Source: Sordaria brevicollis | Lineage: Eukaryota; Ascomycota; Sordariomycetes; Sordariales; Sordariaceae | Reading direction: 5' to 3' | DNA length: 64,000 nucleotides | Assembly: GCA_033439795.1 (NCBI GenBank) | Contig: JAUTDP010000013.1 | Location: forward strand, 186,001 to 250,000 | Shown: positions 1-64,000 of the stretch, piece by piece | Layout: each line of letters starts with the position of its first letter | Position numbering within the stretch: position 1 is the first letter of the stretch | Position numbers and translations under genes: made by a program | The notes under the pieces: model-generated | Databases searched by the model: none | Seen by the model: the letters and a program-made list of their open reading frames with translations, nothing else | Told to the model about the DNA's origin: nothing

Positions 1-2564
1 GGAAGAAAATATTAATATTCTTATTAAGAATACTCCCTTAGAATTGTTGGAAGAAGAAGAAGATTATATAGATTTTTCTATATTAGAAAAATCTAATAAT
101 AATTCGAATAATAATAATTCGAATAATAATTCGAATAATAATTCGAATAATTCTTCTAGAATTTCTAAAATTTTCGATTCCGATGAGGAAGATAATATAA
201 TTTTCGAAGATATTAAAATGGTAAATATAATTACCCCTAATACCCTTAATATTATTAAAAATAATAATATTAAAAATATTATTAAAAATAATAATATTAA
301 AAATATTATTAAAAATAATAATATTAAAAATCCTTATATTAAATTAGAAGTTAATTATAATAAAATTTTAGGATTGGGAATAAAACGGTTATTTAATAAC
401 CTTCCTAAATTATATTATTCTGCTTCGTTTAATAAAAATGATAAAAATAATTATAAAAATAATTTTATTATCGATTTTAGATTAGTAATTTACGTTATTT
501 CTAATAAGGATTTTTTCTATACTTTTAAAGAAACGAATAAAGTAGTTTCTTAGGGAAAGGCTACCAAACGGTTTATATTGGGTATTAGAAATGTATTTAT
601 ATATTTTAAAGATTTTAATAAAAGAATACTTTTAAAAAACTGTTATTATATGCTAGAATTAGGTATAAATATTATAAGTAATTCTACTTTAGAAGGTAAT
701 TATTATAATATAATTAATAAATATAATATTTATTTAAGAAACGGTTTAAATATTATAAATATTAGCGAGCAAATAAATAATTTATATTTTTTACTAATTG
801 AAATTTTAAAACCTAAAAAACGGTTATATATTGGTGATATTAATACTATAAGTATTAATATAATAAGAAATAAGAAGAAATTAAATAATATTAAAAATAC
901 GAATAATAATAAGAATATTAATAAAAATATTAATAATAATAATATTAATAAAAATATTAATAAAAATAATATTAATAAAAATAATATTAATGAAAATAAT
1001 ATTAATAAAGATAATATTAATATTAATAATAATAAATCGATAGATTTAAATATACTACATTAGCGGTTTATTTACTATAGTAATAATAATATTCGTAATA
1101 TTCTTAAAAATACGATTTCTTCTTATAAATATAATAATAATTTAGAAAAAGATTGCCCTATTTGCTACTAAGCTAAAATAACGAATAAAAAGAATAAAAA
1201 TATTAATAAAAATATTATTAATATAAAATATAATAATTATATAGATAAAATTAGTAGTGATCTATATAGTCCATTTACTAATAAAATGTATAATAATTAT
1301 AAATATTTTATAACTTTTATAAATAAGGCTACTCGTTATTTAGAAATATCTTTATTAAAGGATAAAGAAGAAGTATTCGAATTTATTAATAATTTTATTA
1401 CTAAAAATGAAAATATTAATAATAAAAGAATAAAAATATTCTAATTAGATAATAGAATGGAATATATTAATAAAAGAATAAAAATTTTATTTAATAATAA
1501 AGGAATTATTTATTAATTAAATGCTCCTTATATTAAAAAATAAAACGGTTTCTTAGAAAGGATTAATAGAACCTTATTAGAAAAGGTTAAATCCTTATTA
1601 ATAAACGCTAAATTACCGTTATATTTATAAGGAGAAGCCTTAGAAACGGCTATATATTTATATAATAAAACCCCCTATAGTTCTATAGGGTATAAAACCC
1701 CTTACGAATTAAAATATAATGAAAAACCTAATATTGATAATATTAGAATATTCGGTTCAACCGTTTTTTATAAATTAAAAGGACCTAATATTTCGAAATT
1801 AGGACTCTAAGCCGAAAGGGCTATATTAGTAGGCTTCGGGGAAAATAATAATAATAATTATAAAATATATAATTTCTAGAAAAGAAAGGCTTTCTGGGTT
1901 CGAGATTTAAAAATATTAGAAGGTATTTATTATATTAATAATAATAATAATACTTTATATAAATCCACCTTAAATAATATTGAAAATAATATTATTAAAA
2001 ATTTAGAAGATTTATTTTTAAATAATAATAATAATTATAATAATAATAATTATAATAATAATTATAATAATAATTTAGAAGAATTTGAGTCTGAATTCGA
2101 AGATTTTATTATTAAAAATAATAAAAATAATAATATAAATAATAAAAATAATAATAATAATAATAATATTATAAATAATTATAATTATAATATTAATAAT
2201 TAAGGTTTAAGAAGATCCTTTAGAATTATTAATTCTAGTAATTACTTTCCAAATAATAATAATTTATCGAATAATATACGCGTATTATTACTAAGGAAAA
2301 ATAGAGAATATTATTAATAATTTAAATCGATTAATTTTATAGAAAACTCTGTATTAAATATTATTAAAAATCTTAATAATATTGAAGAACCTTCTATATA
2401 TAAATAGGTTATTTCTAGTCCTTATAGCCAAGAGTGGATAAAATCTATGAAAATAGAAGTAGAAGAATTAGAAAGACAAAATACTTGGGAATTAGTAAAT
2501 CTCCCTAAGAATAGAAAAACCTTAGGCGGTCGATGGGTTTATAAATTAAAACCTATTAATAATA

Positions 2565-2611
2565 ATAACCAGAATAATAATAATAATTCTAATAATAAAG
2601 AAAATAATTAT

Positions 2612-2648
<37 letters not shown>

Positions 2649-2725
2649 AAAATAATAATAATAATAATAATAATATTAATACTAATAATAATATTATAAA
2701 TAATAATTCTTTAAAGAAAGAATAT
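2565..2725 (+). repeat. AAT-rich, poly-Asn insertion inside the reverse transcriptase
   Basis: Between the RT segments WVYKLKP and the later VQGFNQIEGLDF lies about 160 bp of mostly AAT/TAAT units that encode an Asn-rich stretch in the RT frame. Equivalent inserts occur at about 9890-10050 and 17210-17370 in the other units, so the insertion predates the amplification. AAC triplets altered by RIP (ACA to ATA) would give AAT without changing Asn, which may explain why the run is still in frame. Confidence 0.7.
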
Positions 2726-3257
2726 AAATTTAAAAATCGATAGGTAGTGTAAGGTTTTAACCAAATAGAAGGTCTAGATTTTCTAGAAACCTTTTCTACC
2801 ATTTACCGGCCAGAAACTTATAGAATATTCTTTATTATAAGAATAATTAATAATTGGGAATTATTACAATACGATGTAAAAAATGCATTCGTTCACGCTT
2901 ATATCAATGAAGATATATACATTATACCCCCGACTAGTTATTATAATAATTTACTAGAAAATAAGGTCTATAAATTAAAAAAGGCCTTATATGGTTTAAA
3001 ATAAAGCTTTAGGCTCTGGTATAAATATTTAACTAAGGTTTTAAAGGCCTTAGAATTCGAAATTTTTCCTTTCGATAACGGTGCATTTATTAATAATAAA
3101 TTAAATATTATTATACTCTATCACGTTAATAACCTTATAATAATAGGCCTAGAAAAATCTATTATAGATAATATAATAGAAAAAGCAATTAAAAGTATTA
3201 AATTTCAATACCTTGGGGAAGTTAATATATTTTTAGGAATAGAAATTATTATTAAAA

Positions 3258-3430
3258 GAAATATTAATAATAATAATAATAATAATATTATTAATAATAA
3301 TACTATTAATAATAAAAAGGATAATAATTATAATAATAATAATATTAATTATAATAATAATAATAAAAATATTAATTATAATAATAATTATAATATTATT
3401 AATTATAATAATAATAATAAATATAATTAT
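3258..3430 (+). repeat. Second Asn-rich AAT/TAAT insertion, RT to RNase H linker
   Basis: This follows the FLGIEIIIKR segment and precedes the HQYKYTRKMLEKY segment. It is dominated by AAT, TAT and ATT triplets and is repeated at about 10590-10755 and 17925-18085. The opposite strand reads as poly-Ile only because the triplet run is open in several frames, so that is not a gene. Confidence 0.7.
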
Positions 3431-4663
3431 ATCCATATACACCAATATAAATATACTAGAAAAATGCTAGAAAAATATAATAAAACGGATATTAATCCAG
3501 TATTAATACCTTTAACTAAAATAAAATTAGTTAAAAATAAAGGTTAAGCTTCTAAAGAAGAAATAAAATTATATTAATAATATATAGGTTCTTTATTATA
3601 CCTAGCTTTAAAATCAAGGCCAAATTTAGCCTTCCCAGTATAATACTGCGCTAAATATATTAGTAACCTTAATAAAGACCATTTTAAAGCCGTTGATCAA
3701 ATATTTAGTTATTTAAATAAATACCCAAATTTAGGAATAACCTATAAAAATAAAAATAAAAATAATAATAATCTTATATTAAAAGGTTATTATAATAGCG
3801 ATTACGCTAATTATTTAGATTCTAAAAGATTTACAACAGGATATATATTTACCTTGGGAAATAATATAATTTCTTGGAATAGTAGGCTTTAAAAAACGGT
3901 GGCCTTATTTACTTGTGAAGTTGAATATATAGCTTTAACGGAAGCTATTAAAGAATTATTATATTTAAATTCTTCTTTAAAATATATTAATAAATTAATT
4001 AATATAATAAATATTCTAGAAATTATACCCCCTATATTCGAAGATAATATGGCTGCTTTAAAATTGGCTAATAATCTAGAATTTTATAAATGGTCTAAGT
4101 ATATCGATATAAGGTATTATTTTATAAGGGAAGTTATAAATAATAATAAGGCAAAAATAATATATATCCCTACTAAAGAACAATTAGCGGATAATTTAAC
4201 GAAGCCAATGGATAATAAATATTTATTAGAATAGCGGAATAAAATAGGTATTGAAAAATTTTTATTATAAAATATTTTATTATATTATAAATAATAGAAT
4301 AATAAAATAATATAATACATTAATATATTATAAAATAATATTAAGAATATTATATTATTTATAGGTTTTTTATTTTATAAATTATAAATAAGATTTTCCT
4401 ATTAAGAAATTATAATTATATAAAAAATTAATAATTATAATAATAAACGGGTTTTTATAAATATTTATAATATTTAAATTTTTACCCTATATACTATATA
4501 TATAAAAAATATATATATAAATAATAATAAAGGTTTTATAAATATTAAAAAATTAATATTTAATTTTTACCTTATAAGAGTTTAATTTTTTCTCTTAATA
4601 TATATATTATAGAATAATATATATTTATAACCTAATTACTACCGTAACTAATTTACGGGGGAG

Positions 4664-6490
4664 TATTAGTCTTAATATATATATTATATAATAATATTAT
4701 ATTTATATATAGATTTACAAGATTATACTATATACTATATATTATATATATAGGGTATACGAGGGTAGCCAACCTTAAAGTAACTTATCGAACTCTTCTT
4801 TACTCTACCGAAGTCTAAAGGCCTAAAAAGGCCTAGGGTAACCTAGAGTAGCCTAGGTCTAAAAGCCGAAGCCCAAAAAGGCCGAAGTTTAAAGGTTAAA
4901 AGAACTAGGTAAATAAAAGAAATCCGGGAATAAAAGAAAACGACGTTAACGGACCTTTTCCTTTTAACGGCTCGTAACTCGGCCATTTATAATCGTACGG
5001 AAACGAATATAACGTTTTCGGAATCGTCGAAATTCGACGGATCCGGCTATTAAATCGGATTTTTAAAAAATATAAGAATGGGGCTTCCTCGAAGGAAAGA
5101 AGGATTTTTCTTCACCCTTAGATATTTATTAATATTTTTACTAATTTAAATCCTATATATATATAAAGTATATTATTATAACCGTTTTATCCTCCTTTAT
5201 ATAATTATATTATTTATACCTTCGGTTTCCTATAATACTGCCCTCTTTTTCTATTTTAAGGATAATAATTAAATTGCCTTCGTTATTTATTTTTAAGCCT
5301 TTACCTTCGATATCTTTTATTATACCGAATTAATTTGTAAAAGTTATAAAGCTCCTTCTTTAATAGGTTATAAGCCTAGGTTTATTTCGATAAACCTTCT
5401 TAATAACGAACCGATTTATTAAGAATATTATTATTTTTGGTTTCCCCCGTTTATTAATAACGGGAAGAAGGTCCTTTATTACCTTTTCGAAAAGGAATTC
5501 CCTCTTAATATTAAGGAATATAAATATTAGATTTTTATTATTAAAATAGAATTAATTATTAGTTTAAATCTATTTAATAAAGATCGTTTCCGATTTTTGG
5601 AAGATATTTATTATAATTTTTTCTTTAAGGAAGAATATTTCTTCGAAATTCTTGTTAATGAAGAAGATTCCCTTGGAAATATTTTCTAATTCTATTTCGA
5701 GAAATTCCTCTACCTTGGAATTCTTTTTGACGAAAGAGAAAGAGAGAGAAAGGAAAGATATTTAAAATATTTATTCTAAGGAATGGAATTAAATTCCGAA
5801 TTAGTTAGAGGGCTTTTTAAATCCCTTTATTCCTTTCTAAACGGCTAGAGATAATAGGAATTAATCTTTAAATTATTTCCACTTAGTTAGAAGGTTATAT
5901 AGCTTTATATAGAAATTTTTTATATAAAAATAAAAACCCTTTTGAAAAATACTTTTATTTTTCTATATTTATTTATTTTAATAAATAAGGATTTTTTTAT
6001 TGTGAAAAAACGTTGGGTTATATATATATTTATTAAAAATATATATATATATTTTTCTTATATAAATAAGAAAAAGAAAAAACCAGATTTATATATTTAA
6101 ATATTTATTAAATATTTATATTATATAAAGGTTAAGAAATTCTTTAAGAATTTTCTAAAAATTATTTTTATTAAAAGAAAATAATTATCGATTATAATAT
6201 CGATATATATAATTATTAAAAATAATTATATAAATTATATATATAAATTATATATATAATTAAAATTCTTTAAGAAGAATTTTTATTATTATTTTCATTA
6301 TTGAAAATAATAAATATATATTATTAAAATAATAATATATTATATATATATATATTATAATTATATAATATATATATATTTGAGCTATATATTATATTTA
6401 TAAAGAATTTTATTCTTAAAATATATAATATAAATATATAATAAAAAATATATATATATATTTATATATATATTATTATATATAATAAAA
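4664..6490 (+). mobile_element. LTR plus 5' leader between unit 1 and unit 2
   Basis: After the polypurine tract ending at 4663 the sequence begins TATTAG, the expected RIP product of a TGTTAG/TGTTGG copia LTR start. The interval ends at the gag ATG at 6491. A single such interval per unit means the LTR and 5' leader cannot be separated from the repeat structure alone. No primer binding site is recognisable, probably because of RIP. It contains a degenerate open frame (5078-5848) and a very AT-rich tail (about 5,880-6,490) with TATA-like runs. Confidence 0.65.
5078..5848 (+). pseudogene. Extra ORF of unknown function in the LTR/spacer, unit 1
   Basis: From ATG 5078 one reading frame runs about 257 codons interrupted only by TAA/TAG. 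The translation starts MGLPRRKEGFFF and later includes a charged segment with alternating Glu/Arg (DERERERKERYLKYLF). It is not gag, protease, integrase, RT or RNase H. The homologous beginning in unit 3 (19742-20027) is almost free of RIP and is truly open, which supports a real ancestral ORF. Function is unknown: it could be LTR-encoded, an extra 5' ORF of the element, or a captured host fragment. Confidence 0.5.
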
Positions 6491-9400
6491 ATGGCCAGTG
6501 GTTTTAAAATTAAATTCCCTAAATTAAAGGGAACCTAAAATTATACCCTCTAGGCTATAAGAGCTAAAGCTTATTTTACTCTTATAGAAAATTGGGATAA
6601 ATTCTAAGAAGAAGGCCTTAAAAACGATTAAGAGGCGTTGGCCAAATTATAATTAATTATAGAAGACGGCCCCCTTCTTTATATTTAATACGAAACTTCA
6701 GTTTTTAAAGCCTGGAATATTTTAAAGGATTTATATAGTCTTTAAAAATTTACTTCCGAATTCCTTATTATAAAGGAATTTTTTGAAACTATTCCTAATT
6801 TTTTTAAAAATATAGAATCCTACTTTAATAAAATTAAGGCTATTATAAATGAATTAAAATTTAGGGAAATAGAATTATTTAATTAGGTAGTAATTTCCTG
6901 GATTTTATTTAATTTAGGGGATGGTTACGAAGGCTTCGTTTCTTCTATAATTTAGGACCTTAGAAAGGATTCTAAGGCTTATACCCTTAAAATTATTTCT
7001 TTATTTATTATAGATAAATTAAAAAAAAAGGATTTAAATTAGAATAATATTCTTTTTATTAATAATAATAAGAATAATTCTAAAAATAAGAATTTTAATA
7101 AGAATTTTAATAATAAATTTATTAAAAATTCTAATAAAAATTCTAATAAAATACCTTTCTAGAATTCTAAACTTTATAAAGGAAAGAAACTTTGGAAAGT
7201 AGTTAAAAAGGCTATTTATTGTACTTATTATAAAAAGCTTGGCTATAAGTATATAGAATATATTTTTTTATACCTAGAAAAAGCTCTAAAGTATTGGAAA
7301 ATAAGGCTAGAAAATTTAGGAAAGAAAGAAAGGGAAGAAAATATTAATATTCTTATTAAGAATACTCCCTTAAAATTGTTGGAAGAAGAAGAAGATTATA
7401 TAGATTTTTCTATATTAGAAAAATTTAATAATAATTCGAATAATAATAATTCGAATAATAATTCGAATAATAATTCGAATAATTCTTCTAGAATTTTTAA
7501 AATTTTCGATTCCGATAAAGAAGATAATATAGTCTTCGAAGATATTAAAATAGTAAATATAATTACCCCTAATACCCTAATATTATTAAAAATAATAATA
7601 TTAAAAATATTATTAAAAATAATAATATTAAAAATATTATTAAAAATAATAATATTGAAAATCCTTATATTAAATTAGAAGTTAATTATAATAAAATTTT
7701 AGGATTGGGAATAAAACGGTTATTTAATAACCTTTTTAAATTATATTATTCTACTTCGTTTAATAAAAATAATAAAAATAATTATAAAAATAATTTTATT
7801 ATCGATTTTAAATTAGTAATCTACGTTATTTCTAATAAGGATTTTTTCTATACTTTTAAAGAAACGAATAAAATAGTTTCTTGGGGAAAGGCTATTAAAC
7901 GGTCTATATTAGGTATTAGAAATGTATTTATATATTTTAAAAATTCTAATAAAAGAATGTTTCTAAAAAATTATTATTATATATTAGAATTAGGTATAAA
8001 TATTATAAATAATTTTGCCTTAGAAGGTATTTATTATAATATAATTAATAAATATAATATTTATTTAAGAAACGGTTTAAATACTATAAATATTGGCGAG
8101 TAAATAAATGGCTTATATTTTTTACTAGTTGAAATTTTAAAACCTAAAAAACGGTTATATATTGGTGATATTAATACTATAAGTATTAATATAATAAGAA
8201 ATAAGAAGAAATTAAATAATATTAAAAATACGAATAATAATAAGAATATTAATAAAAATATTAATAATAATAATATTAATAAAAATATTAATAAAAATAA
8301 TATTAATAAAAATAATATTAATGAAAATAATATTAATAAAGATAATATTAATATTAATAATAATAAATCGATAGATTTAAATATACTATATTAGCGGTTT
8401 ACTTACTGCGGTAATGATAATATTCGTAATATTCTTAAAAATACGATTTCTTCTTATAAATATAATAATAATTTAGAAAAAGACTGCCCTATTTGCTACT
8501 AAGCTAAAATAACGAATAAAAAGAATAAAAATATTAATAAAAATATTATTAATATAAAATATAATAATTATATAGATAAAATTAGTAGTGATCTATATAG
8601 TCCATTTATTAATAAAACGTATAATAATTATAAATATTTTATAACCTTTATAGATAAGGCTACTCGTTATTTAGAAATATCTTTATTAAAGGATAAAGAA
8701 GAAGTATTCGAATTTATTAATAATTTTATTACTAAAAATGAAAATATTAATAATAAAAGAATAAAAATATTCTAATTAGATAATAGAATAGAATATATTA
8801 ATAAAAGAATAAAAACTTTATTTAATAATAAAGGAATTATTTATTAATTAAATGCTCCTTATATTAAAAAATAAAACGGTTTCCTAGAAAGGATTAATAG
8901 AACCTTATTAGAAAAGGTTAAATCTTTATTAATAAACGCTAAATTACCGTTATATTTATAAAGAGAAGCCTTAGAAACGGTTATATATTTATATAATAAA
9001 ACCCCCTATAGTTCTATAGGGTATAAAACCCCTTACGAATTAAAATATAATGAAAAACCTAATATTGATAATATTAGAATATTCGGTTCAACCGTTTTTT
9101 ATAAATTAAAAGGACCTAATATCTCGAAATTAGGACCCTAAGCCGAAAGGGCCATATTAGTAGGCTTCGGGGAAAATAATAATAATAATTATAAAATATA
9201 TAATTTCTAGAAAAGAAAGGCTTTCTGGGTTCGAGATTTAAAAATATTAGAAGGTATTTATTATATTAATAATAATAATAATACCTTATATAAATCCACC
9301 TTAAATAATATTGAAAATAATATTATTAAAAATTTAGAAGATTTATTTTTAAATAATAATAATAATTATAATAATAATAATTATAATAATAATTATAATA

Positions 9401-9942
9401 ATAATTCAGAAGAATTTGAGTCTGAATTCGAAGATTTTATTATTAAAAATAATAAAAATAATAATATAAATAATAAAAATAATAATAATAATAATAATAT
9501 TATAAATAACTATAATTATAATATTAATAATTAAGGTCTAAGAAGATCCCTTAGAATTATTGATTCTAGTAATTACTTTCCAAATAATAATAATTTATCG
9601 AATAATATACGCGTATTATTATTAAGGAAAAATAGAGAATATTATTAATAATTTAAATCGATAAATTATATAGAAAACTCTATATTAAATATTATTAAAA
9701 ATCTTAATAATATTGAAGAACCTTCTATATATAAATAGGCTATTTCTAGTCCTTATAACCAAAAGTGGATAAAATCTATAAAAATAGAAGTAGAAGAATT
9801 GGAAAGACAAAATACTTGGGAATTAGTAAATCTCCCTAAGAATAGAAAAGCCTTAAGCGGTCGATAGGTTTATAAATTAAAACCTATTAATAATAATAAC
9901 CAAAATAATAATAATAATTCTAATAATAAAGAAAATAATTAT

Positions 9943-9979
<37 letters not shown>

Positions 9980-10593
9980 AAAATAATAATAATAATAATA
10001 ATAATATTAATACTAATAATAATATTATAAATAATAATTCTTTAAAGAAAGAATATAAATTTAAAAGTCGATGGGTAATGCAAGGTTTTAACCAAATAGA
10101 AGGTCTAGATTTTCTAGAAACCTTTTCTACCGTTTACCGGCCAGAAACCTATAGAATATTCTTTATTATAGGAATAATTAATAATTAGGAATTATTATAA
10201 TACGATATAAAAAATGCATTCGTTTACGCTTATATCGATGAAGATATATACGTTATACCCCCGACTAATTATTATAATAATTTACTAAAAAATAAGGTCT
10301 ATAAATTAAAAAAGGCCTTATATAATTTAAAATAAAGCTTTAGGCTTTGGTATAAATATTTAACTAAGGTTTTAAAGGCCCTAGAATTCGAAATTTTTCC
10401 TTTCGATAACGGTGCATTTATTAATAATAAATTAAATATTATTATACTCTATCACGTTAATAACCTTATAATAATAGGCCCAGAAAAATCTATTATAGAT
10501 AATATAATAGAAAAAGCAATTAAAAGTATTAAACTTCAATACCTTGGGGAAGTTAATATATTTTTAGGAATAGAAATTATTATTAAAAGAAAT

Positions 10594-10627
<34 letters not shown>

Positions 10628-11604
10628 ATAATAATACTATTAATAATAAAAAGGATAATAATTATAATAATAATAATATTAATTATAATAATAATAATGA
10701 AAATATTAATTATAATAATAATCATAATATTATTAATTATAATAATAATAATAAATATAATTATATCTATATGCACCAATATAAATATATTAGAAAAATA
10801 CTAGAAAAATATAATAAAACGGATATTAATCCAATATTAATACCTTTAACTAAAATAAAATTAGTTAAAAATAAAAGTCAAGCTTCTAAAGAAGAAATAA
10901 AATTATATTAACAATATATAGATTCTTTATTATACCTAGCTTTAAAATCAAAGCCAGATTTAGCCTTCCCAATACAATACTACGCTAAATATACTAGTAA
11001 CCCTAATAAAGACCATTTTAAAGCCGTTAATCAAATATTTAGTTATTTAAATAAATACCCAAATTTAGGAATAACCTATAAAAATAAAAATAAAAATAAT
11101 AATAATCTTATATTAAAAGGTTATTATAATAGCGATTACGCTAATTGTTTAAATTTTAGAAGATTTACAATAGGATATATATTTACCCTAGGAAATAATA
11201 TAATTTCTTAGAATAGTGGGCTTCAAAAAACGGTAGCCTTATCTACCTATGAAATTGAATATATTGCTTTAACGGAAGCTATTAAAGAATTATTATATTT
11301 AAATTCTTCTTTAAAATATATTAATAAATTAATTAATATAATAAATATTCCAGAAATTATACCCCCTATATTCGAAGATAATATGGCTGCTTTAAAATTG
11401 GCTAATAATCCAGAATTTCATAAACGGTCTAAATATATCGATATAAGGTATTATTTTATAAGGGAAGCTATAAATAATAATAAGGCAAAAATAATATATA
11501 TCCCTACTAAAGAACAATTAGCGGATAATTTAACGAAGCCAATAGATAATAAATATTTATCAAAATGGCGGAATAAAATAAGTATTGAAAAATTTTTATT
11601 ATAA
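6491..11604 (+). pseudogene. Copia gag-pol relic, unit 2 (complete length)
   Basis: The gag remnant begins at ATG 6491 (MASGFKIKFPKLKGT) and shows the copia gag polypeptide pattern through about 7,300, with Asn-rich spacers near 7,060-7,150. The pol domains then follow in the order given for unit 1: PR (about 7,800-7,890), zinc-binding pre-integrase (about 8,390-8,505), integrase (about 8,570-9,130), RT (about 9,745-10,580), RNase H (about 11,120-11,604). Short pieces remain open at 7376-7678, 7705-8103 and 11383-11604. The RT catalytic Asp pair reads Asn-Asn. The unit is inactive and differs from unit 3 at only scattered sites. Confidence 0.9.
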
Positions 11605-11996
11605 AATATTTTATTATATTATAAATAATAGAATAATAAAATAATATAATACATTAATATATTATAAAATAATATTAAGAATATTATATTATTTATAGGT
11701 TTTTTATTTTATAAATTATAAATAAGATTTTCCTATTAAGAAATTATAATTATATAAAAAATTAGTAATTATAATAATAAACGGGTTTTTATAAATGTTT
11801 ATAATATTTAAATTTTTACCCTATATACTATATATATAAAAATATATATATAAATAATAATAAAGGTTTTATAAATATTAAAAAATTAATATTTAATTTT
11901 TACCTTATAAGAGTTTAATTTTTTCTCTTAATATATATATTATAGAATAATATATATTTATAACCTAATTACTACCGTAACTAATTTACGGAGGAG

Positions 11997-13819
11997 TATT
12001 AGTCTTAATATATATATTATATAATAATATTATATTTATATATAGATTTACAAGATTATATTATATATTATATATTATATATATAGGGTATACGAGGGTA
12101 GCCAACCTTAAAGTGGCTTATCGAACTCTTCTTTACTCTACCGAAGTCTAAAGGCCTAGAAAGGCCTAGGGTAGCCTAAAGTAGCTTAGGTCTAGAAGCC
12201 GAGGCCCAAAAAGGCCGAGGTTTAAAGGTTAAAAGAATTAAGTAAATAAAAGAAATCCGGGAATAAAAGAAAACGACGTTAACGGACCTTTTCCTTTTAA
12301 CGGCTCGTAACTCGGCCATTTATAGTCGTACGGAAACGAATATAACGTTTTCGGAATCGTCGAGATTCGACGGATCCGGCTATTAAATCGGATTTTTAAA
12401 AAGTATAAGAATGGGGCTTCCTCGAAGGAAAGAAGGATTTTTCTTCACCCTTAAATATTTATTAATATTTTTACTAATTTAAATCCTATATATATATAAA
12501 GTATATTATTATAACCGTTTTATCCTCCTTTATATAATTATATTATTTATACCTTCGGTTTCCTATAATACTGCCCTCTTTTTCTATTTTAAGGATAATA
12601 ATTAAATTGCCTTCGTTATTTATTTTTAAGCTTTTACCTTCGATATCTTTCATTATACCGAATTAATTTATAAAGGTTATAAGGTTCCTTCTTTAATAGG
12701 TTATAAGCCTAAATTTATTTCAATAAACCTTCTTAATAACGAACCGATTTATTAAGAATATTATTATTTTTAATTTCCCCCGTTTATTAATAACGGGAAG
12801 AAAGTCTTTTATTACCTTTTCGAAAAGGAATTCCCTCTTAATATTAAGGAATATAAATATTAGATTTTTATTATTAAAATAGAATTAATTATTAGTTTAA
12901 ATCTATTTAATAAAGATCGTTTCCGATTTTTAGAAGATATTTATTATAATTTTTTCTTTAAGGAAGAATATTTCTTCGAAATTCTTGTTAATGAAGAAGA
13001 TTCCCTTGGAAATATTTTCTAATTCTATTTCGAGAAATTCCTCTACCTTAGAATTCTTTTTAACGAAAGAGAAAGAGAGAGAAAGGAAAGATATTTAAAA
13101 TATTTATTCTAAGGAATGGAATTAAATTCCGAATTAGTTAGAGGGCTTTTTAAATCCCTTTATTCCTTTTTAAACGGCTAGAGATAATAGGAATTAGTCT
13201 TTAAATTATTTCCACTTAATTAGAAGGTTATATAGCTTTATATAGAAATTTTTTATATAGAAATAAAAACCCTTTTGAAAAATACTTTTATTTTTCTATA
13301 TTTATTTATTTTAATAAATAAGGATTTTTTTATTGTGAAAAAACGTTGGTTATATATATATTTATTAAAAATATATATATATATTTTCTTATATAAATAA
13401 GAAAAAGAAAAAACCAGATTTATATATTTAAATATTTATTAAATATTTATATTATATAAAGGTTAAGAAATTCTTTAAGAATTTTCTAAAAATTATTTTT
13501 ATTAAAAGAAAATAATTATCGATTATAATATCGATATATATAATTATTAAAAATAATTATATAAATTATATATATAAATTATATATATAATTAAAATTCT
13601 TTAAGAAGAATTTTTATTATTATTTTCATTATTGAAAATAATAAATATATATTATTAAAATAATAATATATTATATATATATATTATAATTATATAATAT
13701 ATATATATTTGAGCTATATATTATATTTATAAAGAATTTTATTCTTAAAATATATAATATAAATATATAATAAAAAATATATATATATATTTATATATAT
13801 ATTATTATATATAATAAAA
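11997..13819 (+). mobile_element. LTR plus 5' leader between unit 2 and unit 3
   Basis: Same structure as the first spacer: purine tract ending at 11996, then TATTAG, the extra ORF, an AT-rich tail, and the next gag ATG at 13820. It is colinear with 4664-6490 with small indels in AT runs. Confidence 0.65.
12411..13181 (+). pseudogene. Extra ORF of unknown function in the LTR/spacer, unit 2
   Basis: This is the second copy of the degenerate frame described at 5078-5848, at an offset of 7,333 bp. It begins with the same MGLPRRKEGFFF and is broken only by TAA/TAG. It carries slightly different RIP sites from unit 1, for example near 12,660-12,730. No function recognised. Confidence 0.5.
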
Positions 13820-16800
13820 ATGGCCAGTGGTTTTAAAATTAAATTCCCTAAATTAAAGGGAACCTAAAATTATACCCTCTAAACTATAAGAGCTAAAGCT
13901 TATTTTACTCTTATAGAAAATTGGGATAAATTCTAAGAAGAAGGCCTTAAAAACGATTAAGAGGCGTTGGCCAAATTATAATTAATTATAGAAGACGGCC
14001 CCCTTCTTTATATTTAATACGAAACTTCAGTTTTTAAAGCCTGGAATATTTTAAAGGATTTATATAGTCTTTAAAGATTTACTTCCGAATTCCTTATTAT
14101 AAAGGAATTTTTTGAGACTATTCCTAATTTTTTTAAAAATATAGAATCCTACTTTAATAAAATTAAGGCTATTATAAATGAATTAAAATTTAAGGAAATA
14201 GAATTATTTAATTAGGTAGTAATTTCCTGGATTTTATTCAATTTAGGGGATGGTTACGAAGGCTTCGTTTCTTCTATAATTTAGGACCTTAGAAAGGATT
14301 CTAAGGCTTATACCCTTAAAATTATTTCTTTATTTATTATAGATAAATTAAAAAAAAAGGATTTAAATTAGAATAATATTCTTTTTATTAATAATAATAA
14401 GAATAATTCTAAAAATAAGAATTTTAATAAGAATTTTAATAATAAATTTATTAAAAATTCTAATAAAAATTCTAATAAAATACCTTTCTAGAATTCTAAA
14501 CTTTATAAAGGAAAGAAACTTTGGAAAGTAGTTAAAAAGGCTATTTATTGTACTTATTATAAAAAGCTTGGCTATAAGTATATAGAATATATTTTTTTAT
14601 ACCTAGAAAAAGCTCTAAAGTATTGGAAAATAAGGCTAGAAAATTTAGGAAAGAAAGAAAGGGAAGAAAATATTAATATTCTTATTAAGAATACTCCCTT
14701 AAAATTGTTGGAAGAAGAAGAAGATTATATAGATTTTTCTATATTAGAAAAATTTAATAATAATTCGAATAATAATAATTCGAATAATAATTCGAATAAT
14801 AATTCGAATAATTCTTCTAGAATTTTTAAAATTTTCGATTCCGATAAAGAAGACAATATAGTCTTCGAAGATATTAAAATAGTAAATATAACTACCCCTA
14901 ATACCCTCAATATTATTAAAAATAATAATATTAAAAATATTATTAAAAATAATAATATTAAAAATATTATTAAAAATAATAATATTGAAAATCCTTATAT
15001 TAAATTAGAAGTTAATTATAATAAAATTTTAGGATTGGGAATAAAACGGTTATTTAATAACCTTCTTAAATTATATTATTCTACTTCGTTTAATAAAAAT
15101 AATAAAAATAATTATAAAAATAATTTTATTATCGATTCTAAATTAGTAATCTACGTTATTTCTAATAAGGATTTTTTCTATACTTTTAAAGAAACGAATA
15201 AAATAGTTTCTTGGGGAAAGGCTATTAAACGGTCTATATTAGGTATTAGAAATATATTTATATATTTTAAAGATTCTAATAAAAGAATGTTTCTAAAAAA
15301 TTATTATTATATATTAGAATTAGGTATAAATATTATAAGTAATTTTGCCTTAGAAGGTATTTATTATAATATAATTAATAAATATAATATTTATTTAAGA
15401 AACGGTTTAAATACTATAAATATTGGCGAGTAAATAAATGGCTTATATTTTTTACTAGTTGAAATTTTAAAACCTAAAAAACGGTTATATATTGGTGATA
15501 TTAATACTATAAGTATTAATATAATAAGAAATAAGAAGAAATTAAATAATATTAAAAATACGAATAATAATAAGAATATTAATAAAAATATTAATAATAA
15601 TAATATTAATAAAAATATTAATAAAAATAATATTAATAAAAATAATATTAATGAAAATAATATTAATAAAGATAATATTAATATTAATAATAATAAATCG
15701 ATAGATTTAAATATACTATATTAGCGGTTTGCTCACTGCGGTAATGATAATATTCGTAATATTCTTAAAAATACGATTTCTTCTTATAAATATAATAATA
15801 ATTTAGAAAAAGACTGCCCTATTTGCTACTAAGCTAAAATAACGAATAAAAAGAATAAAAATATTAATAAAAATATTATTAATATAAAATATAATAATTA
15901 TATAGATAAAATTAATAGTGATCTATATAGTCCATTTATTAATAAAACGTATAATAATTATAAATATTTTATAACCTTTATAGATAAGGCTACTCGTTAT
16001 TTAGAAATATCTTTATTAAAGGATAAAGAAGAAGTATTCGAATTTATTAATAATTTTATTACTAAAAATGAAAATATTAATAATAAAAGAATAAAAATAT
16101 TCTAATTAGATAATAGAATGGAATATATTAATAAAAGAATAAAAACTTTATTTAATAATAAAGGAATTATTTATTAATTAAATGCTCCTTATATTAAAAA
16201 ATAAAACGGTTTCCTAGAAAGGATTAATAGAACCTTATTAGAAAAGGTTAAATCTTTATTAATAAACGCTAAATTACCGTTATATTTATAAAGAGAAGCC
16301 TTAGAAACGGTTATATATTTATATAATAAAACCCCCTATAGTTCTATAGGGTATAAAACCCCTTACGAATTAAAATATAATGAAAAACCTAATATTGATA
16401 ATATTAGAATATTCGGTTCAACCGTTTTTTATAAATTAAAAGGACCTAATATCTCGAAATTAGGACCCTAAGCCGAAAGGGCCATATTAGTAGGCTTCGG
16501 GGAAAATAATAATAATAATTATAAAATATATAATTTCTAGAAAAGAAAGGCTTTCTGGGTTCGAGATTTAAAAATATTAGAAGGTATTTATTATATTAAT
16601 AATAATAATAATACCTTATATAAATCCACCTTAAATAATATTGAAAATAATATTATTAAAAATTTAGAAGATTTATTTTTAAATAATAATAATAATTATA
16701 ATAATAATAATTATAATAATAATTATAATAATAATTCAGAAGAATTTGAGTCTGAATTCGAAGATTTTATTATTAAAAATAATAAAAATAATAATATAAA

Positions 16801-17272
16801 TAATAAAAATAATAATAATAATAATAATATTATAAATAACTATAATTATAATATTAATAATTAAGGTCTAAGAAGATCCCTTAGAATTATTGATTCTAGT
16901 AATTACTTTCCAAATAATAATAATTTATCGAATAATATACGCGTATTATTATTAAGGAAAAATAGAGAATATTATTAATAATTTAAATCGATAAATTATA
17001 TAGAAAACTCTATATTAAATATTATTAAAAATCTTAATAATATTGAAGAACCTTCTATATATAAATAGGCTATTTCTAGTCCTTATAACCAAAAGTGGAT
17101 AAAATCTATAAAAATAGAAGTAGAAGAATTAGAAAGACAAAATACTTGGGAATTAGTAAATCTCCCTAAGAATAGAAAAGCCTTAAGCGGTCGATAGGTT
17201 TATAAATTAAAACCTATTAATAATAATAACCAGAATAATAATAATAATTCTAATAATAAAGAAAATAATTAT

Positions 17273-17309
<37 letters not shown>

Positions 17310-18934
17310 AAAATAATAATAATAATAATAATAATATTAATACTAATAATAATATTATAAATAATAATTCTTTAAAGAAAGAATATAAATTTAAAAGTCG
17401 ATGGGTAATGCAAGGTTTTAACCAAATAGAAGGTCTAGATTTTCTAGAAACCTTTTCTACCGTTTGCCGGCCAGAAACCTATAGAATATTCTTTATTATA
17501 GGAATAATTAATAATTAGGAATTATTATAATACGATATAAAAAATGCATTCGTTTACGCTTATATCGATGAAGATATATACGTTATACCCCCGACTAGTT
17601 ATTATAATAATTTACTAAAAAATAAGGTCTATAAATTAAAAAAGGCCTTATATAATTTAAAATAAAGCTTTAGGCTTTGGTATAAATATTTAACTAAGGT
17701 TTTAAAGGCCCTAGAATTCGAAATTTTTCCTTTCGATAACGGTGCATTTATTAATAATAAATTAAATATTATTATACTCTATCACGTTAATAACCTTATA
17801 ATAATAGGCCCAGAAAAATCTATTATAGATAATATAATAGAAAAAGCAATTAAAAGTATTAAACTTCAATACCTTGGGGAAGTTAATATATTTTTAGGAA
17901 TAGAAATTATTATTAAAAGAAATATTAATGATAATAATAATAATAATAATATTATTAATAATAATACTATTAATAATAAAAAGGATAATAATTATAATAA
18001 TAATAATATTAATTATAATAATAATAATAAAAATATTAATTATAATAATAATCATAATATTATTAATTATAATAATAATAATAAATATAATTATATCTAT
18101 ATGCACCAATATAAATATATTAGAAAAATGCTAGAAAAATATAATAAAATGGATATTAATCCAATATTAATACCTTTAACTAAAATAAAATTAGTTAAAA
18201 ATAAAAGTCAAGCTTCTAAAGAAGAAATAAAATTATATTAACAATATATAGGTTCTTTATTATACCTAGCTTTAAAATCAAAACCAAATTTAGCCTTCCC
18301 AATACAATACTGCGCTAAATATACTAATAACCCTAATAAAGACCATTTTAAAGCCGTTAATCAAATATTTAGTTATTTAAATAAATACCCAAATTTAGGA
18401 ATAACCTATAAAAATAAAAATAAAAATAATAATAATCTTATATTAAAAGGTTATTATAATAGCGATTACGCTAATTGTTTAAATTTTAGAAGATTTACAA
18501 TAGGATATATATTTACCCTAGGAAATAATATAATTTCTTAGAATAGTGGGCTTCAAAAAACGGTGGCCTTATCTACCTATAAAACTGAATATATTGCTTT
18601 AACGGAAGCTATTAAAGAATTATTATATTTAAATTCTTCTTTAAAATATATTAATAAATTAATTAATATAATAAATATTCCAGAAATTATACCCCCTATA
18701 TTCGAAGATAATATGGCTGCTTTAAAATTGGCTAATAATCCAGAATTTCATAAACGGTCTAAGTATATCGATATAAGGTATTATTTTATAAGGGAAGCTA
18801 TAAATAATAATAAGGCAAAAATAATATATATCCCTACTAAAGAACAATTAGCGGATAATTTAACGAAGCCAATGGATAATAAATATTTATCAGAATGGCG
18901 GAATAAAATAGGTATTGAAAAATTTTTATTATAA
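13820..18934 (+). pseudogene. Copia gag-pol relic, unit 3 (complete length)
   Basis: Full-length internal region, nearly identical to unit 2. The longest surviving frames are 14705-15433 (protease to pre-integrase, 242 codons) and 18563-18934 (RNase H to the C-terminus, 123 codons, including FEDNMAALKLANN and LADNLTKPMDNKYL). The RT active-site pair is Asn-Asn as in the other units, and many Gln/Trp codons are stops. The RNase H end is the best preserved of the three units. Confidence 0.9.
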
Positions 18935-19327
18935 AATATTTTATTATATTATAAATAATAGAATAATAAAATAATATAATACATTAATATATTATAAAAT
19001 AATATTAAGAATATTATATTATTTATAGGTTTTTTATTTTATAAATTATAAATAAGATTTTCCTATTAAGAAATTATAATTATATAAAAAATTAGTAATT
19101 ATAATAATAAACGGGTTTTTATAAATGTTTATAATATTTAAATTTTTACCCTATATACTATATATATAAAAAATATATATATAAATAATAATAAAGGTTT
19201 TATAAATATTAAAAAATTAATATTTAATTTTTACCTTATAAGAGTTTAATTTTTTCTCTTAATATATATATTATAGAATAATATATATTTATAACCTAAT
19301 TACTACCGTAACTAATTTACGGAGGAG

Positions 19328-20027
19328 TATTAGTCTTAATATATATATTATATAATAATATTATATTTATATATAAATTTACAGGATTATATTATATATT
19401 ATATATTATATATATAGGGTATACGAGGGTAGCCAACCTTAAAGTGGCTTATCGAACTCTTCTTTACTCTACCGAAGTCTAAAGGCCTAGAAAGGCCTAG
19501 GGTAGCCTAAAGTAGCTTAGGTCTAGAAGCCGAGGCCCAAAAAGGCCGAGGTTTAAAGGTTAAAAGAATTAAGTAAATAAAAGAAATCCGGGAATAAAAG
19601 AAAACGACGTTAACGGACCTTTTCCTTTTAACGGCTCGTAACTCGGCCATTTATAGTCGTACGGAAACGAATATAACGTTTTCGGAATCGTCGAGATTCG
19701 ACGGATCCGGCTATTAAATCGGATTTTTAAAAAGTATAAGAATGGGGCTTCCTCGAAGGAAAGAAGGATTTTTCTTTACCCTTAGACACTCATCAATATC
19801 TTTACCAATTCAAGTCCTACACACACACAAAGCATACCATTGTGACCGTCTCATCCTCCTCTACACAACCGTACCACTCATGCCTTCGGTTTCCTACAAT
19901 ACCGCCCTCTTTTTCCATCCTAAGGATAATAACCAAATTGCCCTCGTTATTTATCCTCAAGCCTTTGCCTTCGATATCTTTCGTCATACCGAATTAGCCT
20001 GCGAAGGTTATAAGGCTCCCTCTTCAA
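19328..20027 (+). mobile_element. Truncated right-hand LTR/spacer of the array
   Basis: This starts with TATTAG after the purine tract at 19321-19327 and matches the other spacers until about 20,027, where similarity stops. Up to about 19,779 it carries the same RIP damage as the other copies. From about 19,780 onward it keeps many CA dinucleotides where units 1 and 2 have TA. Confidence 0.7.
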
Positions 20028-20056
20028 CAGTAGAATTTCGCTTACTCTTTAAATAA
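19742..20056 (+). CDS. Undamaged N-terminal part of the extra spacer ORF, truncated
   Basis: An ATG-initiated frame of 104 codons. The first about 95 codons align with the degenerate frames at 5078 and 12411, and the last codons are read from unrelated flanking DNA, so this is a 3'-truncated fragment. Unlike the other two copies it has no RIP stops and keeps CA/TG dinucleotides, so it is close to the ancestral coding sequence. Readable segments include ALFFHPKDNNQIALVIYPQ and RHTELACEGYKAPS. I do not recognise the family. It is unlikely to be a functional gene because it runs out of the element after codon 95. Confidence 0.45.
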   Translation: MGLPRRKEGFFFTLRHSSISLPIQVLHTHKAYHCDRLILLYTTVPLMPSVSYNTALFFHPKDNNQIALVIYPQAFAFDIFRHTELACEGYKAPSSTVEFRLLFK

Positions 20057-20581
20057 ATTTTTCCCTTCGATTTTTTCCGCTACTTTTTTCGCTTTATAGC
20101 CTTTATTACTATTTCGTAAATTAACGCCCTAAATAGAAAACGTTAAAATTTTTACTATATTTTATTTATAATTATTATTTACCGACCGACCCCTTTTAAA
20201 TGTAATAAAAATATTATAATAATATTAAACGGAATAATTATCCCGGCGATTTAAAATTAATTAATTTTAATTTTAAATTCGCTTAATAGTAGGAATAGTA
20301 ATAATAAGAATAATAATAGTAAAATCGGGGTTATATTTACGTCCGCGACCCGTATAATCGTTATTAATAATTATAGGGATATAATATTAAGTATTTTATT
20401 TATTAATTTAATTACTAAAAAAATTTTATAATAATTAATAGTAAGTTTTCGGGTAAAATTATTAATTTTTATTTGCTTTTAACTTTCGAATTTATAATAA
20501 ATTTTAAATAATATTTTTAATTCGTTTAATATTAATATTAATTTCGATAATTCGGGTTGAAAGAGGAAATATATTCGTTAT

Positions 20582-21650
20582 TTTCTTCTGGATATAAATA
20601 ATACCATTTAAAGCCGTATAAAAGAAAGCGAATTTTAAATTCGGGTCGCCTTTTTTTAAATATTACGAGAAGACGCCGCGGAGAAATTAGCCGATTAAAA
20701 TTCTAAGGACGTAAAGGGATTGTAAAAAGTATTTTTTGAAAAATATTTATATAAGCGTATTATTAGTAATATATAAAATTAGCGCTATCGGGCTATTAAG
20801 AAAATAATAGTAAATATTTTTTTTAATTTTAATTATAAATTTTCGGGCTAATAAATTTAGAAATTTATTAAAGATTTAATATAAAGGAATTATATAGTCT
20901 AATTTATTTTAAATATTAAATTAGTGTAAAAGGAGATTAAATCGGAGTATAATTATAATATTTTTATTAAAATCTTCGACTTCTACTATAAATATATTGA
21001 TATTCTGAATTATTCGCTAGAGATTTATATATAGTATTGTAGTAAATAATATATAATAATTATAAAATGTTAATATACTAATAAATCATAGAATTTAATA
21101 CTTTTTATTAATTTAGCGTTTTATATTAAGAAATATATTAAATAGGAGAATATAGGCTTCGATTATCCCGTAGGCGATAAAAATACTTTAATTAAGGAAT
21201 GGTTAATTAATAAATAGAAGGTTATAACCCTATAGAATAATTTTTAAGAATTTAAGCCTAATATAACTTACGTAATTAAAGTATATAAAGTAATACGTAA
21301 ATATATTAAAAAGCCCCGTAAGGTTTAAATACCTATCGACGATAATCCGGATATATATATTCCGGGGGATTTTAATAACGAAAATTATATTATAAGCGGT
21401 ATTTCTATTAAACCTATTATAATTACTATAAATAATATTTTTATTAGACCTACCTATACTAATTAAGGCCTATTTAAATACTATATTTCGTTTTACTTAT
21501 TATTATTTAATATTAATTAAAATCTTTTAATAATTATAAAATTTATAAAAGAGTATATATTTCGTCGGTCGTTAATAAGGGAGGATTTAATATATTTATA
21601 ATTATAAAATTTTAATATAAATATTCGATAAATATAAATAAATATAATAG
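20582..21650 (+). pseudogene. Ghost reading frame A, RIP-damaged, unknown product
   Basis: One frame continues for about 355 codons with only TAA/TAG interruptions, and these are sparse between about 20,930 and 21,470. Readable segments include IDDNPDIYIPGDFNNENY and IGFDYPVGDKNTLIKEW, whose mixed composition is less monotonous than that of random AT-rich DNA. RIP also turns TGA into TAA and removes TG everywhere, so absence of TGA is weak evidence. I do not recognise a family. It could be a transposon gene or a duplicated host gene. Confidence 0.3.
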
Positions 21651-22468
21651 GTTATAAAATATTAGTTAATTAAAATATAAACATAAAAATACCGAATATT
21701 AATAATCGTTTAAATTAATAATATAATTATAAATAGTTATATATTATTTATTAAATAAAATAAAATACCTTATTTATATAATTATAGAGATAATAATATA
21801 ATATCGTATATAAAAATTAGGTTAAATATTCGGGGCGGGATTAATTTTAATAAGAGCGGGAATTTTAAACCGTAATAAATAGGTTTAACTTAAAGATACG
21901 GGACGAAAGCCGGTCGATTAAATAGGATATAAATTAAGGAAGCTAAAGGAGTAAAATTATACCCTATATAAGGACGACTTATTAAGTAGGGTTTATATTA
22001 ATTTTATTATCGTTTTATAATTATTAATTTCCTTATTCGCGTTCGTTAACTCTCTAATTTCTACTCCTATTTAATTTCAATTTTAATTCCCTATTTAATT
22101 TAATAATAATAATAACGTTATTTATCTAAAGGTTAAATCGAATTAGGGATTATGCGGGCTTTAGTTTTCGTTTTCTACGTATTTATTTTAATTTTTATTA
22201 CTTTTAGTATTCGATATCTTTCGCTTAGTACGATAATTAATAACCGATATAATAAATTTATATTGAAATTATATTTCGCTTTACTTCGCGCTATTAATAT
22301 TATACTTTCTAGAAATTAATACGCTTATAATACTATTTTTAATAAATTATTAATTATATATTTCAAATTTTCTATACGGTAAATTATATTCCCTTCTATA
22401 AATTTTCATTATTATTTAATATAAATTAATAAATTATTTTAATAGCTATTGAATATAATATATTATTT

Positions 22469-24250
22469 AAGAAGGTTACCCCGGCTAAGAAAATTACCCC
22501 GGCTAAAAAGACTATATTAGCCTAAAAGGCTACCCCGGCTCCTAAAAAGTTTAAAAAGTTTAAAGATCCTAAAAATCCTAAAGATTTTAATAAATTAAAA
22601 TAACCGAACGCTAGAACTTTTAATCGCTCGTTTTAGGTTTTTTTATTTATATAATATAAATAGAATAAAATATATAACGAAGATAATCCCTCCGTCCTTA
22701 TCGAAAACGGGCTATAAATTTATTAAATCGTCGGATTATTTATAAAGTTTCTAAATATATTAGAGGCTAAATTCGGGGATATAAAAATAATGAATATATA
22801 GGAAAAATAGAAAAAAGTATACCCTAAAATAATTTGGCTATTATATATATTCTTCTATAATATCGAATTGCCCGACGGCTAAAAATTTAAACTAATTAAA
22901 TTGAAATTAACGATTAAAGCGAAGCTTTATTTTACGATTTAATTTCCCGAATCTTCGTCGATATTTAATAAACCTATTGATAAAAATAATAAGAAACGTA
23001 AAAATATTGACGTATTTAAAAATAATATTATAATAATAAAATAAAGTAAAAATACGTATTAATTTCTATTTTTTTATACTTATATTAATTTTAAAAGTAG
23101 AATAGAAAATATTTTTTAAAATAAAACATTTTCGCTAAATATATTCGTCGCTTTTAATTTATCTATTTTTATAATTATTAAAAATAAATTATTTAATACC
23201 GAATTCGAAATTATAAATATTAAAACCGAATAGCCCGAACCCAAACCTACGATATTTATTATAATAATTATAACGCTTATTAATATTAAAAATAATAGTC
23301 GGGATTAGAATATTAATAACCTATTTAATAATAAAATTCGGGGCCGCGGTAATAGAAATATAATATTAATATTTATATTTACTATTAAAAAAATTATTAT
23401 TATTATTATAATTATTAGTTTTAAGTAAAACGATAATAATAAATATATTGTAATTAGCCTTTCGGTTTTATATAAAGCCGTAATAAGCTTCGAATTTAAT
23501 AATAAAGAGTGGAAAAAGAAGCCGATTAAAAAATAAATTAAAAAGTAAATTAAAGTTAAATTCCTAAATATCGAACTTAATAAATCCAACGATAATAATA
23601 ATAACTTTTAATTTCTTAATTTAAATACTAATAATAATAATAAAAAGGAGGACCATATTCTTTGTATAAACGAATTTAAAGATTTTAATTATAAGATATA
23701 TATTAATAAGTTCGAAATTAATTATTTACTCTAGGAAGAATTTAAATACTTTAAAACCTTACGATATTAAACTATTCGAAATAATATAATTTATATTTAT
23801 TTTATTAAGCTTGAAAAAACAAAGCGGAGGATAAACCGCCTTAACGTTAATTACTTATAAAAAATATTCGATAAATACTATTAAAATTATATCGATATAA
23901 TAATTAAGTATATAAATTTAGGCTTTAATTATAAAATTATTTAAGTATTGAAATTTAATAATTCTAAGCGCGCGAAGGAAATACTAGAAGGATTCCTAGG
24001 TATAAAATTCGAAACAACTTTCGTTAAGGGATTTATATCGAAAATTATTAAATTCCGTAATATATAAAGCGATATATTTAAAAATAAATAGTCTTAAGCC
24101 CAAATTATTTAATATAGACGTACTATACGTATTAACGAATAATATGGTATAATTTAATTCTAATATAGGATAAATATTATTATAGGATTTCGATTTATTT
24201 TTAAATTCGATAAAAAGATTTAGGGTACTAAATAGCTATTTAAATTTATA
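22469..24250 (+). pseudogene. Ghost reading frame B, Lys/Pro-rich start, RIP-damaged
   Basis: A frame of about 590 codons broken only by TAA/TAG. It begins with a repeated Lys-Pro-Ala motif (VTPAKKITPAKK, then ATPAPKKFKKFKD) encoded by recurrent ACCCCGGCT units that escaped RIP because they lack CpA. Later segments include NSKRAKEILEGFLGIKFETT. A CT-rich leader-like stretch lies about 400 bp upstream. The basic repeat resembles nuclear or H1-like tails, but this is only composition. Product unknown. Confidence 0.35.
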
Positions 24251-25330
24251 AAGTTAAAAATAAATACTTAGGAGTAGGACTAATAGTTTTTTAATATATA
24301 AATAAATTATAAAATAGATTTTGAGCTTTAAAATATCGATAAGAGGATAATAAATATTTATTTCTATAATTATAATTAAATTTTAGGCCCCGATTACTAC
24401 CCAGAGGTATATTTATACAATTAACGGATATAATCTAGGGCTATATTTCTATATTAGGGGGTAATAGATTTAAACGGATAAATTGGTTTTTCCTAAATAT
24501 TTTTATTTATTGCGCTATTTTTTATTTTTATAAATATTTCATTATAATAATAATTTGGTAAAGTTTTAATATTTTTATTTTATTACCGATATAAATATTA
24601 CCGCGGTACTTTTAGCGATATTAAAGGATTATTTCCTATTATTTTATAAAAAATAATCGCGTTGTATTTTATATATTTAATTTAATACTTTATAAATATA
24701 AATTTATATTTATATTATATTAAAGCAAATTTATATCGAAATAATAATTATAAAAAAGTGGATATTTCTTATATAGGGGCATTAATATATATTACTTACC
24801 TCTAGCGTTTCCCGCATCCTATTTCTACCCTACCCCTATATTTTAATATAATTAATTCTAAAGAAAGATATTTAGAATTACGGATCCTTTTATAGTTATA
24901 ATTAATTTTGAAGAGAAATATTTGAGGTCGAAGGTAATTTTACGGCTATAATTAGGTTATAAAATAATTAACCTTATTTATTTAATAAATTATTTGGCAA
25001 AATAAACTATAATATAAAATACGTTAATTTAAAGATTATTTTTACTATAATATAATATTGAAAATAGCTTCTCAATAGAAATAAAATTAGTAATAAAAAG
25101 TAATAATAATTAGAAGTCGTATTTCTTGGAAGGAAGCTTCTTAGGTAATTAAAGTGTGGCTAGTACGATATGGAATTTATATATACGAAATTTTATTTAT
25201 AGAATATTATCCTAATTACGATTTTTACACTTAAACTAGAATTTTTATAAATACGATGCACTGTGCTGAATACTATTATACCGGATTTAACAATTTCGTT
25301 CTGAAGAGCATACGGTGCATAGTTTTAACT

Positions 25331-26200
25331 AATGAAAACTAACCCTTGCTAGTAAAAGAATCGAACGGCCGTAAGACCATACGGGGGATGATTTTTACAG
25401 ATACCGTGTGCGCGCTATGGTGGCTGTCCACAGGCACACGTTCCGTGGAAGGTGCAAGTATCGGATTCGAGCCTGCCCCGGAGAAGGGTTCAAGGTTGTG
25501 TGACTATTCGGAGCTAATGAGGATTGGAAGGTACCTGCGTCAAGACAGGCAAGTGAGGTCGTCAGTGCAAAGAAGTGTGTACATTGTAGGTACCTTCCCA
25601 GCGTTGTCCCAGTCACCAGAGTCAGGCGTGACTTCTCTTCGTCTTGTTCAAATTTTCGGCAATCACGATAAAAGACGTCGGCTACGAGATAGTGTTTAAT
25701 AAACGACCATATGCTTCCCCACGGCAGGACCCCAGAGATTAGAGTGGGAAGGACAAAAGCTTACCTAGGTGACACATAAGCTCGGAAGTTACGATGGAGC
25801 GGTAATACTCGAGTTGTATCAACATGTTCAGTGGTGGAAAGCGACCACAAGCTTAAATGACAATTCTGACCGGTGATGGCATTAGGCATGTGAGATGCTG
25901 ATGAGGTTATACAACAGTTTAGCTGATTACCAAAGGTACAGATCCCGGTGACATTTTCTTGTGTCATGTCATGATAACTATTTTCGAGAGCTGAAGACAG
26001 AAGAAGGTCGCGGCTTTGTTCTTTTCCGAACGAGCTCGGAGGAGTTGCGACCAAGAGTTCTGTGATAGGAATGGTCAGTGGGAAGGGCTTTGACCTTTCA
26101 TCTTTGTTGGTATCAGAGGAAACGCTTCTGCAGCTAGAAACCTCTACATCCGGTATTTAAGGTCTGCGTTGGGAAGGTTCAACCACCAACCAACACCGCG
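25331..26200. other. Transition into normal-composition DNA, no gene seen
   Basis: Composition changes from RIP-degraded to ordinary between about 25,250 and 25,340. Short ORFs on both strands (25346-25699 plus, 25761-26054 minus) overlap each other and show no motif or splice signals that I trust. I see no supported gene here. Confidence 0.5.
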
Positions 26201-26203
26201 GGG

Positions 26204-26332
26204 CAGGCACAGGCCTAGTGGTCAGGATGTGTCGACACATCTGCACAGACTCTGGCCACTGTCCTAGTAGCAGCGGTGAGTTCGATTCCGCCTACGTGCG
26301 GTCGAGCAAATCTTTTTATCTCTTTTTTTGTT
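26204..26332 (+). ncRNA. Degenerate tRNA-like / SINE-like pol III unit
   Basis: An A-box-like block GGCCTAGTGGTCAGGATG (26212-26229) is followed 60 bp later by a B-box-like block GAGTTCGATTCCG (26278-26290), then T-runs at 26312-26316 and 26323-26329 that could stop pol III. The T-arm and acceptor stem do not pair well: the 5-nt T stem has only two or three pairs and about four acceptor pairs can form. It is therefore not an intact tRNA. A perfect 16-bp palindrome (26226-26241) lies in the middle. A decayed tRNA or the head of a SINE are both possible. Confidence 0.3.
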
Positions 26333-26590
26333 GCACTAGTGTTCGGAGAGGGACCATACGGCCCCTCCCCTTCCCTTGGCTAAACAGGCTGCGTGCTCCT
26401 ATCTGGCTGCGTGCTCCTATCTGGAACGTCTGCGTAGGAGCACTAACAAAAGGTGCAGAGTTTTTGGCTAGGCCTAACAATTTTTTTGCGGATGAAAAGT
26501 GCAGTTTTCGTCCGTGCGATAACAGTCTGTTAGTGCTTACGTGGTCCAGTATGGGGCCTCCCTGCAAAAACACTAACGTTCTTAACCGCA
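26333..26590. repeat. Possible decayed repeat with inverted ends and internal duplication
   Basis: An 18-bp unit GCTGCGTGCTCCTATCTG is present twice in direct tandem (26389-26424). The core CACTAAC or its complement occurs around 26442, 26529 and 26571, with a related CACTAGTG at 26334. The two ends look like imperfect inverted repeats (TAGTGTT..GAGGGA..CCATAC on the left, its degenerate complement on the right). The open frames on both strands (26218-26598 and 26316-26591) are mirror images of this and not convincing genes. Confidence 0.3.
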
Positions 26591-26599
26591 CTTTTTAGC

Positions 26600-29500
26600 G
26601 TGCTAGGAGCTATTAGTAAAGTAGAGATTTTTATCTCGCCTGTTTCTGAAGAGAATCGTACCTCATGCAATAAGGTCCCTATACTCTCCCATTTAGTGAT
26701 TCTCAGACCAGTTGGTGGTCATCAAGAGGGATAGTGCAACATCAAACGTAGGATGCGTCACGATTCCAATACTTGATGCTGACATTGGGAGTAGAGGTAT
26801 GTTTTGAGAATGGAGCTTTCGCGGCACATGGTCACACATGACGAGCTGTTCGAGCCATAGCCTCGGGCTCGACTGGAGCCACCTGATAACAAAGAGACGT
26901 CTTCAAGACAGCTTCATTGTAATCTGCCGCAAGTCCCGCTTTCCGACTGCCTTGTCTCTGGTTACGAAGCAAGAGCTAGGATAAGTTGTGCCAGGGTCAG
27001 CGGAGATAACCAGGCTAAGTGTGCGACAACGCCGAAGAAATACCCCTGATGACCTGAAGTTTCTAGAAGATATCCTCAAGCAAGTGATGCTTACTTTCTA
27101 CCAGTTTTTGGTAAGAAAGGAACAAATATGGACGGCATGCACGGCATCACCCAAGCAGTCGAAGGGTCGTTGGAAGCTTCACGTAGTCGTAAGCTAGGCA
27201 ATAATATTTCCTGGTCTCTGGAAGCCCACCTTGGCATCCTGTCGCGGTATAGTTCTTATTTTTGATCAGCCCTCGTGATCATCAGCGGACACACCGAGAC
27301 GCCGGGACGATGGAAGGCTGGTACGGTGGACATTCTCTACCCGTGACCGCGGCTGTGAAAGAAAGTGGAAGCCTCGTCCGAAGTAACATGGGCTAGGGAA
27401 AGAAGTATGTTTCCGGCGCAGCAGCTCGTGTCATCAGACATTTTGAGAGCCGACAAGGGGCCATGGTCCAATAGGGAGGCATCCAAGATCTGACAGCACC
27501 GCCCAGGGCCATGTCTGTCAGAACTTTGGTACACTGTCGCTCATATCGATCGATGGATTGTGCTGTGTGTTGAGGCGCTGTGTGCGTCATTGAATCGCGG
27601 CAACAGCCGGGGCCCTTAACTACTTACGCGTGGAAGTAGTTTGCGGCGCTGCAAACACCGAAGAGTAAAGAGAGCCCCAACAGTTGAAGTATCGATTGGA
27701 ATTGAGTCCCTTTTGGGGCCATATTTGGGGAGAGAGCCTTGCGCTGGCTGTTATAGTATCTGCCTGGATTCTATAGTCAGTACGCCCACACGATATCACC
27801 GCCGCCTCAACCAGACTTTGAACGTCACTTGAAGTATTCAGCCACAAAGCCGGAACCAGACATCTTATCAATCCATAACTGATGATACGGGCCGAAGCCG
27901 AGCGGGTACGGCCTGCTAGGTTGACCGCAGTTTGTCGTTAAACCCGAGTGCTATCGAGTGTCACAACAGGAGGCAATGTTCTTACCTTCAATACCACCAG
28001 CCTGGTTTGCCCTGATCCTGGGCTCACATCAGCAATAGAACCAGGACTTTATTCCAACGGGTCAACGACACGGGACAATCTCTGCCAGGTTGTTGGATTG
28101 CAGTAATGGAGACTTTTACGATCTCGTACAAGGCATCCTCCCACTACCCCATAGTTTTTATCCACATGTCTGGGCTGCAGTGAGATATGACAACAGGACC
28201 GTAAGGTGGGAGGCCCTTCCCGGATTTGAGCTGACCAAGAGCGTCAAAACACAGCAAGTTGTGCCGTTCATTATGACCATAAGCCGAGCAAAGTAGCGGA
28301 AACTGGAGACCAAGATAAATAGAACTGTCATTCAGTCAGTAGAGGCAAGTAAGAAAGCGGAAAGTTGAACAAAAGATGAGAGACACCAAGGTTGCGCACC
28401 GAACCATTCCGCACACTCTCTGACTTATGTGCTGATAGTGTACCACACCAGCCAGTACGAGGTGACATCGTTAGACCTTTGGCGAGTCCGGAATATGCTT
28501 CCTGTGCATCTCCCGTTCGGGTCCGTGTCCGGGGCCTTTCGGGCATTTCGACTCTCGGTGAGTGGGTTGCAACTTCGTTCGTCACCTGCGCAAGTGACAA
28601 GAAGACCCTGCGAAAACAGCTGAGATTTAGTGAGGCAACGATGCCATTCCTCGCCAAAACCCCCTGTCTTCCGGGTCTGCCGAGATGTTACAGTCGCAAT
28701 ATTCTACGCATTGCACTAGCCCACTACTACCCACCGACGCTCACCTGGAGGAGGCTCGGAGAGTTACTAGCGTGTCAATACGACACCTCCACGCGGGAAG
28801 AAGAAGGAATCCGATGTCTTGTTGTCAGAATGAAGTAAGAAACGAAATACTGATGACAAGTAGACAGTGAAGTGCACAAACCGGGACTCACCTGGCAGTT
28901 CAAGATAATCGAGACTCGAATTGCCGCCTGATCCTGAGCTCACCCACTCGAGATATGATAATGGCCAAGACCCATCGACGACACTTGCATCTTACATGAG
29001 CTCAAGATCAGAATCTGCTGCACAGTGACGATCGAGCCCAGAGTCCCAGAGATACGAATGGACGTGTGGTCTGCCCCTTGAAGCTTTCTAGGAAGTGATT
29101 TTCAGTCAGTCCAATCCCGGGTCCAAGGTAAACAAATGGCTGGATCGGTTCATGATCTGATCCAGAAGACCAGAACATATGCCTGATAAATCTCCAATTC
29201 AGTTAGTCAGTACCAATGAAGTCACTGCCTTGCCAAGTCAACAAGTGTGCAGAGGTAAACATGTCGTGTCACCAACAATGAGGTTGATATGCCACTTCAT
29301 TGGGCGCTACACTGGGCAGGCAAGGCGTCTCTTCAAGAGCTCGAGTGCAAGGGAAGACGTACCAGGCCAATGGATTTTCGTTAAAAATAGATAGCTGGAC
29401 GCGGCTCGGGACCGAAAGAACGAATCGAGTGTGCATCCCTAACATCTGTAAACCGAGCTGTCAGGTGAAGCTAGCCAATCTTATGTAAAATGTTACCTTA

Positions 29501-31499
29501 CCTGACCCTCGTCATTGACCTGGCGTTCACACTCTTGGTTAGAGTCGTCCAAGCTTGACACAGTTGTGAATGGATGCTTTATGGTTTTCAGTTTCGTTAA
29601 AGACGACCATCCAGGTTGACTGCGGCATCAATCTCGAAGCGTTCGTGAGTGTCTCGACCTTTGAGAATTGAAAATGAGGTCGCATGAGACGGTATGATAC
29701 GACTGCAGTGAGTAAGGAGAAGATCACTGTAGGTGACCACTGCGCTAATGTGAAAGCCTGGGACGATGGAACTCACTAAAACGAGTGCCGCGTTGTAGCC
29801 CAAGCATTCGGGTTCTAGTGCAGTCGTATCAAGGTAACCCAGGCCCTAGAAGATGCTGAACTTATGGCAATAATGAGACCGTCGAAGGTCGTCATTCTCA
29901 CCGGGCTTCGATGTTCGGGTCCAGTATCCAACACATCTTTGAGTTTCCTTCGGCCATGGTTGGGATTGTGACCCTTTAATTTCAGCGTCAGCGACAGTAG
30001 GTAACACAACTGTGTGGGACGAGAATGTGGAAAGAAGCAACATGCCTTTTTGCCATGCGCTTTGCGATAAAGCACCAACCCGTTGTTGGCTGTCATCTCC
30101 GGCACCGGAAGGTGTAACCCCCTGGTCCAGCCACAACGAAGATCAATAGCTGTCACCCGCGCATCCTAGCAAATGAGGGACAGCCAGCTCGGTGTATACC
30201 ACATATGCAATAGATACACCACTGCAGGAAATGTACATATTTGCAAGACCCCTCAAACCACCGACCTGATCACTTTGACACCCCACTGGTCGGTGGTGCA
30301 GTGGTGTTGGGCATAGCTCGCCCCGTTCAAGAGCCTCCTCAAGTCTGAGTCTGACGGTTGTCGACCCACGGGCTGAGTTCGGAAATGCTCTGCGCGCCAC
30401 ATGATATTCAGAGCAGCTATATTTGAGCTGATGGGGCCTCGACGCGGGGAGGGACTCACCGGTGACCAGTATCGTGAGAATAATGAGAATCGTATCTGCA
30501 GACGTTGGAGAAGCGATCCAACAGCTTTCTTGCCCGCAGTTTACAGCTCCTGTCTAGAACTGCACTTGCTGCAGCGTAGTGCAGTGCAGTGCAGTATATG
30601 TTGCTGCATGGTTGGCAAATATCACTGGACTGTTGGATAAGGTGGAAGTCCAGGCCTGCTTCCTTACGGACTGCACTCCGGCCTCCGTCGAGAACTGGGC
30701 GCCCGAACTAGCTCGAGGTTGCCAGCGAAGTCCCGTTTAGGATACCCATGTGGCGGGTACGGCAGGCAAGGCCGCAAGGGCGCAAGAAGGCTAACTCATC
30801 TTGGCTTTTGTTCGACGACTCGGCGCGTCGAAGCCCGTAGGGCTTGCTGGTGATTCCCATTGAAGAAAAGATTGCCGTGATCGAGATTCTGGATGAGATG
30901 CATGCTGCAATGTCAGTCCAAGCTGTAGGGTCGGTTGAAGCCCAAGCTGATATCTTGGAAATGCTGGGTGCGTCGACAACACCAGTCAGGATATGGTCTC
31001 TGTCAGTTGTTGTTAGCTCAATGGGGTTGAGGAGGGCACATCTCGTAAAGCATGCCCTAGAGAGTGCGGTCGAGACAGAAGAAGACGTCCATTCAAACAG
31101 CACCGTGACCTCCACGCCAAGCTCTCTCCCAACCGCAACCGACCCAATACATAACCGTCCCAGCAGCTTTTTAGCGAGAGGTCAAGCGTCAGGTATGAGC
31201 GGAAGAAGCCATATTAAAAGCAATATTGGAAAGACGAAAGAGAGAGAAAAACATACCTGAACTCAAATACCGGTAGGGCAGAATCCAAATTTCCTACTGT
31301 CACAGTACAGTCTGTGCGGTTCATTGGAAGGAAAGCTGAAGTGCACTTTAGCTCTACACTATCGGCGCCTCACTCAGACCTGGACCAAGACAAGCCAAGG
31401 GTTCGATAGTGAGCTGCAATTGTCATTTGTCCTCTTTGCAGATGGCGCAACTGCATGTGTAAGTGGAAGGGTTTGCTTGGCTGTTTTTTGGCTGGCTAC
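26600..31499. other. 4.9 kb of normal-composition DNA without a convincing gene
   Basis: Many short overlapping ORFs occur on both strands with no recognisable domain and no clear splice pattern. The longest candidate area is 30708-31260, where a minus ORF (30708-31115, 135 codons) and a plus ORF (30844-31260) overlap. Neither has a recognised motif and the plus one lacks an ATG at its start. A short run of GCAGT repeats lies near 30,575-30,595. I see no supported protein gene. Confidence 0.45.
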
Positions 31500-31501
31500 T
31501 A

Positions 31502-31860
31502 CCCGTGCCACGCCGCCCACTTCCCCATAAGTGGGTGCTCACCAGTGCAACGGCCACACTAGTAGAAGGGCCACGCCAGGGTTAGAGGTGCGTTTTTGGC
31601 CTTAGAATTCGGTCCAAAATACGACTTTTGACAACACTTTAAAAAAGCGAGCAAAAAAGGGCTCGGCAAGAAAAGTACGATGTGTTGACCGCGCGGATAA
31701 GTTTTTTTGGTCTCAATTTATTATTGTGATGCGTAATGAAGGTTCCAATATCTGGTCGTTTTGAAGATATTCACACCTTTAACCCTGGTGGCCCTTTTAC
31801 TGGTGTGGCCGTTGCACTGGTGAGCACCCACTTATGGGGAAGTGGGCGGCGTGGCACGGG
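31502..31860. mobile_element. MITE with 88-bp terminal inverted repeats and TA target duplication
   Basis: The left end starts CCCGTGCCACGCCGCCCACT and the right end is its exact reverse complement. The first 58 bp of the two arms are identical and the match continues with four substitutions and a 2-bp gap to about 88 bp (31502-31591 and 31773-31860). The element is flanked by TA on both sides (31500-31501 and 31861-31862), which fits the target site of Tc1/mariner, pogo and Fot1-type transposases. The 180-bp interior is AT-richer and has no ORF. The arms show little RIP, suggesting a recent or low-copy insertion, or protection by short length. Confidence 0.88.
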
Positions 31861-31862
31861 TA

Positions 31863-34800
31863 CCAGTGCTGGAATCATCGGTATATTGGAATACGCTTTA
31901 GATGGCGATGATTGAGCTTACTTGCACTGTTGTTTTTCTGTCTAGCACCAACTGCACGTGGAATCTCACCTCCCAGGTCAGGAAAACAAAGTCATTGACT
32001 CGCTCGGTCTTGACCAGCCATGCCATTCTCACCTTGTCTGACCCGATCTGGTTCTTGTCTGAGCCTCCGCAGTAAATGCGTTGGTCCAAACATGGAGCCG
32101 GGTCTCCTTCATCATCTTCCCGCCTCGGCCTTACTGTGCTTCTTGTCTTACGGCGAGATAAATCCGACCGACCGGTCAACTGGGAGGGGCTCAGTACAGA
32201 TGGGAAGTGTACTGGTGCTACCGCCAAGCCGATCACAGGACGATTGAGATGGAAAAGAGACTTGGATACTGTACCTAAAGGGAAACAGTCAGCAGAATGA
32301 GTCTTGGGCTGCCACCGGTTCGGAACCAACCGGTTTTCGCTGTTGTGCCGTGGTGTTGTGGTTGTCTGCTGCTGTCAGCTTGAACCCCCCTGCTCCCCAT
32401 CCCCGCGCCCCTGGCTTCCAACCAATCAGGAGCTGCCATAGCGAGACGGAGAGGTACAAATCAGGTAACGAAAAAGAAGACAAGTGAAAAAGGAAATTTG
32501 TTGTCGTATGGCTCGTGTTTGACAGAAGGATTATTCCGAGCTTGGCTTTTTCGAAGCTCGAGCTCTGGGAAAAAGAAGAAAGAGAAACTGTCAGCTGCCA
32601 GCGCCCGTCCATGCCGATACCCGCCGAACTTGCCATCCAATTTCCCTGTTCCTTCCGTCATAGAAGAAAAATGAGTGTTAGTGAATGCCTTGAGGAAGGA
32701 AGAGTGTTGAGATCGGAAGGCGCAGTGTTATGCTGCTTACCTAGTGTTTCTTTTCTGGGGAAGTCGCGAGGGCTTTGTGCAACAGATTGACAGCTTCAGT
32801 TTCCCACTTACATGTTCCCTTCATCTTTTCCCCTGCCAAGGAACGGAAAAGGCACAGGAAAATGAAAGCCCTCCCATTTTTACCTCAAACATATTCCACG
32901 CCGCTTTTCGGTACTCTTCTTTCAGTAACCATCATTTATCGGTAACCCCAAGGCGCAGATGCGTTTGCCCAATTCTCGAATAGCAAAGCGCTTAGCTTCA
33001 ATGCGTACACTGGGTCCATCCATCTCTTCACTTCAGACACTGTCAATGCTGTCACTATTGGACCATGGTTAGGAATGCAGACAGGCATCCCGACAGTACC
33101 TCTATGTATGCAATGCCATGCTTACATGTACATACACCGAAGCCCTGGGTATTCTCTCTTGCATCGTCATTGTTAGTGGTCGTCTCCTTTCTCGGGATTG
33201 GCCCTTGGAAGTTCTCTCACCTGATATGTTGTTTTCTTTTCCCTCTTCCCAACACCCACAACACTCACGTTCTGTACCCAAGTGAAAGGACCCTCCACTT
33301 CCAGAACATCAAAACATACCATGCTGATACCATCATGGTCAGGCTAGGCCAAGCCAATACTTCTCCGTGCAGCGTGATCTGTCTGTTCTGCTCTTACTGC
33401 CACACCTCTCGATCTTTCTTCCGGTCTGAAGCGATAGCACCTATCATCGAGGCATTCGGTTAGTCAGTAATTTCCTCTCTCTCACACGCATAGCTATCTC
33501 GCTCATTTTTGACTGGCCTTCGTCATTCCCGTTGGGCAACGCCGCGCTGCCTTCCGCTCTTACCCTACACACGACTATTGAAAGTAAGAAGTCGGCTGTG
33601 GCGCCACGCCTTACACACATCTTACCTAGCTGTACCTATTCTTCGAAGCTTGACGTCCAGCCAGAGGTCTCAGCCCAACTATCTCACCCTTCCTTCATGC
33701 GCGATTGAGATACGGAGCGCGCGAAGCGAGCCGAACCTCTTCACCCGCCACCGTGAACCGAGTCGGCGTGGGCTCTTCTCGGGTTCCTCGGCCAGGTACC
33801 GAGGTAGCTAGAGCTCGAGGTCTCGATGCCCAGCCAGTCGAATAGGGAACCTACTTGGTTGTGGGAACTAGTGATGGTACCACGACACTTCAAGTGCTTC
33901 TCTTTTCCTTTTCTCACGCAGCGATATATCTCCTTTGGGATCTATGGCCGGGGTTCACAGCTCTTTGGTGGGGCTGTCTCGTCGGTGGCACCGTGAGGCC
34001 TGGGGTAAGTGTCTTTTCTCTCCCGAAATCCTTCGTCGTCGTTGGACCTCAGGACGAGAATATCGGACGACGGGAGCGTTCTCTCTCTCTCGCTTCTCTT
34101 CGCTTTCTTGCTTCCCCTCGACATGCTGGCTTCAAGCCAACGTGCCGACGACATCAGCAGCCTTCTTTCCCGTCCATAATGGCAATGTTATCCAATATCC
34201 TCTGCAAGTGTCAGAGCCCAGCGTCGTTCTTGCACACCATTACTTCCGGTTTTCTCACGCTTGACCCTCCATCACTCCGAGTCCCTGAAGTCGAGGTTTC
34301 GACAGTGTGCAAAGTAAAACAACTGCCGTTGGAGTTTGATGCCGTCGAGGACGTTCCCTGAGTGTCAAATGCCAGTCAGCAGTCTCTTCAATACCAAGAC
34401 AATGGCGCGTGGAAGTCCTCGCATCCGAGCCGTGCCGCTTGTGAAGCCATCCACAATCCAGGAACAGGGACGTGATATCGTGAGTCTCATCGTCTCATGG
34501 CGGCGCTCACGGTGGCCTCGGCAAGTGGGCAAGTGTGAATCACCAGCGAAGGCCACACTCCATCCCCAGCTCCCAACATCCCGAAGATGAGATGGGAAAC
34601 GGCGAAGTAGCCGAGAGGCGTATGCCAGGCGGTTGCGTGAGCACAGCACCAAGCACAGCAAAGCACAGCAACAAGCTGCCAGGAACCATCCAAACAGACA
34701 TCGAGCCATCCAATATCAGCTCCAAGTTCGGAAAGGAAAAGTCCAGGCAAGCCAGCTCAGCCTCTTCGATACGAAGGGGAACCAAGTCTAGTACTCCCAC

Positions 34801-34932
34801 GAGGCACGAGGTGTAAGCCGCCATCCACATCGCCATTCGATGGCCAACAGAACTCTTTGGACACTCCACCACCACACTCACTCCCAACATGCAAGGGCAA
34901 GAGGGGTGCTACTCATCTGCTTGTCCAACTTG
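31863..34932. other. 3-kb interval upstream of laccase, no convincing gene
   Basis: Pyrimidine-rich blocks and short ORFs on both strands (for example 31898-32329 minus, 33065-33463 plus, 33855-34361 plus) show no domain or consistent splice structure. The distal part of the laccase promoter must lie here. I see no supported protein gene. Confidence 0.4.
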
Positions 34933-34939
34933 TATAAAG
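34933..34939 (+). promoter_or_regulatory. TATA box of the laccase gene
   Basis: TATAAAG lies 222 bp upstream of the laccase ATG and is followed by a CT-rich stretch (34,950-35,155) typical of fungal transcription starts and leaders. The spacing allows a leader of roughly 190 nt. Confidence 0.5.
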
Positions 34940-35160
34940 TAATTGATGATCTCTCCTCTTTTCGGGCCTTTCGATTCGTTCTTCATCCTCATATCAGATC
35001 ATCATCTCAAAAGTCCAGGCCCAACGGTTTGGCCGAAACCACTTTCACATACCTTTCTGTTTTGGATATATATCTTTTCCACATCCCATCATTCACATCG
35101 ACACCCGCTCTTCATCACTTTCTTTCTTTACTTTCAACCTGAGGGTCCTTCGTTGTCACC

Positions 35161-37078
35161 ATGAAGTTCATCGGCATCGCCGCCCTCGTTGCGGGCCTTC
35201 TTGCCCCTTCACTTGTCCTCGGTGTCCCCGCGCCTGGGACTGAGAGAAATCTTCTCACTCCTGTTTATAAGAGACAGGACTTTGTGGCCGAAGGCTTTGG
35301 AGGCGGCGGAGGTGGCAGTTGCAACTCCCCAAACAACAGGCAGTGTTGGACTCGGGGGTTCGACATCAACACAGACTATGAGCTCGGAACTCCTAACACC
35401 GGCAACACCAGACGGGTAAGTGATGACTCCAGAAGAGGAACAAAACACAGAACGAAAGTAACTGACACTCACCTAGTACACCCTCACCCTCACCGAGACT
35501 GACAACTGGACTGGACCAGATGGTGTCAGGAAGGACAAGGTCATGATGGTCAACAACAAGATCATTGGCCCTACTCTTCAGGCCGACTGGGGTGACTACC
35601 TTGAGATCACGGTGATCAACAGGTTGAAGTCTAACGGCACCTCGATCCACTGGCACGGCATGCACCAGCGCAACACCAACATTCACGACGGTGCCAACGG
35701 CGTGACGGAGTGCCCGATCCCACCCAACGGCGGCAGGAAAGTGTACCGGTTCCGGGCCACGCAGTACGGAACATCGTGGTACCACTCGCATTTCTCGGCG
35801 CAGTACGGCAACGGCATTGTTGGGTCCCTCGTTATCAACGGACCGGCGTCGGCCAACTACGATGTCGACCTTGGTCCTTTCCCGCTCATGGACTACTACT
35901 ACGAGACGGCGGACCGGATCGCGCACAAGACACAGAGTCAAGGCCCTCCGTTCAGCGACAACGTGCTCTTCAACGGCTTCGCCAAGCACCCGACTACCGG
36001 GGCGGGACAGTATGCGACTGTGTCACTCACCAAGGGCAAGAAGCATCGCTTGAGGCTTATCAATACCTCGGTCGAGAACCACTTCCAGCTATCACTAGTG
36101 AACCACTCCATGACCATCATCGCGGCGGATCTCGTTCCCGTTCAGCCAAAGAAGGTGGACAGCTTGATGCTCGGTGTCGGCCAGCGCTACGACGTCATCA
36201 TCGATGCCAACCAGGCGGTCGGGAACTACTGGTTCAACGTGACGTTTGGCGGCGCCAACCTGTGCGGTAATTCCAACAACCCAGCACCGGCGGCCATCTT
36301 CCGGTATCAGGGTGCGCCGAACACACTGCCTACCAACAAGGGCGTTGCCCCTCCCGACCACCAGTGCCTGGACCTCGTGGACCTGACGCCAGTCCTCCAG
36401 CGCAGCATGAACACCAACAGCATCGCGCTCAACACGGGCAACAAGATCCCCATCACGCTCGACGGGTTCACGTGGCGGGTCAACGGATCGGCCATCAACG
36501 TGAACTGGAACAAGCCCGTGTTGGAGTACGTGATGACGGGCAATACCAGCTACTCGGAGTCGGACAACATTGTCCACATCGACGGGGTCAACCAGTGGAA
36601 GTACTGGCTGATCGAGAACGACCCCGACGGTGGCTTCAGCTTGCCGCACCCCATCCACTTGCACGGTCACGACTTCCTCATCCTCGGCCGGTCGCCCGAC
36701 GTGGCCGCCATCAGCCAGACCCGCTACGTATTCGACCCGGCCGTGGACATCCCCCGCTTGAAGGGTAACAACCCGACCCGTCGCGACGTCGCCATGCTTC
36801 CCGCCAAGGGCTGGCTCCTCATTGCCTTCCGCACCGACAACCCCGGTGCTTGGCTGATGCACTGCCACATTGCCTGGCACGTGTCGGGCGGTCTGTCGAA
36901 CCAGTTCCTGGAGAGGGCGCAGGACCTCAAGAACGGCATCAGCCCGGCGGACAAGAAGGCGTTTAATGATAACTGCAATGCTTGGAGGGCGTACTTCCCT
37001 GATAACGCGCCGTTCCCCAAGGATGACTCTGGTTTGAGGAGCGGTGTCAAGGCGAGAGAGGTGAAGGTGGAGTGGTAG
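35161..37078 (+). CDS. lacc: Secreted laccase (multicopper oxidase)
   Basis: Oxidises phenolic substrates with four copper ions and reduces oxygen to water outside the cell. Two exons, 35161-35415 and 35477-37078, with a 61-nt phase-0 GTAAGT..TAG intron, give 618 aa. A signal peptide covers residues about 1-21. A dibasic KR site precedes QDFVAEGFGG and is a likely pro-peptide cleavage. All four copper motifs are present: HWHG (about 143-146), WYHSHF (about 187-192), HPIHLHGHDF (about 480-490) and HCHIAWHVSGGL (about 546-557) with Leu at the axial position. The C-terminus has the DSGL processing site followed by a 13-residue tail. From memory, length and processing sites match N. crassa lacc. 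The long antisense ORF at 36095-37147 is a shadow. Confidence 0.97.
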
Positions 37079-39144
37079 AGTGAGGTGCTCGTGCTGACGG
37101 GAGTGAATGAGCTGGCTGACTTTGTACATATCGAGAAGCCAGGTCAAGGACTGGGACGGAGAGCGGCCCCACGAGGCTTGCTGTGGATGATTTGTACAGT
37201 TTCCTTTTTTTGTGCTTTCCTTGAACGCGTATATAGTCGATTTGCTTTTGGTTACTGCTTTTCCTGGGTCGGATCAAGGGATGGAAAGGTGAACGAACAG
37301 GGCCAAAGGGTGTATATAGGCCATTGGGGTGTGCTGGTGTTTGTGTTGGGTTTTTGATTTTGGTACTGGTTAATGCGGATCTTGTCTCACTGTTTTCCAA
37401 TTACTTCCCTTCTTCATTGACCTCTGGGCCTGCAACACTTGTCTGTTTGATCCTGATGGTCTGAGCAACGATTTTGAAAGATTGAGGAATCGGACGCAAA
37501 GGGTGGTGTGACATAGCTGAGCCGACTAGGGGACGGACATCAATCTTGTACATATGGGAATTGAATATTGAGCTTCTTCTCTCATCCTGACTTTTCTTGG
37601 ATGCTCTGGGTGGTCAAGTTCCATCGCAGCGCCAAATCGAAAGATCCAAGGTTCGTTCGTGCATGTCATGTCGAGATGAATGGATGGTGTCGCATCAACT
37701 TGCCCTGGCTGCCCTGGCGGACTGGGTGATGGCCAGCGACGAGGCGACCGCAGAATGAAACAGCGGGAACTGTCGTGGGCATGAACCATGAACCATGGCG
37801 GGCGCATAGAAGTAAGTCGTTATCCGTATTCATTCCGCTTATTCAATCTTGTGTTGTCGCGGCTCTGCTTGTTCGAGAGCCAATGGATGGGGGAAATTGT
37901 GAAAATGCGTGTGGATGTTGTGGAATGGTTCCTGGACGTTGTCGCATGTTTCGGTGGCACTGGTGGTTTGGGACACTTCCCAGTCAAAAAGCAAAGAAGT
38001 TGAATTCCAAGGTTGTGTCGCGGGAGAAGAGATTTGGGACAGATCGATTGGCTGATGCAGGCGATTGTAGGCGCTTGTAACGGGAGGGTTAAACGGCGGG
38101 GGTTAGCAGCTGTTAGTGTCCGCTGTGGGTGTTGGCGTGTAACTTTAACAGAAGCCAAGCAGCTACCCGGCTTTTAACCCATGTTGAGCCGTGTACGGAT
38201 CCACTCTCTCTGGGTTAAAGCACCTGCGGCTGGCCTTCTTATTGGTTGCACGAGCGCTTGCTGAGTCCGGCTAACCTTGACATTTTGACAGAGTGACTCC
38301 ACCGACCATCACTAGCTCCCGTCGTCAGTGTCGTCGTCGTCGTCGTCGCAATTTCAAAATAGCAACAACCGCGTGCAACGACGACGAACGACAATGCCAA
38401 AACAAAAGAGGCTGGAAAGAGTTTTCCACACAACATCCCACGCTCGCTCTTCTGACTCTTGTTCTCAATCAATTCTCCGATTCATCATCCATACCCATAC
38501 CCATGTCTACCATGGCAATTGGCATCCAGGGCAGCGAACCTATCAAGTTGTCGATCAGCACTAGCCGCGCTTGTTTCGAGTAGGTAGCCGGGTTGATGGT
38601 TAGAGCTGTCGAATACGATGATGAGCATGGCCGATGCGGGAGCGGGAATAAACATGGATGGTGAAACTTCAATCGCATTGTCTAGAACATACACGAGGTT
38701 GGTAACCTGGTGTCTTGCTTTGTGTATCTCGAATACATAAGATGGAATGGCCGTCTTGAAGTCGACCTTAGTTGGTCTTCTTCCATACTACAACAACTTC
38801 AAAACTCTTCTCAAGTCACATCCTTTCCTTGTGTCATTTTCCTTTTTTCTTTTTGTCATTGGGTCTGGGTCTTTCCATCTTATCTCTCTTACTATTTCCT
38901 TTTGGGGTTTCTTGGGTTCCTGGTTACATCTCGGCATTCTAGAGGAATATCGACGGTCTGGATTCATCATCTTCCTTGTGACGACGACGAAATATCAAAT
39001 CACCAAGAAACAAACGCCAGAAACGAAACAACATAATTGTCAACAGTTGATCTGTCGACGACATTTTTTCTAAGAATTTCTACTGTCTAACGAGAAACGG
39101 TTCTTCATCATCATCATCGAAATCACCTCCACAAAATTCACAAG
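37079..39144. other. Intergenic, laccase to MARVEL gene
   Basis: About 2 kb with the laccase 3' region and the promoter/leader of the next gene. There is a (TCG)n tract near 38,325-38,348 and a (CAT)n tract in the leader at about 39,103-39,120. Overlapping short ORFs show no recognisable product. Confidence 0.5.
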
Positions 39145-39936
39145 ATGTTGCCTACGGTCAACACAAAGTTCCCGCCTCCTCCGACGGCACCAATCCCAGT
39201 CAAGCCTCATTTCCCTCTCAGGACAGCACACAAGAAGCGACCGTCACTGGAAATCATCACAGACTTCAACCCTCATCCAGCTAGCAGGAGCTGTGGGGCT
39301 CCCCGACTGGGCGCTTTGGGATGGACCTTTTCGGTCATGAGGGCGTTGCAGTTCGCTGGTCTGATTGCTGTCATCGGCTTGTGCGCGCACTTCGTCGATG
39401 AGTTCTCAACAAAGTCACTTGGATCTCCCTCGGAGCTTCTTGGGACTCTGGTAGTGGTATGTTGAACATTACTTCGACCCTCCTCTTTAACAAGTACTAA
39501 CGAGTAGTAGGCCGTTATTGCAGTCATCTATGTGGTCATCTCGTACATCCTTTACTATGATGTCATGCTCCCATACCTCCTAAGTGGCATTCTCGATGGT
39601 CTGCTACTCATCGCTTTCATCGTTGTCGCTTCCCTGCTTGGCAAGCCTCTTTCTCAGCTTCAGTGCGCTCAGATGCCTACCGGTCCCAACGCCAACAACT
39701 TCTGGACTTCCGTTTCCTTCTCAGTCAAGTCCCAACAAACAACCGATGATGGCCTTTACTTCACCTTTGTCCACATCGACCAGCCCACTTGCTATGAGAC
39801 CAAGGCCATCTGGGGTCTCTCCATCGCCCTTTGCGTCCTCTTCGCCTTCAGCAGCATTGTCTGCGTCGGCCTCTGGCGCCGCGTCAGGGGTGAGACGACG
39901 ACGACGGTCGTAAGCAGGAAGGACATTGAGGGTTAG
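39145..39936 (+). CDS. MARVEL-type four-transmembrane protein
   Basis: Two exons, 39145-39456 and 39511-39936, with a 54-nt phase-0 intron (GTATGT, branch TACTAAC, TAG acceptor), give 245 aa up to the TAG at 39934-39936. A Pro-rich cytoplasmic N-terminus is followed by four hydrophobic segments: FSVMRALQFAGLIAVIGLC, LVVAVIAVIYVVISYILYY, LLSGILDGLLLIAFIVVASL and WGLSIALCVLFAFSSIVCVG. A Cys-containing loop (LQCAQMPTG..QPTCYETK) lies before the last one. This layout is typical of fungal MARVEL-domain proteins of the plasma membrane or secretory vesicles. The reading frame continues after the TAG for 378 more codons with coding character, so the protein may be longer. The start is in good context (CACAAGATG). 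Confidence 0.85.
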
Positions 39937-41073
39937 GGGCGCGCGGGCGCCGGCTGGGGGATTCGCGAGAAGAACTACTACTTGTACAAGTCGGAGTCGG
40001 AGTCGGACGTGTCCCTTTACGGCCACAAAGACTCTCAAACAACTGCTCCTCAACCACAGTTCCCTCCTCCCCCGTTGGCGCCCATGCGTATCACCCGCGG
40101 CGTTCATCACCGCAGTAACAGCAACAATCAACAGCTATACGATGACAGTGACCCTCAAGACGTTCCGGTACCTACTATCCGCGCTCGGGCTGGGTTGCCC
40201 CAAAACCGACGTAGCCTCTCTGGCTCCAGGTCTAGCGTTGACTCTGTCGAGTCCTCCTCTACCCTCAGCCGAGGAGCCAGCCCCGAAGGCCAACTCCGCA
40301 TCAGCGGCGGCGGCGGTGGTGGTCTAGCGCCCCCACCTCCCGTCCGTCACTGCTGCAACGGCGGCCGTGTCGGACTAGGCATCATGCCCACGATCCCCGG
40401 CTCGCCCATCGACGCCACCCAAGAGCTGGCCATCACAGATAGCATCTCGCCCATCATGTCCCGTGCTCCTGAGGCCTTGCCTTTGCAGGTCGCCGACCCA
40501 GCATTCCGCAGCACCAGTACCAGCAACCTCACTCTTACCGTCCCTGCCGCTACCCACGGTAATACCTCTACCTATAATACCCATCACAAACATGGCCGAG
40601 TGGGAGCCGGAAAAGCTACCCTCCATCCACCACTCACCATCACCACCGAGTTTCCCATCATTTCCCCATCTGTCTATTCCCCGACAGAAAACGTGTCACC
40701 GGAGGAATATTACAGACGGCACGCCGCGCAACAGCAGCAGCAGCAACGACAACAACGATCCCCGCTCTCGCCATACAGTCTCCGCGGCTTGGGGTCATTC
40801 ATGGCTCGCAGGGGTTGCAAAAGGAAGGAGGTCCCGCCTCCCATCGTTGTTCACCCTAGCTCGCCTTCTCAATTTGCGCATATCGTGAATAGTGCGGGGA
40901 TGGATAGTGTGGCATTGGGAACTCCTGTTGATGGACCATCCCCGGCGCAGCAGCCGCAGCCGCCAAAGAGGAGAAAAACGGTTTGGGGAATGATGGTGGA
41001 GGGGTGGTGGGATTTGGGGCTGTTGGAGCGGATGGGGAGTGGGAAGAGGAGGGCGGATAGGGAGAGGAGGTAA
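39937..41073 (+). CDS. Same-frame cytoplasmic tail of the MARVEL gene behind a TAG
   Basis: In the same frame as the upstream gene, 378 codons remain open from just after TAG 39934-39936 to TAA 41071-41073. The sequence starts near REKNYYLYKSESESDVSLY, is rich in Ser, Pro, Gly and Arg with a polyQ run (about 40,730-40,758), and ends in a basic segment (KRRKTVWGMMVEGWWDLGLL). No good independent ATG start opens it. Options are stop readthrough, a recent nonsense mutation, or a cryptic intron. GTAAGC at 39910 joined to an AG ending at 39969 or 39972 would remove the TAG and keep the frame, but those acceptors (GAG, AAG) and the missing branch site are poor. Function of such tails is unknown, and regulatory phosphorylation is only a guess. 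Confidence 0.7.
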   Translation, partial: GRAGAGWGIREKNYYLYKSESESDVSLYGHKDSQTTAPQPQFPPPPLAPMRITRGVHHRSNSNNQQLYDDSDPQDVPVPTIRARAGLPQNRRSLSGSRSSVDSVESSSTLSRGASPEGQLRISGGGGGGLAPPPPVRHCCNGGRVGLGIMPTIPGSPIDATQELAITDSISPIMSRAPEALPLQVADPAFRSTSTSNLTLTVPAATHGNTSTYNTHHKHGRVGAGKATLHPPLTITTEFPIISPSVYSPTENVSPEEYYRRHAAQQQQQQRQQRSPLSPYSLRGLGSFMARRGCKRKEVPPPIVVHPSSPSQFAHIVNSAGMDSVALGTPVDGPSPAQQPQPPKRRKTVWGMMVEGWWDLGLLERMGSGKRRADRERR

Positions 41074-41432
41074 TAAGATGAATGGCGCGAGCCTAGGATG
41101 AACAATTGGATATAAGGGTGAAAGGAGCTAATATGATGATACCCCGTGAGGGAAATGGAAAATGGGAGGAGAGTGCCGGACTAGAATTTTGAATAAAAGG
41201 GGCATCTGGCTATGGAATGGCCACACACAGTAGTACTGTGGAACAAAAGGCAACACCAAAAACTTGTTCTGGTAATGAGTAGTTAGCATGAAAGCAGTAT
41301 GTAGACAGACTGGACATAGCGACTGCTGTAACGATCAGCATCAAAGTAATAATTACGATATTCATACAAATCCGTCGTCTCGGTCCAAACTCCTGCATTC
41401 CTATACCCAGAACCTACATACTTATTCACAGC
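41074..41432. other. Convergent intergenic region
   Basis: 359 bp between the ends of a plus-strand and a minus-strand gene, likely the 3' untranslated regions of both. AATAAA-like GAATAAAAG lies at about 41,191. Nothing else seen. Confidence 0.5.
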
Positions 41433-42144
41433 TCAAAAAGGCTTCACAGAACTCCCATCCCCGTCCTTCTCCCCAAGCGGCACCCACACCCACAAAACCT
41501 GCAAATGCCCCGGCGTTATCCCCATCTGCTCGCTGCCCCACGCAAACTGCCAAACAAACACCTTGTCTTTCCCATCCTTCCTAGACGGTGCTCGCGGAAT
41601 GTCGTAGTAGCAGTTGAGATTACCGTTGCAGATGAAGGGGTGTTTGAAGCCGTTCTGTCCGTCACCATCATCGTTAACCTCCTGCCTTTTTCCCATGTTC
41701 GAAAGAAGAAAGAAAAAGGAAACTCACAATAGTATAATACCTCTCCCCCTCCGGCACTATCTTTGCATCTTCATTACAGCTCCAAGCATGCTGCCTGCCT
41801 CCATACCTGCTGTCGTCATTCGTCGGCATGTCCTGGTTTCCGAAGCTGCAGCCTCCTACTTTGGAGGAAATGGTCTTCGGGTAGGTGGTAACGGTGCTGA
41901 AGACTGCGCAGTCGGATGCTGTGACGAAGCCGTCAGACGACAAACAGCCGATGCTGTCGGCTAGGGAAGCGCTGGCGTAGGAGGTGCTGTTGAGGACAAA
42001 GATGTGACCCAGGCCGTTGAAGAGTTTTGTGACGTCGGGTGAGGAGGCTTCACCTGGGACCGGCATGGGGGCGGCGAGGGAGGATGTGAGGAGGATGGAG
42101 AGGGATAGGAGGGTTGGCACAAGGGAGCTCTGTGGTGGATGCAT
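41433..42144 (-). CDS. Small secreted protein, unknown function
   Basis: Two exons on the minus strand, 42144-41728 and 41681-41433, joined across a 46-nt GTGAGT..CAG intron in phase 0, give 221 aa. The N-terminus MHPPQSSLVPTLLSLSILL leads into a signal peptide ending near SLAAP. The mature part has an Asn-glycosylation site (NSTSY), six Cys in the patterns GCLSSDG, DCAVF, GCSFGN, WSCNED, ICNGN and NCYYD, and a Trp-rich end (FVWQFAWGSE, VLWVWVPLG). The even number of Cys fits disulfides in a secreted protein. The intron has no clear branch site, so the junction is less certain than the two exons, but both exons have matching composition. I do not recognise a named family. Confidence 0.72.
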
Positions 42145-43909
42145 GGTTGTTCGCCTGTGGTTGTGGTAACTGGATTGAGGTGTTGGTGACTTGGGGACGG
42201 TGATGATGCACAAAATGCATCAAAGGACCAGCCGCTGGCTTTTCTTATGGTAGGGCCCGGATGATGCCAGTTGAGGCCTTGAGGGTTGTTGATCACTGTG
42301 AACTACACGAGCTCAGAATCTCATGTAGGAATGGATCATCATTCCCTTATGTATCTTTTACCATGTCCTTCAGACCGTTCATCAAATCCTCCACCAACCA
42401 ATTCCCCGCAAACTTTTCAGAAATCTGAGGGTGTCTTCATCAAACCCTCTCCCCTTTCACTCCATGTTTCTCATACAAGTAGTCACTCCCAAACCTTGTT
42501 CAACTCCCGTCGACGGCAATCCAATGGTATGTCCATTGACAAAGAAATCCGGAACATGTGATCCAAGGATCTCGTCATCTGGTTCTCGAAATGAATTCAC
42601 CCGAAGCACATCTGGACGTTGGCGTCCCGTGGTCATGGCCTCGGCGACTTTAACCGGCAAGCGAGGAGTGTTTGGGGGCTGCAGTTGGGAACCGATTCGA
42701 ACAGTGCAGTGGTTGGAAACTCGACGCGAATTGGGAAGGAAGGTGCTTACTTATCTGACACTCCGACACTGAGTCGAAAGGGAAGGTCCAACGGGCGGGC
42801 GGCCGTCGCTACTTTCCTGTTTCGACTTTCCAGGACTGTAAGCCATTCGTCATTCCCGTTGCAAGCCATTGTGAGCCGTAGGAAGCTGGAACAGAACCAA
42901 TAAAACTGCCGATAACCGGTTGTTCTTGCCCTACCTGCATTATTGGTCCTGTTTCGTCTCGGAGGGCAACTGCCCCATTTCCTCTTTTGCTCGCTCTTTC
43001 TGATCAGTTCAACCGATAAAAGGGGAGGAAGGAACAAAAGCCCAAAGCTCCTGCTTGTGTTCACCGAAACGGCATTTCCCCATCTGAACCACCCAACAGT
43101 CCCTTCGCTTCCTTCCGTCCCCTTCTTGCCGTTAACCAGCATTCCAGGAAGCGGGGTCGTAAGATCACAAATGCTTATATGATCAGTGTGATCCGGTCGT
43201 GCATGATGGCCGCACAACGGTGCAGCAGTGCAGCAGTGCAGATGAAGCAAATACCGAAGTTGGGTACGGGTTTTAATCTACCGAGACTGCGGTTTAATCT
43301 CCAAAGGGCTCATCCATTGGCTGGGTTGCATCCGCACGTGTGCTAGCCATGGTAAGATGAACATGACAAAGAGCTTAAAAACTATTGACACATTGACAGT
43401 TCATTTGGAATACCCTGGGTCAGCCAAGCCTCATAGCATGTTTTTTCGAGGTCTGGGCCAGAGTTCTGTGAGTGGAATTTTGGAAGTGTCATGATTGTCC
43501 GGGGGCCGGGGTTCGAACTCCGACAAGCCCCACCATCTCCGGGTTGTGCTCCACTAATTCGGGCAATTGTGGAGAACCACAGGCCGGACGGTGCCGGACC
43601 ACCCAGACAGACACTCGAGGTCGCTCTTCTTTGCATCCAATGTTCTATATCAAAACACATTCAGTCTTCAGGTTTTTCAAAAAGTCAATACCGGTTACAG
43701 CTCGCAGATATTATACCACTATCTAGCGTCCAGTCAATCCTCCCAATTAAATCCCCTCAAAGGCCAGTACTACTCCAGCAAGCGCCTCCCATCTTGAACG
43801 CTGTTCCCATTGATAGAGGTAGGTAGGTAGACTGATTTGCTGCTTTCTAACTTCTAGACTCTGTAGTGTATTGTATGTCTGTCTCTTCAAATCACCTTCA
43901 CCTTCGCAT
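42145..43909. other. 1.8-kb intergenic region, no gene seen
   Basis: Upstream region of the secreted hypothetical and downstream region of the Egh16-like gene. Overlapping ORFs on both strands (for example 42747-43250 minus and 43491-43826 plus) carry no motif. Short repeats GCAGCAGTGCAGCAGTGCA near 43,220 and (GTAG)n near 43,815. A B-box-like word near 43,508 was examined and not called. Confidence 0.45.
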
Positions 43910-45268
<1,359 letters not shown>

Positions 45269-47002
45269 GATGATGAAAATGATGAGAAATGACAGTCGTG
45301 AAAATGAGGGTATCGTATATCAAAGGAAGAAGAAAAAGCAAGAGACTTGGGCAAAAACAAAACACTTGAAACTAGATAAAGATGGGATTGGGGGGCGCAG
45401 CCTGCTGCGAAGAAAGGAAAGAGAGAGAGAGAGGAGTGCTGGATCACACTGGATGGAGAGCTGTTCTGTGAGAGAAAAAGGAAACGTATCTTGAGGGTCC
45501 AGACAGAGTCTAAATACTGCACCTTGAAGCCGGAAAGAAGGAGTTCAGGGGCTTGAGGCTTCCGAAGGTGAAACTGTACGTATGCAGACTATGATGGGCA
45601 GAACATTCGTTATCGTTTCTTGTCCATCCTGTGGCATGTCTTTCCAGTCTACCCTTGATAGATGCTGCTGCTGTGAAAATGTGCCAAGGTAGGGCAGATG
45701 CGAAAAAGGGGGCGATGGTCTAGAATGTGGCAAGGACCTCGTTGGATTCAGGGAGAACTGAGGTGCTGATTTTGGGGAGGTCAAGACAAGTGAACCTTGA
45801 GAATAGTCACTCCTTCAAGTTTCAACGGTGTCAGCTTGTATGGGTCAACTTCTTGTTCGAGTACATGCCTTTGTATCAGTTGCTACTGTCACGAGTCAGT
45901 CATCATAGTAGGGGCAGTAACTTGAGACGAGCGGACTCGCAACTCTCCCGGTCTCAAGTCGGTGGGTCCGGATGACAGTTGATGGAGATAGTTGCCATAC
46001 TCGCGTGTGGCCCAGAAATCGGAGCAGATAAACATGACTGGAGAGATGAAGAGTGTTTGGGATGGTATTTTCCCTGATGTTTGGAACGTTGGGTGGTTGA
46101 CAACTCGGGACGATGTAGGCGTACAGTCTTTTTCCGCGCCATCTTATCAGTATCGTCACCTGAGGATAAGCCGAATGAGAGATTCGTTGAAACTGATTCT
46201 CGGGACGTGTTTGTCATCGTCCAGGTCTCGTTCTGAGATGGAATGATAATCCTCCTCAACCGTCCTTCGGCAAAGGATCATTGCAGGGTTGTCACTGTGC
46301 TAACAGTCGTTCACTTGTTTGCCGCAAAGTGCTGTTAGCACACTATGACTTACACCACTCATGCCATAACTCGACTCAGCCCGACTTAAATGGTAAACGG
46401 CGAGTCGTAGCTGAATTTCATGGCTATGAACTTCTCTTGGCGAAGTAGTTGACTTGTTGAGTGTAACCGGTTCTGTCGATGACAAGCGAAATGAAGCCAT
46501 ACCCCAACCAAGGCAGCCACCCCAAGGGTCGTTGAAGTTCGATCAACACCTCAGTCATTCGCTGGTTACGCCAACTTTCGAGTGATAATCGCATCTGTTT
46601 TACCGTCAACCGTTAGAATCTGAGTGAACTAAAGTCTGTTTTTCACAATGAGCCTCAAGTCTCATTGTCAATGTTGGATTATATGAGATATCACTTACGA
46701 CACCTCACGATAGGAACTGTTCTAATTGTCCCAGAAGTGATCATATCAGCCAGTTCATTGTTGCACATGCTTCATAGAGTGAATGAAGTTTGTTGAAAGA
46801 AGATGAAACTGTATAGCGTTGACGGTTTGCTATATAATGCCAGGCTGGATGTCTTGAGGATTGATGGTGATCTGCTATATTCATCGGTCAATCTCTCTCG
46901 ATACCAGTTGAAAGACGCAGTACTAGGAACTGCAGCAAACCTACTCACCTGCGCCTCACCCTTCTCATCGGACACTTACTCCAAGCTTTCACAGCCACAA
47001 CC
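45269..47002. other. 1.7-kb intergenic region with a hairpin
   Basis: Promoter side of both the Egh16-like gene (minus) and the small gene at 47003 (plus). Contains an 11-bp inverted repeat TGTGCTAACAG/CTGTTAGCACA (46296-46306 and 46332-46342) around a 25-nt loop, and an 8-bp stem ACAATGAG/CTCATTGT with an 8-nt loop near 46,650-46,675. GA-rich runs near 45,417-45,435. No supported gene. Confidence 0.45.
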
Positions 47003-47401
47003 ATGGCATCACCAACCCCACTTCTCCCAAGTCATATGCGCAGCACAACAAGCAACGTAAACGACGACCAAGACTCTGTATCAAGCAGCAGCATCCCGAA
47101 GACAGTGCTCAGAACCACAGTATATTACTTCCGCGCCATCCTCCGCTTTATTTTCATCCTCGACGGCGGCGGCGAACGAGTAACCTGGGGTATCTGGGAA
47201 GGGTCACCCGCGCATCTAGACGAAGGGCGAGAGGCGTGTGATTGCGATAGGTGTGAAGAGTGGAAAAGGCGTCGTGATGAGCGACGTGCGAGGGCTAAGG
47301 CCGAGGATGAATTACCGTGTGAGTATCATGATGATGAGGACTTGACTGCGGAGGCAGGCAGTGGGACGGGATTGGGGAGGAGGGCTAGCTGCCATTGGTG
47401 A
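47003..47401 (+). CDS. Small hypothetical protein with Cys/Arg-rich segment
   Basis: Single open frame of 132 aa from an ATG in strong context (CACAACCATGGCA). A Ser/Thr-rich start is followed by a moderately hydrophobic stretch (TTVYYFRAILRFIFIL), then CDCDRCEEWKRRRDERRARA, a strongly charged helix-like segment with three closely spaced Cys, and an acidic end. No signal peptide and no recognised domain. The good start context and non-random composition favour a real gene, but there is no homology support here. Confidence 0.5.
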   Translation: MASPTPLLPSHMRSTTSNVNDDQDSVSSSSIPKTVLRTTVYYFRAILRFIFILDGGGERVTWGIWEGSPAHLDEGREACDCDRCEEWKRRRDERRARAKAEDELPCEYHDDEDLTAEAGSGTGLGRRASCHW

Positions 47402-48035
47402 TGACGATGAAGGGTATCATTCGACACGACACATTGAACGGTGTCGTTGACGCACACGCAGAGATATGGCCCATCCGACTGAGAGAGAGTATGGCGAGCC
47501 CAAATAATCCCAACTTTGATATGGTCAAGTGGGTAGGTACCTGTCTGGGTACCGGTAGTCTGGAACAATAGGACGTGACACTGACTCCCGTCCGCGGCGG
47601 GCCGGAGATCGGAGGATGACACAAGGGTCGGAAGGGGTATAATACCAGTGACGTGGTCGAGCGGGCCAAAGTGTGCCATGAGGGTTCTAGCTTCTGTCAT
47701 CCGAACTTTCCCACCTGCCTTCACCGGGAGGCATTGCTCATTTCCCAGCGTTGGTTGGTTCTTCCCCATTTGTGCCAAGATTTGAGGATGGTGATGAACA
47801 ATAGCAAGCAGAATCTCGATGTTTTCTCATCAGACATATTGTTAACCATATGGTATTGGGTGCAGTCGAAGTGATGCAGTGATATTTGATTTTCGATTCC
47901 TGTTCATTTCTTGAACAGATCTTTTCCTGTCAGTCTTCATGTCGGTGGTTCTTTTTCCTTCAACGTGTTCCGGGAAAGGTGAACACTCACGGGAAGCGCA
48001 CCGCATCGGTAATCTCCCATAGAAAGACTGAGCGC
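47402..48035. other. Intergenic and leader
   Basis: 634 bp between two plus-strand genes; short ORFs on the minus strand (47326-47778) look like shadows. Nothing specific seen. Confidence 0.4.
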
Positions 48036-48953
48036 ATGATCGTCAAGAAGACAATATCAACCATGGTAAGTACCGCCTATCTCCTTGTTCGAGATCACTT
48101 CTTCCCACAAGCCATACTAACAACCCCCCAGGACACCTCCACCTCCACCACCTTAGCCGACGCCGGCTTCACCAGACCGTCCGACATTAGCCCCACCGAC
48201 TTCTTCCACAAGTACCAAATCCCCATGTACATCCTCTTCAGCACCATCGCCATCCTCATTCTCGGCTGCACCCTCTGGCTATGCTGCTCTCGGAAGAAGA
48301 AGAAGTCCGCCCAAGACCTCGAGGATCTCGAATTCCAGTTCCACCCCAATCTGCCGTCGTTCATAGGGCAAGGACAAGGACACCTCCCCGGCAACATCAG
48401 CGGCGTGAAAAGAGGAAGAGAGGACGACATCATGGCCTTGCCTTTCTCGCATCCTTTGTATTCCGTTCCTTTTGTCCATGGTCCCGGCAGCAGCAGCATC
48501 ACCCCCAGAGACAACGCCAGATACGGCAGCAGAGGCAGAACCCGTCGTACCTCCTCCGGATGGTGGCGCCACACCCCTACCACTCCTAGTCCTAACAACC
48601 GTCGTCCTCGCCCCTTGTATCAGCGCCGACAACATACTCGCAATCGCAACGGCATGTGCATGGGACTAGGAATCAGAGTCCCGCCAACTACTGGAACACC
48701 GCTCGACAGTGCTTATTCGCTGGCTTACATGCAGGAAGAGACACCTTCTCAGATTCAGAGTCCACAGCCACAGAGACAGCCACAGAGACAGCAATACGGA
48801 CAGGAAGAGTACGAGATGGAGGATAACAACAAAGGTAGGCAGGCTGCTGCTGCGAGGGAGGAGACACCACCCCCGCCGTATAAAGCTAGAAGGTCGAGCG
48901 AGGATATTCATGTGGGTGAGCGTCCGCCTGGTTGTTTGTGTGGCCGTGTGTAG
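48036..48953 (+). CDS. Single-pass membrane protein with long cytoplasmic tail, unknown
   Basis: A short first exon 48036-48065 (MIVKKTISTM) is joined by a 66-nt intron (GTAAGT, branch ATACTAAC, CAG) to 48132-48953, giving 283 aa. A Thr-rich extracellular stretch (DTSTSTTLADAGF) precedes one transmembrane segment (IPMYILFSTIAILILGCTLW) followed by a Cys pair and a poly-Lys stop-transfer (CCSRKKKK). The tail is rich in Arg, Pro, Gln and Ser with PQPQRQPQRQQ repeats and a PPPPYK motif, which could be a WW-domain ligand (PPxY), before a Cys-containing end (PPGCLCGRV). The unspliced frame also runs through the intron, but the splice signals are strong. The exact start is uncertain because the first exon is very short. 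The layout resembles small fungal membrane sensors or adaptors; function unknown. Confidence 0.65.
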   Translation: MIVKKTISTMVSTAYLLVRDHFFPQAILTTPQDTSTSTTLADAGFTRPSDISPTDFFHKYQIPMYILFSTIAILILGCTLWLCCSRKKKKSAQDLEDLEFQFHPNLPSFIGQGQGHLPGNISGVKRGREDDIMALPFSHPLYSVPFVHGPGSSSITPRDNARYGSRGRTRRTSSGWWRHTPTTPSPNNRRPRPLYQRRQHTRNRNGMCMGLGIRVPPTTGTPLDSAYSLAYMQEETPSQIQSPQPQRQPQRQQYGQEEYEMEDNNKGRQAAAAREETPPPPYKARRSSEDIHVGERPPGCLCGRV

Positions 48954-49332
48954 AGGCGAAGTGGAAGAAAGTGGCGGGTTACGGTATCTTTCTTTCAGGG
49001 ACAGCAGGTTGGCTTGGTATCATGCGTTGGGTGAGGATCGTGCAAAGGCGAAGGCTTAGCCTTGGTACATAAGACGTAGCTGTCGGGGCTGTGGCCGCTG
49101 TGGTATTGCTTCCGTAGGCAGTGGTTATTGATGGAAAAATTCGCGTCGTCAAGGCAAGATAGATGGCCGACCCGTAATTGAAATGTGTTCGTCGGTAGCT
49201 TCACCAAAGTTTGCTGTCGTGAAGCAGAGCATGTAGTTTCGAACCATTTGTTCTCCATTTTGGGTATCATTTCTAACCAGGACTGGTGGTGTCCAATCGC
49301 CTCTACCTAGCCACATTCCTCCTTCTTGCTCT
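48954..49332. other. Convergent intergenic region
   Basis: 379 bp between the ends of the plus-strand membrane protein gene and the minus-strand dph2. Probably 3' untranslated regions; no other signal seen. Confidence 0.5.
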
Positions 49333-51153
49333 TCAGGACATCAACTGCTTCTCCCCTTCGCCGCCGACCGAATAGCCTCTCGCCACACCGCCTCTTCCTT
49401 CTTCAATGGTCATGCTAGCCTCCTCGTCGAAATCGGTGCCCAAACCGACCCACGTCCGCTGAGTACGAAGGAATTCTGCGCCTGGACTGACAACGCCATT
49501 GACCGAAGCCAGCTCCTGGGCCTTGGACCTCAGCGTCAATGCGCTTGTTCGTGGCGGCGCATCCGGCTTGTCAGACGAAGAACCAGCCTCCTTTTTTTCG
49601 CTCTTGGATTTCGACGCAGCCATGCGCATGGGCCTACTATGGCTGACGAGTTTTCCTGTCCTCCAGTCGAACTCGGGCGGTGCCGACTCCTCTTCGCTGT
49701 CGTCAAAATCACCGTCGCCAGTGGCTTGCACGTTATCGGCGGTCTCTTGCGTTTCGTTTTTCTCGGCGTCTTCGGACTTCTTCTCTTCGGCCTTTTCGTC
49801 AGTCGGTGGCTTGACAGCCTCAATGCCACCCCACCACTCGCCGGTCCACACTCTTTCGTCGTCACTGGCAAGTGCAAGTTCGAGCTCAAAGGGAGTAATG
49901 ACAGGCTTGTAGAAGCCCGCATCATCCTCGATGAGAGAGCTCTCCCAGCAGCCGACCACCACCCAACCGTCGATTTCGGCAAAGTTGGCAAGCTTGGCTG
50001 GGTTGAGCTTTCCTACCACCATTGTGTAGCTCTTTTTGCCCGCAGCGGCGATCTGCTTGCGGATGCTATCGATCGAGGAGAGGTAGTTTGAAACCGACAG
50101 GGTGTTGACAAGGATACCGAAAATGCCGGCTGTAGTCAAGGAAAGGAGGCGCGCATAACGGCGACCAAGGAGGCGCTGAGCAGAGTACATCGAGGAGCTG
50201 TCAGAGGCGGTCTGGAAGATGTAGAGGTTCTTGACTCTGGAGTTCAGAGCGAGCAGAAGCGCGGTTGGTGGCTGAGAGATATGGAAAATGGAGTAATCAC
50301 GGAGCTCCAAGCCCGTCGATTTTTCGCTGCCTTCATTGATTTCCACCTCTTTTCCCTGGGCATCCACGACCTTTCTGTTTGGTATCCTGCCCATGGGGTT
50401 GTGCACAATCTCGGTAGCTAGCAAGTTGGCGTAGCCACGGCTCTGGAGCTCAGACAGGAGCGGCTGGACGTGGATCTGGTATGTGACATCGGCCATAAGG
50501 ACCACCTTGGCCTCCTTGTCTGGGTACTCTTTCTCGAACTCGGCGAGGGCAGCATGGCGGTCGAGAGTATGCTTGGTGAAGACGTAGATGACGGGAAGAC
50601 GGGAAGTAGGCGAGAGGCAAGAGCGGCCGTAGTGGACAACGACATCGGCATTGACGTGTTCGGCGGCGATCTCGTCGACGCAGCACGCGCTGTATGAGGT
50701 ATCGGCTAGGACGTATACTCGACGGGCCTTAGGGTGGGCATCTGCCGCTGGTGGTGAAACCTGTTTACCACATCCACACCCGGTGCCCTTCTCTTGGCCA
50801 CATTGTCCGTTTTTCGTAATCGAGGACTCGGAGCATGCTGTCGTGGGTGTTGACTGGGGCTCTGAAGTAGACGCCGTCGTCGGCGGTGGCGCTTGTGGGA
50901 GAGAAGCGAGTTCTTTCTCTAGAAGCTGGACAACTCTCGGGGCATCGCAAAGCATATGGTCGGGAAACTGTAGGCCAATCCTCCTCCATCCTCCTTCACC
51001 GATCTCCTTTGCGGTCCTGGAAATCTCGTAAATGTCGCTGAGTTCATCGTCTGTCTTGGCTTTGGTCGTGTCATCGGTCGAGACCACGGCGTATTCGAAG
51101 AGGTGATCTTCCGGTGTGGAAAGAACCGGCGCTGCGTTGAGTTCTCCAGCCAT
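49333..51153 (-). CDS. dph2: Diphthamide biosynthesis protein 2 (Dph1-Dph2 complex subunit)
   Basis: Intronless frame of 606 aa. With Dph1 it forms the [4Fe-4S] radical-SAM-like enzyme that transfers a 3-amino-3-carboxypropyl group to a His of elongation factor 2, the first step of diphthamide synthesis, in the cytosol. Family blocks are clear: [86 protein letters not shown], and [20 protein letters not shown] near residue 400. It has a low-complexity insert with a CGCGKQ motif before the Cys block and an acidic insert (about 450-500) common in fungal members, which makes it longer than the yeast protein (534 aa). The start is the first in-frame ATG, just downstream of a TATATA run. Confidence 0.95.
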
Positions 51154-51717
51154 AGTATATATAGAGTTGTGGATGGCGATATGTGGTTGTCGACTTTAAG
51201 TGGTGACTTTGTTGCCGGGAAATTGTTTCGTTTTTGTTAATCGACAAGACGAAGCTTCGTTGCGACGGAATGTGGGGGTGAAATTTTCTGGTAGGCGGCG
51301 GCGGGGCCTGCTGAGAAGGAATCGTGTGGCGTACCCCACGATTGACGTTGCGGGTGCCTGCCCGAGCCCTACGGCTTCGGTGGGGTTTCAGCATGCAGCC
51401 TTACCGTCCGCTTCACTTCAGCTGAACGCAGTGGCTTCCAGGTTCTACGGGACCACGTTGCCCCTGTGTTCGTCCCCGGGCCGGCTTCGTCGGGTCGGCT
51501 GGTGAAGGGGAACTCCAGAGCAGGTAGAAATTCAATTCTGCTGACATGCCATTTCTCTTCCAGGTGATCTTCTTCCCCTCTCGTTGGCATTTTTCACACA
51601 TTGCACAGAACAGAAACCTTTGTCGGCGTTGATCATTTCTCATTAACATTATCTAGTTATCCGAATGTTTTATCTATATCCAATATCCAACACCGAAAAA
51701 AAAAGGCCGCCGCCCGA
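51154..51717. other. dph2 promoter region
   Basis: 564 bp between the dph2 start and the MFS gene end, both on the minus strand, so this holds the dph2 promoter and the MFS 3' region. A TATATA run lies at 51156-51161, very close to the dph2 ATG. No gene seen. Confidence 0.45.
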
Positions 51718-53318
51718 TTAGAACTTGGTCCGCGGGTTGAAACCGACAGCAAGAACACGAGCGGACGTATAACAGGCCAGGGCGATAAAATATGACAGGC
51801 CCGAGAAGATGATGACGCCTCGCCAGCCCGTCTCACCAGAGCCCATCTCCAACAAGGCGCCACCGATGGGTACGCTGCTAAGCGTACCGAAACTGGCCAC
51901 CATCATGGCCGTCGAGTAGTACCGACCGAACTGGCGAGCGTCGCACAGCTGTCCCAGGCACACGGGCACGAGGCCGAGGTTGCTTCCGCTGGCAAATCCA
52001 AAAAGCACGGCATACCCGATCAACACCGACTTGTTCATGGCAGCCGGAAGCCACATGGCAAACACGAGGATCACGCACAGCGAGATGGTGATGATGACCA
52101 CGTTGAACCTTCCCAGCTTATCTGCAAAGAGACCGGGGAGCACACGGCCCAGAACAGACCCGGCGTTGAGGTACGCGAGGAGCAGGTAGCTCTCGGTCGC
52201 GTCCTGTCCATGCGCGGCCGCGTACGAGACAATGTACGTCAAGGGCATGAACAGACCCCATTCCATGAAGAAGATGCCGATGGCCGAAAAGGCATAGCGA
52301 AGGTCGCGGAATCCGGAGAAATCAGGCAAAAGATGCGAGATCTTGGGTTTCTCGTGGGTGGCCTTTGGCTTCAGGCGGGTCTTGATAAAGAGGTTGGCGG
52401 GCACGGCGAGGCCGAGCATGATGAAGCCAAGAATGCGGCAACTCCATGGGAACCCAATCGAGGGGAGGGTAGACCGCAGCATGATGGGGAAGATGATACC
52501 GCCAATGCCGCCGGAAATGGTGGCAACACCTGTTGCCAGTCCGCGGCGCACATTGAAGAAATGTGTGATGGATCCGTACGCAGGGCAATTAAGAAGGGCA
52601 CCGCCCAGGCCACCGAGTACGGAGTATGTCAGCATGATCTGATAATAAGCTGTGTCCGTTGTTAGCTCTACATGTTATTAATTACTAGGGACGAAAAGAG
52701 TGACAACTTACTCTTGCTGAGGCTCAGCAACATGAGGCTAAGAACGACCAGCAGACTACCCACGGCGACCAAGAGGCGCGCTCCATACCGATCGAAAATG
52801 GGGCCGACTTGGATGCCCACAAAGAAGACGATAAAGAGGTACAGGGAAAAGATCCATCCGATCTCGGATGCGCTGTGGTTGACAAGCTGATGTGTCGAGA
52901 AATAAGATTCGAAAACGGCGGCAGAGTTGATGAGTCCAAACACGGAAATCATGGCGCAAAAGGACCCAAAAACTACCAGCCAGCCCTGCAGGCCACCTTC
53001 GGGAAAGTCGATTATGGTGGTCGCCGCAGACGGCTGACGGGCGAGGCCGTTCTCGCATTCCTTGCTGTTGCTGTTGGCACCCTCATCATCGGTTCTGTCG
53101 CTGAGGTCCTGGATAGTATCGGAGTCCGGTCCGGAGGAGTCCCGTCCGTCCGAGAGGTCTTCGCGCTGCTTCTTTTGCGAGACGAACGATCCGCCCTTTT
53201 CCTGGTCGCTGGAGTCGTAGATGAAGGTTGGGGTTGATGACAATGACTCGCCCTCGCGGGGCGGCTGTTGGTTTTTTAGGCAGCTGTCCTCTGCATTAGG
53301 AGCTCGACCTAGGGTCAT
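51718..53318 (-). CDS. MFS transporter, monocarboxylate porter type
   Basis: Two exons on the minus strand, 53318-52712 and 52649-51718, with a 62-nt intron (GTAAGT, branch AGCTAAC, CAG), give 512 aa. A hydrophilic acidic N-terminal domain of about 120 residues is followed by the family signature DFPEGGLQGWLVVFGSFCAM at the first membrane helix, the loop GPIFDRYGARLLVAVGSLLV between helices 2 and 3, GGLGGALLNCPAYGSITHFF near helix 4, and LFADKLGRFNVVIITISLC in the second half. About 12 hydrophobic segments can be counted. This is the fungal MCT/MCH-like branch of the major facilitator superfamily, which includes monocarboxylate, riboflavin and metabolite exporters; the substrate cannot be told. 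It is not next to a recognisable biosynthetic cluster. Confidence 0.93.
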
Positions 53319-55900
53319 TTATCCGGGGTTATGACAACGATATTTGGTCTCGAGTCTCGAAAGATGTCTTCCAAGGTTCGGAGGAGATTTGTTGTTGATT
53401 GTTGGTCAGGGCTTTCTCCTGCTCGTTCAGGGACGAGGTTCAACGTTAAAAAATGATGTTCTTCTCCGAAGATAAGAGATGATGCACGTTCTTCAGAAAC
53501 TGGAGTCAACCGTGACCCAAAGAATGTGGCGGTATTTGGCCCTTAAAAGTGGAGGACAAAGCCAGGGAAAAGACAGGGATTCGTGATCAACGCAGAAAAA
53601 AAACTTTCTTTCGCAAAATCGCGGGGGAATGGGTGGCAGGGTGGTGGCTGGAAATCTGGAATGGCGGAGAGGCTTCCCGGTCTTCTCTGAATTCTTCCAT
53701 TTCACCATTTCGATGACAAACTGCTGCAAAGAAGAGAAAAGGGCGAACATCACTGGCACAGGCTCTATTATCCGGTCCCACTGGTGGTTTCTCTAGCGTG
53801 ATGACGGCTTCGCTGTGGCAGCCGTGGCTGTCGGAGAAGAAATCAGTTTCTCAGTTTCTCTCACGTAACAAGCAGGCTTGGCAACCATGCAGACGCAACC
53901 TTCAGTATCCCGGACCAAGGCCGCCCAGGCCAAAGTCTCCGAACATGTCCGGTCTGGATTTCGGAAAAATATGGGGCTTAAGCCGGGGGTCAGCGCCGGC
54001 GGTGTCCCCTTTGAATTCGCAAACATCGCTCCCGGAGCCCGGCGTCCACCGACCATTCCTCCGTCTTTGTCGATTTCTGACTTGAAACCGATTGTCGAGT
54101 TTGTAATGGTTTGGGTTCGTTATGCAAAACACACTTTTGGATCATGTGCCTATGAAGTCTGTGACGTCAATGCGCAAATCCATACTTATGCATCTCCAGC
54201 GTAAGTGATTCGCCATGGGGCTGTTTGGCATCTTGAAACATTCCGAGACATCTGTTTATGAAACGCTTCAAGTAGAGGCTTGAAGTTGCAAACATTTATA
54301 GCCGCCCGACTTGTTATGCGCTTTTGTCAGATTGCGCTGTGGGATCTGGTCTTGCTGGTGCAAAGTTCAAGCGGTTCTCTCGCACTAACACGATGCCCCG
54401 CTGCTTTCATAACTACTTGTCCATAGCCCTCATAACCGGGTATTGGATTCTTGCCCCGCAATATGCAATGCACATTCCGGCCAAGTGGAATGTCTTTTTG
54501 CGATTTTGCGCTCGCAGGCTTCGCGGGGAAACAACTCCGACCGCCGGATTCTTTTGCGCTCCTGATCTCAATTCAACCTTTGAAGATGTTGTTTCACTTT
54601 TCAGCGGTACTATTTGATGCTGGTTTGTTTGTTAGCGCGGTTCTCGCGACAAGGGTCTGCAAAAATATACCGAAAAACAACGAAGCAACCATATAAAAAA
54701 CTAAAAATTGAGTAGCGTGTAGAGACAGTCAAAGAGGCATTTGGTTGATACCAGTTTATTGCATGAAAATTGGTAGAAATCTGGCTGAGTTGCGGAGAGG
54801 GCGTTGTGAAGTCCCGTGCTAACGAACAAACCAGCAGAAGGGTGTAACACTGGACATCTCACTTTTTTCACATGCACTGTCGGAATGCAACGGCGGGCAG
54901 GCCACAGAACCCGACTGATGGCGGGTTGGCACCTGCACTGTCTCACTGTCTCAACTGTCGGCCAAAGACTTCCGGTTCCGTTCCGGCTGCTGTCCGACCT
55001 GGCCCAGAACAAAGAACGAACTATAAAACATCCATCCGTTCTCTCCCTTCTACACGACGGGTTTAGCGTCCTCACATGAGAATTCTCCCTTTGCAACTAA
55101 TCTCCGGCCATCAGCACAACAGCCGCCTAGTCAATGGCCATTCACTGGCCAGCAACGGCTTACGGCTCCGTCTCGCTAATTGTTGATGGGATTGCATGCG
55201 GCCGAACACTGTAGCATCGCAGTGTGCGTTTCAATGGCTTGTTGCGGGCTTGTTGGTGGTCATCAGGGTCGTCAACTTAAGCCAAAACAGTTTACCTACC
55301 CAACCTGGCGGTGCTACTAATTGCTTATTAGCTTTAGTGGCGAGGAAACGTAAATCTTGTTGGTTCCCTTCCCCTACCTGTTATGGTTCTTCTTTCTTTG
55401 TTCTGCTCATCCCGTACTGTATCAGACGTCTCTAACGTCCCCATGATGCTACGACTTAGGTGACAACTAGGAAATACCATCATGGATATACGGCACCCAG
55501 AAAAAGGAGGTTATTGTTGTTGGTTGTATTTCTTCTTGGGCTGTGCCCTTGTTCTCCTCGTTGCGACAGTGCAATGATGGCTGGTTCTCGCTGTTGTTGT
55601 AGGCAGCAGTTTAAATAAGCTGGTGATCATCTTATTTAAATGTCACTCTGGCCACCAAGTTCTACACACCCAACCACCAACCAGCCTACATCATTCTCTC
55701 ACTGGCGATCCTTGGATGTTTGCGGTTTTCATGTTTTAAAAAGTATGGGTGTATGAAAATCTCACACACACAGGACAAAGCCACACACACCCACCCGCCC
55801 GCGCACGGGAACAAGCTTTCCAACCAGGTTTCCGATCCTGCCAATCATCCCGTCCCATAAGAACCATACCCTTGGGATTATTTTTGTTCAAACAAAAAGG
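53319..55900. other. 2.6-kb divergent intergenic region
   Basis: Lies between the divergently transcribed MFS (minus) and KTR (plus) genes, so it carries both promoters. Contains a perfect CRE-type palindrome TGACGTCA at 54162-54169 and a perfect 10-bp inverted repeat TTTAAATAAG/CTTATTTAAA (55610-55619 and 55631-55640). Overlapping ORFs on both strands show no domains. No supported gene. Confidence 0.5.
54162..54169. promoter_or_regulatory. CRE-like site TGACGTCA
   Basis: Perfect 8-bp palindrome recognised by ATF/CREB-type bZIP factors in fungi. It lies 844 bp upstream of the MFS start and 1.7 kb upstream of the KTR start. A chance occurrence is quite possible. Confidence 0.25.
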
Positions 55901-57496
55901 ATGGGCTACCGCGGGCGCGCATCATCTTACTCTTATTCTTCTTCTTCCTCCTCTCACCACAACCAACTGCGGCAGCATGGCACCCTGCTTTTCCTCACAT
56001 TCGACCTGCTGGCCCGAGTAGGACACATCCTCATGTTGCAATTCCGACGACTTCGGCGCCACTCGGCGGGGCTCAACAGCCGGCGGCGCCTCAAGCAGCT
56101 CCTTCTCAAATTCGGCATCCCGCTGCTCGTTTTGTACCTCATCGACCTGCCGATCTACCTCTACAACACGCGCGTGGCACGCCCGGACCAGGATCTCGAC
56201 CAGCCGTTTTTGACAGGATGCCAGGACCCGGCCGCTTACGCCGCGCAGACGCCGCGCGAGAACGCCACGTTTGTTATGCTGGCGCGCAACAGCGAGGTGG
56301 ACGATGCGCGGTCGACGGTGGAGAATATCGAATGGCAGTTCAACCGCTGGTTTCACTACCCGATATTGTTTCTGAACGACGTCCCCTGGAGCGAGGAGTT
56401 CAAGGATGTGCTGCGCAGGACGGTCAGCAACGGGACCGAGGTGAGGTTTGAGGTCATCGAGAAGGGGAAATGGGGATTTCCGGAGGGGATGAGCGAGAGG
56501 GAAAAAGTCAAGGCCAAGTTGTCGATGAAGCAGCAGGGTGAGAGGGGAGTGGGATATGGTGGGATGGAGAGTTATCACCACATGTGCCGGTTTTATTCTG
56601 GGTATGCATCAATTTTTTTTTTTTTGTTTTTCCCCGGCTACGCGCGCGGTTCGTGTGGTCGTTTCATTGCTAACACGAAAACCAGCGAATTCTACAACCT
56701 CGAAGTCCTCAAACCCTACAAGTGGTATTGGCGCCTCGAGCCAAATGTTCGCTACGCTTGCTCCCTCACCTACGACCCCTTCGCCGAGATGGCCAAACGC
56801 GGCAAGGTCTACGGCTGGACGATTGCGCTCTGGGAGATGGGCAATACCTGTCCCTCGCTATTCAAGGCCACAAACGACTTCCGCGCCGAAAAGGGCCTTC
56901 CCCGGACGTCAAACTGGAACGCCTTGCTCAAAGTCATGTGGTGGCCCGCCCCTATCCGCTGGCTCCTCGGCTTCCTAAGCCCCGTAATCGAGGTGCACGA
57001 CAGCTCCGGCAGGAAATGGAACACGTGCCACTACTGGAGCAACTTTGAGATCGCCAGCCTGGACTTCTTTCGCGGGCGCGAGTACCAGGAGTACTTCCGG
57101 TATTTGGACAGCAAGGGCGGGTTCTACTCGGAGCGTTGGGGCGACGCGCCCGTTCACACGCTCGCCGTGCACATGCTGCTCCCGCCCGAGAAGATCCATC
57201 ATTTTTCGGATATCGGTTACGAGCACGACACGCTGTGGCAGTGCCCCGGGAACGCGCCGATGGACCGGCAACTGCTTGGGAACAAGGCGCTGGGGAACAC
57301 GGGCAAGATGACGCCGCCGTCGGAGGGCGGGACGGGGTGCCGGTGCAAGTGCAATGAGAATAGGAGGAGGAGGAACATTAATAGCGAGTGCACGGCCTAT
57401 CTGACGGCGCCGGTGGCGCATAATAGGGCGAGTTGGTGGCAGTGGTGGAATGGGCAACATCACTATGCTGTGAATAATCCGCATAATCCTAGGTGA
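55901..57496 (+). CDS. Alpha-1,2-mannosyltransferase, GT15/KTR family
   Basis: Two exons, 55901-56601 and 56686-57496, with an 84-nt intron (GTATGC, branch GCTAACAC, CAG), give 503 aa. Type II Golgi membrane protein: cytoplasmic N-terminus, anchor about residues 68-88 (FGIPLLVLYLIDLPIYLYN), then the luminal GT15 domain. Family blocks: ATFVMLARNSEVDDARSTV, EWQFNRWFHYPILFLND, YHHMCRFYSGEFYN across the splice, YWRLEPNVRYACSLTYDPF, NTCHYWSNFEIASLDFFRG (with the catalytic Glu region), and SERWGDAPVHTLAVHMLLP. It transfers mannose from GDP-mannose to O- and N-glycans. The intron length is a multiple of three and has no stop, so an unspliced form would still be translatable. An alternative start at Met 45 (56033) is possible. 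Confidence 0.94.
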   Translation: MGYRGRASSYSYSSSSSSHHNQLRQHGTLLFLTFDLLARVGHILMLQFRRLRRHSAGLNSRRRLKQLLLKFGIPLLVLYLIDLPIYLYNTRVARPDQDLDQPFLTGCQDPAAYAAQTPRENATFVMLARNSEVDDARSTVENIEWQFNRWFHYPILFLNDVPWSEEFKDVLRRTVSNGTEVRFEVIEKGKWGFPEGMSEREKVKAKLSMKQQGERGVGYGGMESYHHMCRFYSGYASIFFFLFFPGYARGSCGRFIANTKTSEFYNLEVLKPYKWYWRLEPNVRYACSLTYDPFAEMAKRGKVYGWTIALWEMGNTCPSLFKATNDFRAEKGLPRTSNWNALLKVMWWPAPIRWLLGFLSPVIEVHDSSGRKWNTCHYWSNFEIASLDFFRGREYQEYFRYLDSKGGFYSERWGDAPVHTLAVHMLLPPEKIHHFSDIGYEHDTLWQCPGNAPMDRQLLGNKALGNTGKMTPPSEGGTGCRCKCNENRRRRNINSECTAYLTAPVAHNRASWWQWWNGQHHYAVNNPHNPR

Positions 57497-57706
57497 CGGC
57501 GGAGGGGGTTAACAAGAGGGGTTCTAGTGAGTTATGAGATACCATAGAATTTCGGAAATGGTTATAATGCAAATTTGATGCCAAAACGATCTCTCGACGT
57601 CGAAACAAGCTGACCTGGGAAAGAAATTGAATCATTATTGTGCGTGTCCACCATCCCTAAACTCAGACCGGTTATAAGCTGAAGGTTCCACCGCCATTAT
57701 CAATAA

Positions 57707-57795
57707 GCGGGTTTAGCTCAGTTGGGAGAGCGTCAGACTGAAGTCCACTTCACTCATAAATCTGAAGGTCGTGTGTTCGATCCACACAAACCGCA
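57707..57795 (+). tRNA. tRNA-Phe (GAA), intron-containing
   Basis: 89 nt with a full cloverleaf: acceptor GCGGGTT/AACCCGC with a pairing position 73 A, A-box TAGCTCAGTTGGGAGAGC, B-box GTTCGATCC, anticodon GAA at 57740-57742. A 16-nt intron (57744-57759) sits one base 3' of the anticodon, at the canonical position. The mature form of 73 nt matches the usual eukaryotic tRNA-Phe. Confidence 0.97.
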
Positions 57796-58256
57796 ATCTT
57801 TTTGTCGATTTTGCGTTGGCGATGTTTTTTGCAACATCGCCAATTCCCCATACATATCGTCTGGATTTCTTTTAAGTCGTCGGAAAACCTATCTTGCCGT
57901 CGGAGATGGCGGGTTGAGATTTAGAAGAAGCTTGGCACTCCAATGTCTTTGTTGCTGTACCCAATTGCTTGCTACCAAGGCTTTGTTTTGTCTACCTACA
58001 CACCCATGATACCATGGGATCACTCTTCACATCCTCTTTCAAACTCGTTTCCATATGGTTCCTTTGTTGTCTAAACATACAGGCACTGTATGATCTAAGA
58101 TCAAACAGCAGCTCAAGTCGAACGAGATAAACCAACCGCCAACTTCCACTGTTTCACAAAACAACCGTCGTCGTTCGTTATCGATTTTCCTTCTCGAAGA
58201 ATTGTACATGCCCTTCTTACCACACTCATTACATCTTGTTGCACGACAAAACAACA
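57796..58256. other. Intergenic, tRNA-Phe to FCPWC gene A
   Basis: 461 bp with pol III terminator-like T-runs just after the tRNA (CTTTTTG at about 57,798-57,804) and the leader of gene A. No further gene seen. Confidence 0.45.
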
Positions 58257-58977
58257 ATGCACCTCCTCACCATTATCCTCTCCTTCCTCCTCCTCCCTTT
58301 TACCACCGCCCAAGCAAGTGCATCCACCGCCTTCTGCCCCTGGTGCCTCACAACAATCCCCGACAGCATCGCCCAAAACCCCGAATTCCTCTACTCCTCC
58401 TACTGCCACGCCTTCGTTCACCAGCCCATCCTTGCCTCGGACGTCTCGACACAAAACAAAAAGACGACGGCAGTCCACGTCGCCATAATGAACAACAACA
58501 TGACTGAGCTCCTTTCCTATGGCCGGATGGTCTACGATGGTACCAGCGTCGCTTCGGTGGACTTGCCGACTAAACCGACGAGGTGTGTACCGGGCGTGGC
58601 GACGGTTAGGTGGTTTAAGAAGGAGGAGATGATGGGCGGGGAGGGTGGGACGTTAAACCCGTGAGTGTTTCCTGCTGGTCATTGTCTTTCCCCATTCCCT
58701 GAAGTGACTACTATCTGGGATGTAACTTGTATACTATACATTGAGTTCGGACTAACGATGAATGACACGAAACAGTCCCGAGTTCATGTACTCCGTTCAA
58801 TCGGAACGAAACTATAGCCCTCCGCAGATAGTGTCTGCGCAATACCCGAATGGGTGGGCAGTGGATAATGCGAGGAAGGGCGTGGCGCCGGATGGGAAGT
58901 ATGTGGTCTGGAGGAGACCGTTTAGTTGTTGTATTAGCGCTAAGATGGATGGGAAGGGGGGTGAGGATTTTCCGTGA
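58257..58977 (+). CDS. Secreted FCPWC-family protein A (uncharacterised)
   Basis: Two exons, 58257-58660 and 58776-58977, with a 115-nt phase-2 intron (GTGAGT, branch GACTAAC, CAG), give 201 aa. The signal peptide MHLLTIILSFLLLPFTTAQA is followed by the motif FCPWCLTTIP, then C.AFVHQPI, VAIMNNNMTELLSYGR, a variable loop, GVATVRWFKK, and after the splice APDGKYVVWRRPFSCC. The start has a good context (ACAACAATG). It is a paralogue of the gene 500 bp downstream, which has the same motifs, the same intron phase and the same intron length. The CPWC pair could be a redox or metal site, or simply a disulfide. No family is known to me. Confidence 0.82.
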
Positions 58978-59479
58978 TGGTGTGGAACATAGATGGCCCG
59001 GTAGGGGTGGACGCACTGGATGGGTGGCTTGCTGGTGAGGTGAGATGAATACCCGCAGTTGGAAGTGATTCAGCACGGCAGCATAGATGGTTGTGTTATT
59101 ATCAGCTCCCTTCCAAACTTGCTTGTCTTAGGAGTCATTTGGTCAGAGTGAACTGGATGTTTGGCTTTGTCTGATGTGGCTTGGTGTAGACTAGGGCAGA
59201 ACTCCTGGGACAAAGATCTTTGTATGTGTGTGTTGAAGATGGTCAAAGAGACGACAGGCTCGACTTATCGAATGAATGACCTGCGATTAAGTTTCATTTG
59301 GAAGGTCCGAGTGAGCGATACAAACGTCCCAGTTCCTCTCACTTTGCCCTTGAAGGCTTGAACGCATTTTTCCACATCTCGACAATCGCTCTTTCCTCCA
59401 GCACCAGGCACCTCAAGTTCAACCAACTGCATTCGCTCTTTCCCAGTATACTACTATACTAGAAACACTCGTTTCAAAG
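58978..59479. other. Intergenic between the two FCPWC genes
   Basis: 502 bp carrying the promoter and leader of gene B. Short ORFs on both strands have no support. Confidence 0.45.
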
Positions 59480-60233
59480 ATGCTACCATCACTCCTTCCC
59501 TCTTCGTTCCTCCTCCTCATTTCCACCCTCACCACTCACGCCTCCCCAGTCCGCCCCTTCTCCGAGTCCGACAACGCCCCTTCCCCAGCCAACTCCTCCC
59601 TCCCCCTAAACACCGCCAGAGCGACAGAAACAGACTGGAACTCCTGGTCCAACCTCTCCGAACGTTTCTGCCCCTGGTGCGAAGCCGGCATCACCTCCTC
59701 CTCCAACAACGACGACGCTCCCAGCCCCGAAGAGAAAGTATGCAGGGTAGTTGTTCACCAACCGATGGCGTCAACCGCCGCTAGCACCCCACTTAATCGG
59801 CAGTTTATTGACGTTGCTATTTTGAACTCCAAATATGAGGAGCTGTTGTCTTACAGAAGAACGGGGTGGGGTCAGCAGGAGGATGTATGGACTTCGGTTC
59901 CGGGGGTTGGGGAGAAGATGGGGGTGGCAACGGTGTTTGTGGGGGAGAGGGGGGTTGAGGTTCCGTAAGTCTTTATTTAATTTTCTTCTTATTTTGCTGG
60001 GGATCTAGGGATTAGTTGGTGGTTCTGGTGTTGTTATTTGTTGAGTGATTTGGTGTGCTGACTTGTGGTGTCCATCTAGACCAAAGATTTTGTGGCAGAC
60101 TGACGGGAAACTCTCGGTGACGATTCTTCCGCTGGCGCCGAGCACGGAAGGGTCAAAGTGGAAGGTTGTGAAAGACGTTGCGCCAAAGAAGAGCTATCTT
60201 GTCTTTCATACGTGGTTCTTTTGTGGGAATTAG
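59480..60233 (+). CDS. Secreted FCPWC-family protein B (uncharacterised)
   Basis: Two exons, 59480-59964 and 60080-60233, with a 115-nt phase-2 intron (GTAAGT, branch GCTGAC, TAG), give 212 aa. A signal peptide (LLPSSFLLLISTLTTHAS) is followed by a Ser/Pro-rich linker that may be a pro-region, then ERFCPWCEAGI, CRVVVHQPM, DVAILNSKYEELLSYRR, GVATVFVGERG and, in exon 2, DVAPKKSYLVFHTWFFCGN at the C-terminus. It shares with gene A the order and spacing of FCPWC, VHQP, VAI.N...ELLSY.R, GVATV and VAP.K.Y.V. The longer N-terminal linker is the main difference. Orientation, spacing and intron identity indicate tandem duplication followed by strong divergence. Function unknown. Confidence 0.82.
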
Positions 60234-60614
60234 ACTTCTTAATGTACTGCTGGAGAAGCTTTGCTGTATGGCTAGAGTTGTCCGAATTTGAAGGGATTCA
60301 CTGCACTCTCGGATTAACAGTAGCAACGACTAGAAGGCAATTTGGCTGTTGGAACTATCGCATATGCTTTTTAACCAAACTTCTGTGCAGAATTGGTTGT
60401 CCTATATGCCTATAAATCCTGACAAGATCTGTCCCAAGATGACCCACGACACCTTCCACATGTAGTAATTAGTCTCGGACAACGCAATCGGGCACCCTAC
60501 CCTCCCAACTCCCAGCCCCAGTGTTGTCCTCGGCGTGGTTTCTGATCCAACTTTCACACTTCAACTCAGCACAGCTTCTCGCGTGTATGCTGAACCTCTG
60601 ACACCGTGATTCGT
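60234..60614. other. Convergent intergenic region
   Basis: 381 bp between FCPWC gene B (plus) and the coiled-coil gene (minus), probably the two 3' untranslated regions. Nothing else seen. Confidence 0.45.
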
Positions 60615-62030
60615 CTACTCGAGACGATCACTCTCCTCGAAGGCCTCCAGGTTTGGCATTACATACTCGTCAACCTCAAGCTCCATTGGGGGGGTGTTCT
60701 CATCAGGGGCGTCGGGAATGGGATACTCTGCGGCTTCAGACTTCCATAGAGGCTCATTGTCAGCAGGGGTGGGAGGCATGGAATGCTCCTCGTCTCCAGA
60801 CTCAGACTGCTTGGTGGGACTGTTGTTCTCGTTTCGCTGTTCGCTTGGTTCGTCCGCGGTAACATCAGGAACAACAACAATGGGCTCTCCCTTTGCTTCG
60901 CTGATCCGACGCTTGAGTTCCTGAAGGTTCTCCTCGGCGACAGTCTGTCTTGCTTCGGCAGCCCGAGCGAGAGCGTCAATCCTGTCCATAATCAGCTGCT
61001 GGCGAACAAAGTTTGCCTCATTGAGAGCATCAACCTTGCTCATAACCTGGGTGAGCGTGGCTTCGATCTGGGTAGCAAATTGTGCGGTAGCATTGTCGCG
61101 AGCAAGTTGGCGTCTCAAAACGGCGCTCTGTTCTTCGGAACGCCCAAGCTTTTGCTGTGTCACAGCTAATCTGCCACTCAGCGAAGCATTTGTAAGGGAC
61201 AACATCTCTGCATGTGCTCTAGCAGATGCCATCTCCTTCTCATACACCTTTAGCTGCTCTTCCGCGGCGGTCAGCGCGTCTCTGAGTGGTTCCCGGCGAC
61301 GGCTTCTCTCTTCGAGTTCCAATTCGAGATTAGAACACGTATGCTGGAAGAATTCTCTCCCGGATTCGGCCCTCTGAAACTGCTCTTCGGCAAACTTCAG
61401 ATCTTCCTTGACCTCTTCAAGCTCTTTCTCAAGAGCAGCCCGTCCACGTTCCGCTAAGATTTGCTTCGCCCTGGCCTCTTCCATCCCGTCCCTGATAATT
61501 TTCGCCTCCTTCCTAAGATAAGCCCGGTCAGACTGAAATGAGGCCCGCTCTTCTTCGGTCTTCTTGAGCTGATCCTCAGTCTGTTCAAGCTTCCGTCTGA
61601 CAAATGTCACCTCTTGCTCAAGAGCAGCCCGCTCAGATTTCCAACCGGCTAGCTCCATCTTGGTCTCTTCGAGCCGAAGCTCATTGTGTTCAAGCTCATC
61701 TTGCATCGCGTCGACCTCAGTCATCATCCTCATAACTCCACCCCGGGCCACGGTGAGCTCATCTCTTGTCTTTTTGAGCTCATTCATCACCTTCTTGAGC
61801 TTCTTCTTCGTCTCAACGAGCTCTTGCTCAATCGCATGAAAGTCGGAAGCTCCTTCCATGTGGTCTTGCTCGGCGCCAGAGGACGGACCGCCTTCGGGGG
61901 AGAGACTTTTGGGGATAAGAGGCTGGAATTGGCTGGTCATAGAATGGGACAGGGGAGGTGTATTAGGCGGTTGGTTGCTCGTGGAGCCCGCTTCGCCGGA
62001 GGCCTCGTTGGGCTGTTGATTGACTGACAT
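60615..62030 (-). CDS. Long coiled-coil protein, unknown function
   Basis: One coding exon of 471 aa from the ATG at 62030 (MSVNQQPNEASGEAGSTSNQ). An open frame upstream to 62093 is explained by a 5' leader intron (62037-62097: GTAAGT, branch GCTAAC, CAG), so I chose the downstream ATG. A disordered N-terminus of about 65 residues is followed by about 310 residues of heptad-rich coiled coil (for example AIEQELVETKKKLKKVMNEL, LKKTEEERASFQSDRAYLR and RGRAALEKELEEVKEDLKFA), then an acidic Pro-rich tail. No enzymatic motif. Such proteins are usually structural or scaffolds of cytoskeleton or septa. Another coiled-coil gene lies on the same strand to the right. Confidence 0.85.
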   Translation of the reverse strand: MSVNQQPNEASGEAGSTSNQPPNTPPLSHSMTSQFQPLIPKSLSPEGGPSSGAEQDHMEGASDFHAIEQELVETKKKLKKVMNELKKTRDELTVARGGVMRMMTEVDAMQDELEHNELRLEETKMELAGWKSERAALEQEVTFVRRKLEQTEDQLKKTEEERASFQSDRAYLRKEAKIIRDGMEEARAKQILAERGRAALEKELEEVKEDLKFAEEQFQRAESGREFFQHTCSNLELELEERSRRREPLRDALTAAEEQLKVYEKEMASARAHAEMLSLTNASLSGRLAVTQQKLGRSEEQSAVLRRQLARDNATAQFATQIEATLTQVMSKVDALNEANFVRQQLIMDRIDALARAAEARQTVAEENLQELKRRISEAKGEPIVVVPDVTADEPSEQRNENNSPTKQSESGDEEHSMPPTPADNEPLWKSEAAEYPIPDAPDENTPPMELEVDEYVMPNLEAFEESDRLE

Positions 62031-62097
62031 TGTTGTCTGAGACTTGCGAAAGTTAGCTTGTGCTAGAACTAACAAAGGAGTGCAACAAGGCACTTAC

Positions 62098-62794
62098 TGT
62101 CCCTCTTGGGGAAGTTGGAACCGGAAGGCTAGGGAGCTGGTGAAGCGTATCTGACAAGTGGAAGGAGTGAACACGAGTTGATGGATCCGTGTTAAGAGAA
62201 AGTATGGTAGATGACGGTTGCAGTTGCTTGTAATGAGAAGAAAATGAAGTTTGACGAAGGAAGGAGGAAGGAAAAGAGGAAGGAGCGGAGAAAGAATGTT
62301 TAAATGGGGAGCAAAGGAGGGCGGAGAGGAGAGGAGGGGGATAGAGCGGAAGCAAGACGTGGCTACCACGTGGAAATATGGTGGTATGCTCACCCTGCTG
62401 CCCATCATGCAAGATATGTGGCCTTCAAACCACAATAAAAAGAAGAAGAAAAAAAAAGTCCAACAGGGCTGCAAAAATGAAGTGTGCTCTTGCATTGCGG
62501 CGTGCGCGTGTTTTCTGATGCGACTGGACTCGCAACGAACCACTCTGGGGGTATCGGCTCCCTCATTCTTGCATCGGTTTTCCATGACTCTCCAAGCACT
62601 TCTAAACATTTGACGAAGTGACATCTCCGATACCTGATGCCCAACCCTCTCGCCGACGTGCAATTAGTATCAGCCTTGATCTTCTCGAGGCTACAAGCAA
62701 ACCAGGTTTCCGGCCTTGCTCCGTGCTTCATCCCAACCCTCCATCCCTTCTAGGAGTATTTAAGTCTGGTTCTTGAGGTCTTCTTCCGTGGTGT
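62098..62794. other. Promoter region of the coiled-coil gene
   Basis: About 700 bp between the coiled-coil gene leader and the tRNA. It contains a purine-rich run on the plus strand (about 62,255-62,345) that is CT-rich on the gene strand, typical of fungal promoters, and an A-run near 62,438-62,457. No supported gene. Confidence 0.45.
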
Positions 62795-62889
62795 GGCTCG
62801 TTGGTGTAAATGGTAACATTCCTGGCGAGGTAAATCCCCGTCTGCATGCGTGCCGCAGGAAGACAACGGTTCGAGCCCGTTACGGGCCA
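62795..62889 (+). tRNA. tRNA gene with intron, anticodon uncertain
   Basis: The acceptor stem GGCTCGT/ACGGGCC pairs over 7 bp with one wobble, the D-arm GTGT..ACAT pairs over 4 bp, and the T-arm AACGG-TTCGAGC-CCGTT pairs perfectly, with A at position 73 and a TTTTT terminator at 62896-62900. Total 95 nt implies an intron of about 22 nt. The anticodon stem TTCCTG/CAGGAA is clear, but the region between does not show a standard T33 next to the stem, so the anticodon cannot be read safely. Acceptor and D-arm resemble tRNA-Pro and tRNA-Arg types. The stem may be re-paired with the intron, or the gene may be a variant. Confidence 0.68.
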
Positions 62890-63713
62890 CACCCGCTTTT
62901 TCTTTTCATCCACCTACTTACTTTTTGCCAATCAAGAGAACCACCATTGCACCAATTGCACCACATCGCTCACTCATTCACTCACACAATCAGTACATAC
63001 ATAGCATGCTGTTTCTTGCTTATGAACCAGCTGTTCCTTCACGCAACACACACGAAGCTTACGTGTCATTTAAACTCCTTTCAGCAGTGCGAAGCAGAAG
63101 TCGATATCTCCCCATAGCGGTCAAAAGCGGTTTCAAAAGATGGTCACGGATATGGCCCTCATAGACTGGTGTACAAGACGATGATTTATCTCAGAATGGA
63201 ACAAAGTGAATTTTGCGGCGATTTCAGGATTCCCAGTGCGGCCCTATATGTGGTACCAAAGACGACGTGTCAAAAGCAGGAAGGGTAAAGGATCTAGAAA
63301 ACGCTCTGATTTGTATTTTCTTCCATCTAAGGGAGTGATTGGTGGTCCTTGAGGCCAGCTTTCTAGTATGATCCGTCTCCCCTCGAGCTTTATGGTTCGT
63401 ATCTGCTAGCACCCTAGAACCGTTTTCGGATCGGAGTGTAAGCTTGCACCGGATATCATAACTTGACACTCAGATCTTCAGGATTATTTTTTCGAACTCC
63501 CTCCGCACGCTATGGATTACATTTCGAGCACCATCTCAACAGGCATTAACTTCACGGTTGAAGAGGTTGAGCAAAACCGGACCACTGATGAGGTGTCTGT
63601 ATTTGTTAGACGACAAGGTTAGCAACTGCAGATGCTGGTATAACAGGTAAAAAGCCAGATAAGAGTGATGACAAACCTCTTGTGTGGGCAGGGAGAGGCG
63701 ATTTTACTCCGGC
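62890..63713. other. Intergenic, no gene seen
   Basis: 824 bp from the tRNA terminator to the end of the last gene. Overlapping short ORFs (62850-63164 plus, 63224-63469 minus) have no motif. Confidence 0.45.
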
Positions 63714-64000
63714 TTACGCAAGATCCTGCTTGACCTTCCGGTTAAGTTCCCCAACCTCCTTTTGGAAGTCAGTTTTGCATGCCTTTAACTTGCTCAGGTC
63801 GGACCGTATTTTATCATCCAAGAAAAAGGACCGGTTGTCAATGTCGGCAAACACAAGGCCAAACTCTAAAAGCTTATCGTTGAGCCGCTGCACAATTGTA
63901 CCGTAGCTTTGGGCTCTAGACCGGAGAGCGTCATTCTTTTCCTTCAAGGCAATCTTTGTCTTCTTCAAATCAGCCTCGAGGACCGCCGCGCGATTCTCGG
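63714..64000 (-). CDS. C-terminal end of a coiled-coil protein, partial
   Basis: A minus-strand frame enters from the right edge of the window and ends at the TAA at 63714-63716. The visible 94 codons read ENRAAVLEADLKKTKIALKE and continue with heptad-like charged helices (LNDKLLEFGLVFADIDNRSF, DFQKEVGELNRKVKQDLA). The start and most of the gene are outside the window. A short conserved protein cannot be named from this end. It may be related to the coiled-coil gene at 60615-62030, but no shared unique motif is visible. Confidence 0.65.
   Translation of the reverse strand, partial: ENRAAVLEADLKKTKIALKEKNDALRSRAQSYGTIVQRLNDKLLEFGLVFADIDNRSFFLDDKIRSDLSKLKACKTDFQKEVGELNRKVKQDLA

What the first reader, a model, noticed from the sequence alone, without database searches (positions are those of the whole stretch)
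58257..60233. Tandem pair of an apparently undescribed secreted FCPWC protein family
Two adjacent same-strand genes share a signal peptide, FCPWC, a VHQP block after a third Cys, VAI.N...ELLSY.R, GVATV, and a C-terminal VAP.K.Y.V segment ending in Cys. Both have one phase-2 intron of exactly 115 nt at the same place, directly after the GVATV block and a Pro codon. Outside these blocks they have diverged almost completely, including the loop and the length of the N-terminal linker. This fits an old tandem duplication of a small secreted family under diversifying change. I know of no named family with this motif.
Basis: partly seen in the sequence, partly recalled or inferred. Interest (0 to 1): 0.75.

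Follow-up and report, generated by a model that had tools for sequence, protein, structure and literature searches.

The report
Paired Neurospora-type orphan secreted proteins
Two neighbouring genes of a fungus close to Neurospora make small, apparently exported proteins of one unnamed family that so far turns up only in Neurospora and in unnamed samples; the pair is real and old, but what it does is unknown and nothing shows it to be more than one of many such lineage-restricted genes.

Summary
Two same-strand genes (58257-58977; 59480-60233) share FCPWC, Cys + VHQP, VAI.N...LLSY, GVATV and a C-terminal VAP..Y.V...C segment, and each has one 115-nt phase-2 intron in a Pro codon. The likeness is beyond chance: 0 of 2000 shuffles for exon 1, 8 of 2000 for exon 2. 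A protein annotated in Neurospora tetraspora (P0005) contains both genes, same order, fused, and reads across both splice junctions at the same places. The pair and its introns thus predate the split of the two species. Pfam, NCBIfam and PDB sequence searches gave only lines below cut-off or at chance level; FCPWC occurs in no paper of the library searched. No third copy was found in the genome. AlphaFold models are poor (mean pLDDT 41 and 49), so the fold is open. 'Diversifying change' was not testable; gene 2 exon 2 is 80% identical to N. tetraspora. Best reading: a lineage-restricted pair of secreted, disulfide-bonded, probably beta-rich proteins; a role in fungus-to-fungus or sexual-phase interaction is a guess. 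New family of a known kind; interest modest.

The parts
58257..58660 (+). gene 1 (A type) exon 1: signal-peptide-like leader, FCPWC, C50 + FVHQP, HVAIMNNNMTELLSY (with an N-x-T sequon), C110-VPGVATV
   Evidence: relatives P0001, P0005 (first half), P0006
58661..58775 (+). gene 1 intron, 115 nt, phase 2, GTGAGT..CTAAC..CAG
   Evidence: P0005 continues with PTFDYSV where the window has PEFMYSV
58776..58977 (+). gene 1 exon 2: GVAPDGKYVVW..FSCC and tail, stop TGA
   Evidence: VAP..Y.V.....C block shared with gene 2 and P0005
59480..59964 (+). gene 2 (B type) exon 1: signal-peptide-like leader, linker with N-glycosylation sequons, FCPWC, C88 + VVHQP, VAILN..EELLSY, GVATV
   Evidence: relatives P0002, P0003, P0004, P0005 (second half)
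59965..60079 (+). gene 2 intron, 115 nt, phase 2, GTAAGT..CTGAC..TAG
   Evidence: P0005 reads ...LP|PKILWQ across it
60080..60233 (+). gene 2 exon 2: PKILWQTDGKL... VAPKKSYLVFHTWFFCGN, stop TAG
   Evidence: 40 of 50 residues identical in N. tetraspora

Best explanation
A tandem pair of genes of one lineage-restricted family (Neurospora and near relatives) that encode small secreted proteins. Each protein enters the ER by an N-terminal signal peptide. FCPWC, the Cys before VHQP and the C-terminal Cys form disulfides (two in gene 2; probably three in gene 1, which has two more Cys and a conserved N-glycan site in the core), and a beta-rich domain built from both exons is released to the wall or medium. 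Shown: gene structure, homology, tandem arrangement kept in a second species, leader-like N-termini, Cys and sequons. Inferred: secretion, disulfide pairing, beta fold. Guessed: a binding rather than enzymatic role in contact with other hyphae or in the sexual phase.
For: Leader and blocks. Homologues with E down to 1.2e-37 by single sequence and 2.6e-100 by profile. P0005 of N. tetraspora carries A then B type and reads across both splice junctions. Tree of 9 cores with 100% ultrafast bootstrap between the types. N-x-T sequon in the core of 4 of 4 A-type sequences and 0 of 5 B-type ones, the 5 B types having sequons before FCPWC instead. Cys counts 6 and 4. Strands predicted at the conserved blocks in both models, low confidence. 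In N. crassa 670 lineage-specific genes are on record, mean length about 192 aa, with few to no known domains, and more than a quarter are affected by perturbing the mating locus (PMC10684091; abstract and sections 7, 13 and 14 read).
Against: No expression, secretion or structural data. No program for signal peptides was available. The fold models are poor and match nothing above background. Unlike many N. crassa lineage-specific genes, the pair is not near HET-domain genes here: 0 of 124 HET matches of the genome lie on contig C5. No link to mating or non-self recognition was found. FCPWC also occurs in an unrelated-looking Cys/His-rich frame of the same genome, where by eye it looks like a metal-binding half-site, so that use of the motif cannot be excluded here.
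Confidence: 0.6

Rival explanations
1. Antagonism: the proteins are secreted inhibitors or antimicrobials aimed at competing microbes, each copy for another target.
For: Small, Cys-containing, leader-bearing, fast-evolving paralogues.
Against: No match above cut-off or chance to an antimicrobial or inhibitor family in Pfam or PDB sequences; the weak CarbpepA_inh line for P0005 (E 0.33, 11.2 bits against a cut-off of 25) I take as noise. Only two copies, no expanded array.
Confidence: 0.2
2. Plant-associated effector-like proteins.
Confidence: 0.08
3. A CxxC redox or metal-binding protein: FCPWC is the active or metal-binding site.
For: FCPWC is invariant in the 7 sequences of A5 and also stands in a Cys/His-rich 605-aa frame of the same genome; zinc-ribbon-like and DUF6980 lines in Pfam below cut-off.
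Against: No thioredoxin match in Pfam; no helix of 4 or more residues follows the CPWC in either (poor) model; leader-like N-termini; an even number of Cys, 4 or 6, as expected for disulfides.
Confidence: 0.1
4. No intron: each protein ends at the Pro before the stop in the 5' splice site (as in the N. sp. IMI 360204 record P0002), and the downstream likeness is by chance.
For: P0002 is deposited with that end, and the reading frame does stop there.
Against: Exon 2 of gene 2 is 80% identical to the end of the N. tetraspora protein; exon 2 likeness between the paralogues is reached by only 8 of 2000 shuffles; donor, branch-point-like and acceptor motifs are present in both.
Confidence: 0.02

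Closest known systems
Hypothetical protein B0H65DRAFT_557159, Neurospora tetraspora (P0005, 329 aa)
   Same: Contains both genes in order: first half A type, second half B type, with the same splice places
   Different: Annotated as one protein; most of gene 1 exon 2 and the leader of gene 2 are missing, which looks like a model that merged two genes
Hypothetical protein N0V85_008954, Neurospora sp. IMI 360204 (P0002, 170 aa)
   Same: B-type exon 1 with leader, 62 of 98 core residues identical to gene 2
   Different: Ends at the place of the 5' splice site, so exon 2 is lacking in the record
Neurospora lineage-specific genes (PMC10684091)
   Same: Short, domain-free, apparently lineage-restricted, intron-bearing
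   Different: Those are defined in N. crassa, and most that lie near telomeres cluster with HET-domain genes; no N. crassa member of this family appeared in the three protein searches and no HET match lies on this contig

Membership tests
Family of P0005/P0002 (unnamed, Neurospora) | Shared invariant blocks FCPWC, C..VHQP, AI.N, LS..R | tested here: met
   16 invariant columns over 7 sequences; profile E-values 2.2e-23 to 2.6e-100 for the 6 proteins listed, 4 of which were in the query profile
Family of P0005/P0002 (unnamed, Neurospora) | Intron of phase 2 in a Pro codon between GVATV and the C-terminal segment | tested here: met
   Both window genes; P0005 reads across both
Lineage-specific gene in the sense of PMC10684091 | Homologues only within Neurospora | tested here: inconclusive
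   2 of 6 hits are named, both Neurospora; the other 4 are unnamed; how many Sordariales the database holds is not known
Lineage-specific gene in the sense of PMC10684091 | Clustered with HET-domain genes (a tendency, not a definition) | tested here: not met
   0 of 124 HET matches of G000 on C5 (counts are lower bounds)
Thioredoxin-like CxxC proteins | Thioredoxin profile and fold around CxxC | tested here: inconclusive
   No Pfam match; fold models too poor to exclude
MAX-type effectors | Six-stranded beta sandwich (definition recalled) | tested here: inconclusive

The most novel reading that the evidence does not exclude
The pair is a new, Sordariaceae-specific secreted fold whose two forms (six-Cys glycosylated A and four-Cys B), kept side by side across species, work together, for example as partners in hyphal or sexual recognition.
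Probability: 0.1. Interest if true: 0.6.

Novelty: new member of a known kind. Interest (0 to 1): 0.27.

Why it matters
It defines an unnamed family with a clear motif, fixes its gene structure, and shows that two deposited Neurospora records of it look misannotated (one looks fused, one looks truncated at an intron). If the pair acts in recognition or reproduction, it is a two-gene target that can be deleted in tractable fungi. Otherwise it is one of several hundred lineage-restricted genes.

Full report
What is there. Reading the sequence and checking it by script gives two complete genes on the + strand with 502 nt between them. Gene 1 runs from 58257 to 58977 and gene 2 from 59480 to 60233. 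Each has one intron of 115 nt with donor, branch-point-like and acceptor motifs, and in each the intron splits a Pro codon after its second base. Among acceptors up to about 260 nt downstream that lead in frame to the same stop, gene 2 has three choices, 115 nt being the shortest; gene 1 has six, of which one is shorter (85 nt). The choice of 115 rests on the motifs and on P0005.

Chance. Without their leaders, the exon-1 products align with a score of 107; the best of 2000 shuffles is 61. Exon 2 scores 37 and is reached by 8 of 2000 shuffles. The introns are not alike beyond chance. The equal intron length may be coincidence; the equal position and phase are best explained by descent.

Relatives. 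Three searches of about 5.8 billion proteins found six relatives: P0001 and P0006 (A type), P0002, P0003 and P0004 (B type), and P0005. Two of the six are named, both Neurospora (P0002, P0005); the other four come from sources without organism. P0005 (N. tetraspora, 329 aa) is the key. Its residues 1-133 follow gene 1 exon 1, the residues PTFDYSV follow the start of gene 1 exon 2 (PEFMYSV), the second half follows gene 2 exon 1, and its last 50 residues follow gene 2 exon 2 with 40 of 50 identical. The order of the pair is therefore the same in a second species, and an independent annotation used the same splice places. I take the fusion itself to be a model that merged two genes, since the close relative P0002 keeps its own start and leader; this is inference.

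History. On the 9 exon-1 cores the A and B types are split with 100% ultrafast bootstrap support; inside the groups support is mostly low (46 to 87%), and P0004 is cut short. The duplication is thus older than the split between the window species and N. tetraspora. The window species is near Neurospora: its mL40 protein aligns over 199 residues with the chain in 6ywe (E 1.6e-107; that this entry is the N. crassa mitoribosome is recalled). Species identity of the cores is 56% for gene 1 and 63% for gene 2 against N. tetraspora, by eye well below that of mL40. This is fast change, but not proof of positive selection.

Anatomy. Gene 1 has Cys at 27, 30, 50, 110 and two adjacent ones in exon 2; gene 2 has 64, 67, 88 and one in exon 2. 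The 4 A-type sequences have an N-x-T sequon in the VAI.N block; none of the 5 B-type ones does, but these have sequons before FCPWC. Leaders are hydrophobic in both by eye; no signal-peptide program was available.

Known families. Pfam, NCBIfam and PDB sequence searches found nothing above cut-off or chance. The best Pfam line, DUF6980 at E 0.0027 for gene 1, covers 21 residues around FCPWC, lies below its cut-off (18.3 against 27 bits) and is matched by 1 of 7 members of A5, and by P0005 at E 0.16. FCPWC alone is also found in a 605-aa Cys/His-rich frame elsewhere in the genome, so the pentapeptide by itself names no family. Structure prediction failed, probably for lack of depth, and the fold searches on those models are uninformative.

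Function. The best commitment is an extracellular, disulfide-bonded, beta-rich protein pair with a binding role. In N. crassa, 670 lineage-specific genes, mean length about 192 aa, carry few known domains; among 367 available knockouts, those of three genes (two Neurospora-specific, one Neurospora-Sordaria) arrested protoperithecia (PMC10684091, abstract and sections 7, 13, 14). The words secreted, signal peptide, cysteine and tetraspora do not occur in the paper's main text (find). It gives a plausible setting, not evidence for this family. The pair is not in a HET-gene neighbourhood in this assembly.

Verdict. The feature is a genuine, unnamed family of a known kind, with modest interest.

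Noticed in passing
window 1-25000: Very AT-rich block (GC 17-30% per 2 kb) beside 48-55% GC sequence, with TpA/ApT 1.11 and (CpA+TpG)/(ApC+GpT) 0.42 over 1-24000, as expected of repeat-induced point mutation.
   Followed up: partly
window 57707-57795: A tRNA gene with an intron (Rfam RF00005, 55.4 bits), apparently tRNA-Phe(GAA) by eye; ARAGORN did not list it and instead called a tRNA-Phe with anticodon AAA at 62795-62890 that Rfam does not support.
   Followed up: partly
window 55757-57496: Upstream neighbour is a Glyco_transf_15 alpha-1,2-mannosyltransferase (Pfam 280 bits).
   Followed up: partly
window 60615-62093 (-): Downstream neighbour is a 492-aa coiled-coil-like open frame without a Pfam match above cut-off.
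   Followed up: no
L005 1138-2955 (-): A 605-aa frame with many Cys and His, FCPWC among them, zinc-finger-like by eye.
   Followed up: partly
G000, whole genome: At least 124 matches to the HET domain (some are pieces of one gene), none on contig C5.
   Followed up: no
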